A DNA stretch of 64,000 nt from Candidatus Aminicenantota bacterium (GTDB taxonomy: Bacteria > Acidobacteriota > Aminicenantia > Aminicenantales > Saccharicenantaceae): positions 1 to 64,000 of the forward strand of contig JAGNLW010000002.1 in assembly GCA_017999365.1 (NCBI GenBank), in the 5' to 3' direction. Positions 1-64,000 of this stretch are shown piece after piece (the stretch's first letter is position 1; each line of letters starts with the position of its first letter). The notes beneath the pieces are model-generated. The model had not been told where the DNA came from. It searched no databases and saw nothing but the letters and a program-made list of their open reading frames with translations. Made by a program: the position numbers and the translations under genes.

Positions 1-656
1 CAGCCCCCCTCCCCCCGACCGCCCCAGCCCGACCTGCACGGCCACGGACAAGCCGATGAGGAGCAGGCTCCCGGCCAGGATGAGCGCGTCCTTCTTCCGG
101 CTGATGTTGACGAACCGCATCAGGGCCACGACCGCCAGCGACACGAGCGCGAGCGGGATGACCGGCAGCGCCGCATAGACGAGCGCCGCGTTGACCCAGT
201 ACCCCACCCCCGCCCGCGACACCGCGCCCAGCGTGACGGTCACCGGCAGGACGACCGCGGCGACCGTCAGCCACTCGTTGATGACCACGACCGCGAACTT
301 CGAGGCCATGACCTCGCCCGGCCGCAGCGGCAGCGGGATGAGGAGGTCGAGGTCGCGCGCGAAATAGAACGCCGCGATGACGTAGTAGACGCCGAAGAGC
401 AGGATGAGGAGCTGTCCCGCCAATACCCCGAACGACAGCAGGGCCCGTTCCTGGCCCATCGGCCTCAGCACGTAGTAGACGTTCTGGATGAGCAGGACGA
501 CGCCGTAGAACATCGGCACGACGCCGAGCCCGGCCAGCCCGACGAGCGGGACCAGCCAGCGGTCCTTCTTCTCCGTGAACAGCCGGTACTTGAGCGTGGC
601 CAGCCCGAAGTTGGCCCTCAACCCGGCCCGCACGACCGTCGCCAGCCGGCCCATCG

Positions 657-660
<4 letters not shown>
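1..660 (-). CDS. ABC-2 type transporter permease, partial (C-terminus off the window)
   Basis: This is the membrane subunit of an ABC transporter. The start is ATG at 660, overlapping the stop of the ATPase gene in an ATGA arrangement, so the two are translationally coupled. The visible 220 residues start MTMGRLATVV. They show several hydrophobic segments separated by short charged loops; one reads RDLDLLIPLPLRPGEV, typical of the cytoplasmic coupling region in large ABC-2/YtrC-like permeases. The reading frame runs open off the left edge, so the total length is unknown. The substrate cannot be inferred. Pairing with the adjacent ATPase is the main functional clue. Confidence 0.75.
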
Positions 661-1388
<728 letters not shown>

Positions 1389-1399
1389 GCGGCTCTCCC

Positions 1400-3493
1400 T
1401 TATCTGACGCGCCGGTAGCGGACGACGAGCGATCCCGGGGCTTCGGCGATCTTGAGGGTCAGGCCCTCGCCGGCCAGCTCCCGCCCGCTCCGCACGACGG
1501 CGATGCCGTAGTCCTCGTAGCTGACCTCGTAATCCGCGCCGGGGTCGAGCCCTTTGAGGCGGACTTCGATCGACACCCGCGGCGCCTGCGGCCGCCGGAA
1601 GGCGGCGACGAGGCCGTCGCCCGCTTCGGGCCGGTCCCACTGGAACGCGGCCCAGACATCGTCGCCGGTCGCGTAGGGCGTCAGCGGGTAGTAATCGCCG
1701 TAGGCATAGTCGCGCAGGGCCCGGAACTCGGCCACGTCCTCGACCGCGGCCTGGACGTTGAAGCCCGCGCCGAGCTCCCAGCCCATGACCACGGCCCCGC
1801 CGATGGCCGCGCTCCGGAACCAGTACTTGCGCGGGTCGCCGTTGCCCGTGCCGCTGGCCGGCAGCCAGAAGTGCAGGCCGTAGGTGTGGCACTGGTAGCC
1901 GTTCGGCTCCCAATAGGTGTAGTCCGTGCGCCAGAGCGGGATGCTGCGGCCCGTCGTCTCCAGGTCGAGGCGCCGCCCGCCCGAGGCGCAGTTGTCGATG
2001 AGGAGCCCGGGCAGGCGTTCGCGCAGGGCGTCCCAGAAGGCGTAGAGCCCGGCGATGTGCTTCATCTCGGCCACGCCGACGCGGTCGGGCGCGCCGGGAC
2101 CGGCGGCGTCGGCCGCCTTCCAGTAGGGCGCCGGATCGAAGTTGAAATCCTGCCGGTAGACCGTGACGCCCTCGTCGCGCAGGAACTCCGCGATGTGGTC
2201 GGTCAGCCAAGCCAGCGCCCGCGGGTTCCCCAGGTCGAGCAGGCGGTTGGGATTGCCCGGGAGGACCGTCAGCCAGTCCCGGCGCTCGCGGTCGAGCCAG
2301 GTCCCCTCGTAGACGCGCTCGGGCTCGAACCAGACGACGAAGCCCTGACCGTACTTGCGGGCCGCGGCCGTGACCGGTTTGAGGCCGTTGGGGAAGTTCT
2401 TGCGGTTGACCGTCCAGGTGCCGACGCCCGACCACCACTGGTTCGTGGCGTTCTCGTACCAGCCGGCGTCGATCCAGCAGGCGTCGACGCCGATGCCGAA
2501 CTGCTGCAACCGGTCGATCATGCCGATGGCGTAGCTCTCGGTGGCGCAGACGTACTCGTTGCAGGGGAAGGGACCGCCGAAGCCGACGCCGTGATTGATG
2601 GGCAAGGGCATGGGCCGGCCGTCCGCCTGCGGCATGTGGTGGGCGAGGAGGAAGCGGCGGAAGAGGTTGTGGCCGGCCAGACGGTCGTCGGCCCGCCAGA
2701 ACAGGACGGCCATCGACGGCGTCCGCACCTCCTCGCCGGGGAGGAGCCGGAAGCGGGTCTCGGGCATGCCGGCGGAGATGTCGACGGCGCGAGGGGTCGT
2801 CCCTGCGCGCGAGACGGCGGCCTCCCAGCGGCCGCTCCAGCCGATCGCGGCGACCACGCCGTGCCCGCCCGAGGCGATGTTGAAGAAGGGCAGGGCGTTC
2901 GTGTCGGAGGACCGTCCGGCCGTCGGGCCGAAGCGGACCTCGCCCCGCGGCGCGATCGTCTCATCGATGGGGCCGAAGTCTGAGCGCTGGGCGCTGCTGC
3001 CGCGGGCCCGGTGGAGCATGACCTCGGCGGCGGGGGCGGCGGCGAAGTCCGGGAGAGTGACGGCGCAGGCCCGGACACGCTCGATGAGAGCGGTCGGCGC
3101 GCGCCCCGTGTTCTTGAAGCGGACGACCCACTCCGCGGCCGGGAAGTCCCGGAAGACCGTGTAGACGGCGGTGACGCGAAGGCCGGTCGACGGGTCGGTC
3201 CAAACGACCGTCCGGACGAGCCGGTGACCTTCGGTCCGCTCCTCCGAGGTCGCGGTCCAGCGGCCGAGGAGCCCGGAGGACGGCCGTCCGCCGTAGGCGA
3301 ACGCGAACGGGGGCAAGGCGGACTTCGTCAGGTGGGCGGCGGCGAAGGCGTCGCACGCAGCTCGATCGTGGGCCGAGGCGGCGTCCCAGCCCACGTCCGG
3401 GGGCGAAGGCGGCAAGGCCAGGGCGCAGCTCAGAGCGGCTCCGAAGACCAAGGCGCCGAAGATCCCGAACCTCCGCTTCCCGCGCGATCTCAT
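1400..3493 (-). CDS. secreted GH36-family alpha-galactosidase
   Basis: A 697-residue glycoside hydrolase expected to remove alpha-linked galactose or related sugars outside the cytoplasm. The start at 3493 gives a clean signal peptide (MRSRGKRRF then a hydrophobic core ending SCALA). After an N-terminal beta-sandwich region the TIM barrel carries WIDAGWYE, VWFEPERV and YRQDFNFD (candidate nucleophile Asp449). The block CASGGRRLD is followed by RSIPLWRTD (candidate acid/base Asp524), the pattern expected for clan GH-D. An AT-rich stretch at 3530-3600 probably holds the promoter, but I could not fix good -35 and -10 boxes. A downstream ABC ATPase and permease look co-transcribed. Exact sugar specificity is not deducible. 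Confidence 0.88.
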   Translation of the reverse strand: MRSRGKRRFGIFGALVFGAALSCALALPPSPPDVGWDAASAHDRAACDAFAAAHLTKSALPPFAFAYGGRPSSGLLGRWTATSEERTEGHRLVRTVVWTDPSTGLRVTAVYTVFRDFPAAEWVVRFKNTGRAPTALIERVRACAVTLPDFAAAPAAEVMLHRARGSSAQRSDFGPIDETIAPRGEVRFGPTAGRSSDTNALPFFNIASGGHGVVAAIGWSGRWEAAVSRAGTTPRAVDISAGMPETRFRLLPGEEVRTPSMAVLFWRADDRLAGHNLFRRFLLAHHMPQADGRPMPLPINHGVGFGGPFPCNEYVCATESYAIGMIDRLQQFGIGVDACWIDAGWYENATNQWWSGVGTWTVNRKNFPNGLKPVTAAARKYGQGFVVWFEPERVYEGTWLDRERRDWLTVLPGNPNRLLDLGNPRALAWLTDHIAEFLRDEGVTVYRQDFNFDPAPYWKAADAAGPGAPDRVGVAEMKHIAGLYAFWDALRERLPGLLIDNCASGGRRLDLETTGRSIPLWRTDYTYWEPNGYQCHTYGLHFWLPASGTGNGDPRKYWFRSAAIGGAVVMGWELGAGFNVQAAVEDVAEFRALRDYAYGDYYPLTPYATGDDVWAAFQWDRPEAGDGLVAAFRRPQAPRVSIEVRLKGLDPGADYEVSYEDYGIAVVRSGRELAGEGLTLKIAEAPGSLVVRYRRVR

Positions 3494-3598
3494 GGCCACG
3501 CCTCCGTTCATCCCTGGATCGGAAATTGATATTTTACCGGCCAAAAACATCGAAATTCGCCCCTTTTTAGGCCTCTTTTTCATACTAAGTCATTGATC

Positions 3599-5263
3599 CT
3601 ATTCGAGAAGCTGGGGTCTGACCCCCAGCTCGAGAGTCGGAAGGAGGCGGGGGGCGCGGCGGGCGCCGAGGGCCCGCTCCAGGCCGAAGGCCAGCTTGAT
3701 GAGCTCGGGCTCCTGCCAGGCCCCGCCGATGAGCGACACGCCCACGGGCAACCCGTGGACCCAGCCGGCCGGCAGGGTGATCGTCGGGTACCCGGCCACG
3801 GCGGCCGGCGACGACGAGCTGCCCGAGAACGAATCGCCGTTGACGAGGTCGGTCATGTGGGCCGGGCCGTTCGTCAGGACGACGAGCGCGTCGAGCTTGT
3901 GGGCCGCGAGCGCCGCGTCGATGCCCTTGTCGCGCATGAGCTCGCGGCACTTGGCCAGGGCGTCAAGGTAAGCTTTGTCCGTGAGCGGTCCCTTCTTGGC
4001 CGCCCGCTCGACGATCTCCTGCCCGAAGAAGGGCATCTCCCGGTCGGCGTTCTTGAGGTTCCAGGCGGCCAGCTCGTCGAGCGTGCGCACCGCCGCGCCC
4101 GGCCGGGCCGCGAAATAGGCCTCCAGGTCGGCCTTGAACTCGTAGAGCAGGACCTCGTACTCGGCGTCGTCCGTCTGGCCGAGCGTCGGGATCTCGACCG
4201 GGTCGACGATCTCGGCCCCGGCCTTCCGCATGGCCTCGACGGCGTTGTCGAGGATGGGATCGAGGGCTTTCCCGAAATTGAAGGACCGCGACCGCATCAC
4301 CCCGATCCGGGCGCCCCTCAACCCGTCGGGGTCCAGGAACTCCCGGTAATCCTTGAAGACGCGGGCCCCGGCGGCCATGGTCGCCCCGTCGGCCGGGTCG
4401 GGCCCGGTCATCGCGCCGAGCAGCGTGGCCGCGTCGGCCACCGTCCGGGCCATCGGCCCGGCCGTGTCCTGGGAATGGGCGATGGGCACGATGCCCGAGC
4501 GGCTGACCAGCCCGACGGTCGGTTTGAGCCCGACGATGCCGCAGCACGACGCGGGCGAGACGATCGAGCCGTCGGTCTCCGTGCCGACGGCGACGGCCGC
4601 GAGGTTCGCCGAGACCGCCGCGCCCGAGCCCGAGCTCGAGCCCGAGGGATTGCGGTCGAGGGCGTAGGGATTGCGGGTCTGCCCGCCGCGGCCGCTCCAG
4701 CCGCTCGTCGACCGGCTCGAACGGAAGTTGGCCCATTCGCTGAGGTTGGTCTTGCCGAGGATGACCGCCCCGGCGGCGCGCATGCGCTCGACCACCGCCG
4801 CGTCCTTGGCCGGCTTGGAGCCGAGGAGGGCCAGCGACCCGGCCGTCGTCTCCATACGGTCGGCCGTGTCGATGTTGTCCTTGATGAGGACGGGGACGCC
4901 GTGCATGGGCCCCCGCGGCCCCTTCTCCCGGCGCTCGCGGTCGAGCGCGCGGGCGATGTCCAGGGCCTCGGGATTGACCTCGATGACCGCGTTCAGCCCC
5001 GGACCGGCCTGGTCGACGGCGGCGATGCGCCCGAGATAGAGGGCGGTGATGCTCTCGGACGTTTCCTTCCCCGAGGCCATCAGCTCCTGGAGGCCCGCGA
5101 TGGTCGCCTCCTCGAGCCGGAAAGCCGCCTCGGGCGCCTTCCCTGTTCGCGCTTGGCCCTCCGGCCGCTCTCTCCCCGGTCCGCAGGCCGCGCCCGCGAC
5201 GAGCGCCACCCCCACGCCGGTCAAGAGCACTACCCTCAACATGCGATCGGTCGATGTCGTCAT
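3599..5263 (-). CDS. amidase-signature family hydrolase, probable exported lipoprotein
   Basis: A 554-residue amidase of the Ser-cisSer-Lys class, hydrolysing C-N amide bonds of small amides or peptide derivatives. The visible catalytic set is Lys128 (VLIKDN), the GSSSGSG loop around residues 208-214 (cis-Ser) and the nucleophile Ser233 in TDGSIVSPAS. The N-terminus is hydrophobic and ends in AGAAC (Cys27), a weak lipobox, so export is likely; an alternative start lies at 5242. The last codons run through a GGGGTCTGACCCC palindrome, giving an unusual tail (GVRPQLLE). A promoter-like TTGAGG-18-TAATGT lies upstream at 5360-5389. The substrate is unknown. Confidence 0.9.
   Translation of the reverse strand: MTTSTDRMLRVVLLTGVGVALVAGAACGPGRERPEGQARTGKAPEAAFRLEEATIAGLQELMASGKETSESITALYLGRIAAVDQAGPGLNAVIEVNPEALDIARALDRERREKGPRGPMHGVPVLIKDNIDTADRMETTAGSLALLGSKPAKDAAVVERMRAAGAVILGKTNLSEWANFRSSRSTSGWSGRGGQTRNPYALDRNPSGSSSGSGAAVSANLAAVAVGTETDGSIVSPASCCGIVGLKPTVGLVSRSGIVPIAHSQDTAGPMARTVADAATLLGAMTGPDPADGATMAAGARVFKDYREFLDPDGLRGARIGVMRSRSFNFGKALDPILDNAVEAMRKAGAEIVDPVEIPTLGQTDDAEYEVLLYEFKADLEAYFAARPGAAVRTLDELAAWNLKNADREMPFFGQEIVERAAKKGPLTDKAYLDALAKCRELMRDKGIDAALAAHKLDALVVLTNGPAHMTDLVNGDSFSGSSSSPAAVAGYPTITLPAGWVHGLPVGVSLIGGAWQEPELIKLAFGLERALGARRAPRLLPTLELGVRPQLLE
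3609..3630. repeat. palindrome AGCTGGGG-N6-CCCCAGCT at the end of the amidase gene
   Basis: An 8-base perfect inverted repeat with a 6-base spacer contains the core GGGGTCTGACCCC. It lies inside the last ten codons of the amidase gene and extends that protein beyond the point where the family normally ends. It could be a small repetitive element or a 3' hairpin. I saw no second copy in the window. Confidence 0.6.
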
Positions 5264-5359
5264 GGCTCTTCTCCTCGGGCCAACGGGCTTCAGGCCGCCT
5301 CTCCTCCGGCGCTTCCCCGCCGTTTCCGGCGGGGATGAGCCCGGCGGCGCGTCCCGTCC

Positions 5360-5389
5360 ACATTACCCCAAAACGCCCTCCCGCCTCAA
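5360..5389 (-). promoter_or_regulatory. candidate sigma70-type promoter for the amidase gene
   Basis: On the minus strand TTGAGG (5389-5384) and TAATGT (5365-5360) are separated by 18 bases, about 100 bases before the amidase start. The leader that would result contains a 7-bp hairpin at 5315-5334 (CCCCGCC, loop GTTTCC, GGCGGGG). Confidence 0.45.
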
Positions 5390-5435
5390 TCGCCCCGCCT
5401 CCGACGCCGGCCCTACCGGGCCGCGGCGGACTTGT

Positions 5436-5443
5436 GCTAAGAT
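5436..5443 (+). promoter_or_regulatory. extended -10 element before the molybdenum hydroxylase operon
   Basis: TGTGCTAAGAT contains a TAAGAT -10 hexamer at 5438-5443 in a small AT-rich island 18 bases before the 2Fe-2S subunit start. No convincing -35 box is present. Confidence 0.35.
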
Positions 5444-5460
5444 TTTGCCGGGGAGGGCGC

Positions 5461-5955
5461 ATGGACAAGACGGTCCGCTTCAAGCTCAACGGGAAGGAGG
5501 TCGCCGTCGACACCCCGCCGGAGCGCATGCTCCTGTGGGTCCTGCGGACCGACCTCGGGCATACGGGAACGAAGTACGGCTGCGGCGAGGGCTATTGCGG
5601 GGTCTGTACCGTCCTCGTCGACGGCAAGCCGACGCTCTCGTGCCAGTATCCGCTGGCCATGGCCGAGGGCAAGAGCGTCCTGACCATCGAGGGCCTGGCC
5701 CGGGGGGGCCGGCTCCACCTGCTCCAAGAGGCTTTCGCCGCCGCGGGCGCCCTGCAGTGCGGCTATTGCACGCCGGGCATGATCCTGGAGGCCTACGCCC
5801 TGCTCCTGCGCCAGCCCGATCCGACCGAGGCCGAGATCGCCGATGCCCTGGAGACCCATCTCTGCCGCTGCGGCGCCTACGGCCGCATCGTCAAGGCCGT
5901 CCGGGCGGCCTCCCAGAAAATGAAGATGAAGGTGACCGGCCATGAAGCGCGATAG
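5461..5955 (+). CDS. 2Fe-2S subunit of a xanthine dehydrogenase-family molybdenum hydroxylase
   Basis: A 164-residue iron-sulfur subunit that passes electrons from the molybdenum cofactor. The N-terminal plant-type ferredoxin domain carries CGEGYCGVC plus a downstream Cys (LSC). The C-terminal four-helix domain carries CGYCTPGM and CRCGAYGRI, together the two [2Fe-2S] clusters of the CoxS/IorA type. The start at 5461 follows GGGAGGGCGC. The gene overlaps the large-subunit gene by 14 bases, so they are coupled. No FAD-binding subunit gene lies nearby, consistent with the two-subunit isoquinoline 1-oxidoreductase-like organisation. Confidence 0.93.
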   Translation: MDKTVRFKLNGKEVAVDTPPERMLLWVLRTDLGHTGTKYGCGEGYCGVCTVLVDGKPTLSCQYPLAMAEGKSVLTIEGLARGGRLHLLQEAFAAAGALQCGYCTPGMILEAYALLLRQPDPTEAEIADALETHLCRCGAYGRIVKAVRAASQKMKMKVTGHEAR

Positions 5956-8128
5956 GACGCTCCCCGCCGGGGACGACGAATTCACGATGTTCGGCGACCG
6001 GACGGACGGCGCGGCCCTCGAGCGGCGGGACTTCCTCAAGCTCGCCGGCGGCGGCCTGGTCGTCCTCTTCGCCGTCGGGGACGGCCTCGAGGCCCAGGTC
6101 GGCGGGGCCCGGGGCGCCGACGGCGGCTACCCCGAGGACCTCAACGCCTACCTCGCGGTCGGCGCGGACGGCCGAGTGACCTGTTTCACCGGCAAGATCG
6201 AGATGGGCCAGGGCATCGTGACGTCGCTGGCCATGATGCTGGCCGAGGAGCTCGACGTCCCGCTCGAGGCCGTGGACATGGTCATGGGCGATACGGACCT
6301 CTGCCCCTACGACGCGGGCACGTTCGGCTCGCGCAGCACCAAGTACTTCGGGCCGCCTCTGCGGCAGGCCGCGGCCGAGGCCCGCGGCGTCCTGGTCAAG
6401 CTGGCCGCGGCCCGGCTGGGAACGGCCGAAGACACGCTGGAAACGAAGGATGGGGCCGTCCGCGTCGCGGCGGACCCGGCCCGCCGGGCGACCTATGCCG
6501 AGCTCGTCGGCGGCCGGCGCATCGAGGTCCGTTCGGACCGCAAGCCCGCCATCAAGTCCCGCTCCTCCCACACCGTGTCCGGTAAGCCGATCCCGCGCAC
6601 GGACGCCCGGGCCAAGGTCACGGGCGAGGCCGAGTTCGCCGGCGACATCCGCCTGCCGGGGATGCTCTACGCCGCCGTCCTGAGGCCGCCGGCCCACGGC
6701 GCGACCCTCGCGGCGGTCGATGCCGCCGAAGCGGCCAAGGTCCCCGGCGCCCGCATCGTCCGCGACGGCGACCTTGTCGCCGTCCTCCACGACAAGCCCG
6801 ACCTGGCCGCCGAGGCGCTGGCCCTGGTCGAGGCCGAGTGGGCGCCATCGCCTTCGAAGCTCGACAACGCCAACATCTTCGCCCATATCCGGTCGACAGG
6901 CGGGCGGGAAGAAGTCGTGGTCGAGTCGGGGGATCTCACGGCAGGGGCCCGGTTGGCCGCCCAAACGGTCGAGCGGTCCTATTACGCCCACTACATGGCC
7001 CACGCCCCATCCGAGCCCCACACGGCCGTCGTCCGCCTCGAGGGCGGCAAGGCGGAGGTCTGGGCCTCGACGCAGTCCCCCTTTCGGGCCAAGCAGGAGG
7101 TCGCCCGGGCCCTCGGCCTGCCGGAGCCAGACGTCCGCGTCCGGACGCCCTTCGTGGGCTGCGGCCTGGGCGGCAAGAACCAGGGCGGGCAGATCGTCGA
7201 GGCGGCCCGGCTGGCCAAGCTCGCGGGGCGTCCCGTCCAGGTGGCCTGGTCGCGGGCCGAGGAGTTCTTCAACGACTCGTTCCGGCCGGCCGCAGTCTAC
7301 GACATCAAGGCCGGGCTCGACGCCGGGAACCGCATCGTCCTCTGGGAATATCACAACTACCAGGCCGGCAGCCGCAGCTCCCAGCCCGTCTACGACATCC
7401 CCCACAGGCGCGTCCTGTCCATCGGCGGCGGCTGGGGCGGCGGAGAGGGCGCCGTCAGGGCCCACCCGTTCGCGACGGGGGCCTGGCGCGGCCCCGGCAG
7501 CAACACCAACATCTTCGCCACGGAGTCCCATATCGACGTCCTGGCGCAGGCAGCCGGCATGGACCCGGTCTCGTTCCGGCTCCACAACCTGGCCGACGCG
7601 CGGATGAAGAAGGTCGTCGCGGCGGCCGCCGAGCGGTTCGGGCACCCGTTCGTCAAGGCACCGTCGGGCCGCGGCTACGGCATCGCCATCACCGATTACC
7701 TCGGCACCTACGTCGCCACGTGCGCCGAAGTCGAGGTCGATAAGGCCAAAGGCACCGTGCGCGTCGTCCGTATCGTCTGTGCCCAGGACACCGGCGAGGT
7801 CATCAACCCCGAGGGCGCCCGCATGCAGATCGAGGGCTGCCTGACGATGGGTCTGGGCTACGCCCTGACCGAGGAGATCCGCTTCAAGGACGGCCGCGTC
7901 CTGACGGAGAACTTCGACACCTATGAAACGCCGCGGTTCTCGTGGCTGCCCAAACTCGAGGTCGTCCTGGTCGACAACCGCGAGCTGGCGCCTCAGGGGT
8001 GCGGCGAGCCGGCCGTGACGACGATGGGGGCCGTCATCGCCAACGCCGTCCACGACGCCGTCGGCGTACGGCTCGACACGCTGCCGATGTCGCCGGCGAG
8101 GATCAAAGCGGCCCTGGCCGCGAAATAG
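5942..8128 (+). CDS. molybdopterin-binding large subunit, xanthine dehydrogenase/IorB-like, Tat-exported
   Basis: A 728-residue catalytic subunit of a molybdenum hydroxylase that oxidises an N-heterocycle or aldehyde by hydroxylation. The N-terminus holds a twin-arginine-like signal (RRDFLKLAGGG at residues 29-39) followed by a hydrophobic stretch. The family features visible are EMGQGI, VGCGLGGKN, AWRGPGSNTN and the terminal QGCGEPAVTTMGAVIANAV block, placing the conserved Glu near the C-terminus. The length matches IorB-like subunits, shorter and differently ordered than CoxL. With the Tat signal and no flavin subunit, the enzyme probably works in the periplasm and gives electrons to a cytochrome or other carrier. 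The substrate is unknown. Confidence 0.9.
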   Translation: MKRDRTLPAGDDEFTMFGDRTDGAALERRDFLKLAGGGLVVLFAVGDGLEAQVGGARGADGGYPEDLNAYLAVGADGRVTCFTGKIEMGQGIVTSLAMMLAEELDVPLEAVDMVMGDTDLCPYDAGTFGSRSTKYFGPPLRQAAAEARGVLVKLAAARLGTAEDTLETKDGAVRVAADPARRATYAELVGGRRIEVRSDRKPAIKSRSSHTVSGKPIPRTDARAKVTGEAEFAGDIRLPGMLYAAVLRPPAHGATLAAVDAAEAAKVPGARIVRDGDLVAVLHDKPDLAAEALALVEAEWAPSPSKLDNANIFAHIRSTGGREEVVVESGDLTAGARLAAQTVERSYYAHYMAHAPSEPHTAVVRLEGGKAEVWASTQSPFRAKQEVARALGLPEPDVRVRTPFVGCGLGGKNQGGQIVEAARLAKLAGRPVQVAWSRAEEFFNDSFRPAAVYDIKAGLDAGNRIVLWEYHNYQAGSRSSQPVYDIPHRRVLSIGGGWGGGEGAVRAHPFATGAWRGPGSNTNIFATESHIDVLAQAAGMDPVSFRLHNLADARMKKVVAAAAERFGHPFVKAPSGRGYGIAITDYLGTYVATCAEVEVDKAKGTVRVVRIVCAQDTGEVINPEGARMQIEGCLTMGLGYALTEEIRFKDGRVLTENFDTYETPRFSWLPKLEVVLVDNRELAPQGCGEPAVTTMGAVIANAVHDAVGVRLDTLPMSPARIKAALAAK

Positions 8129-8145
8129 CTATTTCCGGGGCCCTG

Positions 8146-8154
8146 TGCTATAAG
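8146..8154 (+). promoter_or_regulatory. extended -10 promoter element before the lipid kinase gene
   Basis: TGC followed by TATAAG (8149-8154) sits 17 bases before the lipid kinase start and after the hydroxylase stop, suggesting an internal start of transcription. No clear -35 box is visible. Confidence 0.35.
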
Positions 8155-8171
8155 TCCCTGACGGCTACGCC

Positions 8172-9080
8172 ATGACTACAAGAACACTGCTCATCGTCAA
8201 TCCGGCCGCCGGGCACGGCCTGGGCCGCAAGACCTTCGCCCGGCTCGAGTCCCGCCTCCGGGCCGAGATCCCGGGCCTCGAGGTCCGCTTCTCGGAGCAT
8301 CCCGGCCATTCCGTCGACCTCGGCCGCGAGGCGGCCAAGGCCGCCTACGACCGCGTCCTCTGCCTCGGCGGCGACGGCACGCCCTACGAGGTCATCAACG
8401 GCCTCTACGCCGCGGGCCGCCCGTCTCCCCTGCCCGTCCTGGGCCAGATCCCGGCCGGCACCGGCAATTCCTTCCTGCGCGACTTCGGCGTCACGACGCC
8501 CGAACAGGCCCTCGAAGCCGTTCTGGCCGGGCGCCGCCGCAAGGCCGACCTGGTCGAGTTCACCTATCACCAGGACGGCCGCCCCGTCCGCGCCTACTCT
8601 CTCAACATCATCGGCGTCGGGCTCATCGCCGACATCCTCCAATTGACCAACGAGCGCCTGAAATTCCTCGGCGCGGCGGGCTACAGCCTGGCCGTCCTCG
8701 TCCGCCTCGTCCGCGGCATGCGCAACCGCATCACGGTCGAGGCCGACGGACGGCGCGTCGAGCTCGTCGATTCGGCCCTCGTCCTCTCCAACTCCAAATA
8801 CACCGGCGGCAAGATGATGATCGCGCCCAAGGCCGATACCGCCGACGGCCGGGCCGACGCCGTGCTCTTCGACCGGCCGACCCGGAGACAGACGGTCGGC
8901 ATCTTCGCCGGCGTCTTTTCCGGCAAGCACCTGGCCCATCCCCGCGTCGGCCACATCCAGGCGGCCTCGTTCTCGGTCGAATCCGACCCGCCGCTCCGCC
9001 TGATGGTGGACGGCGAGCTCATCGGCTTCACGCCGCTGCGGCTCCGCGTCCTGCCGGCCGAGCTCGACATCCTGGTCTGA
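8172..9080 (+). CDS. diacylglycerol kinase catalytic-domain lipid kinase (YegS/BmrU-like)
   Basis: A 302-residue ATP-dependent lipid kinase. The N-terminal Rossmann-like domain has NPAAGHGLGRK (residues 10-20) and the nucleotide-binding loop LGGDGT (65-70). PAGTGNSFLRDFG follows, then the two-layer beta-sandwich with GGKMMIAPKAD and a late DGE motif. These are the standard marks of the DAGK_cat family, which phosphorylates diacylglycerol, ceramide-like or other lipid alcohols. The next gene is a PlsC-like acyltransferase 10 bases downstream, so the pair probably serves phospholipid synthesis or recycling at the inner membrane. Confidence 0.88.
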   Translation: MTTRTLLIVNPAAGHGLGRKTFARLESRLRAEIPGLEVRFSEHPGHSVDLGREAAKAAYDRVLCLGGDGTPYEVINGLYAAGRPSPLPVLGQIPAGTGNSFLRDFGVTTPEQALEAVLAGRRRKADLVEFTYHQDGRPVRAYSLNIIGVGLIADILQLTNERLKFLGAAGYSLAVLVRLVRGMRNRITVEADGRRVELVDSALVLSNSKYTGGKMMIAPKADTADGRADAVLFDRPTRRQTVGIFAGVFSGKHLAHPRVGHIQAASFSVESDPPLRLMVDGELIGFTPLRLRVLPAELDILV

Positions 9081-9090
9081 GGGCCCGTCC

Positions 9091-9822
9091 ATGAGGAAGA
9101 TCCTCGACCGCCTGCGCTCCGTCCTCGTCTGGGCCGTCGCTCTGCCGGTCTTCCTGCTCGCCTGCGCCGCGGTCGCCCTGGGCTCGTTCGTCCTGCGCGG
9201 CCGGGCCCTCGAACGGCTCGTCAAGGCCTCTTCGCGGGCCGTGCTCTTCGCCGCCGGCGTCCGGATCCGGCTCGAGGGCCTCGAGCGCGTCGCGCCCGGC
9301 CGGCCTTGCGTCGTGGTCATGAACCACGTCAACTTCTTCGACCCCCTCGTCGTCCAGGCCGTCTTCCCCGGGCCCATCCGCGGCGCCGAGGAGGAGAGCC
9401 ACTTCCGCTGGCCGGTCTACGGAGCGGTCCTGCGCCGCATCGGCCAGTTCCCGATCGACCGCAAGGACCCCGCCCGGGCCGTCGAAAGCCTCAAGCGGGC
9501 CGCGGTTTGGCTCCGCGAGAAGCCGGGCTTTTCCTTCGGCATCCTGCCCGAGGGCACGCGGACCCGCGACGGGCGGCTGGGCCCCTTCAAGCGCGGCGCC
9601 TTCATGCTCGCTCTCGATGCCGGCCTCGACATCCTGCCCGTCGTCCAGAAGGGCGCCTTCGCCATCGCCCGCAAGGGCAGCCTGAACATCCGGCCGGGAC
9701 GGCTCACGGTGACGGTGGAGCCCGCGGTCCCCGTCGCCGGCTACACCAGGGAGACCGTCGGCGATCTCGTCGACCGCGTCCGCCGCGTCTTCCTGGACGC
9801 GCTCGAGGGGACGTCCGCCTGA
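9091..9822 (+). CDS. 1-acyl-sn-glycerol-3-phosphate acyltransferase-like protein (PlsC family)
   Basis: A 243-residue membrane-associated acyltransferase that would transfer a fatty acyl group to a lysophospholipid or glycerol phosphate acceptor. A hydrophobic anchor occupies residues about 11-36. The catalytic HX4D motif is His79-Asp84 (NHVNFFD), and the acceptor-binding block is EGTRTRDG with a following Phe-Lys-Arg-Gly. The length is normal for PlsC. It follows the lipid kinase by 10 bases and is surely co-transcribed. It converges on a minus-strand gene with a 13-base gap and no obvious terminator. Confidence 0.9.
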   Translation: MRKILDRLRSVLVWAVALPVFLLACAAVALGSFVLRGRALERLVKASSRAVLFAAGVRIRLEGLERVAPGRPCVVVMNHVNFFDPLVVQAVFPGPIRGAEEESHFRWPVYGAVLRRIGQFPIDRKDPARAVESLKRAAVWLREKPGFSFGILPEGTRTRDGRLGPFKRGAFMLALDAGLDILPVVQKGAFAIARKGSLNIRPGRLTVTVEPAVPVAGYTRETVGDLVDRVRRVFLDALEGTSA

Positions 9823-9835
9823 CCGGGCCGCCGCC

Positions 9836-10675
9836 TCAGCGCGCCCCGGCCGGCTCGTCCGAGAAACGGACGAACGAGAAGCATTCGGGGATGTGGGAGT
9901 CGTAGACGCCGTGCTTGTTGAGGGCCCAGCCGGGATGGGGCTCGGCCTCGACGCCGCAGAACTCGAGGCGCTCGAACCGCGAGAAGTCCATCCGCCAGAC
10001 GTCGCCCGGCCGCGGCGGCACGGGCCGCCCGCCGGCCAGCGTCCTCAGCCCGCTCCAGGGGAAGGCGATCTCGGCCGTCCAGCCCTCGTCGACGTCGGTC
10101 GCGTCGTTGAGCGTCCCCTGTACCTGGACGGCCGCCCGCAGTCCGGGCAGGTCGTAGTCCATGAACGCCCAGCGCGCCCCCCGGGGATGCTTGCCCCAGC
10201 GAAGGCCGTCCTGGAAGCCGCCCAGGATGTCGACCCGGCGCTTCACCGGGTCGAACTCCGGCGTGTCGAACCGGCTCCCCTTCTTCAGCGCGTCCTGCCA
10301 GATGTAGAAGACCTCGTAGACCGTGCCCAGGGCGTTGATCTCGAATTCGTAGTAGCAGTCCTCGCCGCCGATGAAGATCTCGACGTCGTTCTCCGTCCAG
10401 ACCAGGGCGTCGCGCTCGGCGAGCTTGGCCCGGACGTTCGGCTCGCTCACCCAAAAAGCGACGTAGAGGAACTCGTCGTCCCACAGAGAGGCCATCCGCG
10501 TCTCCATGAAACCGGGGACGCCGCTCACCAGGTCCACGAACCGCCTCGACCTCTCCGCCTCCCGCCAGCCCGGGCGGTCCAGACGGCCGTCGACGGCCAT
10601 CCGGTGGGGCGCCCGACGGCAGGTGTAGCGGGCCAGCTCGCTCTCGTCGCATCCGTACCGGGTCTTGGGATCCAT
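9836..10675 (-). CDS. carbohydrate-binding family 9-like protein, no signal peptide
   Basis: A 279-residue protein with a CBM9-like beta-sandwich. The start at 10675 (MDPKTRYG) is favoured because GGAGG lies five bases upstream; an in-frame GTG at 10687 overlaps that site. The recognisable pattern is AVDGRLDRPGW near the N-terminus, LWDDEFLYVAFWVSEPNV, then NDVEIFIGG and YYEFEINALGTVYEVFY, as in stand-alone CBM9-like proteins of soil and sediment bacteria. No catalytic domain or export signal is seen, so the role is uncertain and may be sugar sensing. A TTGAGC-17-TATAAA promoter lies upstream. Confidence 0.75.
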   Translation of the reverse strand: MDPKTRYGCDESELARYTCRRAPHRMAVDGRLDRPGWREAERSRRFVDLVSGVPGFMETRMASLWDDEFLYVAFWVSEPNVRAKLAERDALVWTENDVEIFIGGEDCYYEFEINALGTVYEVFYIWQDALKKGSRFDTPEFDPVKRRVDILGGFQDGLRWGKHPRGARWAFMDYDLPGLRAAVQVQGTLNDATDVDEGWTAEIAFPWSGLRTLAGGRPVPPRPGDVWRMDFSRFERLEFCGVEAEPHPGWALNKHGVYDSHIPECFSFVRFSDEPAGAR

Positions 10676-10693
10676 GGGTTCCTCCACGCTCCC

Positions 10694-10722
10694 TTTATAA
10701 CCTGAATCCGGCGACCGCTCAA
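10694..10722 (-). promoter_or_regulatory. promoter of the CBM9-like gene
   Basis: TTGAGC (10722-10717) and TATAAA (10699-10694) are 17 bases apart on the minus strand, about 20 bases before the start codon. It is back-to-back with the plus-strand promoter at 10750. Confidence 0.5.
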
Positions 10723-10749
10723 CTCCGGGCGCCGCGCCCGACCCGGGAT

Positions 10750-10778
10750 TTGCTTTTGTCCGGCCGTGCGCCTATCTT
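10750..10778 (+). promoter_or_regulatory. promoter of the secreted protein gene at 10825
   Basis: TTGCTT (10750-10755) and TATCTT (10773-10778) are separated by 17 bases. The start codon at 10825 follows about 40 bases later, after a GAAAGGA ribosome-binding sequence. Confidence 0.5.
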
Positions 10779-10824
10779 AGGTGCCGGGCTCAAGTCGACC
10801 GGGATGAAAGGACGTTCGTCCGAG

Positions 10825-11766
10825 ATGTCTAAGTTCAGAGCCGCACCGCCCGCCGCCGCGATCGCCGCGCTGGCGCTCGCCTTCCTCTCGCCCGTGATGG
10901 GCCATGGGGCCCTCCCGCCGTCCATGGGTCCCCGGCCGGCCGGTCATCCCTTGCCCGCGCCCGCGGTCTCCCAGGACCCGGCCCCTCTCGCCGCGCTTCT
11001 CGCCAAAGCCGCCGACTATTGCCGGCGTCTCGAGGCCGCCACATTCGACTTCGTCTGCCGCGAGGAGATCTCCGAGACGCTCGACCCGAACCTCGATCTC
11101 GACCGCAAAGCGCCTCCCGCGGAAGGCCGCCAGACCGAGTTCCTCGGTCCGACCTTCGTCATCTCCCGGGCCCGCAAGGTGCGCTCCTCCTACGTCTACG
11201 ACTACCAGTGCGTCCGGGCCGGCGGCAAGCTGCGCGAGGTCAGGAACCAGGTCGAGGAGAACGGGAAGCCCGTCTCCGTTCCGAACGCCGCCCTCAAGAC
11301 CTCCGTCGTCGTCTGGGGCACCGCCCTGCTGGCCCCCGTCGGCCTCTTCGGCGAGCGCTTCCAGCCGGACTACGACTTCACGGTCGCCGGGGAAGACCGC
11401 GTCGGCGCCACCCCCGTCGTCCTCGTCGAGGCCAAGCCCAAACCCGGCGGCCCGCCGGCCCGCAACCTCTATGGCAAGGCCTGGATCGATGCCGCGACCG
11501 GGGACATCCTGCGCGTCGAGTGGAGCGACAGCCGCGTCGGCCGGTTCGACGTCTTCGAAAAGCGCGGCCAACTTTACAAGCGCACCCCCCGCCTCGTCAT
11601 CCGCTCGGAGTTCAGCGCCGAGAAGAACGGCATCCGCTTCCCCAGCCGCCTCACGGTCGAGGAGGCCTATCTCAAGCCCTCGGGCAAGGCCTTCGTCCGC
11701 TCCCGGACGGACGTCGTCTACAAGGATTTCAAATTTTTCACCGTCGAGGTCGAAGTCCGGGACTGA
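10825..11766 (+). CDS. secreted protein of unknown function
   Basis: A 313-residue protein I cannot assign to a named family. The start at 10825 gives MSKFRAAPP and then a hydrophobic signal peptide ending near SPVMGHG. The mature part starts with an amphipathic helix containing a Cys pair (YCRRLE and DFVCREEI). Beta-rich repeats follow, including WIDAATGDILRVEWSDS and a C-terminal KDFKFFTVEVEV. The WIDAATG and RVE patterns resemble lipoprotein-localisation (LolA/RseB-like) folds, but the match is weak. The FadL-type porin gene follows 39 bases downstream with its own TATAAT box, so an envelope role is plausible. Confidence 0.7.
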   Translation: MSKFRAAPPAAAIAALALAFLSPVMGHGALPPSMGPRPAGHPLPAPAVSQDPAPLAALLAKAADYCRRLEAATFDFVCREEISETLDPNLDLDRKAPPAEGRQTEFLGPTFVISRARKVRSSYVYDYQCVRAGGKLREVRNQVEENGKPVSVPNAALKTSVVVWGTALLAPVGLFGERFQPDYDFTVAGEDRVGATPVVLVEAKPKPGGPPARNLYGKAWIDAATGDILRVEWSDSRVGRFDVFEKRGQLYKRTPRLVIRSEFSAEKNGIRFPSRLTVEEAYLKPSGKAFVRSRTDVVYKDFKFFTVEVEVRD

Positions 11767-11772
11767 CGGGTC

Positions 11773-11778
11773 TATAAT
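11773..11778 (+). promoter_or_regulatory. perfect -10 box TATAAT before the FadL-type gene
   Basis: A consensus TATAAT sits 27 bases before the start codon in otherwise GC-rich DNA, with AAAGGA as ribosome-binding site at 11792-11797. No -35 box at normal spacing is convincing. Confidence 0.45.
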
Positions 11779-11805
11779 ACCCCTTCGATCGAAAGGACAC
11801 CCGTC

Positions 11806-13221
11806 ATGAGAACACGACCCGAACGCCGGGCCTCATCCCTCCTCCGGCCCGCCCTCATCCTCGTCGCCGCCTTCCTCCTCCCCGGCCCGGACCGCCTGGC
11901 GGCCCAGGACTTCGCCTTCCACGACGTCGGGGCCCGCGCGGCCTCCCTCGGCGGGGCCTTCGCGGCCCAGGCCGACGACCTGACGGCCATCTACTACAAT
12001 CCCGCCGGCCTGGCCTTCCTCGACGGCCTCCGGGTCAAGGCCAGCCTGGCCTTCTCCACCCGCGAGCTGACCGCCGTCGCGCCCGGCGGGCCGCGAACCT
12101 ACCGCACGGCTCCCCACGAGCTGCTGGGCAACTTCTTCCTGTCCTGGCGCCCGGTCAAGGGCATCGTCCTCGGCGCGGGATTCTACACCCCCTATAACTT
12201 CAACTCGATCTGGCCCGAATACTGGACCGGCGAGTCGGTCTCGATGGCCGCCAAGCTCCAGACCCGGACCTTCCGCCCCGTCCTGGCCGTCGAGCCCGTC
12301 AAAGGCCTGGCCCTGGCCGCCGCCTTCGACTTCGTTTCGACGAGCGCGAGCTGGGACGTCCGCTTGCCCTTCCAGCTCGCGAATTACCCTCTCCCCAACG
12401 AGGTCATGGTCCTGAGCCGTCACGAGGCCAAGGGCCACGGCACGGGCTTCGCCGCCGGGGCCCTGTGGAAGGTCTTTTCCGGCCTGCAGGTCGGGGCCCG
12501 GTACCAGAAGAGCGCGACGGTCTCGCTCGAGGGCCGGAACACGTTCCACTTCCCGAACAGCCTGCGGATCTCCGACGATTTCGTGCCCGATCCCTACGCC
12601 CCTTACACATCGGTCCTGCAGCTGCTCGGCAAGTACTATTGGCCCCAGGACACGACGGGCCGGCTGACCATGCCCCGCGAGATCGCCGGCGGCGTCCTCC
12701 TGCGCCCCTTCCGCCGGCTCTCCCTCAGCCTCGAGGCCGAATGGGACAGGTGGAGCGAGTTCGGCGCCTGGGAGTTCACGTCGATCGACGCCGGCGGCAC
12801 CCTGGCCCCCGAGTTCACTCCCGTCTACGAGGAGTTCTACGGCATCGCCCCGGACTACGGCGTCCAGAGCGTCGACCTGGCCCTGCGGGACTCGAAGAAG
12901 CTCAAGGCCGGCCTCGAGTATCAGCTCGGCCGCTGGTTCGCCCTGCGCGGCGGCTTCGCCCGCCACGAGAGCTCCGTGGCGGCCTCCGGACGGACGCCCC
13001 TCTATCCCGACCCGGCCTTCTCCCTGTTCACGCTCGGCGGCGGGTACGAGGGACCGCTCTACTCCATCTGGGACGAGGAGACGACGGTCAGCCGCCTGTC
13101 CATCGAGTTCTTCCTCCGCTATGCCGTCGCCGACGAGAGCGCCGCGGGCCTCGAAGAGCTCGATCTGACCTACGGCGCCAAGCGCTGGGTCGCCGGCGTC
13201 GGCGTCGGGTTCATCTTCTGA
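11806..13221 (+). CDS. FadL/OmpP1/TodX-type outer-membrane transport protein
   Basis: A 471-residue outer-membrane beta-barrel of the family that takes up hydrophobic compounds such as long-chain fatty acids or aromatics. The N-terminal signal peptide ends near RLAAQD. The mature protein begins with the FadL hallmark (ARAASLGGAFAAQADDLTAIYYNPAGL), which in FadL lines the hatch. Many alternating beta-strands follow, and the C-terminus ends in Phe (GVGVGFIF), the usual outer-membrane sorting residue. The last 11 bases overlap, tail to tail, the end of the minus-strand phospholipase-like gene. Confidence 0.88.
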   Translation: MRTRPERRASSLLRPALILVAAFLLPGPDRLAAQDFAFHDVGARAASLGGAFAAQADDLTAIYYNPAGLAFLDGLRVKASLAFSTRELTAVAPGGPRTYRTAPHELLGNFFLSWRPVKGIVLGAGFYTPYNFNSIWPEYWTGESVSMAAKLQTRTFRPVLAVEPVKGLALAAAFDFVSTSASWDVRLPFQLANYPLPNEVMVLSRHEAKGHGTGFAAGALWKVFSGLQVGARYQKSATVSLEGRNTFHFPNSLRISDDFVPDPYAPYTSVLQLLGKYYWPQDTTGRLTMPREIAGGVLLRPFRRLSLSLEAEWDRWSEFGAWEFTSIDAGGTLAPEFTPVYEEFYGIAPDYGVQSVDLALRDSKKLKAGLEYQLGRWFALRGGFARHESSVAASGRTPLYPDPAFSLFTLGGGYEGPLYSIWDEETTVSRLSIEFFLRYAVADESAAGLEELDLTYGAKRWVAGVGVGFIF

Positions 13222-16200
13222 TCTTCACGCCTTCGCAGGGGTGCCAGTCGTCGGCTTCGACGTTCAGCCGCCGCCAGCGGCCCTTGAACGCGCCGCCGCC
13301 CGCCTCCAGGACGAGCTCGATCTCACCCCAGCTCCCCGTGTCCTCGGTGAAGCGGCCGGTGAGCCGGCCGCCCTCGACCTTGGCCTCGACCCGGCCGAAG
13401 GTCCCGTCGTAGCCGCCCGCGACGAGTCCGGCCCCGGCCGCGCGGAGGACCAGATCCCCGATCGTCGTGTCCCATTCGCCCGCCCAAGCCGACGCGGCCG
13501 CGTCGGCCGCGCCCACGGCGGGGCTTTCTCCCGGCGCGACACCGGCGGCCCCGGCCTCGAACGGCCGCCAGCCCTCGCAGCCGTGCCAATAGTCGCCGTC
13601 GATGTCCGTGCGTCGCCACTGCCCGGAGAACGTCCGGTTCTCCCGGCCGAGGGTCAGGACGATGTCGCCACGGGCCCCGTTGTCCTCGGCGAAGCGCCCG
13701 GCGAGCCGCCCGCCGTCCACCCGCCCCGTCAGCCGGCCGAACTCGCCGTCGTAGGCGAAGTCCACCACCCCGTCGGCCGCCACGGCGATGTCCATGGCGC
13801 CGATGGTCGTCTCCCACTTGCCCGCCCAAGGCGACGCGGCGCCCGCGGCGGTTGGCTTGGTCTCCTCGGCGGCCGGCTCTCCCGTGACCGTCGCCGGGGC
13901 GTCGTCCGCAAACTTCCTCCGCTCGACGACGGCCGTCTTGTCCTTCTCGAGCGAGACGACGCGGCAGCCGAGATGGTCCTCGAAGAATCCGGGCGGCACG
14001 AGCAGGGTCGTCGCCGTGGCCACGGGCACGGCCTCGGCGTCCCGGGTCAGGGGCTTGGTCAGCCCGCCGGCCGTGACCCCGGCCTTCCCGGCCGCGAGCA
14101 CGAACGTCCCGTCCGGGGTCTCGAGCGTCGCGACGCCCTTGGCCGCGTCGTAGGCCAGGCCGGCCCCGAGCTCCCTGGCGACGAGGTCGAGCGGCACGAG
14201 CACGCCTCCCGCGCCGAGCTTGGCGACCGAGGCGGCGTCCTTCATCCGGCCGTCGACGACGTACTTCCCGGCGTCGGCGAAGAACCGCATGACGACGGGC
14301 GGCGGCGGGGCGGCCTCGAACGAGGCCAGCGTCGCCGCGTGCACGTGGACGCCGGCGGGCAGGGCCACCGCGCGGCCGAACGGCCGCGGCTTCAGGACCA
14401 CGCCGAAGTCGGGGACCTCCCGCTCCGGCAGCCCTCCGAGATCGACCTGGCCCGAGCCCGGCAGCTGCCCGGTCGCGTCGACCGTCCCGCCCGAAGCCGG
14501 TCGCGGGATGACCACCGTCCCGCCGGACGTCCCCTCAGAGCCCGGGCCGGACGCCCCCGACGGGGCCGCCGCCCGCCAGACGAACCGCGGCCGGAACATC
14601 GACGGGGGATGGCCGATCTCGAGCTTCCGGCCCGCGGTCGACAAGACCGGCTTCAGGCCGGCGGCGGGCCGCTCGACGTGGAAGATGCGATGGAAGATCT
14701 TCTGCCGGATCGCGGCGTTGTCCCAAAGGAGGCAGCCGGCGAAGTCCGGTCGATCGTAGTCGTACCCGGCGTCGAGGCTGCGCATGAACTGCATCTGGAC
14801 ACTGCGGGGAAAGGCTCCGGCCACGAACTGGGCCAGCCCCGCTTCGGTCGTCTGGCCGTTCGGGTCGTTCCAGGGCAGGGCCCGCTCGGCGAACATGATC
14901 CGGGCCAGCTCGGCCGGCTCCACCAGCTGGAGCTTGATCATGTTCAGGGTGTCGAGGAACGGCCCGAAGCTGTTCCGGTAGCACTCGTCGACCGGGAAGG
15001 CCTGGCCGAAATTGCCGAGCTCGCCGTCGATCTTGGCCCTGGTCCCCGCGGGGAACAGGCTGCGGTCGTCGAGATAGGACCCGGGATCGCGCAGGTAGTT
15101 CTCGACCTCGGTCAGGGTGACGCCGAAGGCCTCCTCCATGACCTTGTCGACGAACCAGCGCTTGAGGTCGCTCATGGCCGCCTCGACCTCGTCCGGCAGG
15201 ATGGCGTCGGCGATCCGCTCCTGGACCTCGCCCGACATCTCGATGCCTCGGCCGACGGCGTCGGGCAGGCCGAGGGCCGACAGGCCGTACCTCAGCATCC
15301 AGCGCTCGATCTCGTCGAACCAGGCCCCGAAGCCCTCCCCGGCCGACATCCGCCGGGCCACGGTGACCTGGGAATCGACCAGTCGGTCGAGGGCCGTGTC
15401 GACGTCGTGGAACCACTGGTGGTTATAGAGCAGGCTGGCCTGGCCGAAGTCGAAGTAGCCGACGAGCATCTGCATGATGAAGCCGGCCCAGAGGGCGTCC
15501 CAATCGATGTTCCGGGTCACCCTCCTCAGATCGTCGCGGATCGAGAAGAGCAGGCTCAGGTGATAGGGCGTTCCGCCGGCGTAGCCGGTAATGATGGGAT
15601 TGACCTCGAAGCGGTCGTCCTCGCTGTCGTCGTGGTCGATGCGGCCGCCGTTGCCGGTCACCCAGGTCATGAGATAGCGGTCGGTGAGATGGGCCCCGGC
15701 CGGGACGTCCAGGGCGACGCGGTCGCCGGCGAGATAAGCGGGGCCGATCTTCTTCGAGACGTAGGCCTCGACGATGAGATGGCGGATGATGTTCTTCCGC
15801 TCTTCGTCCGTGAAGCCGTCCGTGATCTCGGGCCAGACGCCGCCGGCGTAGTCGTTGACCCAGGCGTGGCCGAAGAGGTCCCCGGCCATGTGGGCCAGCC
15901 AGCCCAGGTAATAGGACCGGATGATGGACGAGCCGTCGAACTCCCCCGGCCCGCCGTGGTAGAGCCCGGCCACCCGGCGGACCTCGGATTCGAGGAAGGC
16001 CGCCCATCGCCCGGACCTCGGCCCCTGGCCGGGGTGGATGACGGTCTGGCCGGTGAGGAGGTCGGGGAAAAGATCGGGACCGACCGCTCCGGCCCGGAAG
16101 AGTTGGGGGAACCAGAGCAGGGCCCGGGCCGCGTCCTCGTCGAGCCTGAGCCAGCCGAAGGGCGGGACCTGGACGTGCATGACGGGGCGCAGCCGGACCA

Positions 16201-16504
16201 GGCGGTCGTCGACCAGGTACCAGACGTACTGGACAAGGGCATTGTCGAGGTAGTCGAGGCGGGTCTGGCCGGCGGCCCCGTTCCCGAAGACACGCCTGAT
16301 CTCGTTCCTGACCCTGTCCCCGAGCGCGGCGTCGGTGACCGGGACCTCCTGGAAGGTCAGCGTGGCCCGGGCCTCCTCGAGGACCAAATTGGCGGCATAG
16401 ACGTGCGTATCCACCTTCCAGGCCCGGGCGGGCGCGGGGACCGACAGGACGACGGCGGCGAGGACGACGAGCGGGACCAAAGACGCGGGACGGTAGCGAG
16501 GCAT
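13211..16504 (-). CDS. mosaic secreted protein: zinc phospholipase C-like domain, copper-amine-oxidase-N-like domain, two C-terminal repeats
   Basis: A 1097-residue exported protein. The start at 16504 (MPRYRPAS) gives a signal peptide ending PARAWKVDTHVY. Trp directly after the cleavage site and the His-rich helices (DTHVYAANLVLEEA, LAHMAGDLFGHAWVNDYAGG) match the zinc-dependent phospholipase C/S1-P1 fold, where the N-terminal Trp and His residues bind zinc. Around residues 760-880 lies a copper amine oxidase N-like domain (VDGRMKDAASV, GGVLVPLDLVARELG). The last about 210 residues are two copies of a 90-residue repeat starting WAGKWETTIG and WAGEWDTTIG. A TTGACA-18-TACGCT promoter lies upstream. 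Substrate and catalysis are unproven. Confidence 0.75.
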   Translation of the reverse strand: MPRYRPASLVPLVVLAAVVLSVPAPARAWKVDTHVYAANLVLEEARATLTFQEVPVTDAALGDRVRNEIRRVFGNGAAGQTRLDYLDNALVQYVWYLVDDRLVRLRPVMHVQVPPFGWLRLDEDAARALLWFPQLFRAGAVGPDLFPDLLTGQTVIHPGQGPRSGRWAAFLESEVRRVAGLYHGGPGEFDGSSIIRSYYLGWLAHMAGDLFGHAWVNDYAGGVWPEITDGFTDEERKNIIRHLIVEAYVSKKIGPAYLAGDRVALDVPAGAHLTDRYLMTWVTGNGGRIDHDDSEDDRFEVNPIITGYAGGTPYHLSLLFSIRDDLRRVTRNIDWDALWAGFIMQMLVGYFDFGQASLLYNHQWFHDVDTALDRLVDSQVTVARRMSAGEGFGAWFDEIERWMLRYGLSALGLPDAVGRGIEMSGEVQERIADAILPDEVEAAMSDLKRWFVDKVMEEAFGVTLTEVENYLRDPGSYLDDRSLFPAGTRAKIDGELGNFGQAFPVDECYRNSFGPFLDTLNMIKLQLVEPAELARIMFAERALPWNDPNGQTTEAGLAQFVAGAFPRSVQMQFMRSLDAGYDYDRPDFAGCLLWDNAAIRQKIFHRIFHVERPAAGLKPVLSTAGRKLEIGHPPSMFRPRFVWRAAAPSGASGPGSEGTSGGTVVIPRPASGGTVDATGQLPGSGQVDLGGLPEREVPDFGVVLKPRPFGRAVALPAGVHVHAATLASFEAAPPPPVVMRFFADAGKYVVDGRMKDAASVAKLGAGGVLVPLDLVARELGAGLAYDAAKGVATLETPDGTFVLAAGKAGVTAGGLTKPLTRDAEAVPVATATTLLVPPGFFEDHLGCRVVSLEKDKTAVVERRKFADDAPATVTGEPAAEETKPTAAGAASPWAGKWETTIGAMDIAVAADGVVDFAYDGEFGRLTGRVDGGRLAGRFAEDNGARGDIVLTLGRENRTFSGQWRRTDIDGDYWHGCEGWRPFEAGAAGVAPGESPAVGAADAAASAWAGEWDTTIGDLVLRAAGAGLVAGGYDGTFGRVEAKVEGGRLTGRFTEDTGSWGEIELVLEAGGGAFKGRWRRLNVEADDWHPCEGVKIRR
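13214..13828 (-). repeat. tandem about 90-residue repeat in the phospholipase C-like protein
   Basis: Two copies (about 13558-13828 and 13214-13486, minus strand) share WAG-W-TTIG, YDG-FGR, GGRL-GRF-ED and a closing D-WH-CEG with a conserved Cys. The copies have diverged at DNA level, so the duplication is old. The unit may be an extracellular binding module. Confidence 0.75.
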
Positions 16505-16534
16505 ACGGGACCTCCCCTTGACTGGCTGAGTCCG

Positions 16535-16564
16535 AGCGTAGCCGGAACGCCCCCCGCTTGTCAA
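16535..16564 (-). promoter_or_regulatory. promoter of the phospholipase C-like gene
   Basis: A perfect TTGACA (16564-16559) is followed after 18 bases by TACGCT (16540-16535) on the minus strand, about 30 bases before the start codon and its GGGGAGG ribosome-binding site. Confidence 0.5.
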
Positions 16565-16635
16565 TCGTCCCCGTCTGTTCTTTTGCCGGCTCCTGCGGTA
16601 TCATTCCGACAACCATCCGAAACCCGGAGGCACCC

Positions 16636-19600
16636 ATGTCGCAACGCGCCCTGACCGCCGTTCTCGCCCTGGCCCTCACCGCCGCGCTCCTCGGGGCCGC
16701 GCCGGCCGCCGCCGCGGCCCCGAAGCCGGTCCTGGCCCAGCATCCGTCCCTCAGTCGCACGCACATCGTCTTCGCCAGCGCCGGCGACCTCTGGGTCGTC
16801 GGGCGCGAGGGAGGCCGGGCCGCCCGCCTGACGAGGGACGCGGGGGACGAGAGCCGGCCGTGCTTCTCGCCGGACGGGACCCTCGTGGCCTTCTCCGGCC
16901 AGTACGACGGCAACACCGACGTCTTCGTGGTCCCGGCCGCCGGGGGCATCCCGCGGCGCCTGACCCACCATCCCGACGCGGACGAGGTCGTGGGCTGGAC
17001 GCCCGACGGCCGGCGCGTCCTGTTCCGCTCGGGGCGGGCCAACGGGACCGTGGGCCTGCCGGCCCTCTACACCGTCGGGCTCGAGGGCGGCTTCCCCGAA
17101 GCCCTGCCTCTGCCCACCGCGGTCGAGGGCTCCTATTCCGCCGACGGCACGCGGCTGGCCTACGTCCCGACCCAGCAGTGGCAACCGTCCTGGAAACGGT
17201 ATCAGGGCGGCCAGACGACTCCCGTCTGGCTCGTGACGCTCGCCGACCTCAAGGTCGAGAAGCTGCCGCGCGAGAACTCCAACGACTCGAACCCCCTCTG
17301 GATCGGCGACAAGATCTATTTCCTGTCCGATCGCCGGGGACCCGTGTCGCTCTTCGTCTACGACACGGCCACGAAGAAGGTCGACCGGGCCCTGCCGAAC
17401 GGCGGCCTGGACTTCAAGTCGGCCGCGGCCGGCCCCGGCGGCATCGTCATCGAGCAGTTCGGCGCCCTGCACCTCTTCGACCCGGCCACGGGCCAAGCGT
17501 CTCCGGTGCCGGTCACGCTGGAAGGCGACCTGCCCGAGGTCCGGCCGCACTACGTCAAGGTCGGCGGCCGCATCGCGGCGGCCGGCCTGTCGCCGAACGG
17601 CGCCCGGGCCGTCTTCGAGGCCCGCGGCGAGATCCTGACCGTGCCGGCCGAGAAGGGCGACGTCCGCAACCTGACCCGGACGACGGGCGTCATGGAGCGC
17701 GACCCGTCCTGGTCGCCGGACGGCAGGTCGGTGGCCTATTTCTCCGACGAGTCGGGCGAATACGCCCTGCACGTCCGCGACCAGTCCGGCCAGGGCCCGG
17801 TCAGGAAGATCGGGCTGGGACTGCCGCCGTCGTTCTTCTACCGGCCGCTGTGGTCGCCCGACGGCAAGAAGATCGCCTACAACGACAAGCGCCTGAACCT
17901 GTGGTACGTCGATCTCGACAAGGGCGTCCCGGTCAAGGTCGACACGACCTATTATTTCAATCCGCAGGTCGCCTTCGAGTTCGAGTGGTCGCCCGACAGC
18001 CGTTGGCTGACCTACTCGAAGCAGGTCAAGAGCCATATGTTCGTGGTCATGGTCTACTCGCTCGAGACCGGCAAGGCGACGCAGGTCACCGACGGCATGA
18101 GCGACGCCCGTTTCCCGGTCTTCGACAAGAGCGGCAAGCACCTCTTCTTCGCCGCCAGCACGGACGTCGGGTTGACCCCCGGCTGGCTCAACATGGCCAG
18201 CATGGACAGGCCGTACACCCGGAGCGTCTACGTCGCCGTCCTCAGGAAGGACCTGCCCTCCCCTCTCGCGCCGGAAAGCGACGACGAAAAGCCCAAGGAA
18301 GAGGAGAAAAAGGCCGAGGCGCCCAAGGCCGAGGCCAAGAAGGGCGGCGAGAAGGACAAGGCCGACGAAAAGCCCAAGGAGGCCGAGAAGGTCGTCATCG
18401 ACTTCGACGGCCTCGGCCAGCGCATCCTGGCCCTGCCCATCCCGGCCAGGAACTACGTCGCCATGGCGGCCGGCAAGGAGGGCCTCCTGTTCATCCTGGA
18501 AGGCTCGCAGGTGCCGGCAGCGACCTCCGGCGTCTCGCAGCCGCCCGTCCTGCATAAATTCGACCTGACGACCCGCAAGCTCGACAAGTTCCTCGAGGGC
18601 ATCGGTTCGTTCGTCCTGTCGGCGACCGGCGAGAAGATCCTGTTCAGCCGGAGCGGGCAGTGGACGATCGCCGGCACGGCCGGGCCGGCCGAGCCCGGCA
18701 AGGGCGCCCTCGACACGGGCGCCATGGAGGTCCGCGTCGAGCCGCTCGTCGAGTGGAAGCAGATGTACCACGAGACCTGGCGGATCGAGCGCGACTTCTT
18801 CTACGACGCCGGGCTCCACGGCCTGGATCTGGCGGCGATCGAGAAACGCTATCTCCCCTATCTCGAGGCGGTGTCCAGCCGGCAGGACCTGAACTACCTG
18901 TTCGAGGAGATGCTCGGCGAGCTGACCTGCGGCCACGTCTTCGTCAACGGCGGCGACCTGCCCGAGGTCAAGAGGGTCGGCGTCGGCCTGCTCGGAGCGG
19001 ATTACGCGGTCGAGAACGGCCGTTACCGCTTCGCCCGCGTCTTCGACGGCGAGAACTGGAACCCGCGGCTGCGGGCCCCGCTGACCCAGCCGGGCGTCAA
19101 CGTCAAGGCCGGCGAATACCTGCTGGCCGTGAACGGCCGCGAGGTCGCGGCGGCCGAGGAGGTCTACGCGCCGTTCGAGGCCACGGCCGGCAAGCAGACG
19201 CTGATCAAGGTCGGCCCGTCGCCCGACGGCAAGGGCGCCCGCGAGGTCACGGTCGTGCCGACGGGCAACGAGTACGGGCTGCGCAACCTGGCCTGGGTCG
19301 AGGCCAACCGCCGCAAGGTCGACGAGATGAGCGGCGGGAAGCTGGCCTATGTCTGGCTGCCGGACACGGCCGACGGCGGCTACACCAACTTCAACCGCTA
19401 CTACTTCGCCCAGATCGGCAAGGACGGCGTGGTCGTCGACGAGCGCTTCAACCAGGGCGGCCTCATCGCCGACTACATCATCGACTATCTGCGGCGGCCG
19501 CTCATGGGCTATTTCGCCTCTCGCGACGGGGCGGACTACATCACCCCGGTCGGCTCGATCTACGGGCCCAAGGTCATGATCATCAACGAGTACGCCGGCT

Positions 19601-19947
19601 CGGGCGGCGACATGATGCCGTGGCTGTTCCGGGCGGCCGGCATCGGCCCGCTGGTCGGCAAGCGGACCTGGGGCGGCCTGGTCGGCATGGCCGGGGCGGC
19701 TCCCCTCATGGACAGCGGCTTCACCGGGGCGCCGCAGAGCGGCTTCTGGAACCCCAACGGGACCTGGGACGTCGAGAACCACGGCGTCGATCCCGACTAC
19801 GAGGTCGAGATGGACCCGGCCGCGGTCAAGGCCGGGCGCGACCCGCAGCTGGAGAAGGCGGTCCAAGTCGCCCTGGAGCTCCTGCAAAAGAACCCGCCCC
19901 CGAAGCACGTGAAGCCGGCCTATCCGGACTATCAGAAGAAAAAATAG
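16636..19947 (+). CDS. tricorn protease homologue, S41 family, exported
   Basis: A 1103-residue serine peptidase. The start at 16636 (MSQRALTAV) follows CCGGAGG and gives a signal peptide ending in an Ala-rich stretch. The order is two beta-propellers built from WSPDGR and DARFPVFDKSGK type blades, a Lys/Glu-rich linker (about residues 549-585), a tricorn core, a PDZ-like domain, and the S41 catalytic domain. The nucleophile is Ser989 in NEYAGSGGDMM. The family degrades peptides, and the signal peptide points to the periplasm. Its promoter is unclear, though a TATCAT lies at 16599-16604. The stop codon lies in a hairpin shared with the convergent gene. Confidence 0.92.
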   Translation: MSQRALTAVLALALTAALLGAAPAAAAAPKPVLAQHPSLSRTHIVFASAGDLWVVGREGGRAARLTRDAGDESRPCFSPDGTLVAFSGQYDGNTDVFVVPAAGGIPRRLTHHPDADEVVGWTPDGRRVLFRSGRANGTVGLPALYTVGLEGGFPEALPLPTAVEGSYSADGTRLAYVPTQQWQPSWKRYQGGQTTPVWLVTLADLKVEKLPRENSNDSNPLWIGDKIYFLSDRRGPVSLFVYDTATKKVDRALPNGGLDFKSAAAGPGGIVIEQFGALHLFDPATGQASPVPVTLEGDLPEVRPHYVKVGGRIAAAGLSPNGARAVFEARGEILTVPAEKGDVRNLTRTTGVMERDPSWSPDGRSVAYFSDESGEYALHVRDQSGQGPVRKIGLGLPPSFFYRPLWSPDGKKIAYNDKRLNLWYVDLDKGVPVKVDTTYYFNPQVAFEFEWSPDSRWLTYSKQVKSHMFVVMVYSLETGKATQVTDGMSDARFPVFDKSGKHLFFAASTDVGLTPGWLNMASMDRPYTRSVYVAVLRKDLPSPLAPESDDEKPKEEEKKAEAPKAEAKKGGEKDKADEKPKEAEKVVIDFDGLGQRILALPIPARNYVAMAAGKEGLLFILEGSQVPAATSGVSQPPVLHKFDLTTRKLDKFLEGIGSFVLSATGEKILFSRSGQWTIAGTAGPAEPGKGALDTGAMEVRVEPLVEWKQMYHETWRIERDFFYDAGLHGLDLAAIEKRYLPYLEAVSSRQDLNYLFEEMLGELTCGHVFVNGGDLPEVKRVGVGLLGADYAVENGRYRFARVFDGENWNPRLRAPLTQPGVNVKAGEYLLAVNGREVAAAEEVYAPFEATAGKQTLIKVGPSPDGKGAREVTVVPTGNEYGLRNLAWVEANRRKVDEMSGGKLAYVWLPDTADGGYTNFNRYYFAQIGKDGVVVDERFNQGGLIADYIIDYLRRPLMGYFASRDGADYITPVGSIYGPKVMIINEYAGSGGDMMPWLFRAAGIGPLVGKRTWGGLVGMAGAAPLMDSGFTGAPQSGFWNPNGTWDVENHGVDPDYEVEMDPAAVKAGRDPQLEKAVQVALELLQKNPPPKHVKPAYPDYQKKK

Positions 19948-19962
19948 CCCGGAGCGGGGCTA
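19939..19962 (-). terminator. intrinsic terminator for the transglutaminase-like gene, sharing both convergent stop codons
   Basis: The hairpin TAGCCC-GGAGCG-GGGCTA (19945-19962) is followed on the minus strand by TTTTTT (19944-19939). The outer TAG on each strand is the stop codon of the gene ending there, and the T tract is the complement of the Lys codons ending the tricorn gene. Confidence 0.65.
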
Positions 19963-20982
19963 GGGGCGGCCGGACAGGAGCTCGTCGATCCGGCAGCCGG
20001 CCGCCAGGAAGAACGTCAGGTCGAAGGCGTTGTCGTCGAGGTCGATGGGCGTCGTGCCCGTCAGCCGGAAGAAGCGCCTCTCGATCTCGCGGGCCTCGCC
20101 CCGGGGCCGCGGACCGTCCCGCTCCGGATCGAAGGCGCTCCAGAACGCGTCCCACTCGGCGCGGGCCCCGGGCGGCAGGTCGTCCAAGCTGACGAAGGGC
20201 TCGCCGGCCCCGTCGAGCCGGATCCAGTTGTCGCGCAGGGCCCGGACCGAAGGATAAAGGTGCGGCCGGCCGGGATCGTCGAAGAAATAATGGAAAGGGA
20301 CGTTCGCGTCGATGTACGTGTAATAGATGTCCCAGAGCGGCGCTTCGGAGGCCATCCAGGCCGTGCCGTACTTGGCCGCGAGATCGACGGGCTCGGACAG
20401 GCCGACCAGCGTCAGGTCGTCCGGATCGAGGGTCCGGTCGCTGAAATAGAACGGCACGTAGGAATCGGCCAAGGCCCGTACCGTCGGGTACTCGGCCCGG
20501 CGCCCCACGAGCCCCGGGTAGCGGGACTGGGCGTTGGCCCCGAAGAGGCCCGTCCGCGGGTCGCGGCAGACGACGAGATTGTGGTCGGCGTCCTGGCTGG
20601 CCTCGAGCATGAGCAGGCGCGGCTCATGACCGTGGAGGAAGTTCGCGGCGTAGGCGAACATCGCCCCCTCGAAGCAATGGGCCATCCCCGTCCGCAGGAC
20701 GAGGCGGGGCGGCATGGCCGTCTCCTCCTGGTCGACCGAGGCGTGGTCGTCGTTGTAATAGACCTCGGTGTCGAGAAAGGCCTGGACCTTGTCCGGGGTG
20801 TCGAGGGCGGCCAGGATGTCGATCTCGTCGGCCGCGAAACGAAGGCCGAGCGCGAGGCAGCGGGCCTCGAACCGGGCCCGGGCGGTCGCGCCGGTCCGGC
20901 CGCGGTATTCGCCGGCGAGCGCGGCCAGCGTCTCGCCGGGCAGCCGGGCGGGAAAGCCGCCCTCGGGAATGGGCTTGCTCAT
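19960..20982 (-). CDS. transglutaminase-like cytoplasmic protein of unknown function
   Basis: A 340-residue protein without signal peptide or membrane segment. The centre resembles a transglutaminase-like cysteine domain: TGMAHCFEGA (Cys103), then QDADHNLVV (His134) and a following Asp141, a plausible Cys-His-Asp triad. The rest is acidic and aromatic-rich, with WDIYYTYIDANVPFHYFF, and I do not recognise it. It has its own promoter (CTGACA-18-TATACA) and a clean intrinsic terminator, so it is a monocistronic unit. It could be a hydrolase of amide bonds rather than a cross-linking enzyme. Confidence 0.65.
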   Translation of the reverse strand: MSKPIPEGGFPARLPGETLAALAGEYRGRTGATARARFEARCLALGLRFAADEIDILAALDTPDKVQAFLDTEVYYNDDHASVDQEETAMPPRLVLRTGMAHCFEGAMFAYAANFLHGHEPRLLMLEASQDADHNLVVCRDPRTGLFGANAQSRYPGLVGRRAEYPTVRALADSYVPFYFSDRTLDPDDLTLVGLSEPVDLAAKYGTAWMASEAPLWDIYYTYIDANVPFHYFFDDPGRPHLYPSVRALRDNWIRLDGAGEPFVSLDDLPPGARAEWDAFWSAFDPERDGPRPRGEAREIERRFFRLTGTTPIDLDDNAFDLTFFLAAGCRIDELLSGRP

Positions 20983-21004
20983 GGGCGTTCTGCGGTCAAG
21001 AGGC

Positions 21005-21034
21005 TGTATAGCACAGATCCGGCCCGTTTGTCAG
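21005..21034 (-). promoter_or_regulatory. promoter of the transglutaminase-like gene
   Basis: CTGACA (21034-21029) and TATACA (21010-21005) are 18 bases apart, and the -10 is preceded by TGC as an extended element. The -35 overlaps the -35 of the divergent plus-strand promoter. Confidence 0.55.
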
Positions 21035-21056
21035 CCGGGCCGGGCCGTGCTATCCT
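21028..21056 (+). promoter_or_regulatory. promoter of the MATE/ANK-like transporter gene
   Basis: TTGTCA (21028-21033) and TATCCT (21051-21056) are 17 bases apart, with TGC directly before the -10. The -35 box shares five bases with the -35 of the opposite promoter. Confidence 0.55.
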
Positions 21057-21068
21057 AGCTCGCCGAAC

Positions 21069-22391
21069 ATGCGCCCCCACGACATCTCCAAAGGGACCCT
21101 GACCGCGGGACGCGTCGCCCGCTTCTGGCTGCCCCTCGAGGCGACCTGGCTGATGATGGCCGCCGAGGGCCCGTTCGTGGCCGCGGTCATCGCCCGCCTG
21201 GCCGAACCCAAGGAGAACCTGGCCGCCTTCGCCGTGGCCTCGGCCCTGGCCTGGATCGTCGAGTCGCCCATCATCATGATGCTCTCGGCCTCCAATGCCC
21301 TGGTCCGGGACGGCCTCGCCTACCGCAAGCTGCGCCGCTTCTCGATGGCCCTCAACGCGGCGGTCACGGCCGTCATGGCCGTTCTCATCGTGCCGCCCGT
21401 CTTCGACCTCGTCGCCCGGGGGGCCATGGGTCTGACGCCCGAGTTGGCGGGACTGGCCGGCCGGTCGATGATCTTCCTCCTCCTCTGGCCGGGGGCCATC
21501 GGCTTCCGCCGCTTCTACCAGGGCATCCTCATCAGCCACGGCCGTCCGCAGGCCGTGACCTGGGGGACCGTCATCCGGCTGGCGGCCATGGCCGCGACCG
21601 GGCTCGTCTTCGCCCTGGTCCTCCGCCTGCCCGGCGCCAGCGTCGGCGCCGGGGCTCTCGGTGCCGGCGTCATCGCCGAAGCCGCGGCCAGCTGGGCCAT
21701 GGCCCGGCCGACGGTCCGGCGCCTGCGCCGCCAGCCCGAGGCCGAGTGCGTTTTCGGCCGCGAACTGACCCAAGGCCGGGTCCTGCGGTTCTACGTCCCC
21801 CTCGCCCTGACCTCGGTCATGTCGTTCTTCATCAACCCGCTGACGACCTTCTTCCTGGCCCGCGGCCGCATGCCCCTCGAGTCCCTGGCCGTCCTGCCGG
21901 TCATCACCGGGCTGGCCTTCGTCTTCCGCACCGCCGGCATCGCCATGCAGGAAGTCGTCATCGCCACGGCCGGCGACGGGCCGGCCAACCGGCGCCTGCT
22001 CGGGCGCTTCAGCCTTCGGCTGGGCGCGGCCTCCTCGGTCCTCTTCGGACTGGTCGTGTTCACGCCCCTGGCCACCGTCTGGTACGCGACGGTCTCGGGC
22101 CTGGCGCCGGACCTGGCCTCGTTCGCCCTTCTGCCCGGCGCCCTGCTCGTGCTCCTGCCCTTCATCGAGTCCGTCCTGTCGTACGAGCGCGGCCTCCTCG
22201 TCCTGGCCCACCGGACGCCCCCCATCAGCGTCGCCGTGGCCGTCCAGCTCGCGGTGACCGCGGCGGTCTTCGCGTTGACGGTGCTCGTCCTGAAGGTCGT
22301 CGGGGCCGTCGCCATCGGCCCGTCCCTGACCGCGGGCTACCTCTGCGGCGTCGCCGTCCTGCTCGCGAACCGCGGCCGGCCGGCCGCCTGA
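21069..22391 (+). CDS. multi-spanning membrane protein, MATE/ANK-like transporter
   Basis: A 440-residue integral membrane protein with about 12 hydrophobic segments in two similar halves. Each half opens with a comparable helix (VARFWLPLEATWLMM near residue 14; VLRFYVPLALTSVMSFF near 237). This internal duplication and the spacing fit the MOP superfamily that includes MATE exporters and the progressive ankylosis (ANK) family. The start at 21069 lies only 12 bases after the -10 box, so the mRNA leader is minimal. It ends at a GC hairpin terminator. The substrate is unknown. Confidence 0.7.
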   Translation: MRPHDISKGTLTAGRVARFWLPLEATWLMMAAEGPFVAAVIARLAEPKENLAAFAVASALAWIVESPIIMMLSASNALVRDGLAYRKLRRFSMALNAAVTAVMAVLIVPPVFDLVARGAMGLTPELAGLAGRSMIFLLLWPGAIGFRRFYQGILISHGRPQAVTWGTVIRLAAMAATGLVFALVLRLPGASVGAGALGAGVIAEAAASWAMARPTVRRLRRQPEAECVFGRELTQGRVLRFYVPLALTSVMSFFINPLTTFFLARGRMPLESLAVLPVITGLAFVFRTAGIAMQEVVIATAGDGPANRRLLGRFSLRLGAASSVLFGLVVFTPLATVWYATVSGLAPDLASFALLPGALLVLLPFIESVLSYERGLLVLAHRTPPISVAVAVQLAVTAAVFALTVLVLKVVGAVAIGPSLTAGYLCGVAVLLANRGRPAA

Positions 22392-22394
22392 CGT

Positions 22395-22430
22395 CCCCGC
22401 CGGCGCCGTCCGGCGGGGGCTTCCTTTCCG
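22395..22430 (+). terminator. intrinsic-terminator-like hairpin after the MATE/ANK-like gene
   Basis: A perfect 9-bp stem CCCCGCCGG/CCGGCGGGG with loop CGCCGT (22395-22418) begins four bases after the stop and is followed by a pyrimidine run (TTCCTTTCC). The U tract is interrupted, so termination may be partial. Confidence 0.55.
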
Positions 22431-22457
22431 CCTCGGGGAACGGGTATCATGGGGTCC

Positions 22458-24176
22458 ATGAAGAGCACACCCCGCCTCGCCATCGGGGTCGTCGGAGCCG
22501 TCGTTACGGCCTTCTCCGGCTCGTGCGGGCCCGGCCGCCAAGCCCGGGCCGGCGATCTCTTCCTGGACCTGGTCCGGGCGCCGGACGCCGTGACCGTCGT
22601 CACCGAGACGGGACCGTTGGCGTTGGCCCCGACCGGCGGCGTCTGGAGGGCCGGCGGGATCGAGGTCGCCGCCGGCCTCGCGAACGGGCGCCTGCTGCTC
22701 GAGCTGGCCGCGCCGGAGGCCGCCGTGAAATACATCGAAGCCCGTTGGGACGCGGCCCCGCCCGCCGGCTGGAAGTACCTCGGCGACGCCTGGGAGCGCT
22801 CCTATGGCGAGCTCGAGTGGCAGCCTCCCGACGAGGCCCGGGAGATGCCCTGGTATTTCCTCGCCAGCGACGGCCGGACGACCCACGGCTACGGCGTCAT
22901 GACCCAGCCCTCGGCCATGTGCGCCTGGCGGGCCGGCGGGACGGCCGTCACGCTCACGGCCGACGTCCGCTGCGGCGGCGCCGGGGTCAGGCTCGGCCCG
23001 CGGCGTCTGACCGTCTGCGCGGTGACGGCCCGCCGCGGACGGCCCGGGGAGACGCCGTTCGAAGCGGCCCGGGCCTTCTGTCGCCAGATGTGCCCCTCAC
23101 CGCGCCTGCCCAAGGACCCGGTCTACGGCTTCAACGACTGGTATTGCGATTACGGCAAGAACAGCGCGGAGAGCGTTCTCTATTACGCCGCGTGGGTGTC
23201 GCGACTGGCCCCGGACCGTGCCAACCGCCCGTTCATGGTCGTCGACGACGGCTGGCAGGCCGGAGGCGGCACCGGCTACGGCGGCCCGTGGGACCGCGGC
23301 CAGGCCGGCTTCCCCTCGATGTCCGCATTGGCCGCCGGCATCCGCGCGGCCGGCGCCCGGCCCGGCATCTGGATCCATCTCCTCACGGCTCAGGCGGGCC
23401 AGCCGGACGCCTGGAGGTTGGCCCACGATCCGAGGATCCTCGATCCCTCCGTCCCCGAAGTCCGGGCCTACGTCAGGGAGACCGTCGCCCGTCTCCGCGC
23501 CTGGGGCTACGAGCTCGTCAAGCACGACTATTCGGTCAGCGATCTCGCCGGTTACACCAGGGCCGCCCCCCGGCCGGACGCGGTCTGGGCCTACGCCGAC
23601 CGGAGCCGGACGGCCGCGGAGATCGTCCTCGATCACTACCGCGACATCCGCGAAGCGGCCGGCGAGGACGGGATCGTCATCGGCTGCAACACCGTCGGCC
23701 ACCTGGCCGCGGGTCTCTTCGAGCTCCAACGGATCGGCGACGATACCAGCGGCCGGGACTGGGAGCGGGTCCGCAACCGGGGCGTCAACACCCTCGGCTT
23801 CCGGGCGCCCCAGCACGGCGCCTTCTTCGCGGTCGACGCCGACTGCGTCGGCCTGACCGAGGCCGAGGCCATCCCCTGGGCCTGCAACCGGCAGTGGCTG
23901 GACCTCCTGGCCCGCTCCGGCACGCCCCTGTTCGTCTCGTTCAAGCGGGGCGCGCTCACGGAAGGGCAGGAGAAGGCGGTGGCCGGGGCGCTGGCGCTGG
24001 CCGCCCGGCCCCAGCCCCTGGCCGAACCGCTCGACTGGTTCGAAGCGCTCAATCCGACCCGGGGCCTCGAGGCCATCTCTCATCTCGAGGGCGGCGCCGC
24101 TCCCCGGCGCTGGAAGCTGATGGGAAAGGCCGTCGCCTACGACTGGCGGGCCTGTGGTCCTGCCGCTGTCAGATGA
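22458..24176 (+). CDS. exported GH36/GH27-like alpha-galactosidase-type glycosidase
   Basis: A 572-residue TIM-barrel glycosidase related to alpha-galactosidases. The N-terminus (MKSTPRLAI, hydrophobic core, then SGSCGPG) looks like a lipoprotein signal; an ATG at 22449 is an alternative. The barrel shows GFNDWYCDYG, MVVDDGWQ, PGIWIHLL and YELVKHDYSVSD with candidate nucleophile Asp357. DDTSGRDWERVRNRG near residues 429-443 could carry the acid/base Asp. It is only distantly similar to the GH36 enzyme at 1400-3493 and lacks the CASGGRRLD block. Sugar specificity is open. Confidence 0.75.
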   Translation: MKSTPRLAIGVVGAVVTAFSGSCGPGRQARAGDLFLDLVRAPDAVTVVTETGPLALAPTGGVWRAGGIEVAAGLANGRLLLELAAPEAAVKYIEARWDAAPPAGWKYLGDAWERSYGELEWQPPDEAREMPWYFLASDGRTTHGYGVMTQPSAMCAWRAGGTAVTLTADVRCGGAGVRLGPRRLTVCAVTARRGRPGETPFEAARAFCRQMCPSPRLPKDPVYGFNDWYCDYGKNSAESVLYYAAWVSRLAPDRANRPFMVVDDGWQAGGGTGYGGPWDRGQAGFPSMSALAAGIRAAGARPGIWIHLLTAQAGQPDAWRLAHDPRILDPSVPEVRAYVRETVARLRAWGYELVKHDYSVSDLAGYTRAAPRPDAVWAYADRSRTAAEIVLDHYRDIREAAGEDGIVIGCNTVGHLAAGLFELQRIGDDTSGRDWERVRNRGVNTLGFRAPQHGAFFAVDADCVGLTEAEAIPWACNRQWLDLLARSGTPLFVSFKRGALTEGQEKAVAGALALAARPQPLAEPLDWFEALNPTRGLEAISHLEGGAAPRRWKLMGKAVAYDWRACGPAAVR

Positions 24177-24200
24177 CCTGAACGGGCGCCGCCAGGGCGC

Positions 24201-24719
24201 TCAGCGGATGCGCCACTTGCCGCCCGAGACCTCGGAACTTTCGACCTTGGGCCAGGTCCGGACGTCGACGAGGTTCCCGTCCAGGAAGACGACCCGGACG
24301 GCCGTGTAGATCTGGAGGAGGTAGGCGGCGTCCTTGTCGACGCCCCGGCCGTACTCGTCGATGCCGCCCGACGTGGCCGTCTCCGTCCCGACCAGGAGCC
24401 CGTAGACGGCGATCTTGTACTCTCCGGCCTTCTGGAAGACCGCCTCGATCTCCTTCTTGGAGAACTTGGTCTTGCCCGTGTTGAAGCGCTTGAAATCCTT
24501 GGACGCGGGGTCTTTGGTCACCCAGGCGGCCAGGGGCTCGAACTTCCAAGCCTCGAACTTGCCCAGGACATCGGCGACGGGCCGGCCCTTCATGCCCTCG
24601 AGTTCGGCCTGGAAGGCCTTGGCGTTCTCGGCGATCTTTTCCTGGGCGCCCGCGACCGGAGGGACCGCGAGCAGGACCGCGCACAGAAGCACGGAAGCGG
24701 ACATCGTACGGATGGTCAT
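24201..24719 (-). CDS. small secreted protein of unknown function
   Basis: A 172-residue protein with a clear signal peptide (MTIRTMSAS, hydrophobic core, cleavage near VAGAQEK) and start at 24719 behind GGGAGG. The mature part is a helical N-terminal region (ENAKAFQAELEGMKG) followed by mixed alpha/beta sequence ending VSGGKWRIR. I do not recognise the family. It lies 14 bases downstream of the carboxymuconolactone-decarboxylase-like gene and is probably co-transcribed with it. It faces the plus-strand glycosidase gene tail to tail with a 24-base gap. Confidence 0.65.
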   Translation of the reverse strand: MTIRTMSASVLLCAVLLAVPPVAGAQEKIAENAKAFQAELEGMKGRPVADVLGKFEAWKFEPLAAWVTKDPASKDFKRFNTGKTKFSKKEIEAVFQKAGEYKIAVYGLLVGTETATSGGIDEYGRGVDKDAAYLLQIYTAVRVVFLDGNLVDVRTWPKVESSEVSGGKWRIR

Positions 24720-24733
24720 GGTCTCCCTCCCCT

Positions 24734-25036
24734 TCAGCCCAGAAGGTCCTTGAGCGCGAACGAGGCCGTGTACAGGGACCCGGCGCCCGACAGGTGGAAG
24801 GCGACGCGGAGGGCTTCGGCGATCTCCTCCTTGGTGGCGCCCGCTTTCAGGGCCTCTTCGGCCAGGTGGCGGACCCCGCCGGGCGCGCCGTCGGCCGCGT
24901 CGAAGGCCATGGCCATCATGAGCTTGACGCGCCGGGGCAGGGCGCCGTCGGCGTAGACGAGGGCGTCGAGGTCATCGACGCGCTTCATGAGATCGGGGTC
25001 GAGCTTCCTGAGGGTCGAAAGCGGATGTTCGGCCAT
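24734..25036 (-). CDS. carboxymuconolactone decarboxylase/AhpD-like small protein lacking the CxxC pair
   Basis: A 100-residue all-helical protein. The C-terminal pattern HLAEEALKAGATKEEIAEALRVAFHLSG is the standard CMD/AhpD helical signature. In AhpD-type peroxidases the preceding helix carries CxxC followed by His. Here that part reads AFDAADGAPGGVRH, keeping the His but with no cysteine. Redox activity of the AhpD kind is therefore unlikely, and it may be a structural or decarboxylase-like member. The start at 25036 follows GAGGAGG. Promoter TTGGCC-17-TATGAT lies just upstream, after the terminator of the RRM gene. Confidence 0.8.
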   Translation of the reverse strand: MAEHPLSTLRKLDPDLMKRVDDLDALVYADGALPRRVKLMMAMAFDAADGAPGGVRHLAEEALKAGATKEEIAEALRVAFHLSGAGSLYTASFALKDLLG

Positions 25037-25065
25037 GACGGACCTCCTCGGGCGGATGTGCCGTC

Positions 25066-25094
25066 ATCATACCTCAAGAGGAGAAGCCGGCCAA
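25066..25094 (-). promoter_or_regulatory. promoter of the CMD-like and small secreted protein genes
   Basis: TTGGCC (25094-25089) and TATGAT (25071-25066) are 17 bases apart on the minus strand, about 30 bases before the start codon at 25036. Confidence 0.5.
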
Positions 25095-25144
25095 GGGGGA
25101 CCGGGGAGATCCCGCGGTCACGGGGCCCCCGGGCCGAAGGCGAT

Positions 25145-25181
25145 AAAAAAAGGGCGGACGCCCCTTGCGAGGCGTCCGCCC
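25145..25181 (-). terminator. strong intrinsic terminator of the RRM protein gene
   Basis: The perfect 11-bp stem GGGCGGACGCC/GGCGTCCGCCC with loop of eight (25152-25181) is followed on the minus strand by seven T (25151-25145). It is the clearest rho-independent terminator in the window and lies about 110 bases after the RRM stop codon. Confidence 0.9.
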
Positions 25182-25292
25182 ACGGTTTTCGTTGCGGACT
25201 AGGTCACCCGGGAGAACGCGCCATAAAGGCGCGATCCCCACTCAGGGACGGCCCCTCACGGGAGCCGTTCCGGGAGTCTGCGAGACCGGCGA
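25182..25292 (-). ncRNA. structured 3' untranslated region of the RRM gene, possible small RNA
   Basis: Between the RRM stop codon and the terminator lie three further hairpins: CGCGCC-ATAAA-GGCGCG (25217-25233), an imperfect GGACGGC/GCCGTTCC stem (25246-25271), and GTCT-GCG-AGAC inside CCGG repeats (25270-25289). No coding frame fits. It may be a 3'-derived small RNA or a stability element. I cannot name a matching RNA family. Confidence 0.4.
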
Positions 25293-25589
25293 TCAGTAAC
25301 GGCCGCGGCCGCCGCCGAATCCGCCTCTGCCGCCGCCGCCGCCCGCGGGCCGGGGCTGGGCCTCGTTGACCTTCAGGTTGCGGCCCTTGAGGTCCTTGCC
25401 GTTGAGGCCTTCGATGGCCTTGATGGCCTCGTCCTTGTTGGGCATCTCGACGAAGCCGAAGCCGCGCGACTGGCCGCTCATCTTATCCGTGATGACGGCC
25501 GCTTTCTCGACGGTTCCGAAAGCCGAGAAGGCCGTGCGGAGCTCGTCCTCAGTCACACCGAAAGACAGGTTGCCGACGTAGATGTTCAT
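25293..25589 (-). CDS. single-RRM glycine-rich RNA-binding protein
   Basis: A 98-residue RNA-binding protein of the bacterial RRM (Rbp-like) group, often linked to cold or stress adaptation. RNP-2 is IYVGNL (residues 3-8), RNP-1 is RGFGFVEM (42-49), and residues about 82-98 form a Gly/Arg-rich tail. Two in-frame ATGs exist. AGGAG touches the first (25595) with no spacing but lies six bases before the second (25589), so MNIYVGNL at 25589 is the likely start. The gene is monocistronic with a long structured leader, a structured 3' UTR and a strong terminator, suggesting high and controlled expression. Confidence 0.93.
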   Translation of the reverse strand: MNIYVGNLSFGVTEDELRTAFSAFGTVEKAAVITDKMSGQSRGFGFVEMPNKDEAIKAIEGLNGKDLKGRNLKVNEAQPRPAGGGGGRGGFGGGRGRY

Positions 25590-25618
25590 ACTCATCTCCT
25601 ACAAAAAATTCGATCGCA

Positions 25619-25696
25619 ATAAAGGAGAGGAGTACGCCGGCTGTTTGGGCCACAGGCCTCCGTGCCTTTATCCGACCCGCGCCCCCATTATGGGGG
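25619..25696 (-). promoter_or_regulatory. structured 5' leader of the RRM gene, candidate cis-regulatory RNA
   Basis: Read on the minus strand, a palindromic CCCCCATTATGGGGG (25682-25696) is followed by a compact imperfect hairpin. ATAAAGG (25671-25665) pairs with CCTTTAT (25625-25619), GGAG (25661-25658) with CTCC (25632-25629), and a GC-rich apical part lies between. The ten bases TACGCCGGCT occur twice (25633-25642 and 25700-25709). About 20 bases separate the hairpin from the ribosome-binding site. It matches no riboswitch or thermometer family that I recognise. Confidence 0.5.
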
Positions 25697-25709
25697 AATT
25701 ACGCCGGCT

Positions 25710-25743
25710 AGCATACCAAAAAAAACCTCGCGCGTAAAGTCAA
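25710..25743 (-). promoter_or_regulatory. AT-rich promoter region of the RRM gene
   Basis: The minus strand contains TTGACT (25743-25738), directly followed by TTTACG (25737-25732), and a TATGCT -10 (25715-25710). TTGACT is 22 bases from the -10 and TTTACG 16, so the true -35 is ambiguous. The same AT-rich island lies directly upstream of the divergent FAD oxidoreductase gene. Confidence 0.5.
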
Positions 25744-25762
25744 TATTTGTTTTAATAGGGCC

Positions 25763-26992
25763 ATGAAAAAGATCGTCGTCATCGGCGGCGGGGTCACCGG
25801 GGTCCTGTCCGCCTGGCAGCTGGCCGCGGCCGGGCACGAGGTCGTCCTGGTCGAGGCCCGGGCCCTGGGGAACGGGGCCAGCTCCCGTTCGGCGGCGGGC
25901 ATCCGGGCCCAGTTCGGGGTGCCCTCGACCGTCCGGGGCCTGGTCTATTGCGAGAGGTTCTTCGAGGGCTGGACGGCCCGCTTCCCGGGGAGCCAGTCCC
26001 CCATCAGGCAGAACGGGTATCTTTTCCTCCAGAACTACCAGGCCGACCTCGACGCCGTCAGGGAGCTCGTCCGCATGCAGCGCGAGGCCGGGCTGGCCGA
26101 GGTCGAATTCCTCGACAAGGCCGCTCTCGACGAGCGCATGCCCTTCCTGGACACGACGGGGGTCACGGCCGCCACCTGGTGCCCCCGGGACGGGTTCCTC
26201 TTCCCGGCCATCGTCTACCAGGACGGGGCCGAGGGCGCCCGGGCCTTGGGCGCCACGGTCGTCCAGAACGACCCCGTCGTCGGGGCGGAACGGTCCGGCC
26301 CGCGGGCCGCGGCCGTCGTCCTGGGCTCGGGCCGCAGGATCGAAGCCGACCTGTTCGTCAACGCCACCGGGTTCATGGCCGACTCCGTGTCGCGGCTCTT
26401 CGGGGGCCGCGAGCTGCCGATCAAGGCCGAGCGGCGCTACCTCTACTTCCTGGCCGGCCTCGCCGCCGACAGCGACTGGGGGCTCGGCGTGGACGAGTTC
26501 CCGTCCCTGCCGATGATCATCACCCCGTCCGGGGCCTACGGCCGGCCCGAGAACAAGCAGCTCATGATGGGCTGGCTGCAGTTCCCCCGGCCGGTCGAGG
26601 CCACCCTGGACAACCAGGACGAGATCGAGCCCGGCTTCGGCCTGGGCATGGGCGAGTACGGCGCGGCCCTGCGCAAGGAGGTCGCCCAGTTCCTGCCGGC
26701 CGCCCAGGACATGGGCCGCCTGGCCGCCGTCACCACCGGGTTCTACGACACGACCCCCGACCACAATCCCCTCTTCGGCTACGACGGCGGCGTCGCCAAC
26801 CTCATCCACGCCGTGGGCTTCAGCGGCCACGGGCTGATGCACGCCCCGTTCTCGGCCCTCATCGTGGCCGAGCTCGCGGCCCGCGGCGCCGACGTCGGCT
26901 CGTTCGAGCTTCCGGACGGGCTCGGCCCGGTCGACCTCGGCGCCTACGCCCTCGACCGGGCCTTCGACCGCCACGAAGGGCTGGTCATCTGA
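25763..26992 (+). CDS. FAD-dependent amine oxidoreductase, SoxB/DAO family
   Basis: A 409-residue flavoenzyme of the D-amino acid oxidase/sarcosine oxidase beta fold. It oxidises an amino acid or N-methyl amine and may release formaldehyde or load methylene-tetrahydrofolate. The Rossmann motif VIGGGVTG with a downstream Glu (VLVEAR) binds FAD. ASSRSAAGIRAQFG is the flavin-contact segment typical of SoxB-like enzymes, and HAVGFSGHGLMHAP near the C-terminus closes the FAD site. There is no signal peptide. It heads a tightly packed operon with a pterin methyltransferase and MTHFR, which supports a one-carbon role. Proline or glycine oxidation remains possible. Confidence 0.88.
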   Translation: MKKIVVIGGGVTGVLSAWQLAAAGHEVVLVEARALGNGASSRSAAGIRAQFGVPSTVRGLVYCERFFEGWTARFPGSQSPIRQNGYLFLQNYQADLDAVRELVRMQREAGLAEVEFLDKAALDERMPFLDTTGVTAATWCPRDGFLFPAIVYQDGAEGARALGATVVQNDPVVGAERSGPRAAAVVLGSGRRIEADLFVNATGFMADSVSRLFGGRELPIKAERRYLYFLAGLAADSDWGLGVDEFPSLPMIITPSGAYGRPENKQLMMGWLQFPRPVEATLDNQDEIEPGFGLGMGEYGAALRKEVAQFLPAAQDMGRLAAVTTGFYDTTPDHNPLFGYDGGVANLIHAVGFSGHGLMHAPFSALIVAELAARGADVGSFELPDGLGPVDLGAYALDRAFDRHEGLVI

Positions 26993-26994
26993 CG

Positions 26995-27870
26995 ATGGCG
27001 ATCCCGGGGCTGACCCTCATCGGCGAGTCCATCAACGACTCGGTGCCCTCGACGAAGAAGCTCTTCGACGCGAACGACGTCTCCGGCCTGCTCGAGCTGG
27101 CCCGGAGCCAGGACGAGAAGGGCGCCGCCTGGATCGACGTCAACGTCGGGCTGAGGCCGCCCGCGTTCATGGCCGATCTCGTCCGCAAGCTCCAGACGGT
27201 CACCCGCAAGCCCCTGTCCATCGACACGCCCGACCCGGCCGTCGCCCAGGCCGCCCTCGAGGCCTACGACCCGGGCCTGGCGGACGGGCGCCCGCCCATC
27301 CTCAATTCCGTGTCGCCCCTGCGCCTGGAGATGTTCGACCTCTGGCGGGTCCGGCCGTTCGTGCCCATCCTCCTCGCCTGCGAGCGCTTCGAGGCCGGCT
27401 CTGCCTGCGCCAGCGCCAACCGGACCGCCGAGGAGACCTGGCTCACGGCCCGCTCGCTCCTCGAGGAGGGCCGCCGCCGGGTCCCGGGCTTCGCCAACTC
27501 CGGGGCCATCGTCGATCCCGGCATCGCCCCCCTCGGCACAGACTGCGAAGGCCAGCTCAAGCGGGTCCTCGAGACCCTGGCCCTCATCAAGGACGACCCC
27601 GCCCTGTCCGGCGTCCACGCCTCGGTCGGCCTGAGCAATTTCACGGTCATGCTGCCGTCCAAGCGCGCCGACGGTTCGCCGGTCAAGGGGCCGCTCGAGA
27701 GCGCTTTCCTGACCCTGGCCATGCCCCTCGGCCTCGACTTCATCATCGGCTCGACCGTCCGCAAATACGAGCTCCTGCCCCCGGGGCACCCGGCCCGGAC
27801 CTGCCTCGAGGACATCCTCGGGCTCGAGGGCTACGACACGCTCGTGCGGCTGAAGGAGTTCTATGGCTGA
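26995..27870 (+). CDS. pterin-binding methyltransferase, AcsE/MtvB-like (methyltetrahydrofolate:corrinoid type)
   Basis: A 291-residue TIM-barrel enzyme of the pterin-binding family. The sequence follows AcsE-type methyltransferases block for block: LTLIGESIN, GAAWIDVNVG, KPLSIDTPD, PPILNSVS, VDPGIAPLG and VGLSNFT. It is therefore more likely to move a methyl group between tetrahydrofolate and a corrinoid protein than to make dihydropteroate. The start ATG at 26995 lies two bases after the FAD enzyme stop, and the end overlaps MTHFR by eight bases. No corrinoid protein or activase gene lies in the window, so the acceptor must be encoded elsewhere. Confidence 0.85.
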   Translation: MAIPGLTLIGESINDSVPSTKKLFDANDVSGLLELARSQDEKGAAWIDVNVGLRPPAFMADLVRKLQTVTRKPLSIDTPDPAVAQAALEAYDPGLADGRPPILNSVSPLRLEMFDLWRVRPFVPILLACERFEAGSACASANRTAEETWLTARSLLEEGRRRVPGFANSGAIVDPGIAPLGTDCEGQLKRVLETLALIKDDPALSGVHASVGLSNFTVMLPSKRADGSPVKGPLESAFLTLAMPLGLDFIIGSTVRKYELLPPGHPARTCLEDILGLEGYDTLVRLKEFYG

Positions 27871-28654
27871 CCCCGTCTTCCACGTCGAGCTCCAGACCCC
27901 CAAGCGCGCCTCCGAGGACATCGACAAGGACCTGGAGACCTTCGCCGACAAATACCGCAAGGTCGTCGACGCGGGCTGGACCGTCTGCATCACGGACAAC
28001 CCCATGGGCCTGCTGAGCTACGGGGCCATGGAGACGATCGAGCTCATGGAGCTGCCCGTCCGGCCGGGACAGCTCATGGTCCACCTCAACACCTTCCATC
28101 CGCGCAAGGAGCTCGACGGGATCCTGGCGGCCTTCGGCGACGCCGGCGGCCGCGACCTCCTCGTCGTCTCGGGCGACGGCAGTCAGAAGCTCCACCGGCT
28201 CGAGCCGGCCGAGGTCGGGACGCCCGGCCCGACCGTGACCTCGGTCGAGCTCCTCCGCTACATCGACCGCGAGTTCCCCGGGCGCTTCACCTGCGGCGTG
28301 GCCTTCAATCCCTACGAACCGCAGGACGCCGAGCTCGAGAAGATGAAGAGGAAGGTCGACGCGGGAGCCGCTTTCATCATCACCCAGCCCATCATCGGCC
28401 GGGACGACCGCCTGGCCGGCCTGGCGCCCTTCGGCCTGCCCGTGACCCTGGACGCCTGGATGTCCAAGAAGCTCCACCTGCTCTCCGAGTGCGTCGGCCA
28501 CGAGATCCCCGAGGGCACGCCCTACGACCCCATGGAGAACCTCCGCGAGCTCCGCCGCAACTATCCCGACTACGGACTCTATCTGGCCATCCTGGGCTTC
28601 AAGACCCAGTATCCCCTCCTTCGGGACGTCTGGAAGGGGGGGGCGGAGTCGTGA
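27863..28654 (+). CDS. methylenetetrahydrofolate reductase family protein
   Basis: A 263-residue FAD-type TIM-barrel reductase interconverting methylene- and methyl-tetrahydrofolate. The start reads VFHVELQTPK, equivalent to the conserved Glu of MTHFR. SGDG follows the strand DLLVV, and FTCGVAFNP, AAFIITQPI and LPVTLDAW are family blocks. It is short but within the range of MetF-like proteins. It overlaps the methyltransferase gene before it and the regulator gene after it (GTGA), so the genes are coupled. The C-terminus is encoded by a run of eight G (28636-28643), a likely site of slippage or sequencing error. Confidence 0.87.
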   Translation: MADPVFHVELQTPKRASEDIDKDLETFADKYRKVVDAGWTVCITDNPMGLLSYGAMETIELMELPVRPGQLMVHLNTFHPRKELDGILAAFGDAGGRDLLVVSGDGSQKLHRLEPAEVGTPGPTVTSVELLRYIDREFPGRFTCGVAFNPYEPQDAELEKMKRKVDAGAAFIITQPIIGRDDRLAGLAPFGLPVTLDAWMSKKLHLLSECVGHEIPEGTPYDPMENLRELRRNYPDYGLYLAILGFKTQYPLLRDVWKGGAES

Positions 28655-29481
28655 CGAACAAGATCTTCGTGGCCTCCGACGGGACCGGCCGCACGGCCTA
28701 CCTGGCCGTCAACGCCGCCCTGGCCCAGTTCCCGGGGGCCAAGGTCCGCATCGTCGTCCGGCCCGACATCACGACCAAGGAGCGCGCCGAGGGGGTCGTC
28801 CGCGAGGCCGCCGAGGCCGGCGGCTTCGTCGTCCACACCATCGTCCGGGACGAGGTCCACGCCGATCTCATCCGGGCCGGCCGGGAGCTCAATGTCGAGA
28901 CCATCGACCTCATGGGGCCGCTCATCGCCCGGCTGACGGAGACCCTGGCGACCTCCCCGACGGAAAGGCCGGGCCTGTTCGGCCAGCTCGGCAAGACCTA
29001 TTTCCGGCGCATCGAGACCATGGAGTTCGCCCTGCGCCACGACGACGGCCAGCGCGTCGACGACCTCCGCCAGGCGGAGCTCGTCCTGCTCGGGGTGTCG
29101 CGGACCTTCAAGACGCCGCTCAGCATCTACCTGGCCTTCAAAGGCTGGTTCGTGGCCAACGTCCCCATCACCCTCGAACAGCCGCCGCCGGCCGTCCTGG
29201 ACGCCCTCGATCCGGTCCGGGTGTTCTGCCTCGACACCAACGCCCGCCAGCTGGCCGAGCTGCGGCGGACGCGCGCCGAGTACCTCAAGGGCGGGATCGA
29301 CGGCTACGCCGACCCGGAGTACGTGCGCATCGAGCTCATGCACGCCCGCCAGTACTACGGCCGGCACCCCGGCTGGACCATCGTCAACGTGACCAACAAG
29401 CCCATCGAGGAGATCGCCACCGAGATCCTGGCCCTGCGGGGCCGGCCAGAGAACGGGGCGGAGAGGGAGGAGGAGCCATGA
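28651..29481 (+). CDS. PpsR-type bifunctional kinase/pyrophosphorylase (DUF299 family)
   Basis: A 276-residue regulator of the family that phosphorylates and dephosphorylates PEP synthase or pyruvate phosphate dikinase using ADP and phosphate. The N-terminus FVASDGTGRTA and the P-loop GVSRTFKTP (about residues 148-156; most relatives have Ser-Lys where this has Phe-Lys) are diagnostic. PEYVRIELMHAR near the C-terminus is also typical. The start is GTG at 28651, overlapping the MTHFR stop. Its usual target gene, ppsA or ppdK, is not in the window. Placement inside a one-carbon operon is unusual. Confidence 0.87.
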   Translation: MTNKIFVASDGTGRTAYLAVNAALAQFPGAKVRIVVRPDITTKERAEGVVREAAEAGGFVVHTIVRDEVHADLIRAGRELNVETIDLMGPLIARLTETLATSPTERPGLFGQLGKTYFRRIETMEFALRHDDGQRVDDLRQAELVLLGVSRTFKTPLSIYLAFKGWFVANVPITLEQPPPAVLDALDPVRVFCLDTNARQLAELRRTRAEYLKGGIDGYADPEYVRIELMHARQYYGRHPGWTIVNVTNKPIEEIATEILALRGRPENGAEREEEP

Positions 29482-30419
29482 GGAGAACGGCCTTCTGGCT
29501 GGCCGGATTGGCCCTTCTGGCCGGGTGCGCGAGGACACCGGACGACGCCGCGATCCTGCCCCCCGTACCGAAGGGTGCGCAGGCCGTGTCGTTGTCCGGA
29601 CAGGCGCTCATCCCAGCCCCGCCGTCGGCCAAGGCGCGCGAGGAGTACGAGGCGGCCAAACGGACGGTTGCGGCCGACCCCCGGAGCGCCGACGCCCTCG
29701 TCTGGCTGGGGAGGCGGGCGGCCTACGCCGGCGACACCCGGGAGGCCATCCGCGTCTTCAGCCGCGGCGCGGCCGCGTTCCCCGGAGACGCCCGGTTCCT
29801 GCGCCACCGCGGCCACCGCTACATCTCCATCCGGGAGTTCGACCGGGCCGTCCGGGACCTCGAGAAGGCCGCCGCGCTCGTCGAGGGCCGGCCCGACGAG
29901 ATCGAGCCCGACGGCGCCCCCAATCCCCAAGGCATCCCCGTCAGCACCCTGCACTCGAACATCTATTACCATCTCGGGCTGGCCCACTTCCTGAAGAACG
30001 ACCTGGACAAGGCCCTGCCCGTCTATCGTAAGGGCCTCGACACCGCGCCCAACGACGACATGCGCGTGGCCACGGCCCACTGGCTTTACATGACCCTGCG
30101 CCTGCTCGACCGGGAGGGCGAAGCCCGCCGGGTCCTCGAGGCCATACGGCCGGACATGGACGTCGTCGAGAACACGGTCTACCACCGCCTCCTTCTCTTC
30201 TACAAGGGCGAGCTCGTCGCCGACGCCGTCACGGCCGACGACGAGGCGGCGACCACAAACGACGCCGCCGCCTTCGGCCTGGGGAACTGGCGCTTTTACA
30301 ACGGCGACCGGGAGGGGGCCCGGGAGGTCTTCGCCGGCATCCTCGAGGGCGCGGGCTGGGCTTCGTTCGGGTTCATCGCCGCCGAGGCCGTCTGGGCCCG
30401 CGAGTTCGCCGACCGCTGA
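29478..30419 (+). CDS. TPR-repeat lipoprotein
   Basis: A 313-residue lipoprotein. The signal MRRTAFWLAGLALLAGC has a textbook lipobox with Cys17. The mature part contains tetratricopeptide-like helices: ADPRSADALVWLGRRAAYAGDTREAIRVF, a second block with RHRGHRYISIREFDRAVRDLEKA, and later NIYYHLGLAHFLKNDLDKALPVY. The start ATG at 29478 overlaps the stop of the regulator gene (ATGA), so it is the last gene of the one-carbon operon. Such proteins usually act as scaffolds. A link to the upstream enzymes is not obvious. Confidence 0.85.
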   Translation: MRRTAFWLAGLALLAGCARTPDDAAILPPVPKGAQAVSLSGQALIPAPPSAKAREEYEAAKRTVAADPRSADALVWLGRRAAYAGDTREAIRVFSRGAAAFPGDARFLRHRGHRYISIREFDRAVRDLEKAAALVEGRPDEIEPDGAPNPQGIPVSTLHSNIYYHLGLAHFLKNDLDKALPVYRKGLDTAPNDDMRVATAHWLYMTLRLLDREGEARRVLEAIRPDMDVVENTVYHRLLLFYKGELVADAVTADDEAATTNDAAAFGLGNWRFYNGDREGAREVFAGILEGAGWASFGFIAAEAVWAREFADR

Positions 30420-30440
30420 TCCGCCGACCCGTACGGCCGC

Positions 30441-31475
30441 CTACCCCCGCGGCGCCCAGCCGCGGGCCGCGGCGATCATGGCTTTCAGGTTCTCCGGCGG
30501 GGTCTCGGCCGGGATGGCGCAGCCGGCGTTGAGGATGAAGCCGGGGACGCCGGCCCAGACGTCGAGCAGCTCCCGCGTTTTGGCCTCGACCAGGGCCGGC
30601 GTGCCGAGGGCGAGCACGCCGCTCGGGTCGATGTTGCCGATGAAGACGGCTTTCCCCCGCAGGACTTCCCGGGCGGCCCGGACGTCGGTCTTGTAGTCGA
30701 GCTCGAGAGCGTCCGCCCCGGTCGCGAGCATCGGCCCCAGGATGCGCGACGTGTCGCCGCAGATGTGGAGGGCGTAAGGCAGGCCCAGAACGTGGGCCTC
30801 CTCGGCGAGGCGGCGCTCGTAGGGCTGGGCGAACTCCGTGTAGAAGGCCGGCGAGACGAGGTCGGGCCCGGCCGGGCTGTCGCCGTTCGAGACCATGTCG
30901 GCCCCCGTCTCGGCCATCAGCCGGAGGAACGCGGCCGAGGCCTCCGCGCAGTGCCGGAGGAGGGCGTGGGCGTCCTCCCGGTTGGCCGGGTCGACGAGGT
31001 CCATCATCCAGTCGGCCGGGCCGCGGGCCATGGAGGCCAGTGAGAAGGCCGCCTGGTCGCAGTTGCCGCGGATGTAAACCTCGCCGCGGTAGTGGGAGAC
31101 GAGCCGGCGCACGGCCTCGAGCCAGACTTGGATCCGCGGATGGCCGCCGACGTCGGCGGGCGGGAGGTCCCGGGCTTCGGCCAGGCTCCCGAGCATGGCC
31201 CCGGCCGGCCGGGCCGGCATGTCTTCGGGGTGGTCGACCGGCACGCCCAGGGCCTCGGCCAGGACGACCGTGTCGACGTCGACGAGGACGCCGTCGTAGC
31301 CGTAGGTCTCGACGGCCCGGATGAAGCTCTCCGCGATGGCCCCGGGGTCCATCCGGAACCGGCGCTGGGTGAAACCGGCCTCGCGCGCGGCCATGAGGAA
31401 GTTGTGGAGCATGACCGGGACGCGGTCGGGGCGCCGGCCCTCGAGGACGGCCTTGATGCGGAGACGGCCGTTCAC
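30441..31475 (-). CDS. URO-D superfamily methyltransferase-like protein (MtaA/MtbA type) with zinc site
   Basis: A 344-residue TIM-barrel of the uroporphyrinogen decarboxylase superfamily. It has the His-x-Cys motif HICGD (His237, Cys239) and a late Cys (Cys319, NAGCAIP) that bind zinc in MtaA/MtbA-like methylcobamide methyltransferases and are absent from true heme-pathway HemE. A methyl-transfer role is therefore more likely than heme synthesis. GTG at 31475 is the start, overlapping the oxidoreductase stop (GTGA) behind GAGAGGG. It converges on the one-carbon operon, which fits methyl metabolism. The methyl donor and acceptor are unknown. Confidence 0.78.
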   Translation of the reverse strand: MNGRLRIKAVLEGRRPDRVPVMLHNFLMAAREAGFTQRRFRMDPGAIAESFIRAVETYGYDGVLVDVDTVVLAEALGVPVDHPEDMPARPAGAMLGSLAEARDLPPADVGGHPRIQVWLEAVRRLVSHYRGEVYIRGNCDQAAFSLASMARGPADWMMDLVDPANREDAHALLRHCAEASAAFLRLMAETGADMVSNGDSPAGPDLVSPAFYTEFAQPYERRLAEEAHVLGLPYALHICGDTSRILGPMLATGADALELDYKTDVRAAREVLRGKAVFIGNIDPSGVLALGTPALVEAKTRELLDVWAGVPGFILNAGCAIPAETPPENLKAMIAAARGWAPRG

Positions 31476-32863
31476 GCCGATCCCTCTCCCAGGTCCTTTT
31501 CGTCTACGGCGCGCAGCGTGCCGCCCTCCAGGCGGCTCTTCTCCGAGGTGAACCCGATGAGGTGGCTGTCCATGGACTCCTGGAGCGTCGTGGCCAGGAG
31601 GGCCGGGTCGCGCCGGCCGACGGCCTGGACCCAGTCGCGGACGAGGCCGTTGTCGCCGCCGCCGTGCCCCGAATCGACGCGGCCGTGCTCCGCGACCGTC
31701 CACAGGAAGCGCTTCTTCTCGTGGAAGTCGAAGACCTCGAGCCGCTCCTCGTCTCCGACGAGGTCGCCCCGGGTGCCCATGACACGCGTCCGTCGCCCGG
31801 CGTAGGAGGTCAGGCCCTCCATGGCCAGGGTGGCCGTGATGTCCCCGAACTCGAGGTTGACGACCTGGTTGTCGACGACGTCGTTGTCGAGGCGGAAGAC
31901 GCAGCGGCCGTAGTTGGTCCGGGCCAGCCACTCCCGGATGGAGGCGTCGTCGTCGCCCGGCGTGTCCTTGTGGCCGAGCCAGCTCTTGCGGCGGAGGTAG
32001 ATCTCGACGGCCGAGAACGGGCACGAGGCCTCGACGGGACAGCCGTCGGCGCAGCGGGCCGGCGCGCCCGGCGGGGCCATCTCGCGGCGGAAGAGCCGCA
32101 GGGAGCCGAACGACTGGACCTTGGTGCAGGGCCGGTCCGCGAGCCAGCGCAGGATGTCGAGGTCGTGGCAGCACTTCGACAGGAGCATGGGCGTCGACTC
32201 GCGGCTGTTGCGCCAGTTGCCGCGGACGAACGAATGGGACATGTGGATGTGCTCGACCGGCTCCAGGTGCTGGATGCTGACCACGCGGCCGAGGCGCCCG
32301 GAGGCCACGATGTGCCGCATCATCCGGAAGTAGGGCGTGTAGCGCAGGACGTGGCAGACGCCGACGACGGCCCGCCGCGCCGTGGCCCGGTCGAGGATGT
32401 CGCGGCACTGGGACCAGGACGGGGCGATGGCCTTCTCGAGAAGGAGGTCGTAGCCCTTCTCCAGGGCGGCCATGGCCGGGCCGTAATGGAGGCGGTCGGG
32501 CGTCGTGACGATGATGGCGTCGCAGAACTTGGGTCCGTCGAAGGCCCGCTCCCAGGTCGGCCAACGGCGCTCCGGCGGGATGCCGTGGCCCTCGGCCAGG
32601 AAGGCGTTCCGGTACGGGATGGGCTCGGCCACGCCGACGATCCGGAGCTCCTCCGGGAAGGCCTTGGCGTAGGCGGCATAGACGCGGCCGCGGCCGCCGG
32701 CGCCCATGACGGCCGCCGTGACCGGCCGGGCGGGCTTCTGCCATTCGAACGGGACGGGCGCTCCCAGCGGATGGGGTCGGCCGGCCTGGGCCCGGACGAG
32801 TTTATAGGAAGCCGCGGTGCCGGCCGCGGCGCCGAGGGTCATCAGCGCGTCCCTGCGTTTCAT
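31472..32863 (-). CDS. Gfo/Idh/MocA family oxidoreductase with Tat-type signal
   Basis: A 463-residue NAD(P)-dependent sugar or inositol dehydrogenase-like protein. The start at 32863 (MKRRDALMTLGAAAG) follows AGGAGG and gives a twin-arginine-like leader. The dinucleotide fold has VMGAGGRGRVYAAYA, and EKAIAPS takes the place of the EKP motif. CCHDLDILRWL corresponds to the catalytic GxHxxD region. A compact Cys cluster (CADGCPVEASC) is typical of one subgroup and may bind metal. It is translationally coupled to the methyltransferase-like gene downstream. The substrate is unknown. Confidence 0.85.
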   Translation of the reverse strand: MKRRDALMTLGAAAGTAASYKLVRAQAGRPHPLGAPVPFEWQKPARPVTAAVMGAGGRGRVYAAYAKAFPEELRIVGVAEPIPYRNAFLAEGHGIPPERRWPTWERAFDGPKFCDAIIVTTPDRLHYGPAMAALEKGYDLLLEKAIAPSWSQCRDILDRATARRAVVGVCHVLRYTPYFRMMRHIVASGRLGRVVSIQHLEPVEHIHMSHSFVRGNWRNSRESTPMLLSKCCHDLDILRWLADRPCTKVQSFGSLRLFRREMAPPGAPARCADGCPVEASCPFSAVEIYLRRKSWLGHKDTPGDDDASIREWLARTNYGRCVFRLDNDVVDNQVVNLEFGDITATLAMEGLTSYAGRRTRVMGTRGDLVGDEERLEVFDFHEKKRFLWTVAEHGRVDSGHGGGDNGLVRDWVQAVGRRDPALLATTLQESMDSHLIGFTSEKSRLEGGTLRAVDEKDLGEGSA

Positions 32864-32877
32864 GTCGGACCTCCTGT

Positions 32878-33477
32878 TCACGTTCGATCGCGATTGGCCG
32901 CGGAGGGATCCAAAGAGACCGCGGGCCGGAGGCCGAGGACGGCCGCCCGGCTGAGCCGGACCCGCGGCTCGCCCTCGGGGACGAAGCCCGCGCTCCCGGC
33001 CCGGGCGACGAGGGCCGCGAATGCGGCCGCGGGGACGTGGAGCTTGGGCTCGACGAGGAGCAGGCGGCCGCCCGGCTTCAGGGCGGCCCCGATTTCGGCG
33101 AACAGCCGCCCGGGATCGGGGACCTCGTGGGCCATCCAGAAAACCAGGGCCAGGTCGGCCCGTTCGGCCGGGTCCAGGCCGGGCGCCGTCCGGCCGGCCA
33201 GATGGAGCTTGACCCTGTCCCCGAGTCCCGCGCGGACGGCCCGCCGCCTCGTCCGCTCGAGCATGCCGGGATGGATGTCCACGGCCACGACCCGGCCGCT
33301 CGCCCCGACCATACGGGCCATAGGGACGGCGAAGAAGCCGGGTCCGCAGCCGATGTCGAGGACGACATCCCCCGTCCGCACGAACGGACCGACGATCCGG
33401 TCCGGGTCCTGGGCCCGGCGGCGGAAGGCGTTCGTCAGCGTGAACGAAAGCCAAGGCGGGCAAACGTGTTCGGCCAT
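32878..33477 (-). CDS. class I SAM-dependent methyltransferase
   Basis: A 199-residue methyltransferase. Motif I is VLDIGCGPGFFAVPMA (about residues 39-54), the acidic end of strand 2 is VVAVDIHPGM, and post-motif blocks are LALVFWMAHEVPD and LKPGGRLLLVEP. The architecture resembles UbiE/Methyltransf_11 enzymes that modify small molecules. It starts the three-gene run MT, Gfo/Idh and URO-D-like, 14 bases before the next start. Promoter TTGTCT-18-TATCAT lies 24 bases upstream. The substrate is unknown. Confidence 0.85.
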   Translation of the reverse strand: MAEHVCPPWLSFTLTNAFRRRAQDPDRIVGPFVRTGDVVLDIGCGPGFFAVPMARMVGASGRVVAVDIHPGMLERTRRRAVRAGLGDRVKLHLAGRTAPGLDPAERADLALVFWMAHEVPDPGRLFAEIGAALKPGGRLLLVEPKLHVPAAAFAALVARAGSAGFVPEGEPRVRLSRAAVLGLRPAVSLDPSAANRDRT

Positions 33478-33500
33478 GAAGGGCGGTCTCCGCAGGGGCG

Positions 33501-33530
33501 ATGATATGACGCCCCGAGGGGAAAAGACAA
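33501..33530 (-). promoter_or_regulatory. promoter of the methyltransferase-Gfo/Idh-URO-D-like operon
   Basis: TTGTCT (33530-33525) and TATCAT (33506-33501) are separated by 18 bases on the minus strand, 24 bases before the methyltransferase start. Confidence 0.55.
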
Positions 33531-33592
33531 GCGCCCTCGAAAAGACGAGGTCCTTCGGCGACCGGAGGGGCGCGGGCGAACCGTCGTGAGGG

Positions 33593-34732
33593 CTAGTCCC
33601 GGACCTTGAACACGCGGGCGGCGACGACGCCCAGGATGATCGCCAGCCCGGACAGCACGGCCAGGTTCAGGACGATCTCGGCCAGCCCGCCCTGGAAGAA
33701 ACGGAGCTTGTGCAAGGCGTCCATGGCCCAGTAGGCCGGGGAGATCATGGCCACCTTGCGGAAGCCGAGCGGCACGATCTCGCTCGGCCACCAGCAGCCG
33801 CCCAGCCCGGCGAAGATGTTGGCCAGGAGCACGGCCAGGCCGATGATCATGTCCTCCTTCGTGCAGAGCGAGCCGATGAAGACGCTCAGGGCGGCCATGG
33901 CCAGGGCGAAGACGGCGATGACCACGAGCGACAGGACGGGATCCCCCAGGTCCAGCTTGAAGAAGATCTTGCCGACGACGATGAGGATGAGGGCCTGGAT
34001 GAGCCCCATCATCCACCGGCCCAGGAGCTTGGCCTGGAAGACCTCGCCTTTGGAGAGCGGCGAGAACAGCATCCGGGCCAGGACGCCCTTCTTGCGGTCC
34101 TCCATGACCGTGATGCCGCCGTAGATGATGACCATCATCATGATGAACTGGATGGTCGTACCGGGGATGGAGTGGTCGAAGCCGCTCGGGACGACCCGGA
34201 CGGTCTTTTCGGGGAACACGGCCTCGACCCGGACGACGTCCCGGAACTCGGGGTGGCCGTCGAGGAACCTGGCCAGGTCCCCGTCGCCGTAGAGGACGAG
34301 CTCGCCGAGCATCCGGGCCACGGCCTGGTAGAGCCGGGTCTCGACCCGGGCGGCCGCCTTGGTCGAGGCGTCCTCGCGTTTCTTGAAGGCCAGCTTCTGC
34401 GCCGCCTTGGCCTCGATCTTGGACGAGAAGTCGGCGGGCAGGATGAGCAGACGGCTGTATCCGGCCGGCTCGTCCGGGACGACCTTGAGCTCGACGCCGG
34501 GCGAGCGCACCTTCTCCAGGAAATAGGCCCCCCACCGGCCCTGGTCGAGGTTGACCACGGTCAGCTCGGCCACCGCGGGGGCACTGTCGGAGGCCTTGAA
34601 GAGCAGCCCGAAGAGGACGATGAACAGCATCGGGAAGACGAGCGACCAGAAGAAGAAGACCTTGTCCCCGACCATGAGGCGCAGGTCGTTCCAGGCGACG
34701 TGGAGGACGCGCTGTATCCGTCCCATGGTCAC
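33593..34732 (-). CDS. ABC-2 type permease, second subunit of an exporter
   Basis: A 379-residue permease. One N-terminal transmembrane helix (FFFWSLVFPMLFIVLFGLLF) is followed by a large extracytoplasmic domain. Five or six helices sit in the C-terminal half, where FIMMMVIIYGGITVMEDRKKGVLARMLFSP type sequence marks the ABC-2 core. The start is GTG at 34732, overlapping the previous stop (GTGA); ATG at 34726 is an alternative. It forms a heteromeric exporter with the adjacent permease and ATPase, as in YhhJ/YbhS/YbhR systems. The cargo is not deducible. Confidence 0.87.
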   Translation of the reverse strand: MTMGRIQRVLHVAWNDLRLMVGDKVFFFWSLVFPMLFIVLFGLLFKASDSAPAVAELTVVNLDQGRWGAYFLEKVRSPGVELKVVPDEPAGYSRLLILPADFSSKIEAKAAQKLAFKKREDASTKAAARVETRLYQAVARMLGELVLYGDGDLARFLDGHPEFRDVVRVEAVFPEKTVRVVPSGFDHSIPGTTIQFIMMMVIIYGGITVMEDRKKGVLARMLFSPLSKGEVFQAKLLGRWMMGLIQALILIVVGKIFFKLDLGDPVLSLVVIAVFALAMAALSVFIGSLCTKEDMIIGLAVLLANIFAGLGGCWWPSEIVPLGFRKVAMISPAYWAMDALHKLRFFQGGLAEIVLNLAVLSGLAIILGVVAARVFKVRD

Positions 34733-35973
34733 ACCGCGGTCTTCCGCCGCAGGGCCGGCACGGCCAGGGCCGCCAGGGCGAGGCCGCTCGCGACGAGGAC
34801 GAGGATCGGGACCATGGGGAACCCGCCCTCCCGGACGATGCGGGCCCCGTCGATGAACCAGTGGTTGGGGGTGGCCACGCCGACGGCCTTGAACGCCTTG
34901 GGCATGGCCTCCGGATTCATCATCGAGCCGCCGAACAGGCTGAAGGCGAGGATGATGGGAGCGCCGAGCGCGCCGGCCTGGTTGCGGTTCCTGACCAGGG
35001 CGCTGAACAGGCCGAAAAAGGCGGCCGTCCAGAACGAGGCCGCCGCCCCGAGGAGCAGGAAGACGCCGAAGTTCCCCCAGTAGGCCCGGAAGATGAGGGT
35101 GCCGACGGCGACCATGACCAGGAGCACGGCCACGCCCATGACCCAGCCGCCGAGGAGCCGGGCCCCGACGAGTTCCATCGGCCGGAGCGGCGTCGTCATC
35201 ATCCGCCGGAGCTTGCCGTCCTCGCGCTCGGAGATGATGTCCCGCATGAGCGTCTGGACGATGAACAGGAGGAACATGACGGCCATGCCGGGGAGCATGA
35301 GGGAGAACAGGTCCGTCCGGGTGAACGAGGGCTTGGCGTTGGCCGGCTTGACCTCCTCGGCCGCGATGCCGACGAGCAGGGGGTTCAGGTACTTGGCGGC
35401 GGCGGAGACCTTCTTCTGGGCCCGGCCGAGCTCCGGGCCCAGCCGGTCCCAGGGGACGGCCTCGACGGGGGCCTCGAGCAGGGCCCGGATGCCCTTGGCC
35501 TCCGCGGCGAAGGCCTGGACGGCGGCCGAGAGCATCACGGCCACGGTGTTGACGAGCTCCTCGACGACGTCGGGCAGGAACTGCTCGGCCGGGTTCTTGA
35601 CCACCGTCAGCGCCGTCGTCCGGGCGTCGAGGAGGTCCATCGTGAAATGCTCGGGGATGACGATCATGGCCGAGGCCCGGCCCTTCTCCATCCGCTTGCG
35701 GCCGTCGGCCTCGTCGGTCACGGTGACCTCGAACATCTTCTTCATCTGGTCGGCGTCGAACATCCCCAGCAGGAGCTTCGAGGCCAGGCTCTTGTCGTGG
35801 TCGACGAGCGCGACCGGGATGCGGGGCAGGCTGTTGCCCTCCTCGTCGGGGGCGAAGATGATGCCGATGAGGGCGGTCATGACCATGGGGATGGCCATGT
35901 AGATGAGGATGGCCACCGGCGACTTGAGGTGCCGGCGCACGTCGGTCCCGAGGATGAGGAGCAGCCGCCGCAT
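34729..35973 (-). CDS. ABC-2 type permease, first subunit of an exporter
   Basis: A 414-residue permease with the same plan as its neighbour. It has an N-terminal helix (PVAILIYMAIPMVMTALIGIIF) and a large periplasmic loop with DHDKSLASKLLLGMF. Six C-terminal helices include VMFLLFIVQTLMRDIISEREDGKLRRMM, the ABC-2 hallmark. It starts nine bases after the ATPase stop. The large periplasmic domain suggests export coupled to an outer partner, but no membrane fusion protein gene is present. Confidence 0.87.
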   Translation of the reverse strand: MRRLLLILGTDVRRHLKSPVAILIYMAIPMVMTALIGIIFAPDEEGNSLPRIPVALVDHDKSLASKLLLGMFDADQMKKMFEVTVTDEADGRKRMEKGRASAMIVIPEHFTMDLLDARTTALTVVKNPAEQFLPDVVEELVNTVAVMLSAAVQAFAAEAKGIRALLEAPVEAVPWDRLGPELGRAQKKVSAAAKYLNPLLVGIAAEEVKPANAKPSFTRTDLFSLMLPGMAVMFLLFIVQTLMRDIISEREDGKLRRMMTTPLRPMELVGARLLGGWVMGVAVLLVMVAVGTLIFRAYWGNFGVFLLLGAAASFWTAAFFGLFSALVRNRNQAGALGAPIILAFSLFGGSMMNPEAMPKAFKAVGVATPNHWFIDGARIVREGGFPMVPILVLVASGLALAALAVPALRRKTAV

Positions 35974-35982
35974 GACCGTTCC

Positions 35983-36912
35983 CTAGTCCCTCAGGGTCCG
36001 CCCGGTGAGCTTCAGGAAGACGGTCTCCAGGCTGGGCGACTTGATCTTCATATCGGTGACGCTGAGCTCGCGCTGGAACAGGCGGTCCATGATCCGCGGG
36101 ATCTCGGAGGTGTCGGAGACGGCCAGCGAGGCCAGGCCGTCGGCGGCCGACAGGAGCTCGATCCTCTCGCCCTTGAGGTCCCGGACGGCCTCCGAGAAGG
36201 CGGCGGCCGCGAAATCGCCGGCGATCTCGACGACGTCGCGCTCGCCGACGATGCGGACGAGCTCGTCGAGCGTCCCCTGGGCCAGGATGCGGCCCCGGTC
36301 CATGATGGCCACCCGCGAGCAGGTCGTCTCGACCTCGGCCAGCTGGTGGGTCGTGAAGATGACCGCCGTGCCGGCCGCGCCCACGTTGCGGATGATGTCG
36401 AGGATGCTGACCTTGGCCTGGACGTCGATGCCGACCGTGGGCTCGTCGAGCAGGAGCAGGTCGGGCTTGTGGAGCAGGCCGATGGCCGTGTTCAACCGCC
36501 GCTTCATGCCGCCGGAGAAGTTCTTGACCGGCTCCTTGGCCCGGGCGGCCAGCTCGACGAGCTCGAGGAGCTCGGCGGCCCGCTTCTTGAGCTCGGACCG
36601 GGGGACGTCGTAGAGGCCGCCCCAGAACAGGAGGTTGTCCATGGCGTTGAGCTCGTCGTAGAAGGCCATGTCCTGGGGCACGATGCCCAGGCGGTTCTTG
36701 ACCTCCCGGTCGGCGAACAGGTTCCGGCCCTGGAAGTTGACCGTCCCGGTGAAGCCGCCGACCGTCCCGGAGAGGATGGAGATGAGCGTCGTCTTGCCCG
36801 CCCCGTTGGGACCGAGCAGGCCCAGGACCTCCCCCTTCTTGAGGTCCAGGGAGAAGCCGTTCAGGGCCGGGATGTCGTCGTAGGCCTTGGTCAGGTTCTT
36901 GATCTCGAGCAT
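35983..36912 (-). CDS. ABC transporter ATPase of the exporter operon
   Basis: A 309-residue ATPase. Walker A is GPNGAGKTT (about residues 35-43), the signature is NFSGGMKRR, Walker B is LLLLDEPTVGID, and the switch His lies in FTTHQLAEVE. The C-terminal 80 residues are the accessory domain seen in DrrA/CcmA-like ATPases. It is first in a three-gene operon with two permeases. No confident promoter was found in the 69 bases upstream. Confidence 0.92.
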   Translation of the reverse strand: MLEIKNLTKAYDDIPALNGFSLDLKKGEVLGLLGPNGAGKTTLISILSGTVGGFTGTVNFQGRNLFADREVKNRLGIVPQDMAFYDELNAMDNLLFWGGLYDVPRSELKKRAAELLELVELAARAKEPVKNFSGGMKRRLNTAIGLLHKPDLLLLDEPTVGIDVQAKVSILDIIRNVGAAGTAVIFTTHQLAEVETTCSRVAIMDRGRILAQGTLDELVRIVGERDVVEIAGDFAAAAFSEAVRDLKGERIELLSAADGLASLAVSDTSEIPRIMDRLFQRELSVTDMKIKSPSLETVFLKLTGRTLRD

Positions 36913-36981
36913 GGCCGGCGCACCTCTTCCGCGCCTCTTTCCCTCATCTACGGAGGAGCGCCCCCGAAAGGTTGCCCGTCC

Positions 36982-38742
36982 CTATTTCTTGGCCTCGGGC
37001 TGGGGCTTGAGCCCGTTGTACTCGACGAGGAGCTTGAGCCACCAGTCGGGGAACTTCAGCGGGCCCCGTTTGCGGGTGGCCTTGTCGAACACCCACATGT
37101 GGTTGTACTTGACCAGGAGGTCGTCGCCGAGCTGCCACCAGGCCGCCAGGACGTGGTCGACGTTGGCCAGCGAATAGTCCGTCAGGAACTTCCTCGCCAG
37201 GGCCGGGTCCTTTTTGTACAGGTCCAGGGCGGCCTTGTCAATGGTCTCCGTCCGCTCGATGGCCGGGTCCTCGTACATCTTCTGCGCGGCCCGGACGTCC
37301 TCGATGGCCAGGCTGTAGGCGACCTGGGTGTGGAAATCGACGTAATCGAAGGCCCAGCGGGCCGAGGCCCGGTCGAAGCGCCAGTGGTCGCCGATCTCGA
37401 AGGAGCGCGGGATGCGGTCGAGGGAGGCCGCGTAGAGGGGCATGAAGCAGGACGTGTCCTGGGCCCCCCAGGCCAGCCAGACCAGCCCGCCGACGGCGTC
37501 GGGCAGTCCTCCGCGGCTCTGGGTCACGGTGACGTATTCGGCCCGGTTGACGCCGATGACGCGCGGCGTGCTGTAGCGCTTGCCCTCGAGCTCGAAGCCG
37601 TAGGGCAGGTAGTTGGGGTTCTGGAACGGGCCGCCCTGGATGCCGCGGCCCGGCCAATAGGGCGTGCCCTCGGTCTTGTCCCTGGTCAGCCACATGACGT
37701 CGCGGACCGAGAGCTTCTTTTCCGGCTTGACCGAGAAGGGGAAGTCCTCGTTAGGGGTCTCGGGCTTGAACTTCCGGGAGGGGGCGACGAGGTCCAGGAA
37801 CCGCCACAGCCGGACCCGGGCCCCGTCGGTGTTGGCCGCGCTGACCGCGGTCGGATTGTAGGCCTTCTTCCAGTTGAAGGGCCGGCCGGCCTTGGGATCG
37901 AAGAACCTCATGTCGACGGCCAGCTGGACGACGTTCGGCGAGGCCATGAAATAGTCGGGCTTCTCGAGGTCGATCTCGCCGATGCGCGACTCGTTCGGGG
38001 TGACGGCGACGTGGTCGTCGGGGACGCGCTGGGCGCACCAGACCGCGCCGGGCTTGCCGCTCTCCGGCGTCCACAGCGGGCCGACGGGCATGATCTCGAA
38101 GGTCCAGACCTCGTTGGGGTCGGCCACGGCCAGCATCTCGCCGGTGTCGGTGTGCCCGTAGCCGTACTTCTCGCCGAGCTCGCCCATGATCCGGATGGCC
38201 TCGCGGGCCGTCGAGGCCCGCTCCATGGCGATGAGCGTCAGCATGGTGATGTCGAACTTGGCCGACGGGGTCGGGTTCTCCATCTTGGCCCGGCAGCCGA
38301 TCGTCGACTCCCCGATGGCCACCTGGGCGTCGTTCATGTAGCCGAAGTCGCCGTGGATGTAGGCCCGGGTGTGTGCGGGCTCCGGGATCTCCATGAGGAC
38401 CGTCCGCTTGACGTCCTCCCACTTAAGCCCCTGGTCGGGGTCCCAGTTGCCGAACTGGCTGATGTGGTGGATCTTGCGCATCGCGCCGGGCTTGTGGTCG
38501 GCGGCCGGGATGAAGCGCCAGGTCCAGTCGCACTCGCCGCAGTCGCAGGTGTGCGTGGTCATGACCGAGCCGTCGGTCGAGGCGGCCTTGCCGACCATGA
38601 TGACGGTGCAGCCCTCCAGCTCGCGGGCCGGGCCGCAGGTCGGGCAGGCCGGGTCCTGGGCCGTCGGGGCCGGGCCCGCCGTGAGCAGGGACAGAAGGAG
38701 GAGGATCAGGGCTCCGGGGACGATGGCGCGGGATGTTCTCAT
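36982..38742 (-). CDS. exported C69-family dipeptidase
   Basis: A 586-residue N-terminal-nucleophile dipeptidase (PepD/secreted dipeptidase A-like). The start at 38742 (MRTSRAIV) is supported by GAGAGG upstream; an in-frame ATG at 38766 lacks one. A signal peptide ends near TAQDPACP. The block LEGCTVIMVGKAASTDGS places the catalytic Cys at residue 45, just inside the mature protein. HISQFGNWDPDQGL and GFGYMND-like segments are family blocks. It would cleave dipeptides outside the cytoplasm. It follows the heme-copper-like operon by about 20 bases and may be co-transcribed with it. Confidence 0.9.
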   Translation of the reverse strand: MRTSRAIVPGALILLLLSLLTAGPAPTAQDPACPTCGPARELEGCTVIMVGKAASTDGSVMTTHTCDCGECDWTWRFIPAADHKPGAMRKIHHISQFGNWDPDQGLKWEDVKRTVLMEIPEPAHTRAYIHGDFGYMNDAQVAIGESTIGCRAKMENPTPSAKFDITMLTLIAMERASTAREAIRIMGELGEKYGYGHTDTGEMLAVADPNEVWTFEIMPVGPLWTPESGKPGAVWCAQRVPDDHVAVTPNESRIGEIDLEKPDYFMASPNVVQLAVDMRFFDPKAGRPFNWKKAYNPTAVSAANTDGARVRLWRFLDLVAPSRKFKPETPNEDFPFSVKPEKKLSVRDVMWLTRDKTEGTPYWPGRGIQGGPFQNPNYLPYGFELEGKRYSTPRVIGVNRAEYVTVTQSRGGLPDAVGGLVWLAWGAQDTSCFMPLYAASLDRIPRSFEIGDHWRFDRASARWAFDYVDFHTQVAYSLAIEDVRAAQKMYEDPAIERTETIDKAALDLYKKDPALARKFLTDYSLANVDHVLAAWWQLGDDLLVKYNHMWVFDKATRKRGPLKFPDWWLKLLVEYNGLKPQPEAKK

Positions 38743-38762
38743 ATCGACCTCTCTTTTCGTTC

Positions 38763-40385
38763 TCATTCCTGGGCCGGCAGGAGCTTGTCCTTGTCGAGCG
38801 ACGAGCGGCCGAAGATGCCCAGGACACCCTTCAGCCCGACGCTCATGACGATGTTGACGAAGAAGGCCAGGAAGCCGACCGCCAGCAGCCCGCCGCAGAG
38901 CGCGGCCAGGATCATGTAGACGTCGAACTCTCCGTTCGCGTAGATCGTCCGGCGCAGCATGCCCTGCAGCCCGGCCATGCCCATGAACGCCCCCATGCCG
39001 ATGCCGCCGACGAGATGGGCCCAGAAGTGGACGTTGGCCAGCTTCTGGCTGTAGAGCTTGGCCCCGTTGGTCAGGATGGGGAAGAGGATGTAGATGGCCG
39101 AGTACAGGGTCATGGTCAGGCCGACCAGGATGGCCACGTGGACGTGGGGCCCGATGACCCATTGGGTGTTGTGGAGGATGCGGTTGAGGCCGACGTCGGC
39201 CTGGATGATGCCGGCCGGGACGCCGAGGCCGAACCCGAGCAGGCCGCCGAGCAGGAACTTCAGCTCGTTGGACATCTTGAGCGGCCGGGCGCTCCAGAGC
39301 GTCACCAGGGTGATGAAGAAGGCCAGGCCCTGGGTGATGAGCTCGAAGGCCGTGACCATCTCGCCCGAGAGGACCTTGAGGACGGACGGCTGGGCCTGGT
39401 CGGACAGGAGGTGGTGCGACCAGACCGTCCAGGAGACGACGAGCTCGACGAGCAGGGCGGCCCGGGCCACGTTCTCCATGAACAGCTTCTTGCCCGTGAT
39501 GAGGGTCGCCAGCAGGTACCAGGTCCCGGCGACGAAGATGAGGACCAGGCCGTCGGCCACCAGGTCGAGGCCCCACCAGTACCAGTTCTTGTAGAGGAGG
39601 GCGTCGACGGCCGTGTGCTTGAGCGAGTGGCCCAGGAGCTCGGCGACCATGTAGACGAGGATGAGGACGCCGGTGAACAGGATGACCCCCGAGTTGAGGG
39701 CCACGTCGACCGTGCCCCGGGCCACCGCGGCGACCGGCAGGGGCACGAGGTGCTCGGTCTTCTTCTTCCGGAAGAAGTTCCTGACGGCCGTGAGGCCCAG
39801 AGCCGAGCCCAGGAGGGCGCCGGCCGGCTGTTTGTCCCAGCCCTTGGGCGTGTAGGTGATGGTCTTGAAGATGTTGACGACGAAGAAGACTGTCCCCAGC
39901 ATGACCAGGGCGATGCCCAGGATGAAGAAGGCCCCGCCAAGGGCGCTGAACTGGGTGAAATCGGCCGGCAGGGGCCAGTAGAGCGTGTAGAGCGGCGCGT
40001 AGTGGGTGAAGAAGCCGGCCGTCCAGAAGACGGCCGTGCCGCCGGCCAGGAGCCAGAACGTGGCCAGGGCCAGGCGGTAGCTCCAGATGGGCTTCTTCAT
40101 CAGGAACGGCACCAGGAACAGGAAGGCCCCGAAGACGATCGAGTAGCTCGAGCCGAAGATGCCGACGAGCGGGTGGGCCGTCATCATGGCGAAGAACTGG
40201 TCGGTCTTGATGAACGGCACGGGCGTGACCTCGAAGATGCGCATGAGCATGCCCTCGATGAGGGCGAAGGCGTAGTAGACGAGGCCGACGACGACGAACC
40301 GCAGGGTCAGCTTCTGCATGGGGGTCAGGGTCTTGGGCTTGAACAGCCCCTGCTCACCGTTGAGGAAGGTTTGGACGAGGCTCAT
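38763..40385 (-). CDS. heme-copper oxidase superfamily subunit I, NO reductase-like with altered CuB site
   Basis: A 540-residue membrane protein with about 14 helices. Heme ligands are present: His71 (MTAHPLVGIF), and His414 with His416 (GPHVHVA). Two CuB histidines are present in SHHLL (His324, His325). The helix VI position that normally supplies the third CuB ligand (HPEVY in oxidases, HLWVEG in NorB) reads WWGLDLVADG, with Asp274 for His and Asp278 for the NorB Glu. There is no helix VI Tyr. This argues against ordinary O2 reduction and for a divergent nitric oxide reductase. It is co-transcribed with a CuA-less subunit II nine bases upstream. Confidence 0.85.
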   Translation of the reverse strand: MSLVQTFLNGEQGLFKPKTLTPMQKLTLRFVVVGLVYYAFALIEGMLMRIFEVTPVPFIKTDQFFAMMTAHPLVGIFGSSYSIVFGAFLFLVPFLMKKPIWSYRLALATFWLLAGGTAVFWTAGFFTHYAPLYTLYWPLPADFTQFSALGGAFFILGIALVMLGTVFFVVNIFKTITYTPKGWDKQPAGALLGSALGLTAVRNFFRKKKTEHLVPLPVAAVARGTVDVALNSGVILFTGVLILVYMVAELLGHSLKHTAVDALLYKNWYWWGLDLVADGLVLIFVAGTWYLLATLITGKKLFMENVARAALLVELVVSWTVWSHHLLSDQAQPSVLKVLSGEMVTAFELITQGLAFFITLVTLWSARPLKMSNELKFLLGGLLGFGLGVPAGIIQADVGLNRILHNTQWVIGPHVHVAILVGLTMTLYSAIYILFPILTNGAKLYSQKLANVHFWAHLVGGIGMGAFMGMAGLQGMLRRTIYANGEFDVYMILAALCGGLLAVGFLAFFVNIVMSVGLKGVLGIFGRSSLDKDKLLPAQE

Positions 40386-40394
40386 GGGTTCCCC

Positions 40395-40949
40395 CTATCT
40401 CGCTTCCAGGACCTCGAGGGCGTCCTTGACGATCATGCCGACGCCCTTGGGGCCCGAGTACTCGGTCGACCGGACGGTGTACAGGCCCGGCTCCGTGAAC
40501 GTCCAGACGACATCGTTCCGGTGGCCCGGCACGACCTGCATCTGGAAGACCATGGTGTTGTCGGGGCGGAAGACGCCGAAGCCGTAGGTCAGATCGGCCG
40601 AGTCGACCTCGAAGCGGACCGTCTCGCCGACCCGGGCGACCATGCGCTCGGCCGGGAGCTCGAAACGATGGTCCGCGACCTTGATCGCGAAGGTCCGGTC
40701 GGCCTGGACCGCGTCCCGGTCGAGGTCCGGCTTGACCCAGGGGATGGTCAGCGAGGTCGTGATGTGGAGCGAAAATCCGAGTACGGCCAGCGCGGCTACG
40801 AAGGCGTAGAACAGCCCGGGCTTCATCCCCTTGCCCTTGCCGGCCTGGGTCAGCCGCCAGCCGAACCAGCCGACGAGCAGGATGATGACGACGGCGTAGA
40901 TCGTGTAGCCCAGGGTTTGGCCGAAGAGGACGATCTTTGAGTCGACCAT
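40395..40949 (-). CDS. cytochrome oxidase subunit II-like cupredoxin without CuA ligands
   Basis: A 184-residue subunit with two N-terminal helices (about residues 5-30 and 46-68) and a periplasmic cupredoxin domain. The CuA loop normally reads CxxxCGxxHxxM. Here it reads STEYSGPKGVGM (161-172), with both Cys replaced by Ser and the His by Gly; the upstream His is Tyr (DLTYGF). CuA therefore cannot form, and electrons probably come from quinol rather than cytochrome c. The start at 40949 (MVDSKIVL) follows AAGGAGG. Promoter TTGACG-17-TATCAT lies 24 bases upstream. Confidence 0.87.
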   Translation of the reverse strand: MVDSKIVLFGQTLGYTIYAVVIILLVGWFGWRLTQAGKGKGMKPGLFYAFVAALAVLGFSLHITTSLTIPWVKPDLDRDAVQADRTFAIKVADHRFELPAERMVARVGETVRFEVDSADLTYGFGVFRPDNTMVFQMQVVPGHRNDVVWTFTEPGLYTVRSTEYSGPKGVGMIVKDALEVLEAR

Positions 40950-40972
40950 GGGTTTCCCTCCTTGGTGAGGGC

Positions 40973-41001
40973 ATGATATCGGCACTTCCCGGGGGCGTCA
41001 A
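40973..41001 (-). promoter_or_regulatory. promoter of the heme-copper oxidase-like operon
   Basis: TTGACG (41001-40996) and TATCAT (40978-40973) are 17 bases apart on the minus strand, giving a short leader before the AAGGAGG ribosome-binding site. No palindromic regulator site is evident next to it. Confidence 0.6.
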
Positions 41002-41010
41002 GCCCGGATT

Positions 41011-41388
41011 TCAGTCCCGGGGCTTGCGGAATTCGATCAGCTCTACGGGGGCCCCGCCGTCCTCGATCATGGCCACCCGGACCCCCTCGGACGGGCTTGT
41101 GATCTCCGCCGCGGCGCCGATCTCCGCCAGGGCGGCCTCGAGGTCGTCGACCTCGAAGGCGAGGTGGGGCACGCGGCGGACGAGGTCGGACACCGGGCAG
41201 CCCGGCTCGAACCTCATCCACTCGACGCCGTACGGGCTGGTCCGGAAGCCCCGGACGTAGAGCTTGAGCTCGGGGAGATGGATTTCGTCGGGGTGGGGCT
41301 CGGCCGTGGGGATGCCCAGGTGATGGTAGCGCCAGCCCCGCCGGGCCACGGCGGCCGGCGTCTCGTGGTCCTGACGGTCTTCGGTCAT
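41011..41388 (-). CDS. VOC (glyoxalase/bleomycin-resistance) superfamily protein
   Basis: A 125-residue protein. YHHLGIPT supplies the first metal-ligand His, VPHLAFEVDDLEAAL the second half with His, and MIEDGGAPVELIEF the closing strand with Glu, so one VOC metal site is likely. There is no signal peptide. The start ATG at 41388 overlaps the DUF3795 gene stop (ATGA), so the two are coupled. The exact reaction (isomerase, lyase or dioxygenase) is open. Confidence 0.8.
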   Translation of the reverse strand: MTEDRQDHETPAAVARRGWRYHHLGIPTAEPHPDEIHLPELKLYVRGFRTSPYGVEWMRFEPGCPVSDLVRRVPHLAFEVDDLEAALAEIGAAAEITSPSEGVRVAMIEDGGAPVELIEFRKPRD

Positions 41389-41741
41389 GCCTTCCCGATC
41401 TCTTTCCGGACGGCCTCGAGCTTGTCCTTGAGGACGGGCGCGAAGGCGAAGAACTGCTGCAGGATCGCGCACCCGAAGTCGTCGCAGTGGGCGCAGGTGA
41501 CGACGCCGCGCTTGGACGCGCAGAGCCGGACGGCGCAGGTCGCGGCGTGGGCCGTGCTGATCCTGTGGCCCGAAGCGCAGCCGTCGCAGACGCAGACCTC
41601 CGGGCCCATGTCCTTCCCGCCGTATTGCTGAGCCCACTTCCTGGCCGTCGCCTCGAGCCCGGCCCGGTCGTCGGCCTGGGTGGCGATGTAGGCTTCGCAC
41701 TCTCCGCAATCGATCCCGCAATAGGCTGGGAGCTTGGCCAT
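41385..41741 (-). CDS. DUF3795 cysteine-rich protein
   Basis: A 118-residue cytoplasmic protein with about 11 cysteines. The N-terminal YCGIDCGECEAY and the central VCVCDGC are the DUF3795 hallmark and probably bind zinc. A C-terminal helix follows CAHCDDFGC and AILQQFFAF. The start at 41741 (MAKLPAYC) lies behind GGAGG. It has its own promoter (TTGACT-17-TATCAT) and is coupled to the VOC gene. No biochemical role is established for the family. Confidence 0.87.
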   Translation of the reverse strand: MAKLPAYCGIDCGECEAYIATQADDRAGLEATARKWAQQYGGKDMGPEVCVCDGCASGHRISTAHAATCAVRLCASKRGVVTCAHCDDFGCAILQQFFAFAPVLKDKLEAVRKEIGKA

Positions 41742-41775
41742 ATCGGTAACCTCCGTTCGTTCGAGAAGCGGGCCG

Positions 41776-41804
41776 ATGATAAACCGGGCTGGGCACGGAG
41801 TCAA
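41776..41804 (-). promoter_or_regulatory. promoter of the DUF3795-VOC operon
   Basis: TTGACT (41804-41799) and TATCAT (41781-41776) are 17 bases apart on the minus strand. The -35 overlaps the stop codon of the upstream methyltransferase gene. Confidence 0.6.
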
Positions 41805-42415
41805 CCGCGCTCCCGGCCCTCGACGAGGGCCAGGCCGTACGACATGGGGATGCGGATATCGGTCTCGCCCCGGTAGGCCTCGATGCGGGCCAGGGTCGTC
41901 GGGCCCTGTCCCTTGACCCTCTCGCGGAGGTCGGCGAAGTCGGCGAAGGCCTGGACGGTCTCGCATCTCCGAATCTTTTTGACGGGGAACCGCCCCAGGG
42001 CGGCCCAGGCGGCCGCCACCTTGTCCTCCTCCGAAGCGATGAAGGCCCACGCGGACCCGGGGGCATGGTCGAAGACGACGACGTCCGGGGCCAGGCCGCG
42101 GGCGTGCTCGACGGCCGCGCCGGGATCGGGCATCTCGTGGAGGCAGAACTCGAACAGGACGACGTCGGCCGGGCGAGAGGTCCGGAAGAAGTCGCCCACG
42201 ACGGGCTCGTAGCGGTCCTCGAGGCCGGCCGCTTTCAGTTTGCTGCGGAGCGCGTCGATAGCCCCGGGATCGCTGTCGAGGGCCACGACCCGCCGGGCCG
42301 CCCGGCCGTATTCGACGAGCTGCCCGCCGCCGGCGCCCACGGCCAGCACGGTCTTGCCGCCGAGCTCGTGGAATCCGACGAGGTCGGCGACCATTTTTCC
42401 GTAATCGGCGGGCAC
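41801..42415 (-). CDS. class I SAM-dependent methyltransferase
   Basis: A 204-residue methyltransferase. Motif I is TVLAVGAGGGQLVEYG with VVALDSDPGAID following. The post-motif block DVVLFEFCLHEMPDPG resembles UbiE-like enzymes. The start is probably the GTG at 42415, because GTGGGGAGG lies five bases upstream; a GTG at 42442 precedes that site and is less likely. The C-terminal part carries DIRIPMSYGLAL. The substrate is unknown. It is divergent from the S9 peptidase gene. Confidence 0.8.
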   Translation of the reverse strand: MPADYGKMVADLVGFHELGGKTVLAVGAGGGQLVEYGRAARRVVALDSDPGAIDALRSKLKAAGLEDRYEPVVGDFFRTSRPADVVLFEFCLHEMPDPGAAVEHARGLAPDVVVFDHAPGSAWAFIASEEDKVAAAWAALGRFPVKKIRRCETVQAFADFADLRERVKGQGPTTLARIEAYRGETDIRIPMSYGLALVEGRERG

Positions 42416-42488
42416 GGCGTCCTCCCCACGGCAATCTAGCACCTCCGGGCCGGGTAAAGCAACGCCCGGCCCCCGGTCGGCGGCCCGA

Positions 42489-42518
42489 TTGACGGGCTCG
42501 GGAGCGGTGTGCTATATG
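42489..42518 (+). promoter_or_regulatory. promoter of the S9 peptidase gene
   Basis: TTGACG (42489-42494) and TATATG (42513-42518) are 18 bases apart. The expected transcript begins just before an 8-bp hairpin at 42527-42545 (GGGTCCCC, loop GCC, GGGGGCCC), which may protect the mRNA 5' end. Confidence 0.6.
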
Positions 42519-42574
42519 CTGGGTTCGGGTCCCCGCCGGGGGCCCCGTCATCCCGACCGCGAAAGAGGTGGCCC

Positions 42575-44617
42575 ATGCGTCGCGTCCCCGTCGCCGTCCT
42601 CGCCCTCGTCCTCCTGGCCGGCCTGCCGGCCCTGGCCCCGGCCCAGGGGCCGGACAAGACCCATCCCCTGACGGTCCACGACATGCTGGCCATGGACCGC
42701 ATCTCGGACGCCAAGGTCTCGCCCGACGGCCAGTGGGTCGTCTTCAACGTCCGCGAGACGGACCTGGCCGCCAACCGCGGCCGGACCGATATCTGGCTGG
42801 TCGGCACGGACGGCCAGGGCCTGCGCCGCCTGACCAATCACCCGGCCGCCGACTTCAACGGCCGCTGGTCGCCCTGCGGCAAGTGGATCGTCTTCCTGTC
42901 GACGCGCTCCGGCTCCTCCCAGGTCTGGCGCATCAAGGTCGACGGCGGCGAAGCCGAACAGGTCACCCGCCTGCCCCTCGACGTCGGCGCCCTGGTCGTC
43001 GGCCAGGGCTCGCTGGCCGTGACCATGGAGGTCTTCCCAGGGACGACCCCCGAAGCCACGGCCGCGAAGCTCGAGGCCGTCGCAAAGAGCCCGGTCACGG
43101 GCCGCCTCTACGAGAAGCTCTTCGTCCGCCATTGGGACACCTGGGGGGACGGCCGCCGCTCCCACGTGTTCGTCCTCCCCGCGCACGGCGGCGAGGCCAA
43201 GGACCTCATGCCGGCCATGGACGCCGACACGCCCAGCAAGCCCTTCGGCGGGCCCGAGGAGATCGCCTTCACGCCCGACGGGAAAGGCCTCGTCTTCACG
43301 GCCAAGGACGTCGGCCGCGAGGAGGCCTGGTCGACGGACTTCGACCTCTATTACGTCCCCGTCGACGGCTCGGCCGCGCCGCGCTGCCTGACCGAAGCCA
43401 ACCAGGCCTGGGACACGGCCCCGGCCTTCTCGCCGGACGGCAAGACCCTGGCCTACCTGGCCATGGCCCGGCCCCGCTACGAGGCCGACCGCTACCGCAT
43501 CGTGCTCATGGCCTGGCCGGACGGCCCGGCCCGCGTCCTGACCGAGGCCTGGGACCGCTCGGTCGGTTCGTTCGCCTGGACGCCCGACGGGACGAGGCTC
43601 CTCGCCTCCGCTCCCGACATCGGCCAGACCTCGCTCTTCGCCGTCGACGCCAAGACCGGCCAGGCGGACAAGCTCGTCGGGAAGGGCACCGTGGCGGGCT
43701 TCGCCCCCGCCGGCAACGGCGTCGTCTTCGAGCGCAACACCCTGACCTCGCCGACGGAGATCTATGTCATCGCCCCCGGCGCCGGCGAGAAGGCGCTGAC
43801 CTCGGTCAACGCCGCCAAGCTCGCGGCCGTGCGGCTGGGCGAGCCCGAGCAGTTCAGCTTCAAGGGCTGGAACAACGAGACCGTCTACGGCTACATCGTC
43901 AAGCCGGTCGACTTCGACGCCTCCAAGAAGTACCCGGTCGCCTTCATGATCCACGGCGGGCCGCAGGGCTCGTTCGGCAACGACTTCCACTACCGCTGGA
44001 ATCCCCAGGCCTACGCCGGAGCCGGCTACGCCGCGGTCATGGTCGACTTCCACGGCTCGACCGGCTACGGGCAGGCCTTCTGCGACTCCATCCGCGGCGA
44101 CTGGGGCGGCAAGCCCCTCGAGGACCTCAAGAAGGGCCTGGCCGCGGCGCTGGCCAAGTATCCCTGGATGGACGGGACGAAGGTCGGCGCCCTGGGCGCT
44201 TCCTACGGCGGCTACATGATCAATTGGATCGCCGGCAATTGGTCCGACCGCTTCAAGTGCCTCATCGTCCACGACGGCAACATCGACGAGCGGGCCGCCT
44301 ATTTCGAGACCGAGGAGCTGTGGTTCCCCGAATGGGACCACCTGGGCACGCCCTGGGACAATCCGCAGAGCTACGAGAAGCACAATCCGTCCAACTACAT
44401 CAAGAACTGGAAGACGCCCACCCTCGTCGTCCACGGCGGTCAGGACTTCCGGGTCGTGGAGACGCAGGGCATCGGCGCGTTCAACGTCCTGCAGCGGCGC
44501 GGCATCCCGAGCAAGTTCCTCTACTTCCCCGACGAGAACCACTGGGTCCTCAAGCCGGCCAACTCCATCCTCTGGCACGACACGGTCATCGGCTGGCTCG
44601 ACCAGTGGGTCAAATAG
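42575..44617 (+). CDS. exported S9-family prolyl oligopeptidase-like peptidase
   Basis: A 680-residue serine peptidase. The start at 42575 (MRRVPVAV) follows AGAGG and gives a signal peptide ending near APAQGPD. An N-terminal beta-propeller (VSPDGQWVVF, WSPCGKWIVF, FSPDGKTLAY blades) gates the C-terminal alpha/beta hydrolase. The catalytic triad is Ser543 (GASYGGYM), Asp624 (HGGQDF) and His656 (ENHWV). The length is normal for DPP IV/acylaminoacyl-peptidase-like members. It would trim oligopeptides in the periplasm. It ends 18 bases from the convergent kinase gene. Confidence 0.93.
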   Translation: MRRVPVAVLALVLLAGLPALAPAQGPDKTHPLTVHDMLAMDRISDAKVSPDGQWVVFNVRETDLAANRGRTDIWLVGTDGQGLRRLTNHPAADFNGRWSPCGKWIVFLSTRSGSSQVWRIKVDGGEAEQVTRLPLDVGALVVGQGSLAVTMEVFPGTTPEATAAKLEAVAKSPVTGRLYEKLFVRHWDTWGDGRRSHVFVLPAHGGEAKDLMPAMDADTPSKPFGGPEEIAFTPDGKGLVFTAKDVGREEAWSTDFDLYYVPVDGSAAPRCLTEANQAWDTAPAFSPDGKTLAYLAMARPRYEADRYRIVLMAWPDGPARVLTEAWDRSVGSFAWTPDGTRLLASAPDIGQTSLFAVDAKTGQADKLVGKGTVAGFAPAGNGVVFERNTLTSPTEIYVIAPGAGEKALTSVNAAKLAAVRLGEPEQFSFKGWNNETVYGYIVKPVDFDASKKYPVAFMIHGGPQGSFGNDFHYRWNPQAYAGAGYAAVMVDFHGSTGYGQAFCDSIRGDWGGKPLEDLKKGLAAALAKYPWMDGTKVGALGASYGGYMINWIAGNWSDRFKCLIVHDGNIDERAAYFETEELWFPEWDHLGTPWDNPQSYEKHNPSNYIKNWKTPTLVVHGGQDFRVVETQGIGAFNVLQRRGIPSKFLYFPDENHWVLKPANSILWHDTVIGWLDQWVK

Positions 44618-44635
44618 GCGGTCCAGAGCGGGCCC

Positions 44636-47600
44636 TTAACGACCCTCCATGGAAGTGAGGGAGGCGAGGCGGCGGCGGGCGGCGGCCGGCTCGGGCAGGT
44701 CGGGATCGGCGTCCTCCCACAGCTCGAGGAACTTTTCGTAAGCCCGCCGCGCCCCGGCCCTGTCGCCGAGCTTCTCGTCGATGAGGCCGACGCGATAGAA
44801 GCTCAGGGCGTAGACGTTGCCGCCGTAGATCCGTCCGGACGTCAAGCCCTGCAGTCTTTCGTATGTTCTTTTGGCATTGACCTCGTCGCCGGCCGCTTCG
44901 TAAGCTTTGGCCAGGACCTGGAACATATAGGCGTCGGGATTCGAATACGCGGACTGGGGGCCGAGCGAATCCACGACCTCCTTGGCGTCCGCGATGGCTC
45001 GGCCATGGTCGCCGTCGGCCGTCTCGATCTGGGCTCTGATGAACTTGTAGCCGAAGATGGCCTTCTTGTTGGGGGAAGCTTCGGCCAGGGCCTTGGCCGC
45101 CTCGGCCAATCGCCGGGCCTCATCCATCCGTTTCAGGCCCAACAAGGCGGAGGCCTTGGTCATGAGCGCGTTACGCATCAAGCCGAAGTTCTCGCTTCCG
45201 GCGGCGATCCTGTGGGCTTGTTCGGAGGCTTCGAGGCACTCCCGGTAGCGCCCGGCCGTGTCGTAGACGAGAGACGCGAAGAAGTCGAACTGGCCCAGCC
45301 AGTCCGGCTCTCCGGCTTTCCGGGCCTCCTCCTCGACGAGGGCGATCTGCTCGATGGCCTTGGCGTATTTCCCCTGGGCCGCGTAAAGCATCATGAGCCC
45401 GCGTCTCACATTAGCCAACCGGGTCCGCAGACCGGCCTCGGCGAGCCTCTCGAATTCGGCCTCGGCCCTGACGAAGTCGCCCTTGAGCATCGCCGCCTGG
45501 CCCAGCGTCGCCATGGCGGGCAGGCTGTTCGGATCGAGCGAGAAGGCCTTGTCCGCCTCGGCCAGCGCCTGGTCGTACCGGCCTTCGAAGAGGTGGATGC
45601 TGGCCAGGTCGTCATGGGCGGCCGCCGAATCCGGCGTCGTCCTGAGATAATCCTCCAGGAGCCTCCGGGCCTCGTCGTAGCGTCCCATCCTCGTTAAGGC
45701 CGAGACGAAGTTCCCGTAGTAGAGATAGGGCGCCCCGGGCTGCCTGACGCAGAGCTCGTAGCGGGCCGCCGACTTTTCCAGCTCTTCGATATAGCCGTAG
45801 ACGAGGCCGAGCTGATTATTGGCGACGGGATCGTCGGGGTAGAGCTCGACGACTTTCCGGATGGCGTCGATGGCCTGGCCGTACGTCTTCTCCGACCTCA
45901 TGTAGTAGCTGCCTTCGATCAGCCCGCGCTCCCGGACCGAGACCCGGTCGACCAGGGCCATGGCCTTTTGGCGGTAATCCTCGGCCCTGGCCCGGAAGCC
46001 CAGGTTGCCGTAGGCCGTGCCGAGGCTCCGGTAGGCCATGGCGAATCCGGGATCGATGGCCACGGCCTTCTCCATCAGGGCGACGGACTCCCTGTACTTC
46101 CTGTCCATGTGATAGACCCGGCCCTGGGCATAGAGCTTGTAGGCTTCCGGGGAGGCGCTGGTGATCCTGCCGACGTCGAGGTCGATGTCGGAGGCGATCT
46201 CGCTCGAGGTCAGACGCAGTCCCGCCTTGATCTTGCGGCCGAGCTCGTCGACCATGGCGTGGAAGCTGGCCTCGCCCTCCCCCTGGACCGACTCGGCGCT
46301 GAGGACCTTGCCCGTGACGGCGTCCTCGAGCGTGGTGTTGATGCGGAAGCTCGTCCCGGCCCGGGTCAGGGCCCCCTCGAGGATATGGGTGGCGTAGGTC
46401 TTCTCGGCCACGCGCTTGAGGTCCTCGGGCGCGTAAGCCCGGGCTTCGAGGAGGTTCAGCTCCCGCAGCGCGCCGTAGATCCGGGTGTCGCTGACGACGT
46501 CGAGATAGCGGGACTGGTAAAGGTCGGAGATGATGAGCGTCGGCAGCGCCGTGCGCCATTCGTCGAGGCTCGCGTCTCCGGTGTTGTTCTTGAAATAGAG
46601 CACGGCCAGGGACGGCTTGCCCGTCGCGGACACGGCGATCCGCTTCTTCAGGACGACCAGGAACAGGACCAGGGCCGCGGCCACGACGAGGACGGCCGCG
46701 ATCGCCGGGACGGCCGCCTTCCGCGCGTCGAACGTGACCGTGACCGGCTTCGAGGAGGGCGTCCGCCGTTTGGGGGCGACGCGCTGGGTCGTCGGCAGGG
46801 CCGCCTCGATCCGGTCGAGCTCGCCGGCCAGCTCTCCGGCGCTCGCGAGCCTCTTGCCCCTGTCCTTCTCGAGGCAGCGGAGGATGAGCGCGGCCAGATC
46901 GTCGGGAAGGGCCGGGTTGTGCTCTCGAGGGTCCCGGGGCGTTTCGCTCTTGTGCTTGACGCCGACCGTGAAGGGCGTGTCGCCCTCGAACGGCACGCGC
47001 CCCGTCGTCATCTCGTAGAGGATGACGCCGAGCGAGTAGATGTCGGACCGGGCGTCGACGGGCTTGCCCTCGACCTGTTCCGGGCTCATGTACTCGGGCG
47101 TGCCGATCATGACCCCGGCCCCCGTGAGGCCCTTCCTCTCGAGCGACCGGGCGATGCCGAAATCCATGATACGGACGCTGCCGCCCTCGTCGACCATGAT
47201 GTTCTGGGGCTTGAGGTCGCGGTGGACGATGCCGAGCCCGTGGGCCTCGGCCAGGCCCGCGGCGATCTGGCCGGCGATCGACACGGCCCGCCCGGCCGGC
47301 AGCTGCCCGATCTTGCGGATGAGCCGCTTGAGGTCCTCGCCGGCGACGTACTCCATGGTGATGAAGGGCGCGCCCTCGGCCCGGCCGATGTCGAACATCC
47401 GGCAGACGTTCTTGTGGACGACCGTCCGGGCCGACTTCAGCTCGTGGCGGAAGCGCTCGACCGTGTCGGCGTCGGCGGCCAGCTCGGGGCGGAGGAGCTT
47501 GAGGGCGATCTTCTCGTTGAGCTCGGTGTCCTGGACCTTGTAGACGCGGCCCATGCCGCCGCGGCCGATCTCCTCGATGACCTGGTAGCGCCCGGCGAAG

Positions 47601-47743
47601 AGCGAGCCCGTCTCGAGCTCCCGGACAGGGGCCTGGAGCGTTTCCGTGGGCAGGGCCGCGGCGTCGAGCGGCGCGGCGCATTTGCCGCAGAAGCGCGTGT
47701 CGGCGGGATTGTCGTGCCGACACCGGGGGCATTTGACGGCCAC
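44636..47743 (-). CDS. zinc-ribbon Ser/Thr protein kinase with membrane helix and TPR domain
   Basis: A 1035-residue signalling protein. Residues 4-22 form a zinc ribbon (CPRC and CGKC). The kinase domain spans about 53-310, with glycine loop GRGGMGRV, Lys82, HRDLKPQN (Asp176) and DFG (194-196), so it should be active. A transmembrane helix lies at about 345-365. Outside follow a TolB/FlgO-like region (SLAVLYFKNNTGD) and at least eight TPR-like repeats to the C-terminus. GTG is the start, behind GAGGAGGGGG. Promoter TTGACT-17-TATCCT lies upstream, back-to-back with the ECF sigma gene. Confidence 0.93.
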   Translation of the reverse strand: MAVKCPRCRHDNPADTRFCGKCAAPLDAAALPTETLQAPVRELETGSLFAGRYQVIEEIGRGGMGRVYKVQDTELNEKIALKLLRPELAADADTVERFRHELKSARTVVHKNVCRMFDIGRAEGAPFITMEYVAGEDLKRLIRKIGQLPAGRAVSIAGQIAAGLAEAHGLGIVHRDLKPQNIMVDEGGSVRIMDFGIARSLERKGLTGAGVMIGTPEYMSPEQVEGKPVDARSDIYSLGVILYEMTTGRVPFEGDTPFTVGVKHKSETPRDPREHNPALPDDLAALILRCLEKDRGKRLASAGELAGELDRIEAALPTTQRVAPKRRTPSSKPVTVTFDARKAAVPAIAAVLVVAAALVLFLVVLKKRIAVSATGKPSLAVLYFKNNTGDASLDEWRTALPTLIISDLYQSRYLDVVSDTRIYGALRELNLLEARAYAPEDLKRVAEKTYATHILEGALTRAGTSFRINTTLEDAVTGKVLSAESVQGEGEASFHAMVDELGRKIKAGLRLTSSEIASDIDLDVGRITSASPEAYKLYAQGRVYHMDRKYRESVALMEKAVAIDPGFAMAYRSLGTAYGNLGFRARAEDYRQKAMALVDRVSVRERGLIEGSYYMRSEKTYGQAIDAIRKVVELYPDDPVANNQLGLVYGYIEELEKSAARYELCVRQPGAPYLYYGNFVSALTRMGRYDEARRLLEDYLRTTPDSAAAHDDLASIHLFEGRYDQALAEADKAFSLDPNSLPAMATLGQAAMLKGDFVRAEAEFERLAEAGLRTRLANVRRGLMMLYAAQGKYAKAIEQIALVEEEARKAGEPDWLGQFDFFASLVYDTAGRYRECLEASEQAHRIAAGSENFGLMRNALMTKASALLGLKRMDEARRLAEAAKALAEASPNKKAIFGYKFIRAQIETADGDHGRAIADAKEVVDSLGPQSAYSNPDAYMFQVLAKAYEAAGDEVNAKRTYERLQGLTSGRIYGGNVYALSFYRVGLIDEKLGDRAGARRAYEKFLELWEDADPDLPEPAAARRRLASLTSMEGR

Positions 47744-47779
47744 GGTCCCCCTCCTCGTCTTGTCGTCTTATTGCGTCAA

Positions 47780-47808
47780 AGGATAACAGCGCGGCCGGGG
47801 GAAGTCAA
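47780..47808 (-). promoter_or_regulatory. promoter of the kinase gene
   Basis: TTGACT (47808-47803) and TATCCT (47785-47780) are 17 bases apart on the minus strand, about 37 bases before the GTG start. Confidence 0.6.
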
Positions 47809-47824
47809 CGTGAGGCGAAGCGCG

Positions 47825-47850
47825 GGAACCATTTTTATCGTTCCGGCGTG
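47825..47850 (+). promoter_or_regulatory. possible ECF-type autoregulatory promoter of the sigma factor gene
   Basis: GGAACC (47825-47830) is followed after 16 bases by CGTGGT (47847-47852). This resembles the GGAAC-N16-CGT type recognised by many ECF sigma factors. It would place the transcript start upstream of the GTG start at 47920. Confidence 0.35.
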
Positions 47851-47919
47851 GTTTTTCGTGGGATTTCGGGCCGCCCGTTCGTCATAAGGGTGGACGACCC
47901 GAGAAAGGAGCCCGAGGCG

Positions 47920-48426
47920 GTGAGAGAAGAGCTGTGGCTGAGGATCTACCGGGAGACGGTCCGCCCCCTCTACGGCTACATGGCCAAGCGGACGGGCGGG
48001 AACAGGGCCCTGACGGAGGACATCGTCCAGGAATCCTATCTGAGGGCCCTGGACAGCTGGAAGGGCCGGGCCGTTCCCGAAGCGCCGCTGGCCTGGCTGA
48101 AACAGGTGGCCCGCAATATCCTGATCGACTGCTTAAGGCGCCGGAAATGGGACGCCGACGCCGGGCCGGGCCGCGCCGAGGGCGTCGAACCGCGGACGCC
48201 CGCCGACGAGTTCGAATCCCTGGAGCTGTTCATGGCCGTCGCCGCCCTGGGAAGGAAGAAGGCCCGGGCCCTCGAGGCGTTCTATTTCGACGGCCTGAGC
48301 GTCCGGGAGATCGCCGCGGAGATGGCCGTGTCCGAGAGGGCCGTCGAGGGCCTGCTGAGACGGGCCCGGGGATCGTTGCGGGCCGTGCTCCCCGAAGCGC
48401 GGGCCGAAGGAGGGACCCATGTCTAG
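47920..48426 (+). CDS. ECF-type RNA polymerase sigma factor
   Basis: A 168-residue sigma factor. Region 2 reads LYGYMAKRTGGNRALTEDIVQE and LKQVARNILIDCLRR, and region 4 is ALEAFYFDGLSVREIAAEMAVSERAV with the helix-turn-helix. There is no region 3, as expected for ECF factors. The start is probably GTG at 47920, because AAAGGAG (47904-47910) lies nine bases upstream; a GTG at 47848 has no ribosome-binding site. The stop overlaps the start of a single-pass membrane protein that is the natural candidate for its anti-sigma factor. Confidence 0.88.
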   Translation: MREELWLRIYRETVRPLYGYMAKRTGGNRALTEDIVQESYLRALDSWKGRAVPEAPLAWLKQVARNILIDCLRRRKWDADAGPGRAEGVEPRTPADEFESLELFMAVAALGRKKARALEAFYFDGLSVREIAAEMAVSERAVEGLLRRARGSLRAVLPEARAEGGTHV

Positions 48427-49345
48427 CCGATTCGAACCCGACGACCGGTTCGTGGACCGTTTGGAATGGCAGCTGGCCTCGGAGCTCCGCCGCCGGGAGC
48501 GGCTGAAGCCGGCCCCGGGCCGGGTGGCCGTGCCGCGGAGCGTCGTCGCGCTCAGCCTGGCCGCCGGCGTCCTCCTCATCGGCGTCGCCGCGACCAAGGC
48601 CGCCGACCTCATCAAGGACTCCTGGCGCCGCAAAGTCGAGATCGCCCGCCTGGAGACCGAGGTCAGGATCAAGACGGCCTTCCTGGGCCTCAAGAAGGAC
48701 AGGGCCGCCCAGGCCGAAAACCAGTTTTCCCTGGGCCTCGTCGGCGAGGACGAAGTCCTCGTCGCGAAGCTCGGGGCCGACAGGGCCGGGGCCGACCTCG
48801 AACGGTCTTCCCTCGATCTCGCCGAGGTCCGGTCATCCGGACTGGCTCCGCGCGACGAGCTCTACGCCCCGCTCGTCGGCGGCCGGGATTTCGTCGGGGA
48901 GCGGTTGGAGATCGAAAAGAACGTCATCCGGACCGACCTTGAGCTCCGCCGCGCCAGGACCGAGCAGGCCTTGCGTCAGAGAGTCGAACTGGGCCTCGTT
49001 CATAGAAGCGCCTTGAAAGAACTCGAAGCGTCGCTCGCGGGCCAGGAAGCCGCCCTGGAGGACATCGAGAATCGGCTGGCGTTGCGACGGCGGTTCCTCG
49101 CCGGCGAGATCTCGGCCGGCGATATGGAGGTCCGGGTCCGCATGAGTGCGGCCGAGAAAGAATTGAAAGAATCGCGGTCTGCGATCGAGAGCATCCGTCC
49201 GCGTGTCGACGATCTCCGGGTCAAGGCCGCCGCCGGGCTGGTCACGGTCGACGAGCTCAAGGCAGGGGAGCTCGGGCTGAGCGCCGCGCAGGCGAAAGCC
49301 GACCTGGCCCTTCAGGAGATCGAGATCCTGAAGGGGATCAAGTGA
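48419..49345 (+). CDS. single-pass membrane protein with coiled-coil repeats, candidate anti-sigma factor
   Basis: A 308-residue protein, coupled by an 8-base overlap to the ECF sigma gene. Residues 1-40 are cytoplasmic and charged (WQLASELRRRERLK), 41-58 a transmembrane helix, and 70-308 a long extracytoplasmic helical region. That region is built from about five degenerate repeats of 37-45 residues, each opening with a Gly-Leu-Val/Ile turn and a DEL-like motif (near residues 106, 150, 192, 229 and 273), similar in rhythm to TolC-family coiled coils. No zinc anti-sigma HxxxCxxC motif is present. The anti-sigma role is inferred from position only. Confidence 0.75.
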   Translation: MSSRFEPDDRFVDRLEWQLASELRRRERLKPAPGRVAVPRSVVALSLAAGVLLIGVAATKAADLIKDSWRRKVEIARLETEVRIKTAFLGLKKDRAAQAENQFSLGLVGEDEVLVAKLGADRAGADLERSSLDLAEVRSSGLAPRDELYAPLVGGRDFVGERLEIEKNVIRTDLELRRARTEQALRQRVELGLVHRSALKELEASLAGQEAALEDIENRLALRRRFLAGEISAGDMEVRVRMSAAEKELKESRSAIESIRPRVDDLRVKAAAGLVTVDELKAGELGLSAAQAKADLALQEIEILKGIK

Positions 49346-49357
49346 GGGACGGGGAGG

Positions 49358-49577
49358 TCACTCCCAGATCAGGGCGTAGCGCTTGACCTGGGGGACGCCG
49401 GCCTCGTTCTCTTCGACGGCCGTGTAGGCCTTGCCCTTCTTGAGGACGTAGAGGAGCTCGCCCTCGGGAAGGGCGAAGCGGGCGAAGAACCGTCCTTTGG
49501 GGTCGAAGACGTCGTAGAAGAACTTCCGCGAACGGCAGGGCCAGCGCCAGGGCGAGCGCGAACGTCATGATCTTCAT
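49358..49577 (-). pseudogene. deletion remnant of a 6-bladed beta-propeller protein gene
   Basis: The 5' end encodes a signal peptide (MKIMTFALALALALPFA). The 3' end, in a different frame, encodes KFFYDVFDPKGR and a tail ending VKRYALIWE, which resembles the last blade of exported 6-bladed beta-propeller proteins of this lineage. The two parts are fused out of frame at about 49526. The several hundred codons expected between them are missing. A good promoter (TTGACG-17-TAGCAT) survives upstream. Read in the signal-peptide frame, the tail becomes Arg-rich nonsense. Confidence 0.75.
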
Positions 49578-49605
49578 GGCCGACGTCTCATCACCGCTTT
49601 CATCC

Positions 49606-49634
49606 ATGCTAGCCCCGGCCCCGGGCGCCGTCAA
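49606..49634 (-). promoter_or_regulatory. surviving promoter of the propeller remnant
   Basis: TTGACG (49634-49629) and TAGCAT (49611-49606) are 17 bases apart on the minus strand, 29 bases before the remnant's ATG. Confidence 0.5.
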
Positions 49635-49710
49635 GACCGTTCCCGGCCGACCGGACCGGCGCGCGAAAGCCCCGCTTGTCCGTTTTTCGGGCCCTGCGCC
49701 GACCAAATCC

Positions 49711-50574
49711 ATGATGAACTGGCACGGGCGGGTCCATGGCACGAAGGCGGCCTTCGCGGTCTGCGTTACGGTCGTCATCCTGTCCCTTCTGGCCGGTTGC
49801 CGGACGAAGGTCCGGACCGCTCCCCCGCCCGCTCCCGCGGCGCCCGCGGCGACGGTCTCGCCCGCGAGGCCCGGCCTCCCCGCCACTCCCGGCCCCGCGC
49901 TGGCCCGGCTCGGCTACACCGTCCAGGTCGGCGCCTTCGCCGTCGAATCCAACGCCCGGGCCTTCGCCGCGACCCTGACCGCGGCCGGTCTCGACGCCTT
50001 CTACTTCCCGGCCGGCGGGGGACTGTTCAAGGTCCGGTTCGGGGATTTTGCGTCGCGGGAGGCCGCCCGAGAGAGGGGCGCGGCCCTCCGAGCCGGGGGC
50101 CGCATCGGCGAGTTCTTCATCGTCGGCCCGGCCGACTACGCCCTGGCCCGGCCCGGCGGGCCGGCGCCGCCCGCGGCCGCGCCCTCCCCCGCCGCCGCCG
50201 AGCTCCGCGGACGACTGGCCGCCACGGCCGAGAGCTTCCTCGGGATCGAATACGTCTGGGGCGGGACTTCGAGCGAGTCCGGCTTCGACTGCAGCGGCCT
50301 GACGAGCGCCGTCTACCGGTTGAACGGGCTGGACATGCCCCGCTCCGTCGGCGAGCAGCACGCCGCGGGGACGGCGGTCGGCGCGGACCGACTGACGGCC
50401 GGCGACCTCGTCTTCTTCGCCGCTTCTCCGGGAGGACCTCTGACCCACGTCGGCATCTACGTCGGCGGCGGGGTCTTCATCCACGCTCCCGGCCGCGGCA
50501 AGACCGTCCGCCGCGAATCCCTCGGCGCCGCCTATTTCCGGGCCCGTTTCGCCGGCGCCCGGTCCTACCTCTGA
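49711..50574 (+). CDS. SPOR-domain NlpC/P60 lipoprotein, probable peptidoglycan hydrolase
   Basis: A 287-residue cell-wall enzyme. The lipobox is LLAGC with Cys30. After a Pro/Ala-rich linker, a SPOR domain (GYTVQVGAFAVESNARAF to FKVRFGDFASREAA) would bind denuded glycan at the septum. The C-terminal NlpC/P60 domain has catalytic Cys194 (FDCSGL), His246 (THVGIYV) and His258 (IHAPG), typical of gamma-D-Glu-diaminopimelate endopeptidases. ATG codons at 49711 and 49714 are both possible, and no strong ribosome-binding site is seen. It lies next to the degraded propeller gene and is followed by the UvrA-like gene after 73 bases. Confidence 0.9.
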   Translation: MMNWHGRVHGTKAAFAVCVTVVILSLLAGCRTKVRTAPPPAPAAPAATVSPARPGLPATPGPALARLGYTVQVGAFAVESNARAFAATLTAAGLDAFYFPAGGGLFKVRFGDFASREAARERGAALRAGGRIGEFFIVGPADYALARPGGPAPPAAAPSPAAAELRGRLAATAESFLGIEYVWGGTSSESGFDCSGLTSAVYRLNGLDMPRSVGEQHAAGTAVGADRLTAGDLVFFAASPGGPLTHVGIYVGGGVFIHAPGRGKTVRRESLGAAYFRARFAGARSYL

Positions 50575-50647
50575 CCTCCGGCGGACACCGACTCCCCCGA
50601 CGTCCCCGGTTTGACCCCGCTCCTCCCGCTTGGGATAATGGGCCCCC

Positions 50648-55551
<4,904 letters not shown>

Positions 55552-55555
<4 letters not shown>

Positions 55556-55989
55556 CGCCGGGCCGAGCCCGGATCGATGCCCTCCGCGGCCTCGGCGCCC
55601 ATCTCCCCCGGACCGTAGCAGGTGCGGCTCATGAGGTGCTTACGTCCCGCAAGGAGGACGACGAAAGCGACCACGCTCAGGATGATGTCGACGGCCGTCA
55701 AGTCGGGCTTGAGCATCTTGCGGGCGATGACGAAGGCCAGCAGCTCGAGGACGGCTCCCAAGCTGTGGGTGATGAGCATGCGGACGAGCTCGAGGCCGAT
55801 AACGAGGAGGAGGATCCGGTAGATGAGCTCGTAGAACGTCTCCTTCGCGGACCAGTCCATTCCGGCCAGGGTGATCCCGCCCTTGACGAGCGAGACGAGG
55901 ACGCTGACCAGGACGACCAGGGCCAGGACCTTCTCCAGATAGCGGACCAGGGGAACGAACAGCCGGTTGAAGTCGGTTTTCTTTGCCAT
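55552..55989 (-). CDS. PsiE-like small integral membrane protein
   Basis: A 145-residue protein with four hydrophobic helices (for example ALVVLVSVLVSLVKG, YRILLLVIGLELVRML, LLAFVIARKML and IILSVVAFVVLLAG). It matches the phosphate-starvation-inducible PsiE family in size and in the LVIGLELVRM-ITHS pattern. The start at 55989 (MAKKTDFN) is set by GGAGGG five bases upstream; an in-frame GTG at 55995 overlaps that site. The hydrophilic tail is unrelated sequence. Function is unknown, and no PHO-box-like sequence was seen near its TTGCGC-18-GATAAT promoter. Confidence 0.8.
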
Positions 55990-56024
55990 CGGCACCCTCC
56001 GCGCGGCCCGAGTCGAGACGCCCG

Positions 56025-56054
56025 ATTATCGCATGGCGGCCGATGCGGGCGCAA
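56025..56054 (-). promoter_or_regulatory. promoter of the PsiE-like gene
   Basis: TTGCGC (56054-56049) and GATAAT (56030-56025) are 18 bases apart, with TGC before the -10 as an extended element. Confidence 0.45.
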
Positions 56055-56078
56055 CCGTTCGACTCGCCAGTGGCGAGC

Positions 56079-58868
56079 TCAGTCGGCGTCCTTGACGCAG
56101 CGGAAGCCGACCGTGGCCACGCGGTCGAGGCCGGGGGCGACGAGGAGCAGGATCTGGACCCGGTCGACGGCGAGGGGCCCGCTCTTGACGTACCACTCGC
56201 TCGTCTCGGGGGCATAGAAGCTGCCGCCCCGGATAATGCCGTACCGGTAGACGCCGTTGTCGTAGACGTCGTCCATCATCTGCCAGATATTGCCGACCAT
56301 GTCGAGGACGTCGAACGGGCTGGCGCCCTTGGGAAAAGCCGTGACCGGGGTCGTCTTATTGAGCTTGTCGTTGCAGCGACCGGACTCCATCTTCGCGCCC
56401 CAGGGGAAAGGCCGTCCGTCGCGCCCCTGGGCGGCGTACTGCCACTCGGCTTCGGTCGGCAGGCGCTTGCCGGCCCAGCGGGCGTAAGCCCTGGCATCCT
56501 CGAGCGACACCCAGCGCACGGGGTGGTCGCCTTGGCCGGCCGGAGGCTTTCCGTCCACCCAGTGCTTGAGGAAATTGGACCGGTCGGCCGGCGCGTAGCC
56601 GGTGGCGTCGAGGAAGGCCTTGAAGGCGCCGTTCGTGACCGGCGTGCGGTCCATGAAGAAGCGCCGCATCCCGATCGTCCGGGGCTTGGTCGTGTCGGGA
56701 TATGGGATGATGGGATTGGCGTCGTCGGGATTGCCGGCCGTCCGGAAGACGAACGTCCCGGCCGGGACCTCGACCATCCCCGCCGGCGCCTTGGCGGCCG
56801 GGGCCGTCCGCTCGACCTTGGTGACGAGGCGCGGATAGGCCAGCGGCAGGCGGACGACGCGTTCGTCGAGGATCTCGCCGCGCGGGTCGAAGAGCTGGAC
56901 GACGAACTTCTCCTCGCGGAAGCCGAAGGGATCGTGCAGGGCGATCGTCCGTTTTTCCGTCCCGAACACGGCCGCGGGCTCGGAGTAGGACGGGTTCCCG
57001 GCCGAAACGGCCACGCGGCTGCCGGCCGGGGCGGCCGGGGCTTCGAAGGTCACGAGCTCGCCGTCGGCCTCGACCCGCAGGATAGCGGGCAGGACGGCGA
57101 CGCAGTCCACGCTCCCCTCGCGGCGGGTCCCGAGCCAGGCGGCGTCGAAGGCGGCCGCCTCGACGGGCGTGTACGTCTTCCCGTCGCGGACGACCGGCTC
57201 GAGCTCCTCGTGGTTCCAGAGACCGACGAGGTGGGCGCCCTTCGGGACCTCCGCTTCGAAAAGCGGCCCCTTATATCCCTCGGGCCTCAGGCTGTAGACG
57301 GTCCAGACGGTCTTGGCGCCGTCGCGCCAGCGGTTGGCCCACAGGCCGTCCTCGACCGTGGGCACGAGCGGCTCCCAGGCCGGGTCGAGGAAGGCCGACG
57401 AGCTCTCGCGCAGGAGCTTGGTCGTCCGGCCGAGATAGCGGAGGTCCTCCTCGATCCAGTCGGGCCGGCCGGGACGCATGGTGTTGATCTCGGAGCCGTA
57501 GCCGTTGAAGAAGGCCACGGCCGCCTCGCGGTGGAGCGGCCCCTCGGCCAGCTGGAGCACCCGGAAGATGGCGAAGTCGGGCCGCATGAACTTGTTCATG
57601 TTGAGCGGCGGCGGCATATAGAGGGCGTCGTGGACGCGGCCCGAGACGATGCCGGGCATGTCCCGCGGCACGGCCATGCCCTCGCTGTACATGACGATGC
57701 CCGGCTTGACCCGGTCGGCCGCGGCCTGGAACTCGCGGCTCGACTCGCCGCGCGTGTCGAGGACGACGCCGTCGGCGTCGAGCGTCCGCAGCATGTCCTC
57801 CATGCCGGCGATGTGGTCCTCGTGCCGGGTGCTGGAGTCCCAGGGATTGTAGGAGATGAAATACTTCTTGCCCAGGCTGTGGGCCAGGTCGGCCTGGCGC
57901 CGGAGCTCGGCCAGCCCGCCCGGCAGGTCGCGGTACATGTCCCACTGGTTGCGCTCGTCGAGGCCCAGGCGCGGCCAGGTCGGCCAGATGGTGAAGATGT
58001 CGACAGGGCCGAGCGTCCTGTCCCAAGCCGTCAGGGTCCCGTCGTAGGCGTATTTCGCGGCGTCGCCGTCGTAATAGGCCCGGTCCCAGGCGAACCGCAG
58101 GACCATGAGATAGGCCCGGCGGACCCAGGCCAGGTCGGCGCGCCGGAACAGGGCGTCGTCGAACCTGTCGAGGTCGTAGAGGTAGCGCTCGCGGAACATG
58201 ATCTCGAGGCCGCGCCGCCAGCCGCCGTCGTGGGCCTCGAGATGGAGGGCATACTCGACCGACCCGCCCGGCTCGAGGGTCGCGGCCCAGCGGGTCCGTT
58301 GGGCCTTGTCCGTCTTGATCCGCCGGGCGATGGCCGAGAGGGTCGGCCCCGCGGCGAGGTCGAGGGAGGCGAAGCCCATGGACCAGGCGTTGTCGGGCAG
58401 CAGGACCCCGACCGGGCGCAGCCCCGGGCGGAAGAGCTGGGTCCGGTCGAGCGTGTGCGGCTCCTCGTTCGGAAGCCCGGCGGTGATGAAGGCCCGGTCG
58501 TCCGCCTGGCCCAGCGGGACGAGGTTCTCGAGCGTGATCCTGCCTTTCGTCCCGTTGCGGAAGACGACGGTGAGCTTGACGCCCGGCGCGAAGCCGGGGT
58601 CCGCGGCGACCGAGAGCGACAGGCCCGCGGGCAATCTCGAAGCCAACGCGGGTTTGCCGTCGACGAGGAGCGAGAAGAGTGGCAGAGGCGCGGGCAGAGC
58701 GATCCTCGCGCCGTTCGCGAGCGTCAGGCCCTTGACGGCCGTGCCAGCCCCGGCCGGGCCCGTCAGCTCGACCGACCGCAGGCCCGTCTCCCCCGCCCCG
58801 GCCGCAGGCCGAACCGCGAACAGGGCCGCCCCGATGAGGGCGGCCGCCGTCATCCTTGGCGCGCGCAT
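56079..58868 (-). CDS. exported glycosidase-like TIM-barrel protein fused to a FGE/SUMF1-like domain
   Basis: A 929-residue protein. The start at 58868 (MRAPRMTAAA) follows AAGGAG and gives a signal peptide ending PAAGAGE. Residues about 30-680 hold a beta-sandwich, a barrel of the alpha-galactosidase-like kind (FTIWPTWPRLGLDERNQWDMY, KKYFISYNPWD, DADGVVLDTRGESS) and a beta-rich C-cap. Residues about 695-929 form a formylglycine-generating-enzyme-like domain (GMVEVPAGTFVF, LPTEAEWQYAAQGRDGRPFPWG, MVGNIWQMMDD, GGSFY, VGFRCVKD). The Cys pair used for formylglycine formation is absent, so this domain is probably a binding or structural module. Catalytic acids are not certain. Confidence 0.78.
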   Translation of the reverse strand: MRAPRMTAAALIGAALFAVRPAAGAGETGLRSVELTGPAGAGTAVKGLTLANGARIALPAPLPLFSLLVDGKPALASRLPAGLSLSVAADPGFAPGVKLTVVFRNGTKGRITLENLVPLGQADDRAFITAGLPNEEPHTLDRTQLFRPGLRPVGVLLPDNAWSMGFASLDLAAGPTLSAIARRIKTDKAQRTRWAATLEPGGSVEYALHLEAHDGGWRRGLEIMFRERYLYDLDRFDDALFRRADLAWVRRAYLMVLRFAWDRAYYDGDAAKYAYDGTLTAWDRTLGPVDIFTIWPTWPRLGLDERNQWDMYRDLPGGLAELRRQADLAHSLGKKYFISYNPWDSSTRHEDHIAGMEDMLRTLDADGVVLDTRGESSREFQAAADRVKPGIVMYSEGMAVPRDMPGIVSGRVHDALYMPPPLNMNKFMRPDFAIFRVLQLAEGPLHREAAVAFFNGYGSEINTMRPGRPDWIEEDLRYLGRTTKLLRESSSAFLDPAWEPLVPTVEDGLWANRWRDGAKTVWTVYSLRPEGYKGPLFEAEVPKGAHLVGLWNHEELEPVVRDGKTYTPVEAAAFDAAWLGTRREGSVDCVAVLPAILRVEADGELVTFEAPAAPAGSRVAVSAGNPSYSEPAAVFGTEKRTIALHDPFGFREEKFVVQLFDPRGEILDERVVRLPLAYPRLVTKVERTAPAAKAPAGMVEVPAGTFVFRTAGNPDDANPIIPYPDTTKPRTIGMRRFFMDRTPVTNGAFKAFLDATGYAPADRSNFLKHWVDGKPPAGQGDHPVRWVSLEDARAYARWAGKRLPTEAEWQYAAQGRDGRPFPWGAKMESGRCNDKLNKTTPVTAFPKGASPFDVLDMVGNIWQMMDDVYDNGVYRYGIIRGGSFYAPETSEWYVKSGPLAVDRVQILLLVAPGLDRVATVGFRCVKDAD

Positions 58869-58892
58869 GGCCGCGGGCTCCTTGCCCACCCT

Positions 58893-59294
58893 CTAGAGGG
58901 GTGTGATCTCGACGGTGCCGATGGGCCGGAAGTTGGCGATGATGGCGATCCCGGTGATGCCCTTGGCATGGACGCTGCCTTCGGCGTTGACCACGCGGAC
59001 CGAGAAATTCGTTCCCGGGGTCAGGGACAGCGCGTTCATCATGATCTGCGGGTCGGGCTGGTGGTCGTTCCCGGCCTGGAAGGTGATCACGGCCGTCATC
59101 TTCTTGGCCGTCGTCGCCTCGTTGGCGAAGAGGCGGACGATCACGGCGTTGTTCTGGTAGGCGTACTGATAGCCGGTGACCTGGCCGGTGAAGGACTGGC
59201 CGTCCTTGAACTCGATCCGGAGCTCGGTCACTTTAGCCGCCGCAGGGGCACACAGGGCCAGGATCAGGGCGCAGACGATGACGGTCTTCTTCAT
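58893..59294 (-). CDS. small secreted protein of unknown function
   Basis: A 133-residue protein with a signal peptide (MKKTVIVCALILALCAPAAA) and start at 59294 behind AAGGAGG. The mature part is all-beta in character: VTELRIEFKDGQSFTGQVTGY, then NAVIVRLFANEATTAKKM and a final IGTVEITPL. I do not recognise the family, and the pattern could be a small jelly-roll or immunoglobulin-like domain. It lies 24 bases upstream of the glycosidase-FGE fusion gene and is probably co-transcribed with it. Confidence 0.7.
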   Translation of the reverse strand: MKKTVIVCALILALCAPAAAKVTELRIEFKDGQSFTGQVTGYQYAYQNNAVIVRLFANEATTAKKMTAVITFQAGNDHQPDPQIMMNALSLTPGTNFSVRVVNAEGSVHAKGITGIAIIANFRPIGTVEITPL

Positions 59295-59387
59295 AAGGAA
59301 CCTCCTTGTTTTGTCATCGAAGCGAGTCTAACACAGATCGCGGGCGTCCGGAATCCGCCGGATGGCCCCGATGCTCCCGAGGCCGTC

Positions 59388-60536
59388 TCAGCGCAGGCGT
59401 TCCCAGCCGAGGGCGCGCTTGAGGATCCTCTCGGAGACGACCCGCACGCCCAGCCCGGGCCCGGACGGGACCACGATGAAGCCGTCGGCGTCGAGGACGA
59501 CCGGCGGTTCGGCGATGTCCTCGTCGAAATAGTTGGACGTCTCGGAGGTGTCCCCGGGCAGGCTGAAACCCTCGGCCGTCTGGAGATGGATGTTGACGGC
59601 GCGGCCGACGCCGGTCTCGTCCATGCCGCCCGACCAGACCCCGATGCCGCGGTCGGCGCAGTAATGGGCGATGCGCATGGATTCCATCAGTCCGCCGACC
59701 CGCCCCTGCTTGATGTTGACGATGCGGCAGGCGCCGAGCCCGACGGCCGCGGCCGCGTCGGCCAGGCCGTGGATGGATTCGTCGAGACAGAGGGCGGTCT
59801 TCATCTCCCGCTGGAGCAGGGCGTGCTCGAAGATGTCGCTATAGGACAGCGGCTGCTCGACCATCATCAGGCCGAAGTCGTCGAGCCGCCGGAGGTGGGC
59901 GGCATCGGCCAGGGTGTAGTCGCCGTTGGCGTCGACCATGAGGGGCAGGTCCGGGAAGCGCTCGCGGACGGCCGCGACCCAGTCGACGTCCTGGCCCTTC
60001 TTGACCTTCATCTTGACGCGGTGATACTTGCGGGCCACGGCGCCTTCGACCGCGGCCAGGAGCTCCTCCTTCGTCTCCTTGAGCCCGATGCTCAGGCCGG
60101 ACGGGATGCGCCGGACGGGGCGCCCCATCAGCTCGTGGAGCGGCACACCCTTCTGCATGGCGATGAGGATCAGGAGCCCGTTCTCGAGGGTGGCTTTGGC
60201 CATGCCGTGGCCGCGGACGCGGCGGAACCGGCCGTCGAGCTCGCCCATCGTCAGCCCCGGTTCGACCATCCCGAGCAGGAAGTCCTTGATGATGTGGCGG
60301 GCCGTGGCGTTGGTCTCGTAAAAATAGAACGGATCGGGATCGGAGACGCATTCGCTCCAGGCCACGGCGCCCCCGGACTCGAGGCGCATCAGCATGGCCT
60401 CCTTGTCGGTCCAGGTGTAGACGCTGGTCCCGAACGGGGCCACGAACGGCAGGCGGACCGTGACCAGGTCGAACCGGTCGACCTTGGGGACGGCCAGGGC
60501 CTCGAGCGCGGCGGCGGCGGACGGTCCGGCGGTCAT
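59388..60536 (-). CDS. enolase-superfamily enzyme, o-succinylbenzoate synthase/N-acylamino acid racemase-like
   Basis: A 382-residue barrel enzyme of the muconate-lactonising subgroup. Acid/base lysines are Lys175/Lys177 (KMKVK) and Lys276 (NIKQGRVGG). Metal ligands are Asp202 (VDANGD), Glu227 (VEQPL) and Asp252 (LDES). GGMDETGVGRAVN is the C-terminal signature of the OSBS/NSAR branch. It could make o-succinylbenzoate for menaquinone or racemise N-acyl or dipeptide substrates. No other men genes are present, while peptidases abound nearby. The start at 60536 follows GGGAGG, 10 bases after the upstream gene. Confidence 0.87.
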   Translation of the reverse strand: MTAGPSAAAALEALAVPKVDRFDLVTVRLPFVAPFGTSVYTWTDKEAMLMRLESGGAVAWSECVSDPDPFYFYETNATARHIIKDFLLGMVEPGLTMGELDGRFRRVRGHGMAKATLENGLLILIAMQKGVPLHELMGRPVRRIPSGLSIGLKETKEELLAAVEGAVARKYHRVKMKVKKGQDVDWVAAVRERFPDLPLMVDANGDYTLADAAHLRRLDDFGLMMVEQPLSYSDIFEHALLQREMKTALCLDESIHGLADAAAAVGLGACRIVNIKQGRVGGLMESMRIAHYCADRGIGVWSGGMDETGVGRAVNIHLQTAEGFSLPGDTSETSNYFDEDIAEPPVVLDADGFIVVPSGPGLGVRVVSERILKRALGWERLR

Positions 60537-60546
60537 CGGGGCCTCC

Positions 60547-62124
60547 CTAATTCCCGTCCCGGTTGACGGCCTTGAAGATGGCCCCCAGGACGTGCTCGAC
60601 GTCGACGGTCAGGCCGTAGACGAAGGAGGTCTTGGAGAAGGGCTCCCCGGGGTCCTCCGGGACGTTCTTGTCGGACCGGAAGCCCACGCCGGCGTAGATC
60701 TCGGCGACGTTGAACATCTTGTAGCTCAGCCCGGCCGAATAGAGGGCCGGGCTCATGGACGGCACGACGCCGATACCGAGCCCGAGCGGGAAGGTCCGGA
60801 CCGGACGGGAGTCGAGCGACAGCCGGGCCGCGTCGGTCTGGGCCAGCCAGACGACCTTGACGTAGGTCGGGCGGGCGGGCAGCGCGGCGTCCTCGGCGCT
60901 CAGGGCCTGGAGCCGGACCGCCCCCCGGGTCACGAAGCGGGGGCCGCGGTCCGGAAGGTCGGCCCGGAACTTGAAGCGGACGGAATAGAAGACCTGGGGC
61001 CCGGCGTCCTTGGTCATGACCGCGCCGAAGTGCAGGCCCGGATTGGCCGGCAGGATGCCGGCGACGATGTTGACGACCGGCACGGTCGCCGCGAGCTGCT
61101 GGAACAGGGACACGACCGAGGCGGGCGCTCCCTGGAGGTTCGTGAGGCCGGCAAAGGCGTCGCCGAAGTCGACTTTCTTGGTCACATCCTCGAGGATCTC
61201 AGCCATCTCCTCCTCGGGTGGGGCCTCTTTGGTCAGGGTCAGGTCCTGGCGGCTGCGGACGCCGTAGCGGACCGGGACGTACTGGGGTTCCATGATGACT
61301 AGGCCGGCCCGGTTCGCGGTGTCGCCGGGTCTGCCGGCCTGGGCGATCTCCAGGCGATAGTCCCCGCCGAGGTCCTTGTCGGCCGGAAGCGACGGGAAGC
61401 AGTAGAAGGGATGGTCCTTGAGCGCGAAGGCCGCGACCTCTTTCCCCTCGCCGTCCTTGAGCCGGACGGTCAATCCGGGATGGACCTTGAGCCAATCCCC
61501 CTCGACGGGAGTGCCGTCGGCGAAGACCAGGTTGACGAAGCCTTCGACCCCGGTCATGGCCGCGGCCACGCGTTCGTTCAGACGATCCTCGAAGCCGGTC
61601 TTCCCGGCCTCGAAGGTCAGGGCCACTTCGGCCCGCCTCTTGTTCTCCGGATCGGTGCCGGGGAAAGCGACGCGCAGGCCGAACCCGGGCGCCCCGGGGT
61701 CCGTGAGATCGGGCAGCGTCCCGAGCTGCGACAGCAGAGCGTCCACGACCTCGGTCCAGACGACCAGGGCCCGCTTGTCGTCGGGGGGCAGGCCCAGATT
61801 GCGGCGGATGGCCCGCCAGCGCTCGGCCGGCTCCATTCGCCCCAAACGGAGGGCCAGGGCCATGTCGATGTCCCAGGTCCGTCCGGGCGTGAGCCGCGCT
61901 TCGTCGGGAGGAGCGAACAAGACACGGGCGAACCGCGTCGGGTCGTCCGCCACGGCCACGGTCTTCCCGACCGGGATGGCCACGGCGCGGACGGCGGGGG
62001 CCGGCGCGTCCTGGTCGAGGGGATCCTGGCCGAGCGGGTCCTCCTGGGCGGCCACAGGCGAAGCCAGACCTGCCAAGAGGATCAGGGCCAGGGGCAGAAC
62101 GGTCCGGGCGAAGGAACGGGTCAT
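60547..62124 (-). CDS. large exported protein of unknown function, probable outer-membrane association
   Basis: A 525-residue protein. The start at 62124 (MTRSFARTVLPL) follows GAGGAGAG and gives a signal peptide ending SPVAAQED. An acidic Asp/Gln/Pro repeat (DPLGQDPLDQDAP) comes first. Mixed domains follow, including HPGLTVRLKDGEGKEVAAFAL (beta-sandwich-like). The C-terminal 150 residues contain strands such as LHFGAVMTKD, QVFYSVRFKF and AEIYAGVGF, as in surface or barrel-associated proteins. I do not recognise the family. It has an excellent promoter (TTGACA-18-TATAGT) and precedes the enolase-superfamily gene. Confidence 0.75.
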   Translation of the reverse strand: MTRSFARTVLPLALILLAGLASPVAAQEDPLGQDPLDQDAPAPAVRAVAIPVGKTVAVADDPTRFARVLFAPPDEARLTPGRTWDIDMALALRLGRMEPAERWRAIRRNLGLPPDDKRALVVWTEVVDALLSQLGTLPDLTDPGAPGFGLRVAFPGTDPENKRRAEVALTFEAGKTGFEDRLNERVAAAMTGVEGFVNLVFADGTPVEGDWLKVHPGLTVRLKDGEGKEVAAFALKDHPFYCFPSLPADKDLGGDYRLEIAQAGRPGDTANRAGLVIMEPQYVPVRYGVRSRQDLTLTKEAPPEEEMAEILEDVTKKVDFGDAFAGLTNLQGAPASVVSLFQQLAATVPVVNIVAGILPANPGLHFGAVMTKDAGPQVFYSVRFKFRADLPDRGPRFVTRGAVRLQALSAEDAALPARPTYVKVVWLAQTDAARLSLDSRPVRTFPLGLGIGVVPSMSPALYSAGLSYKMFNVAEIYAGVGFRSDKNVPEDPGEPFSKTSFVYGLTVDVEHVLGAIFKAVNRDGN

Positions 62125-62160
62125 GTCGTCTCTCCTCGGGCGCGTCATGGGCGGAAGGCC

Positions 62161-62190
62161 ACTATACGCCGGGTCTCGAAAGACTGTCAA
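62161..62190 (-). promoter_or_regulatory. near-consensus promoter of the large exported protein gene
   Basis: TTGACA (62190-62185) and TATAGT (62166-62161) are 18 bases apart on the minus strand, 37 bases before the start codon. This is the best sigma70-like promoter in the window. Confidence 0.65.
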
Positions 62191-62263
62191 CGCGCCGAAG
62201 GAAACCAAAAGGCGTCCCGTTACGTCTAAACCCATGGATGTTTCCATATCCACGGAGGAACCC

Positions 62264-64000
62264 ATGCCGCTCTCCCGCCGTCCCGTCGTCAAGACCGCCT
62301 GCCTGACGCTCGTCCTCGCCGCCGCCCTCTTGGCCGCGGCCACCCCGCTGGCCGCCCAGGACCGGCCGCTCTGGCTGAGGTATCCGGCCGTCTCCCCCGA
62401 CGGCTCGACCATCCTGTTCTGCTACCAGGGCGATATCTACCGGGTCCCGGCCGCCGGCGGCCAGGCCCTGCCCCTGACCCTCAGCGAGGCCTACGACTAC
62501 GCCCCCGTCTGGAGCCACGACGGGAGATCGATCGCCTTCGCCTCCGACCGCTACGGCAACTTCGACGTCTTCCTCATGCCGGCGGGCGGCGGCGAAGCCA
62601 AGCGCCTGACCTTCCACTCCGGGGCCGACATCCCCAGCGGCTTCAGCGCGGACGACAAGGCCGTCCTCTTCAGCGCGACCCGCCAGGACGCGGCGGCCAA
62701 CGTCCAGTTCCCGATGGGCGCTCTGCCGGAGCTCTACAGCGCCCCGGTCGCCGGCGGCGAGGCCGCGCTCGTCATGACCCAACCGGCCATCGCGGCCGTC
62801 GTCGACGGCGCCGGCACCAAGGTCCTCTACCACGACCAGAAGGGCTACGAGAGCGAGTGGCGCAAGCACCACACCTCGGCCATCGCCCGCGACGTCTGGG
62901 TCTACGACCTCAAGACCGGGAAGAACAGGCAGCTGACGACCTACGAGGGCGAGGACCGCAATCCCGTCTTCGACGGCGACGGCGACGGCTTCTTCTTCCT
63001 GAGCGAGCGCGGCGGCTCCTTCAACGTCTTCAAGAGCTCGCTCGGCCGGCCCGGCGAGGCGGTCGCCGTGACGCGCTTCAACAAAAATCCGGTCCGCTTC
63101 CTGACCAGGGCCTCGAACGGCACGCTCTGCTTCGGGTACGACGGCGAGATCTACACCCTGGCCCCCGGCGCGGCAGAGCCCCGGCGGGTCGAGGTCCGCA
63201 TCGCCCAGGACGGGCGCCAGGTCCTCGAGCGGCCCCTGCCCGTCGGCGGCGGCATCACCGAGATGCGCCTGTCGCCGAACGGCAAGGAGCTGGCCTACGT
63301 CTTCCGCGGCGAGGTCTTCGCCGGCAGCGTCGAGGGCGGCCTGGCCAAGCGAGTCACGAACACCCCCGGCCAGGAGCGCGGCGTGTCCTTCAGCCCCGAC
63401 GGCCGGTCCCTCGTCTACGCGGCCGAGCGCGACAACAACTGGAACGTCTACAGGACCTCGATCGCGCGGGCCGAGGAGCCCTACTTCTACGCTTCGACCG
63501 TCCTCAAGGAGGAACCCGTCGTCGCCACGGCGGCCGAGGAGTTCCAGCCCGAGTTCTCCCCGGACGGCAAGGAGGTCGCCTACCTCGAGGACCGCGTCGT
63601 CCTCAGGGTCGTCGACCTGGCCACCAAGGCCGCCCGGACCATCCTGCCCGCCGACTACAACTATTCCTATGCCGACGGCGACCAGACCTACCGCTGGAGC
63701 CCTGACGGCAAATGGTTCCTGGTCCAGTTCGCCTTCACCCGGCTGTTCACGCCCCAGGTCGGCCTCGTCTCGAGCGACGGCAAGGGCCGCGTCGTCGACC
63801 TGACCAAGAACGGCTTCGGGGCCTTCAACGCCCGCTGGGCCCTGGACGGGACGGCCATGGTCTACGGCTCCAGCCGCGAGGGCGCCGTCAGCACGGCCGG
63901 CGACGCCGTCCAGCTCGACGCCTACGTCTCCTTCTTCACCCGGGCCGCCTACGACCGCTTCCGCCTGGCCAAGGAGGACTTCGCCCTGCTCAAGGAACGG
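62264..64000 (+). CDS. tricorn-like propeller peptidase, N-terminal part (runs off the window)
   Basis: The first 579 residues of a protein like the tricorn homologue at 16636-19947. The start at 62264 (MPLSRRPV) follows CGGAGG five bases upstream, and an in-frame ATG at 62234 precedes that site. A signal peptide ends near PLAAQDRP. At least ten WD40-like/TolB-like blades are visible (VSPDGSTILFCY, WSHDGRSIAFASDRYG, LSPNGKELAYVF, FSPDGRSLVYAAERD, WSPDGKWFLVQF). The frame is open to base 64000, so the expected PDZ and S41 catalytic domains would lie beyond the edge. Confidence 0.85.
   Translation, partial: MPLSRRPVVKTACLTLVLAAALLAAATPLAAQDRPLWLRYPAVSPDGSTILFCYQGDIYRVPAAGGQALPLTLSEAYDYAPVWSHDGRSIAFASDRYGNFDVFLMPAGGGEAKRLTFHSGADIPSGFSADDKAVLFSATRQDAAANVQFPMGALPELYSAPVAGGEAALVMTQPAIAAVVDGAGTKVLYHDQKGYESEWRKHHTSAIARDVWVYDLKTGKNRQLTTYEGEDRNPVFDGDGDGFFFLSERGGSFNVFKSSLGRPGEAVAVTRFNKNPVRFLTRASNGTLCFGYDGEIYTLAPGAAEPRRVEVRIAQDGRQVLERPLPVGGGITEMRLSPNGKELAYVFRGEVFAGSVEGGLAKRVTNTPGQERGVSFSPDGRSLVYAAERDNNWNVYRTSIARAEEPYFYASTVLKEEPVVATAAEEFQPEFSPDGKEVAYLEDRVVLRVVDLATKAARTILPADYNYSYADGDQTYRWSPDGKWFLVQFAFTRLFTPQVGLVSSDGKGRVVDLTKNGFGAFNARWALDGTAMVYGSSREGAVSTAGDAVQLDAYVSFFTRAAYDRFRLAKEDFALLKER

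Follow-up and report, generated by a model that had tools for sequence, protein, structure and literature searches.

A heme-copper oxidase pair with aspartate in place of a CuB histidine and a subunit II lacking CuA: a candidate quinol-dependent nitric oxide reductase

Gene pair and locus

The 64,000-nucleotide stretch of Candidatus Aminicenantota DNA analysed here (contig JAGNLW010000002.1, positions 1 to 64,000; "the window") contains two minus-strand genes that encode subunits II and I of a heme-copper oxidase (HCO), separated by 9 bases (Table 1). The start of subunit II is placed at the Met codon at 40949; a longer GTG start at 40985 is unsupported by homologues. A C69 peptidase gene follows the pair and a DUF3795 gene lies upstream; neither an N-oxide gene nor an Rrf2 gene is found beside the pair in the window.

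Table 1. Features of the HCO gene pair in the window
Feature	Position	Strand	Basis
Subunit I, HCO catalytic subunit, 540 aa	38763..40385	-	ORF; Pfam COX1 6.6e-52; Foldseek
His71, low-spin heme ligand	40173..40175	-	
Asp274 (codon GAC), helix VI CuB/FeB His position	39564..39566	-	Alignments
Asp278 (codon GAC), at Tyr (O2 reductase) / Glu (cNOR, qNOR) / Asn (sNOR) position	39552..39554	-	
His324-His325, remaining two non-heme metal ligands	39411..39416	-	
Glu348, aligned to second active-site Glu of cNOR/qNOR	39342..39344	-	85/85
Pro413-His414-Val415-His416: extra Pro, proximal heme His, low-spin heme His	39138..39149	-	
Subunit II, 184 aa from Met, two predicted TM helices and cupredoxin domain without CuA	40395..40949	-	
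Tyr122 of subunit II, replacing first CuA His (DLTYGF vs DVLHGF)	40584..40586	-	
STEYSGPKGVGM, site of lost CuA motif CxExCGxxHxxM, subunit II	40434..40469	-	

Subunit I matches Pfam COX1 (6.6e-52) and scores far under all NCBIfam equivalog cut-offs. Its AlphaFold2 model (pLDDT 79, pTM 0.83) finds subunit I of aa3 and bo3 enzymes as the top PDB matches in Foldseek (E ~1e-12). Because the active-site loops of the model have pLDDT below 50, no ligand geometry was drawn from it. For subunit II, a Pfam search gave no match, while a profile of the subunit II family matches CuA domains in the PDB, and the predicted structure (pLDDT 84) has cupredoxin subunits II as its top PDB matches.

Elsewhere in the window, positions 30441-32744 encode a 767-aa protein in which a URO-D (methyltransferase-type) domain occupies only the C-terminal half (residues 429-762).

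Family members and their distribution

A scan of species genomes yielded 317 relatives, of which the best 80 were kept for analysis. These best 80 of 317 show 74-82% identity and come mostly from Bacteroidota, with others from Ignavibacteriota, Acidobacteriota, Chloroflexota, Gemmatimonadota, Fidelibacterota, and Chlorobiota. Together with whole-genome matches, and with the window included, they make up an alignment of 85 rows (one pair identical) that spans at least seven phyla. Nearly all carriers are metagenome-assembled, so single phylum placements may be binning errors. The gene for subunit II lies upstream of that for subunit I in 84 of the 85 cases; in the remaining case the contig ends there.

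Within the host genus, two of the 13 genomes searched carry the family. Their subunits I (38763-40385 in the window) are 79% identical and fall, with low support, in different parts of the family tree, suggesting separate acquisitions. Horizontal transfer of the family is likely; the plasmid and viral collections searched contain no family member.

Active site of subunit I

The register of the active site was taken from phmmer alignments against PDB chains, an alignment with 48 other HCOs drawn from search matches, and an alignment with named references (MAFFT L-INS-i). In these alignments, helix VI of subunit I reads D274-x3-D278 where A- and B-type O2 reductases have H-x3-Y, cNOR and qNOR have H-x3-E, and sNOR has H-x3-N. 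In particular, the Asn at +4 of Ruegeria (Silicibacter) sNOR aligns with Asp278, and the published table (PMC8756737) likewise gives H-x3-N for sNOR, a check on the register. A shifted alignment giving back a third histidine is thus ruled out by three agreeing alignments and four reference families, and the proposal of the sequence-only reading, that Asp274 occupies the position of a CuB histidine and Asp278 that of the NorB glutamate, is confirmed.

The heme ligands His71, His414, and His416 and the CuB histidines His324 and His325, which the same reading had described as retained, are invariant, as are Asp274 and Asp278, in all 85 rows (window, best 80 of 317, and whole-genome matches). Of the COX1 fold with its six-histidine HCO signature, the fold, three heme histidines, and two metal histidines are present, and Asp274 stands for the sixth histidine in 85/85. 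Two further residues are equally constant. Glu348 is aligned with the second active-site glutamate of cNOR and qNOR, at a position that is non-acidic in the A, B, C, and sNOR sequences compared; it lies 23 residues past the second histidine, versus 21 in cNOR/qNOR, a spacing consistent with a longer loop. Pro413 is an extra residue immediately ahead of the heme-ligand pair H414-V-H416. The polar positions of the B-type K channel correspond to Ala355 and Ile358 (from the alignment, the model being too poor for a structural check).

Subunit II and loss of CuA

The sequence-only reading had held that subunit II keeps a cupredoxin fold and has lost CuA, and the family alignment bears this out. Specifically, four CuA ligands are replaced (His by Tyr122, Cys by Ser161, Cys by Ser165, and His by Gly169), and the four replacing residues are invariant in 85/85 aligned rows, window included; the Met is retained in 79/85. 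No quinol site was identified.

Loss of canonical ligands from both subunits could be taken as the mark of a decayed, non-catalytic relative. This is extremely unlikely, since every replacing residue is invariant across 85 orthologues at 74-82% identity from several phyla; invariance of this kind in both subunits rules out sequencing error and decay as the source of the replacements.

By sequence, the nearest relative of subunit II is the sNOR subunit II: scores are 63, 57, and 47 bits for sNOR-type subunits II, against maxima of 34 for B types and 18 for A types, and in the alignments compared a four-residue loop of subunit II is common only to sNOR.

Phylogenetic position of subunit I

In a maximum-likelihood tree of 43 subunit I sequences, the family sits by itself at the end of a long stem (1.68 changes per column), within an assemblage of A types, B types, and sNOR (support 99/98) and outside every named group. 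Constrained placements were compared by the AU test. Nesting in C-type oxidases (p 0.002) and nesting in cNOR/qNOR (p 0.03) are rejected; joining sNOR costs 1.8 log units (p 0.34), joining B costs 4.8 (p 0.235), and joining A costs 5.3 (p 0.21), the last two not being rejected. The position of subunit I is thus weakly resolved, and the affinity of subunit II to sNOR is clearer. In the tree the family lies outside the A, B, and C clades, with A and B types each 100% monophyletic without it.

The long stem, the extra Pro413 at the proximal heme ligand, and a gap in scores among 396 Bacteroidota genomes, where full-length family members exceed 1000 bits and the next HCOs fall below 60, would suit a distinct HCO family, other than gNOR, with a different small molecule as its substrate or signal. 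We regard this as quite unlikely, since the aspartate at the active-site position and the quinol-type subunit II match the published description of gNOR and subunit II is sNOR-like.

Regulator and neighbouring genes

An Rrf2 regulator gene lies immediately upstream of the pair in 50 of the 80 loci with enough sequence, and its product has a conserved C-x6-C-x5-C-x2-H motif. The protein scores under every equivalog cut-off, those of IscR and NsrR included, and resembles IscR as much as NsrR, so that it is no proof of NO sensing. The cNOR locus of Thermus and the sNOR locus of Ruegeria also have an Rrf2 gene beside them. Apart from the pair and its Rrf2 gene, neighbours differ among loci, and a conserved denitrification operon was not found; recurrent neighbours, each in a few loci, are DUF6448, hemerythrin, Crp/Fnr, and a short COX1/NnrS-like protein.

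Two of these recurrences can be described further. In Ignavibacteria, a membrane protein of about 154 aa whose COX1 matches are weak (NnrS is matched as well in two of the three cases) is encoded directly upstream of subunit II (L075:340-801, L072:2357-2812, and L113:6864-7325). DUF6448 recurs near the pair (L102:3231-3887 and L104:3226-3951) and is once fused to a hemerythrin domain (L047:1346-2404).

Gene content of the host and other carriers

Host gene content was tested family by family in an assembly that is 95% complete, so absences are strong, not final. The family member is the sole HCO of the host genome; four other carriers (G291, G436, G448, and G451) likewise have no further HCO. 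The host genome gave no match for heme-o synthase (CtaB) and no Sco protein above cut-off, which, unless the genes are missing from the assembly, points to a heme b enzyme. The simplest inference suggested by this content is a heme b/b3 enzyme with no need of Sco-delivered copper, with, possibly, iron at the His2-Asp site. NosZ and NrfA were not found in the host genome, and the host is not a denitrifier by either. Among carriers, full-length NrfA occurs in 15/32 and NosZ above cut-off in 5/33; some carriers therefore make or handle N-oxides.

Cytochrome bd is present in the host, and for this reason the earlier description of the bacterium as probably anaerobic is only partly right. It also bears on the possibility that the pair is a quinol O2 reductase with an unusual metal site that shields an anaerobe from traces of O2. 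The fold, the distant sequence similarity to A and B types, and the unrejected placements with A or B agree with such a role, and many carriers are, as inferred from record titles, sediment bacteria that may meet O2. We nevertheless consider it unlikely: the Tyr and one CuB His that are standard in A and B types are absent in 85/85, and the host already has cytochrome bd for O2, with no match for heme-o synthase and no Sco above cut-off.

Proposed function and mechanism

In the proposed gNOR branch of NO reductases, a ligand histidine is reportedly changed to aspartate, and the window subunit I has Asp274 at a ligand position. gNOR (norGH) has been proposed as the NO reductase, quinone-oxidising and non-electrogenic, of Sulfurimonas, Sulfurovum, Persephonella, and Ca. 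Methylomirabilis (PMC8756737, PMC8906906, PMC6094997); its published traits are an active-site residue D, no proton channel, and a cupredoxin subunit II (PMC8756737, PMC8906906); the D is an Asp at the Tyr/Glu position of the active site (PMC8756737 Table A4). The window family has Asp278 at that position in 85/85, the register being verified against families that have Y, E, or N there; its two subunits include a cupredoxin subunit II; and the absence of CuA, a sequence correlate of a quinone donor, is seen in 85/85, the donor itself being predicted. Because these published traits match (PMC8756737, PMC8906906), we file the pair provisionally as gNOR, by description. The lead toward gNOR in the sequence-only reading is to that extent supported, in part: the match covers the residue D, the cupredoxin subunit II, and, as a prediction, the quinone donor.

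Taken together, the missing Tyr, the one missing copper His, the three carboxylates gained, the lost CuA, and the heme-b-only hosts suggest that NO reduction is driven by quinol, similar to that of qNOR, on an sNOR-like scaffold. We therefore favour, as reasonably probable, the reading that the pair is a quinol:NO reductase, of the kind proposed as gNOR, that converts NO to N2O; this kind of enzyme is predicted and little studied. Quinol would pass electrons directly to a low-spin heme b (H71, H416), since subunit II has no CuA, and from there electrons would reach a high-spin heme b3 (proximal H414) and an adjacent non-heme metal. The ligands of this metal would be H324, H325, and Asp274, a set of two histidines and one carboxylate that would suit iron better than copper. 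The parts of the two active-site glutamates of cNOR/qNOR, in metal tuning and proton passage, may be taken by Asp278 and Glu348, and two NO would be joined to N2O at the heme b3/non-heme metal centre. In a host with neither NosZ nor NrfA, the likely purpose would be removal of outside NO, not respiration; the role of the predicted NO reductase is thus probably NO detoxification.

Conversion of NO to another product, for example a dismutation of 2 NO to N2 + O2, would by analogy fit the change of a ligand His and of the catalytic Glu, since in putative NO dismutases Asn replaces one ligand His and Gln replaces the catalytic Glu, and a proper quinol site is lacking (PMC3413370). This is very improbable: putative NO dismutases belong to the qNOR group and have neutral amides, whereas the window family does not group with qNOR and combines three invariant carboxylates with a cupredoxin subunit II.

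A bolder version of NO reduction has a modest, minority chance of being correct. It holds that the pair represents an HCO family of its own, separate from the named NOR groups, with heme b3, iron on two His and one Asp, and two more carboxylates, forming an NO-reducing centre of independent origin that spread horizontally among anaerobes of several phyla.

If the family does reduce NO, the capacity to make N2O extends to many anaerobes that are likely now scored as having no NO reductase, chiefly Bacteroidota and Ignavibacteriota from sediments and lakes; the family genes have probably been annotated as cytochrome oxidases. The site would then test whether a two-histidine-one-carboxylate metal beside a heme can join two NO, and hosts in which the pair is the sole HCO offer a clean system for such a test.

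Comparison with known systems

The pair shares with B-type (ba3) and A-type oxygen reductases the fold, the heme ligands, the His-His pair, and a cupredoxin subunit II. Those enzymes have H-x3-Y and CuA; the window subunit I has neither H-x3-Y nor three CuB histidines.

Like cNOR and qNOR, the window enzyme has an acid four residues after the helix VI ligand and another in helix VIII, and it is predicted to have heme b and probably iron. The differences are that cNOR and qNOR have a third His ligand and a subunit II that is a cytochrome c or fused, and that D-x3-D stands in place of H-x3-E; the grouping with NorB is rejected (p 0.03).

sNOR (norSY; for example on the Ruegeria pomeroyi megaplasmid, with relatives in Thermomicrobium and an acidobacterium; Ruegeria locus L161) has the subunit II closest to that of the pair, shares its long loop, and is likewise an HCO of the A/B side, with an Rrf2 gene next to the Ruegeria gene. 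It differs in keeping the CuB His (H-x3-N) and CuA, for which the window family has D-x3-D and a lost CuA, and the Ruegeria operon has a Sco gene. Separately, an Acidobacteriota genome (G070; loci L160, 3243-5473, and L031) encodes a CuA-bearing sNOR-like HCO pair in which helix VI has H-x3-E (HVTAE) instead of H-x3-N, followed by a Sco-like gene; this pair is possibly another NOR variant.

Compared by published description, not sequence, gNOR resembles the pair in the residue D, in a two-subunit make-up that includes a cupredoxin subunit II, and in quinol as the predicted donor; the difference is in the hosts, which here are Bacteroidota, Ignavibacteriota, Acidobacteriota, and others.
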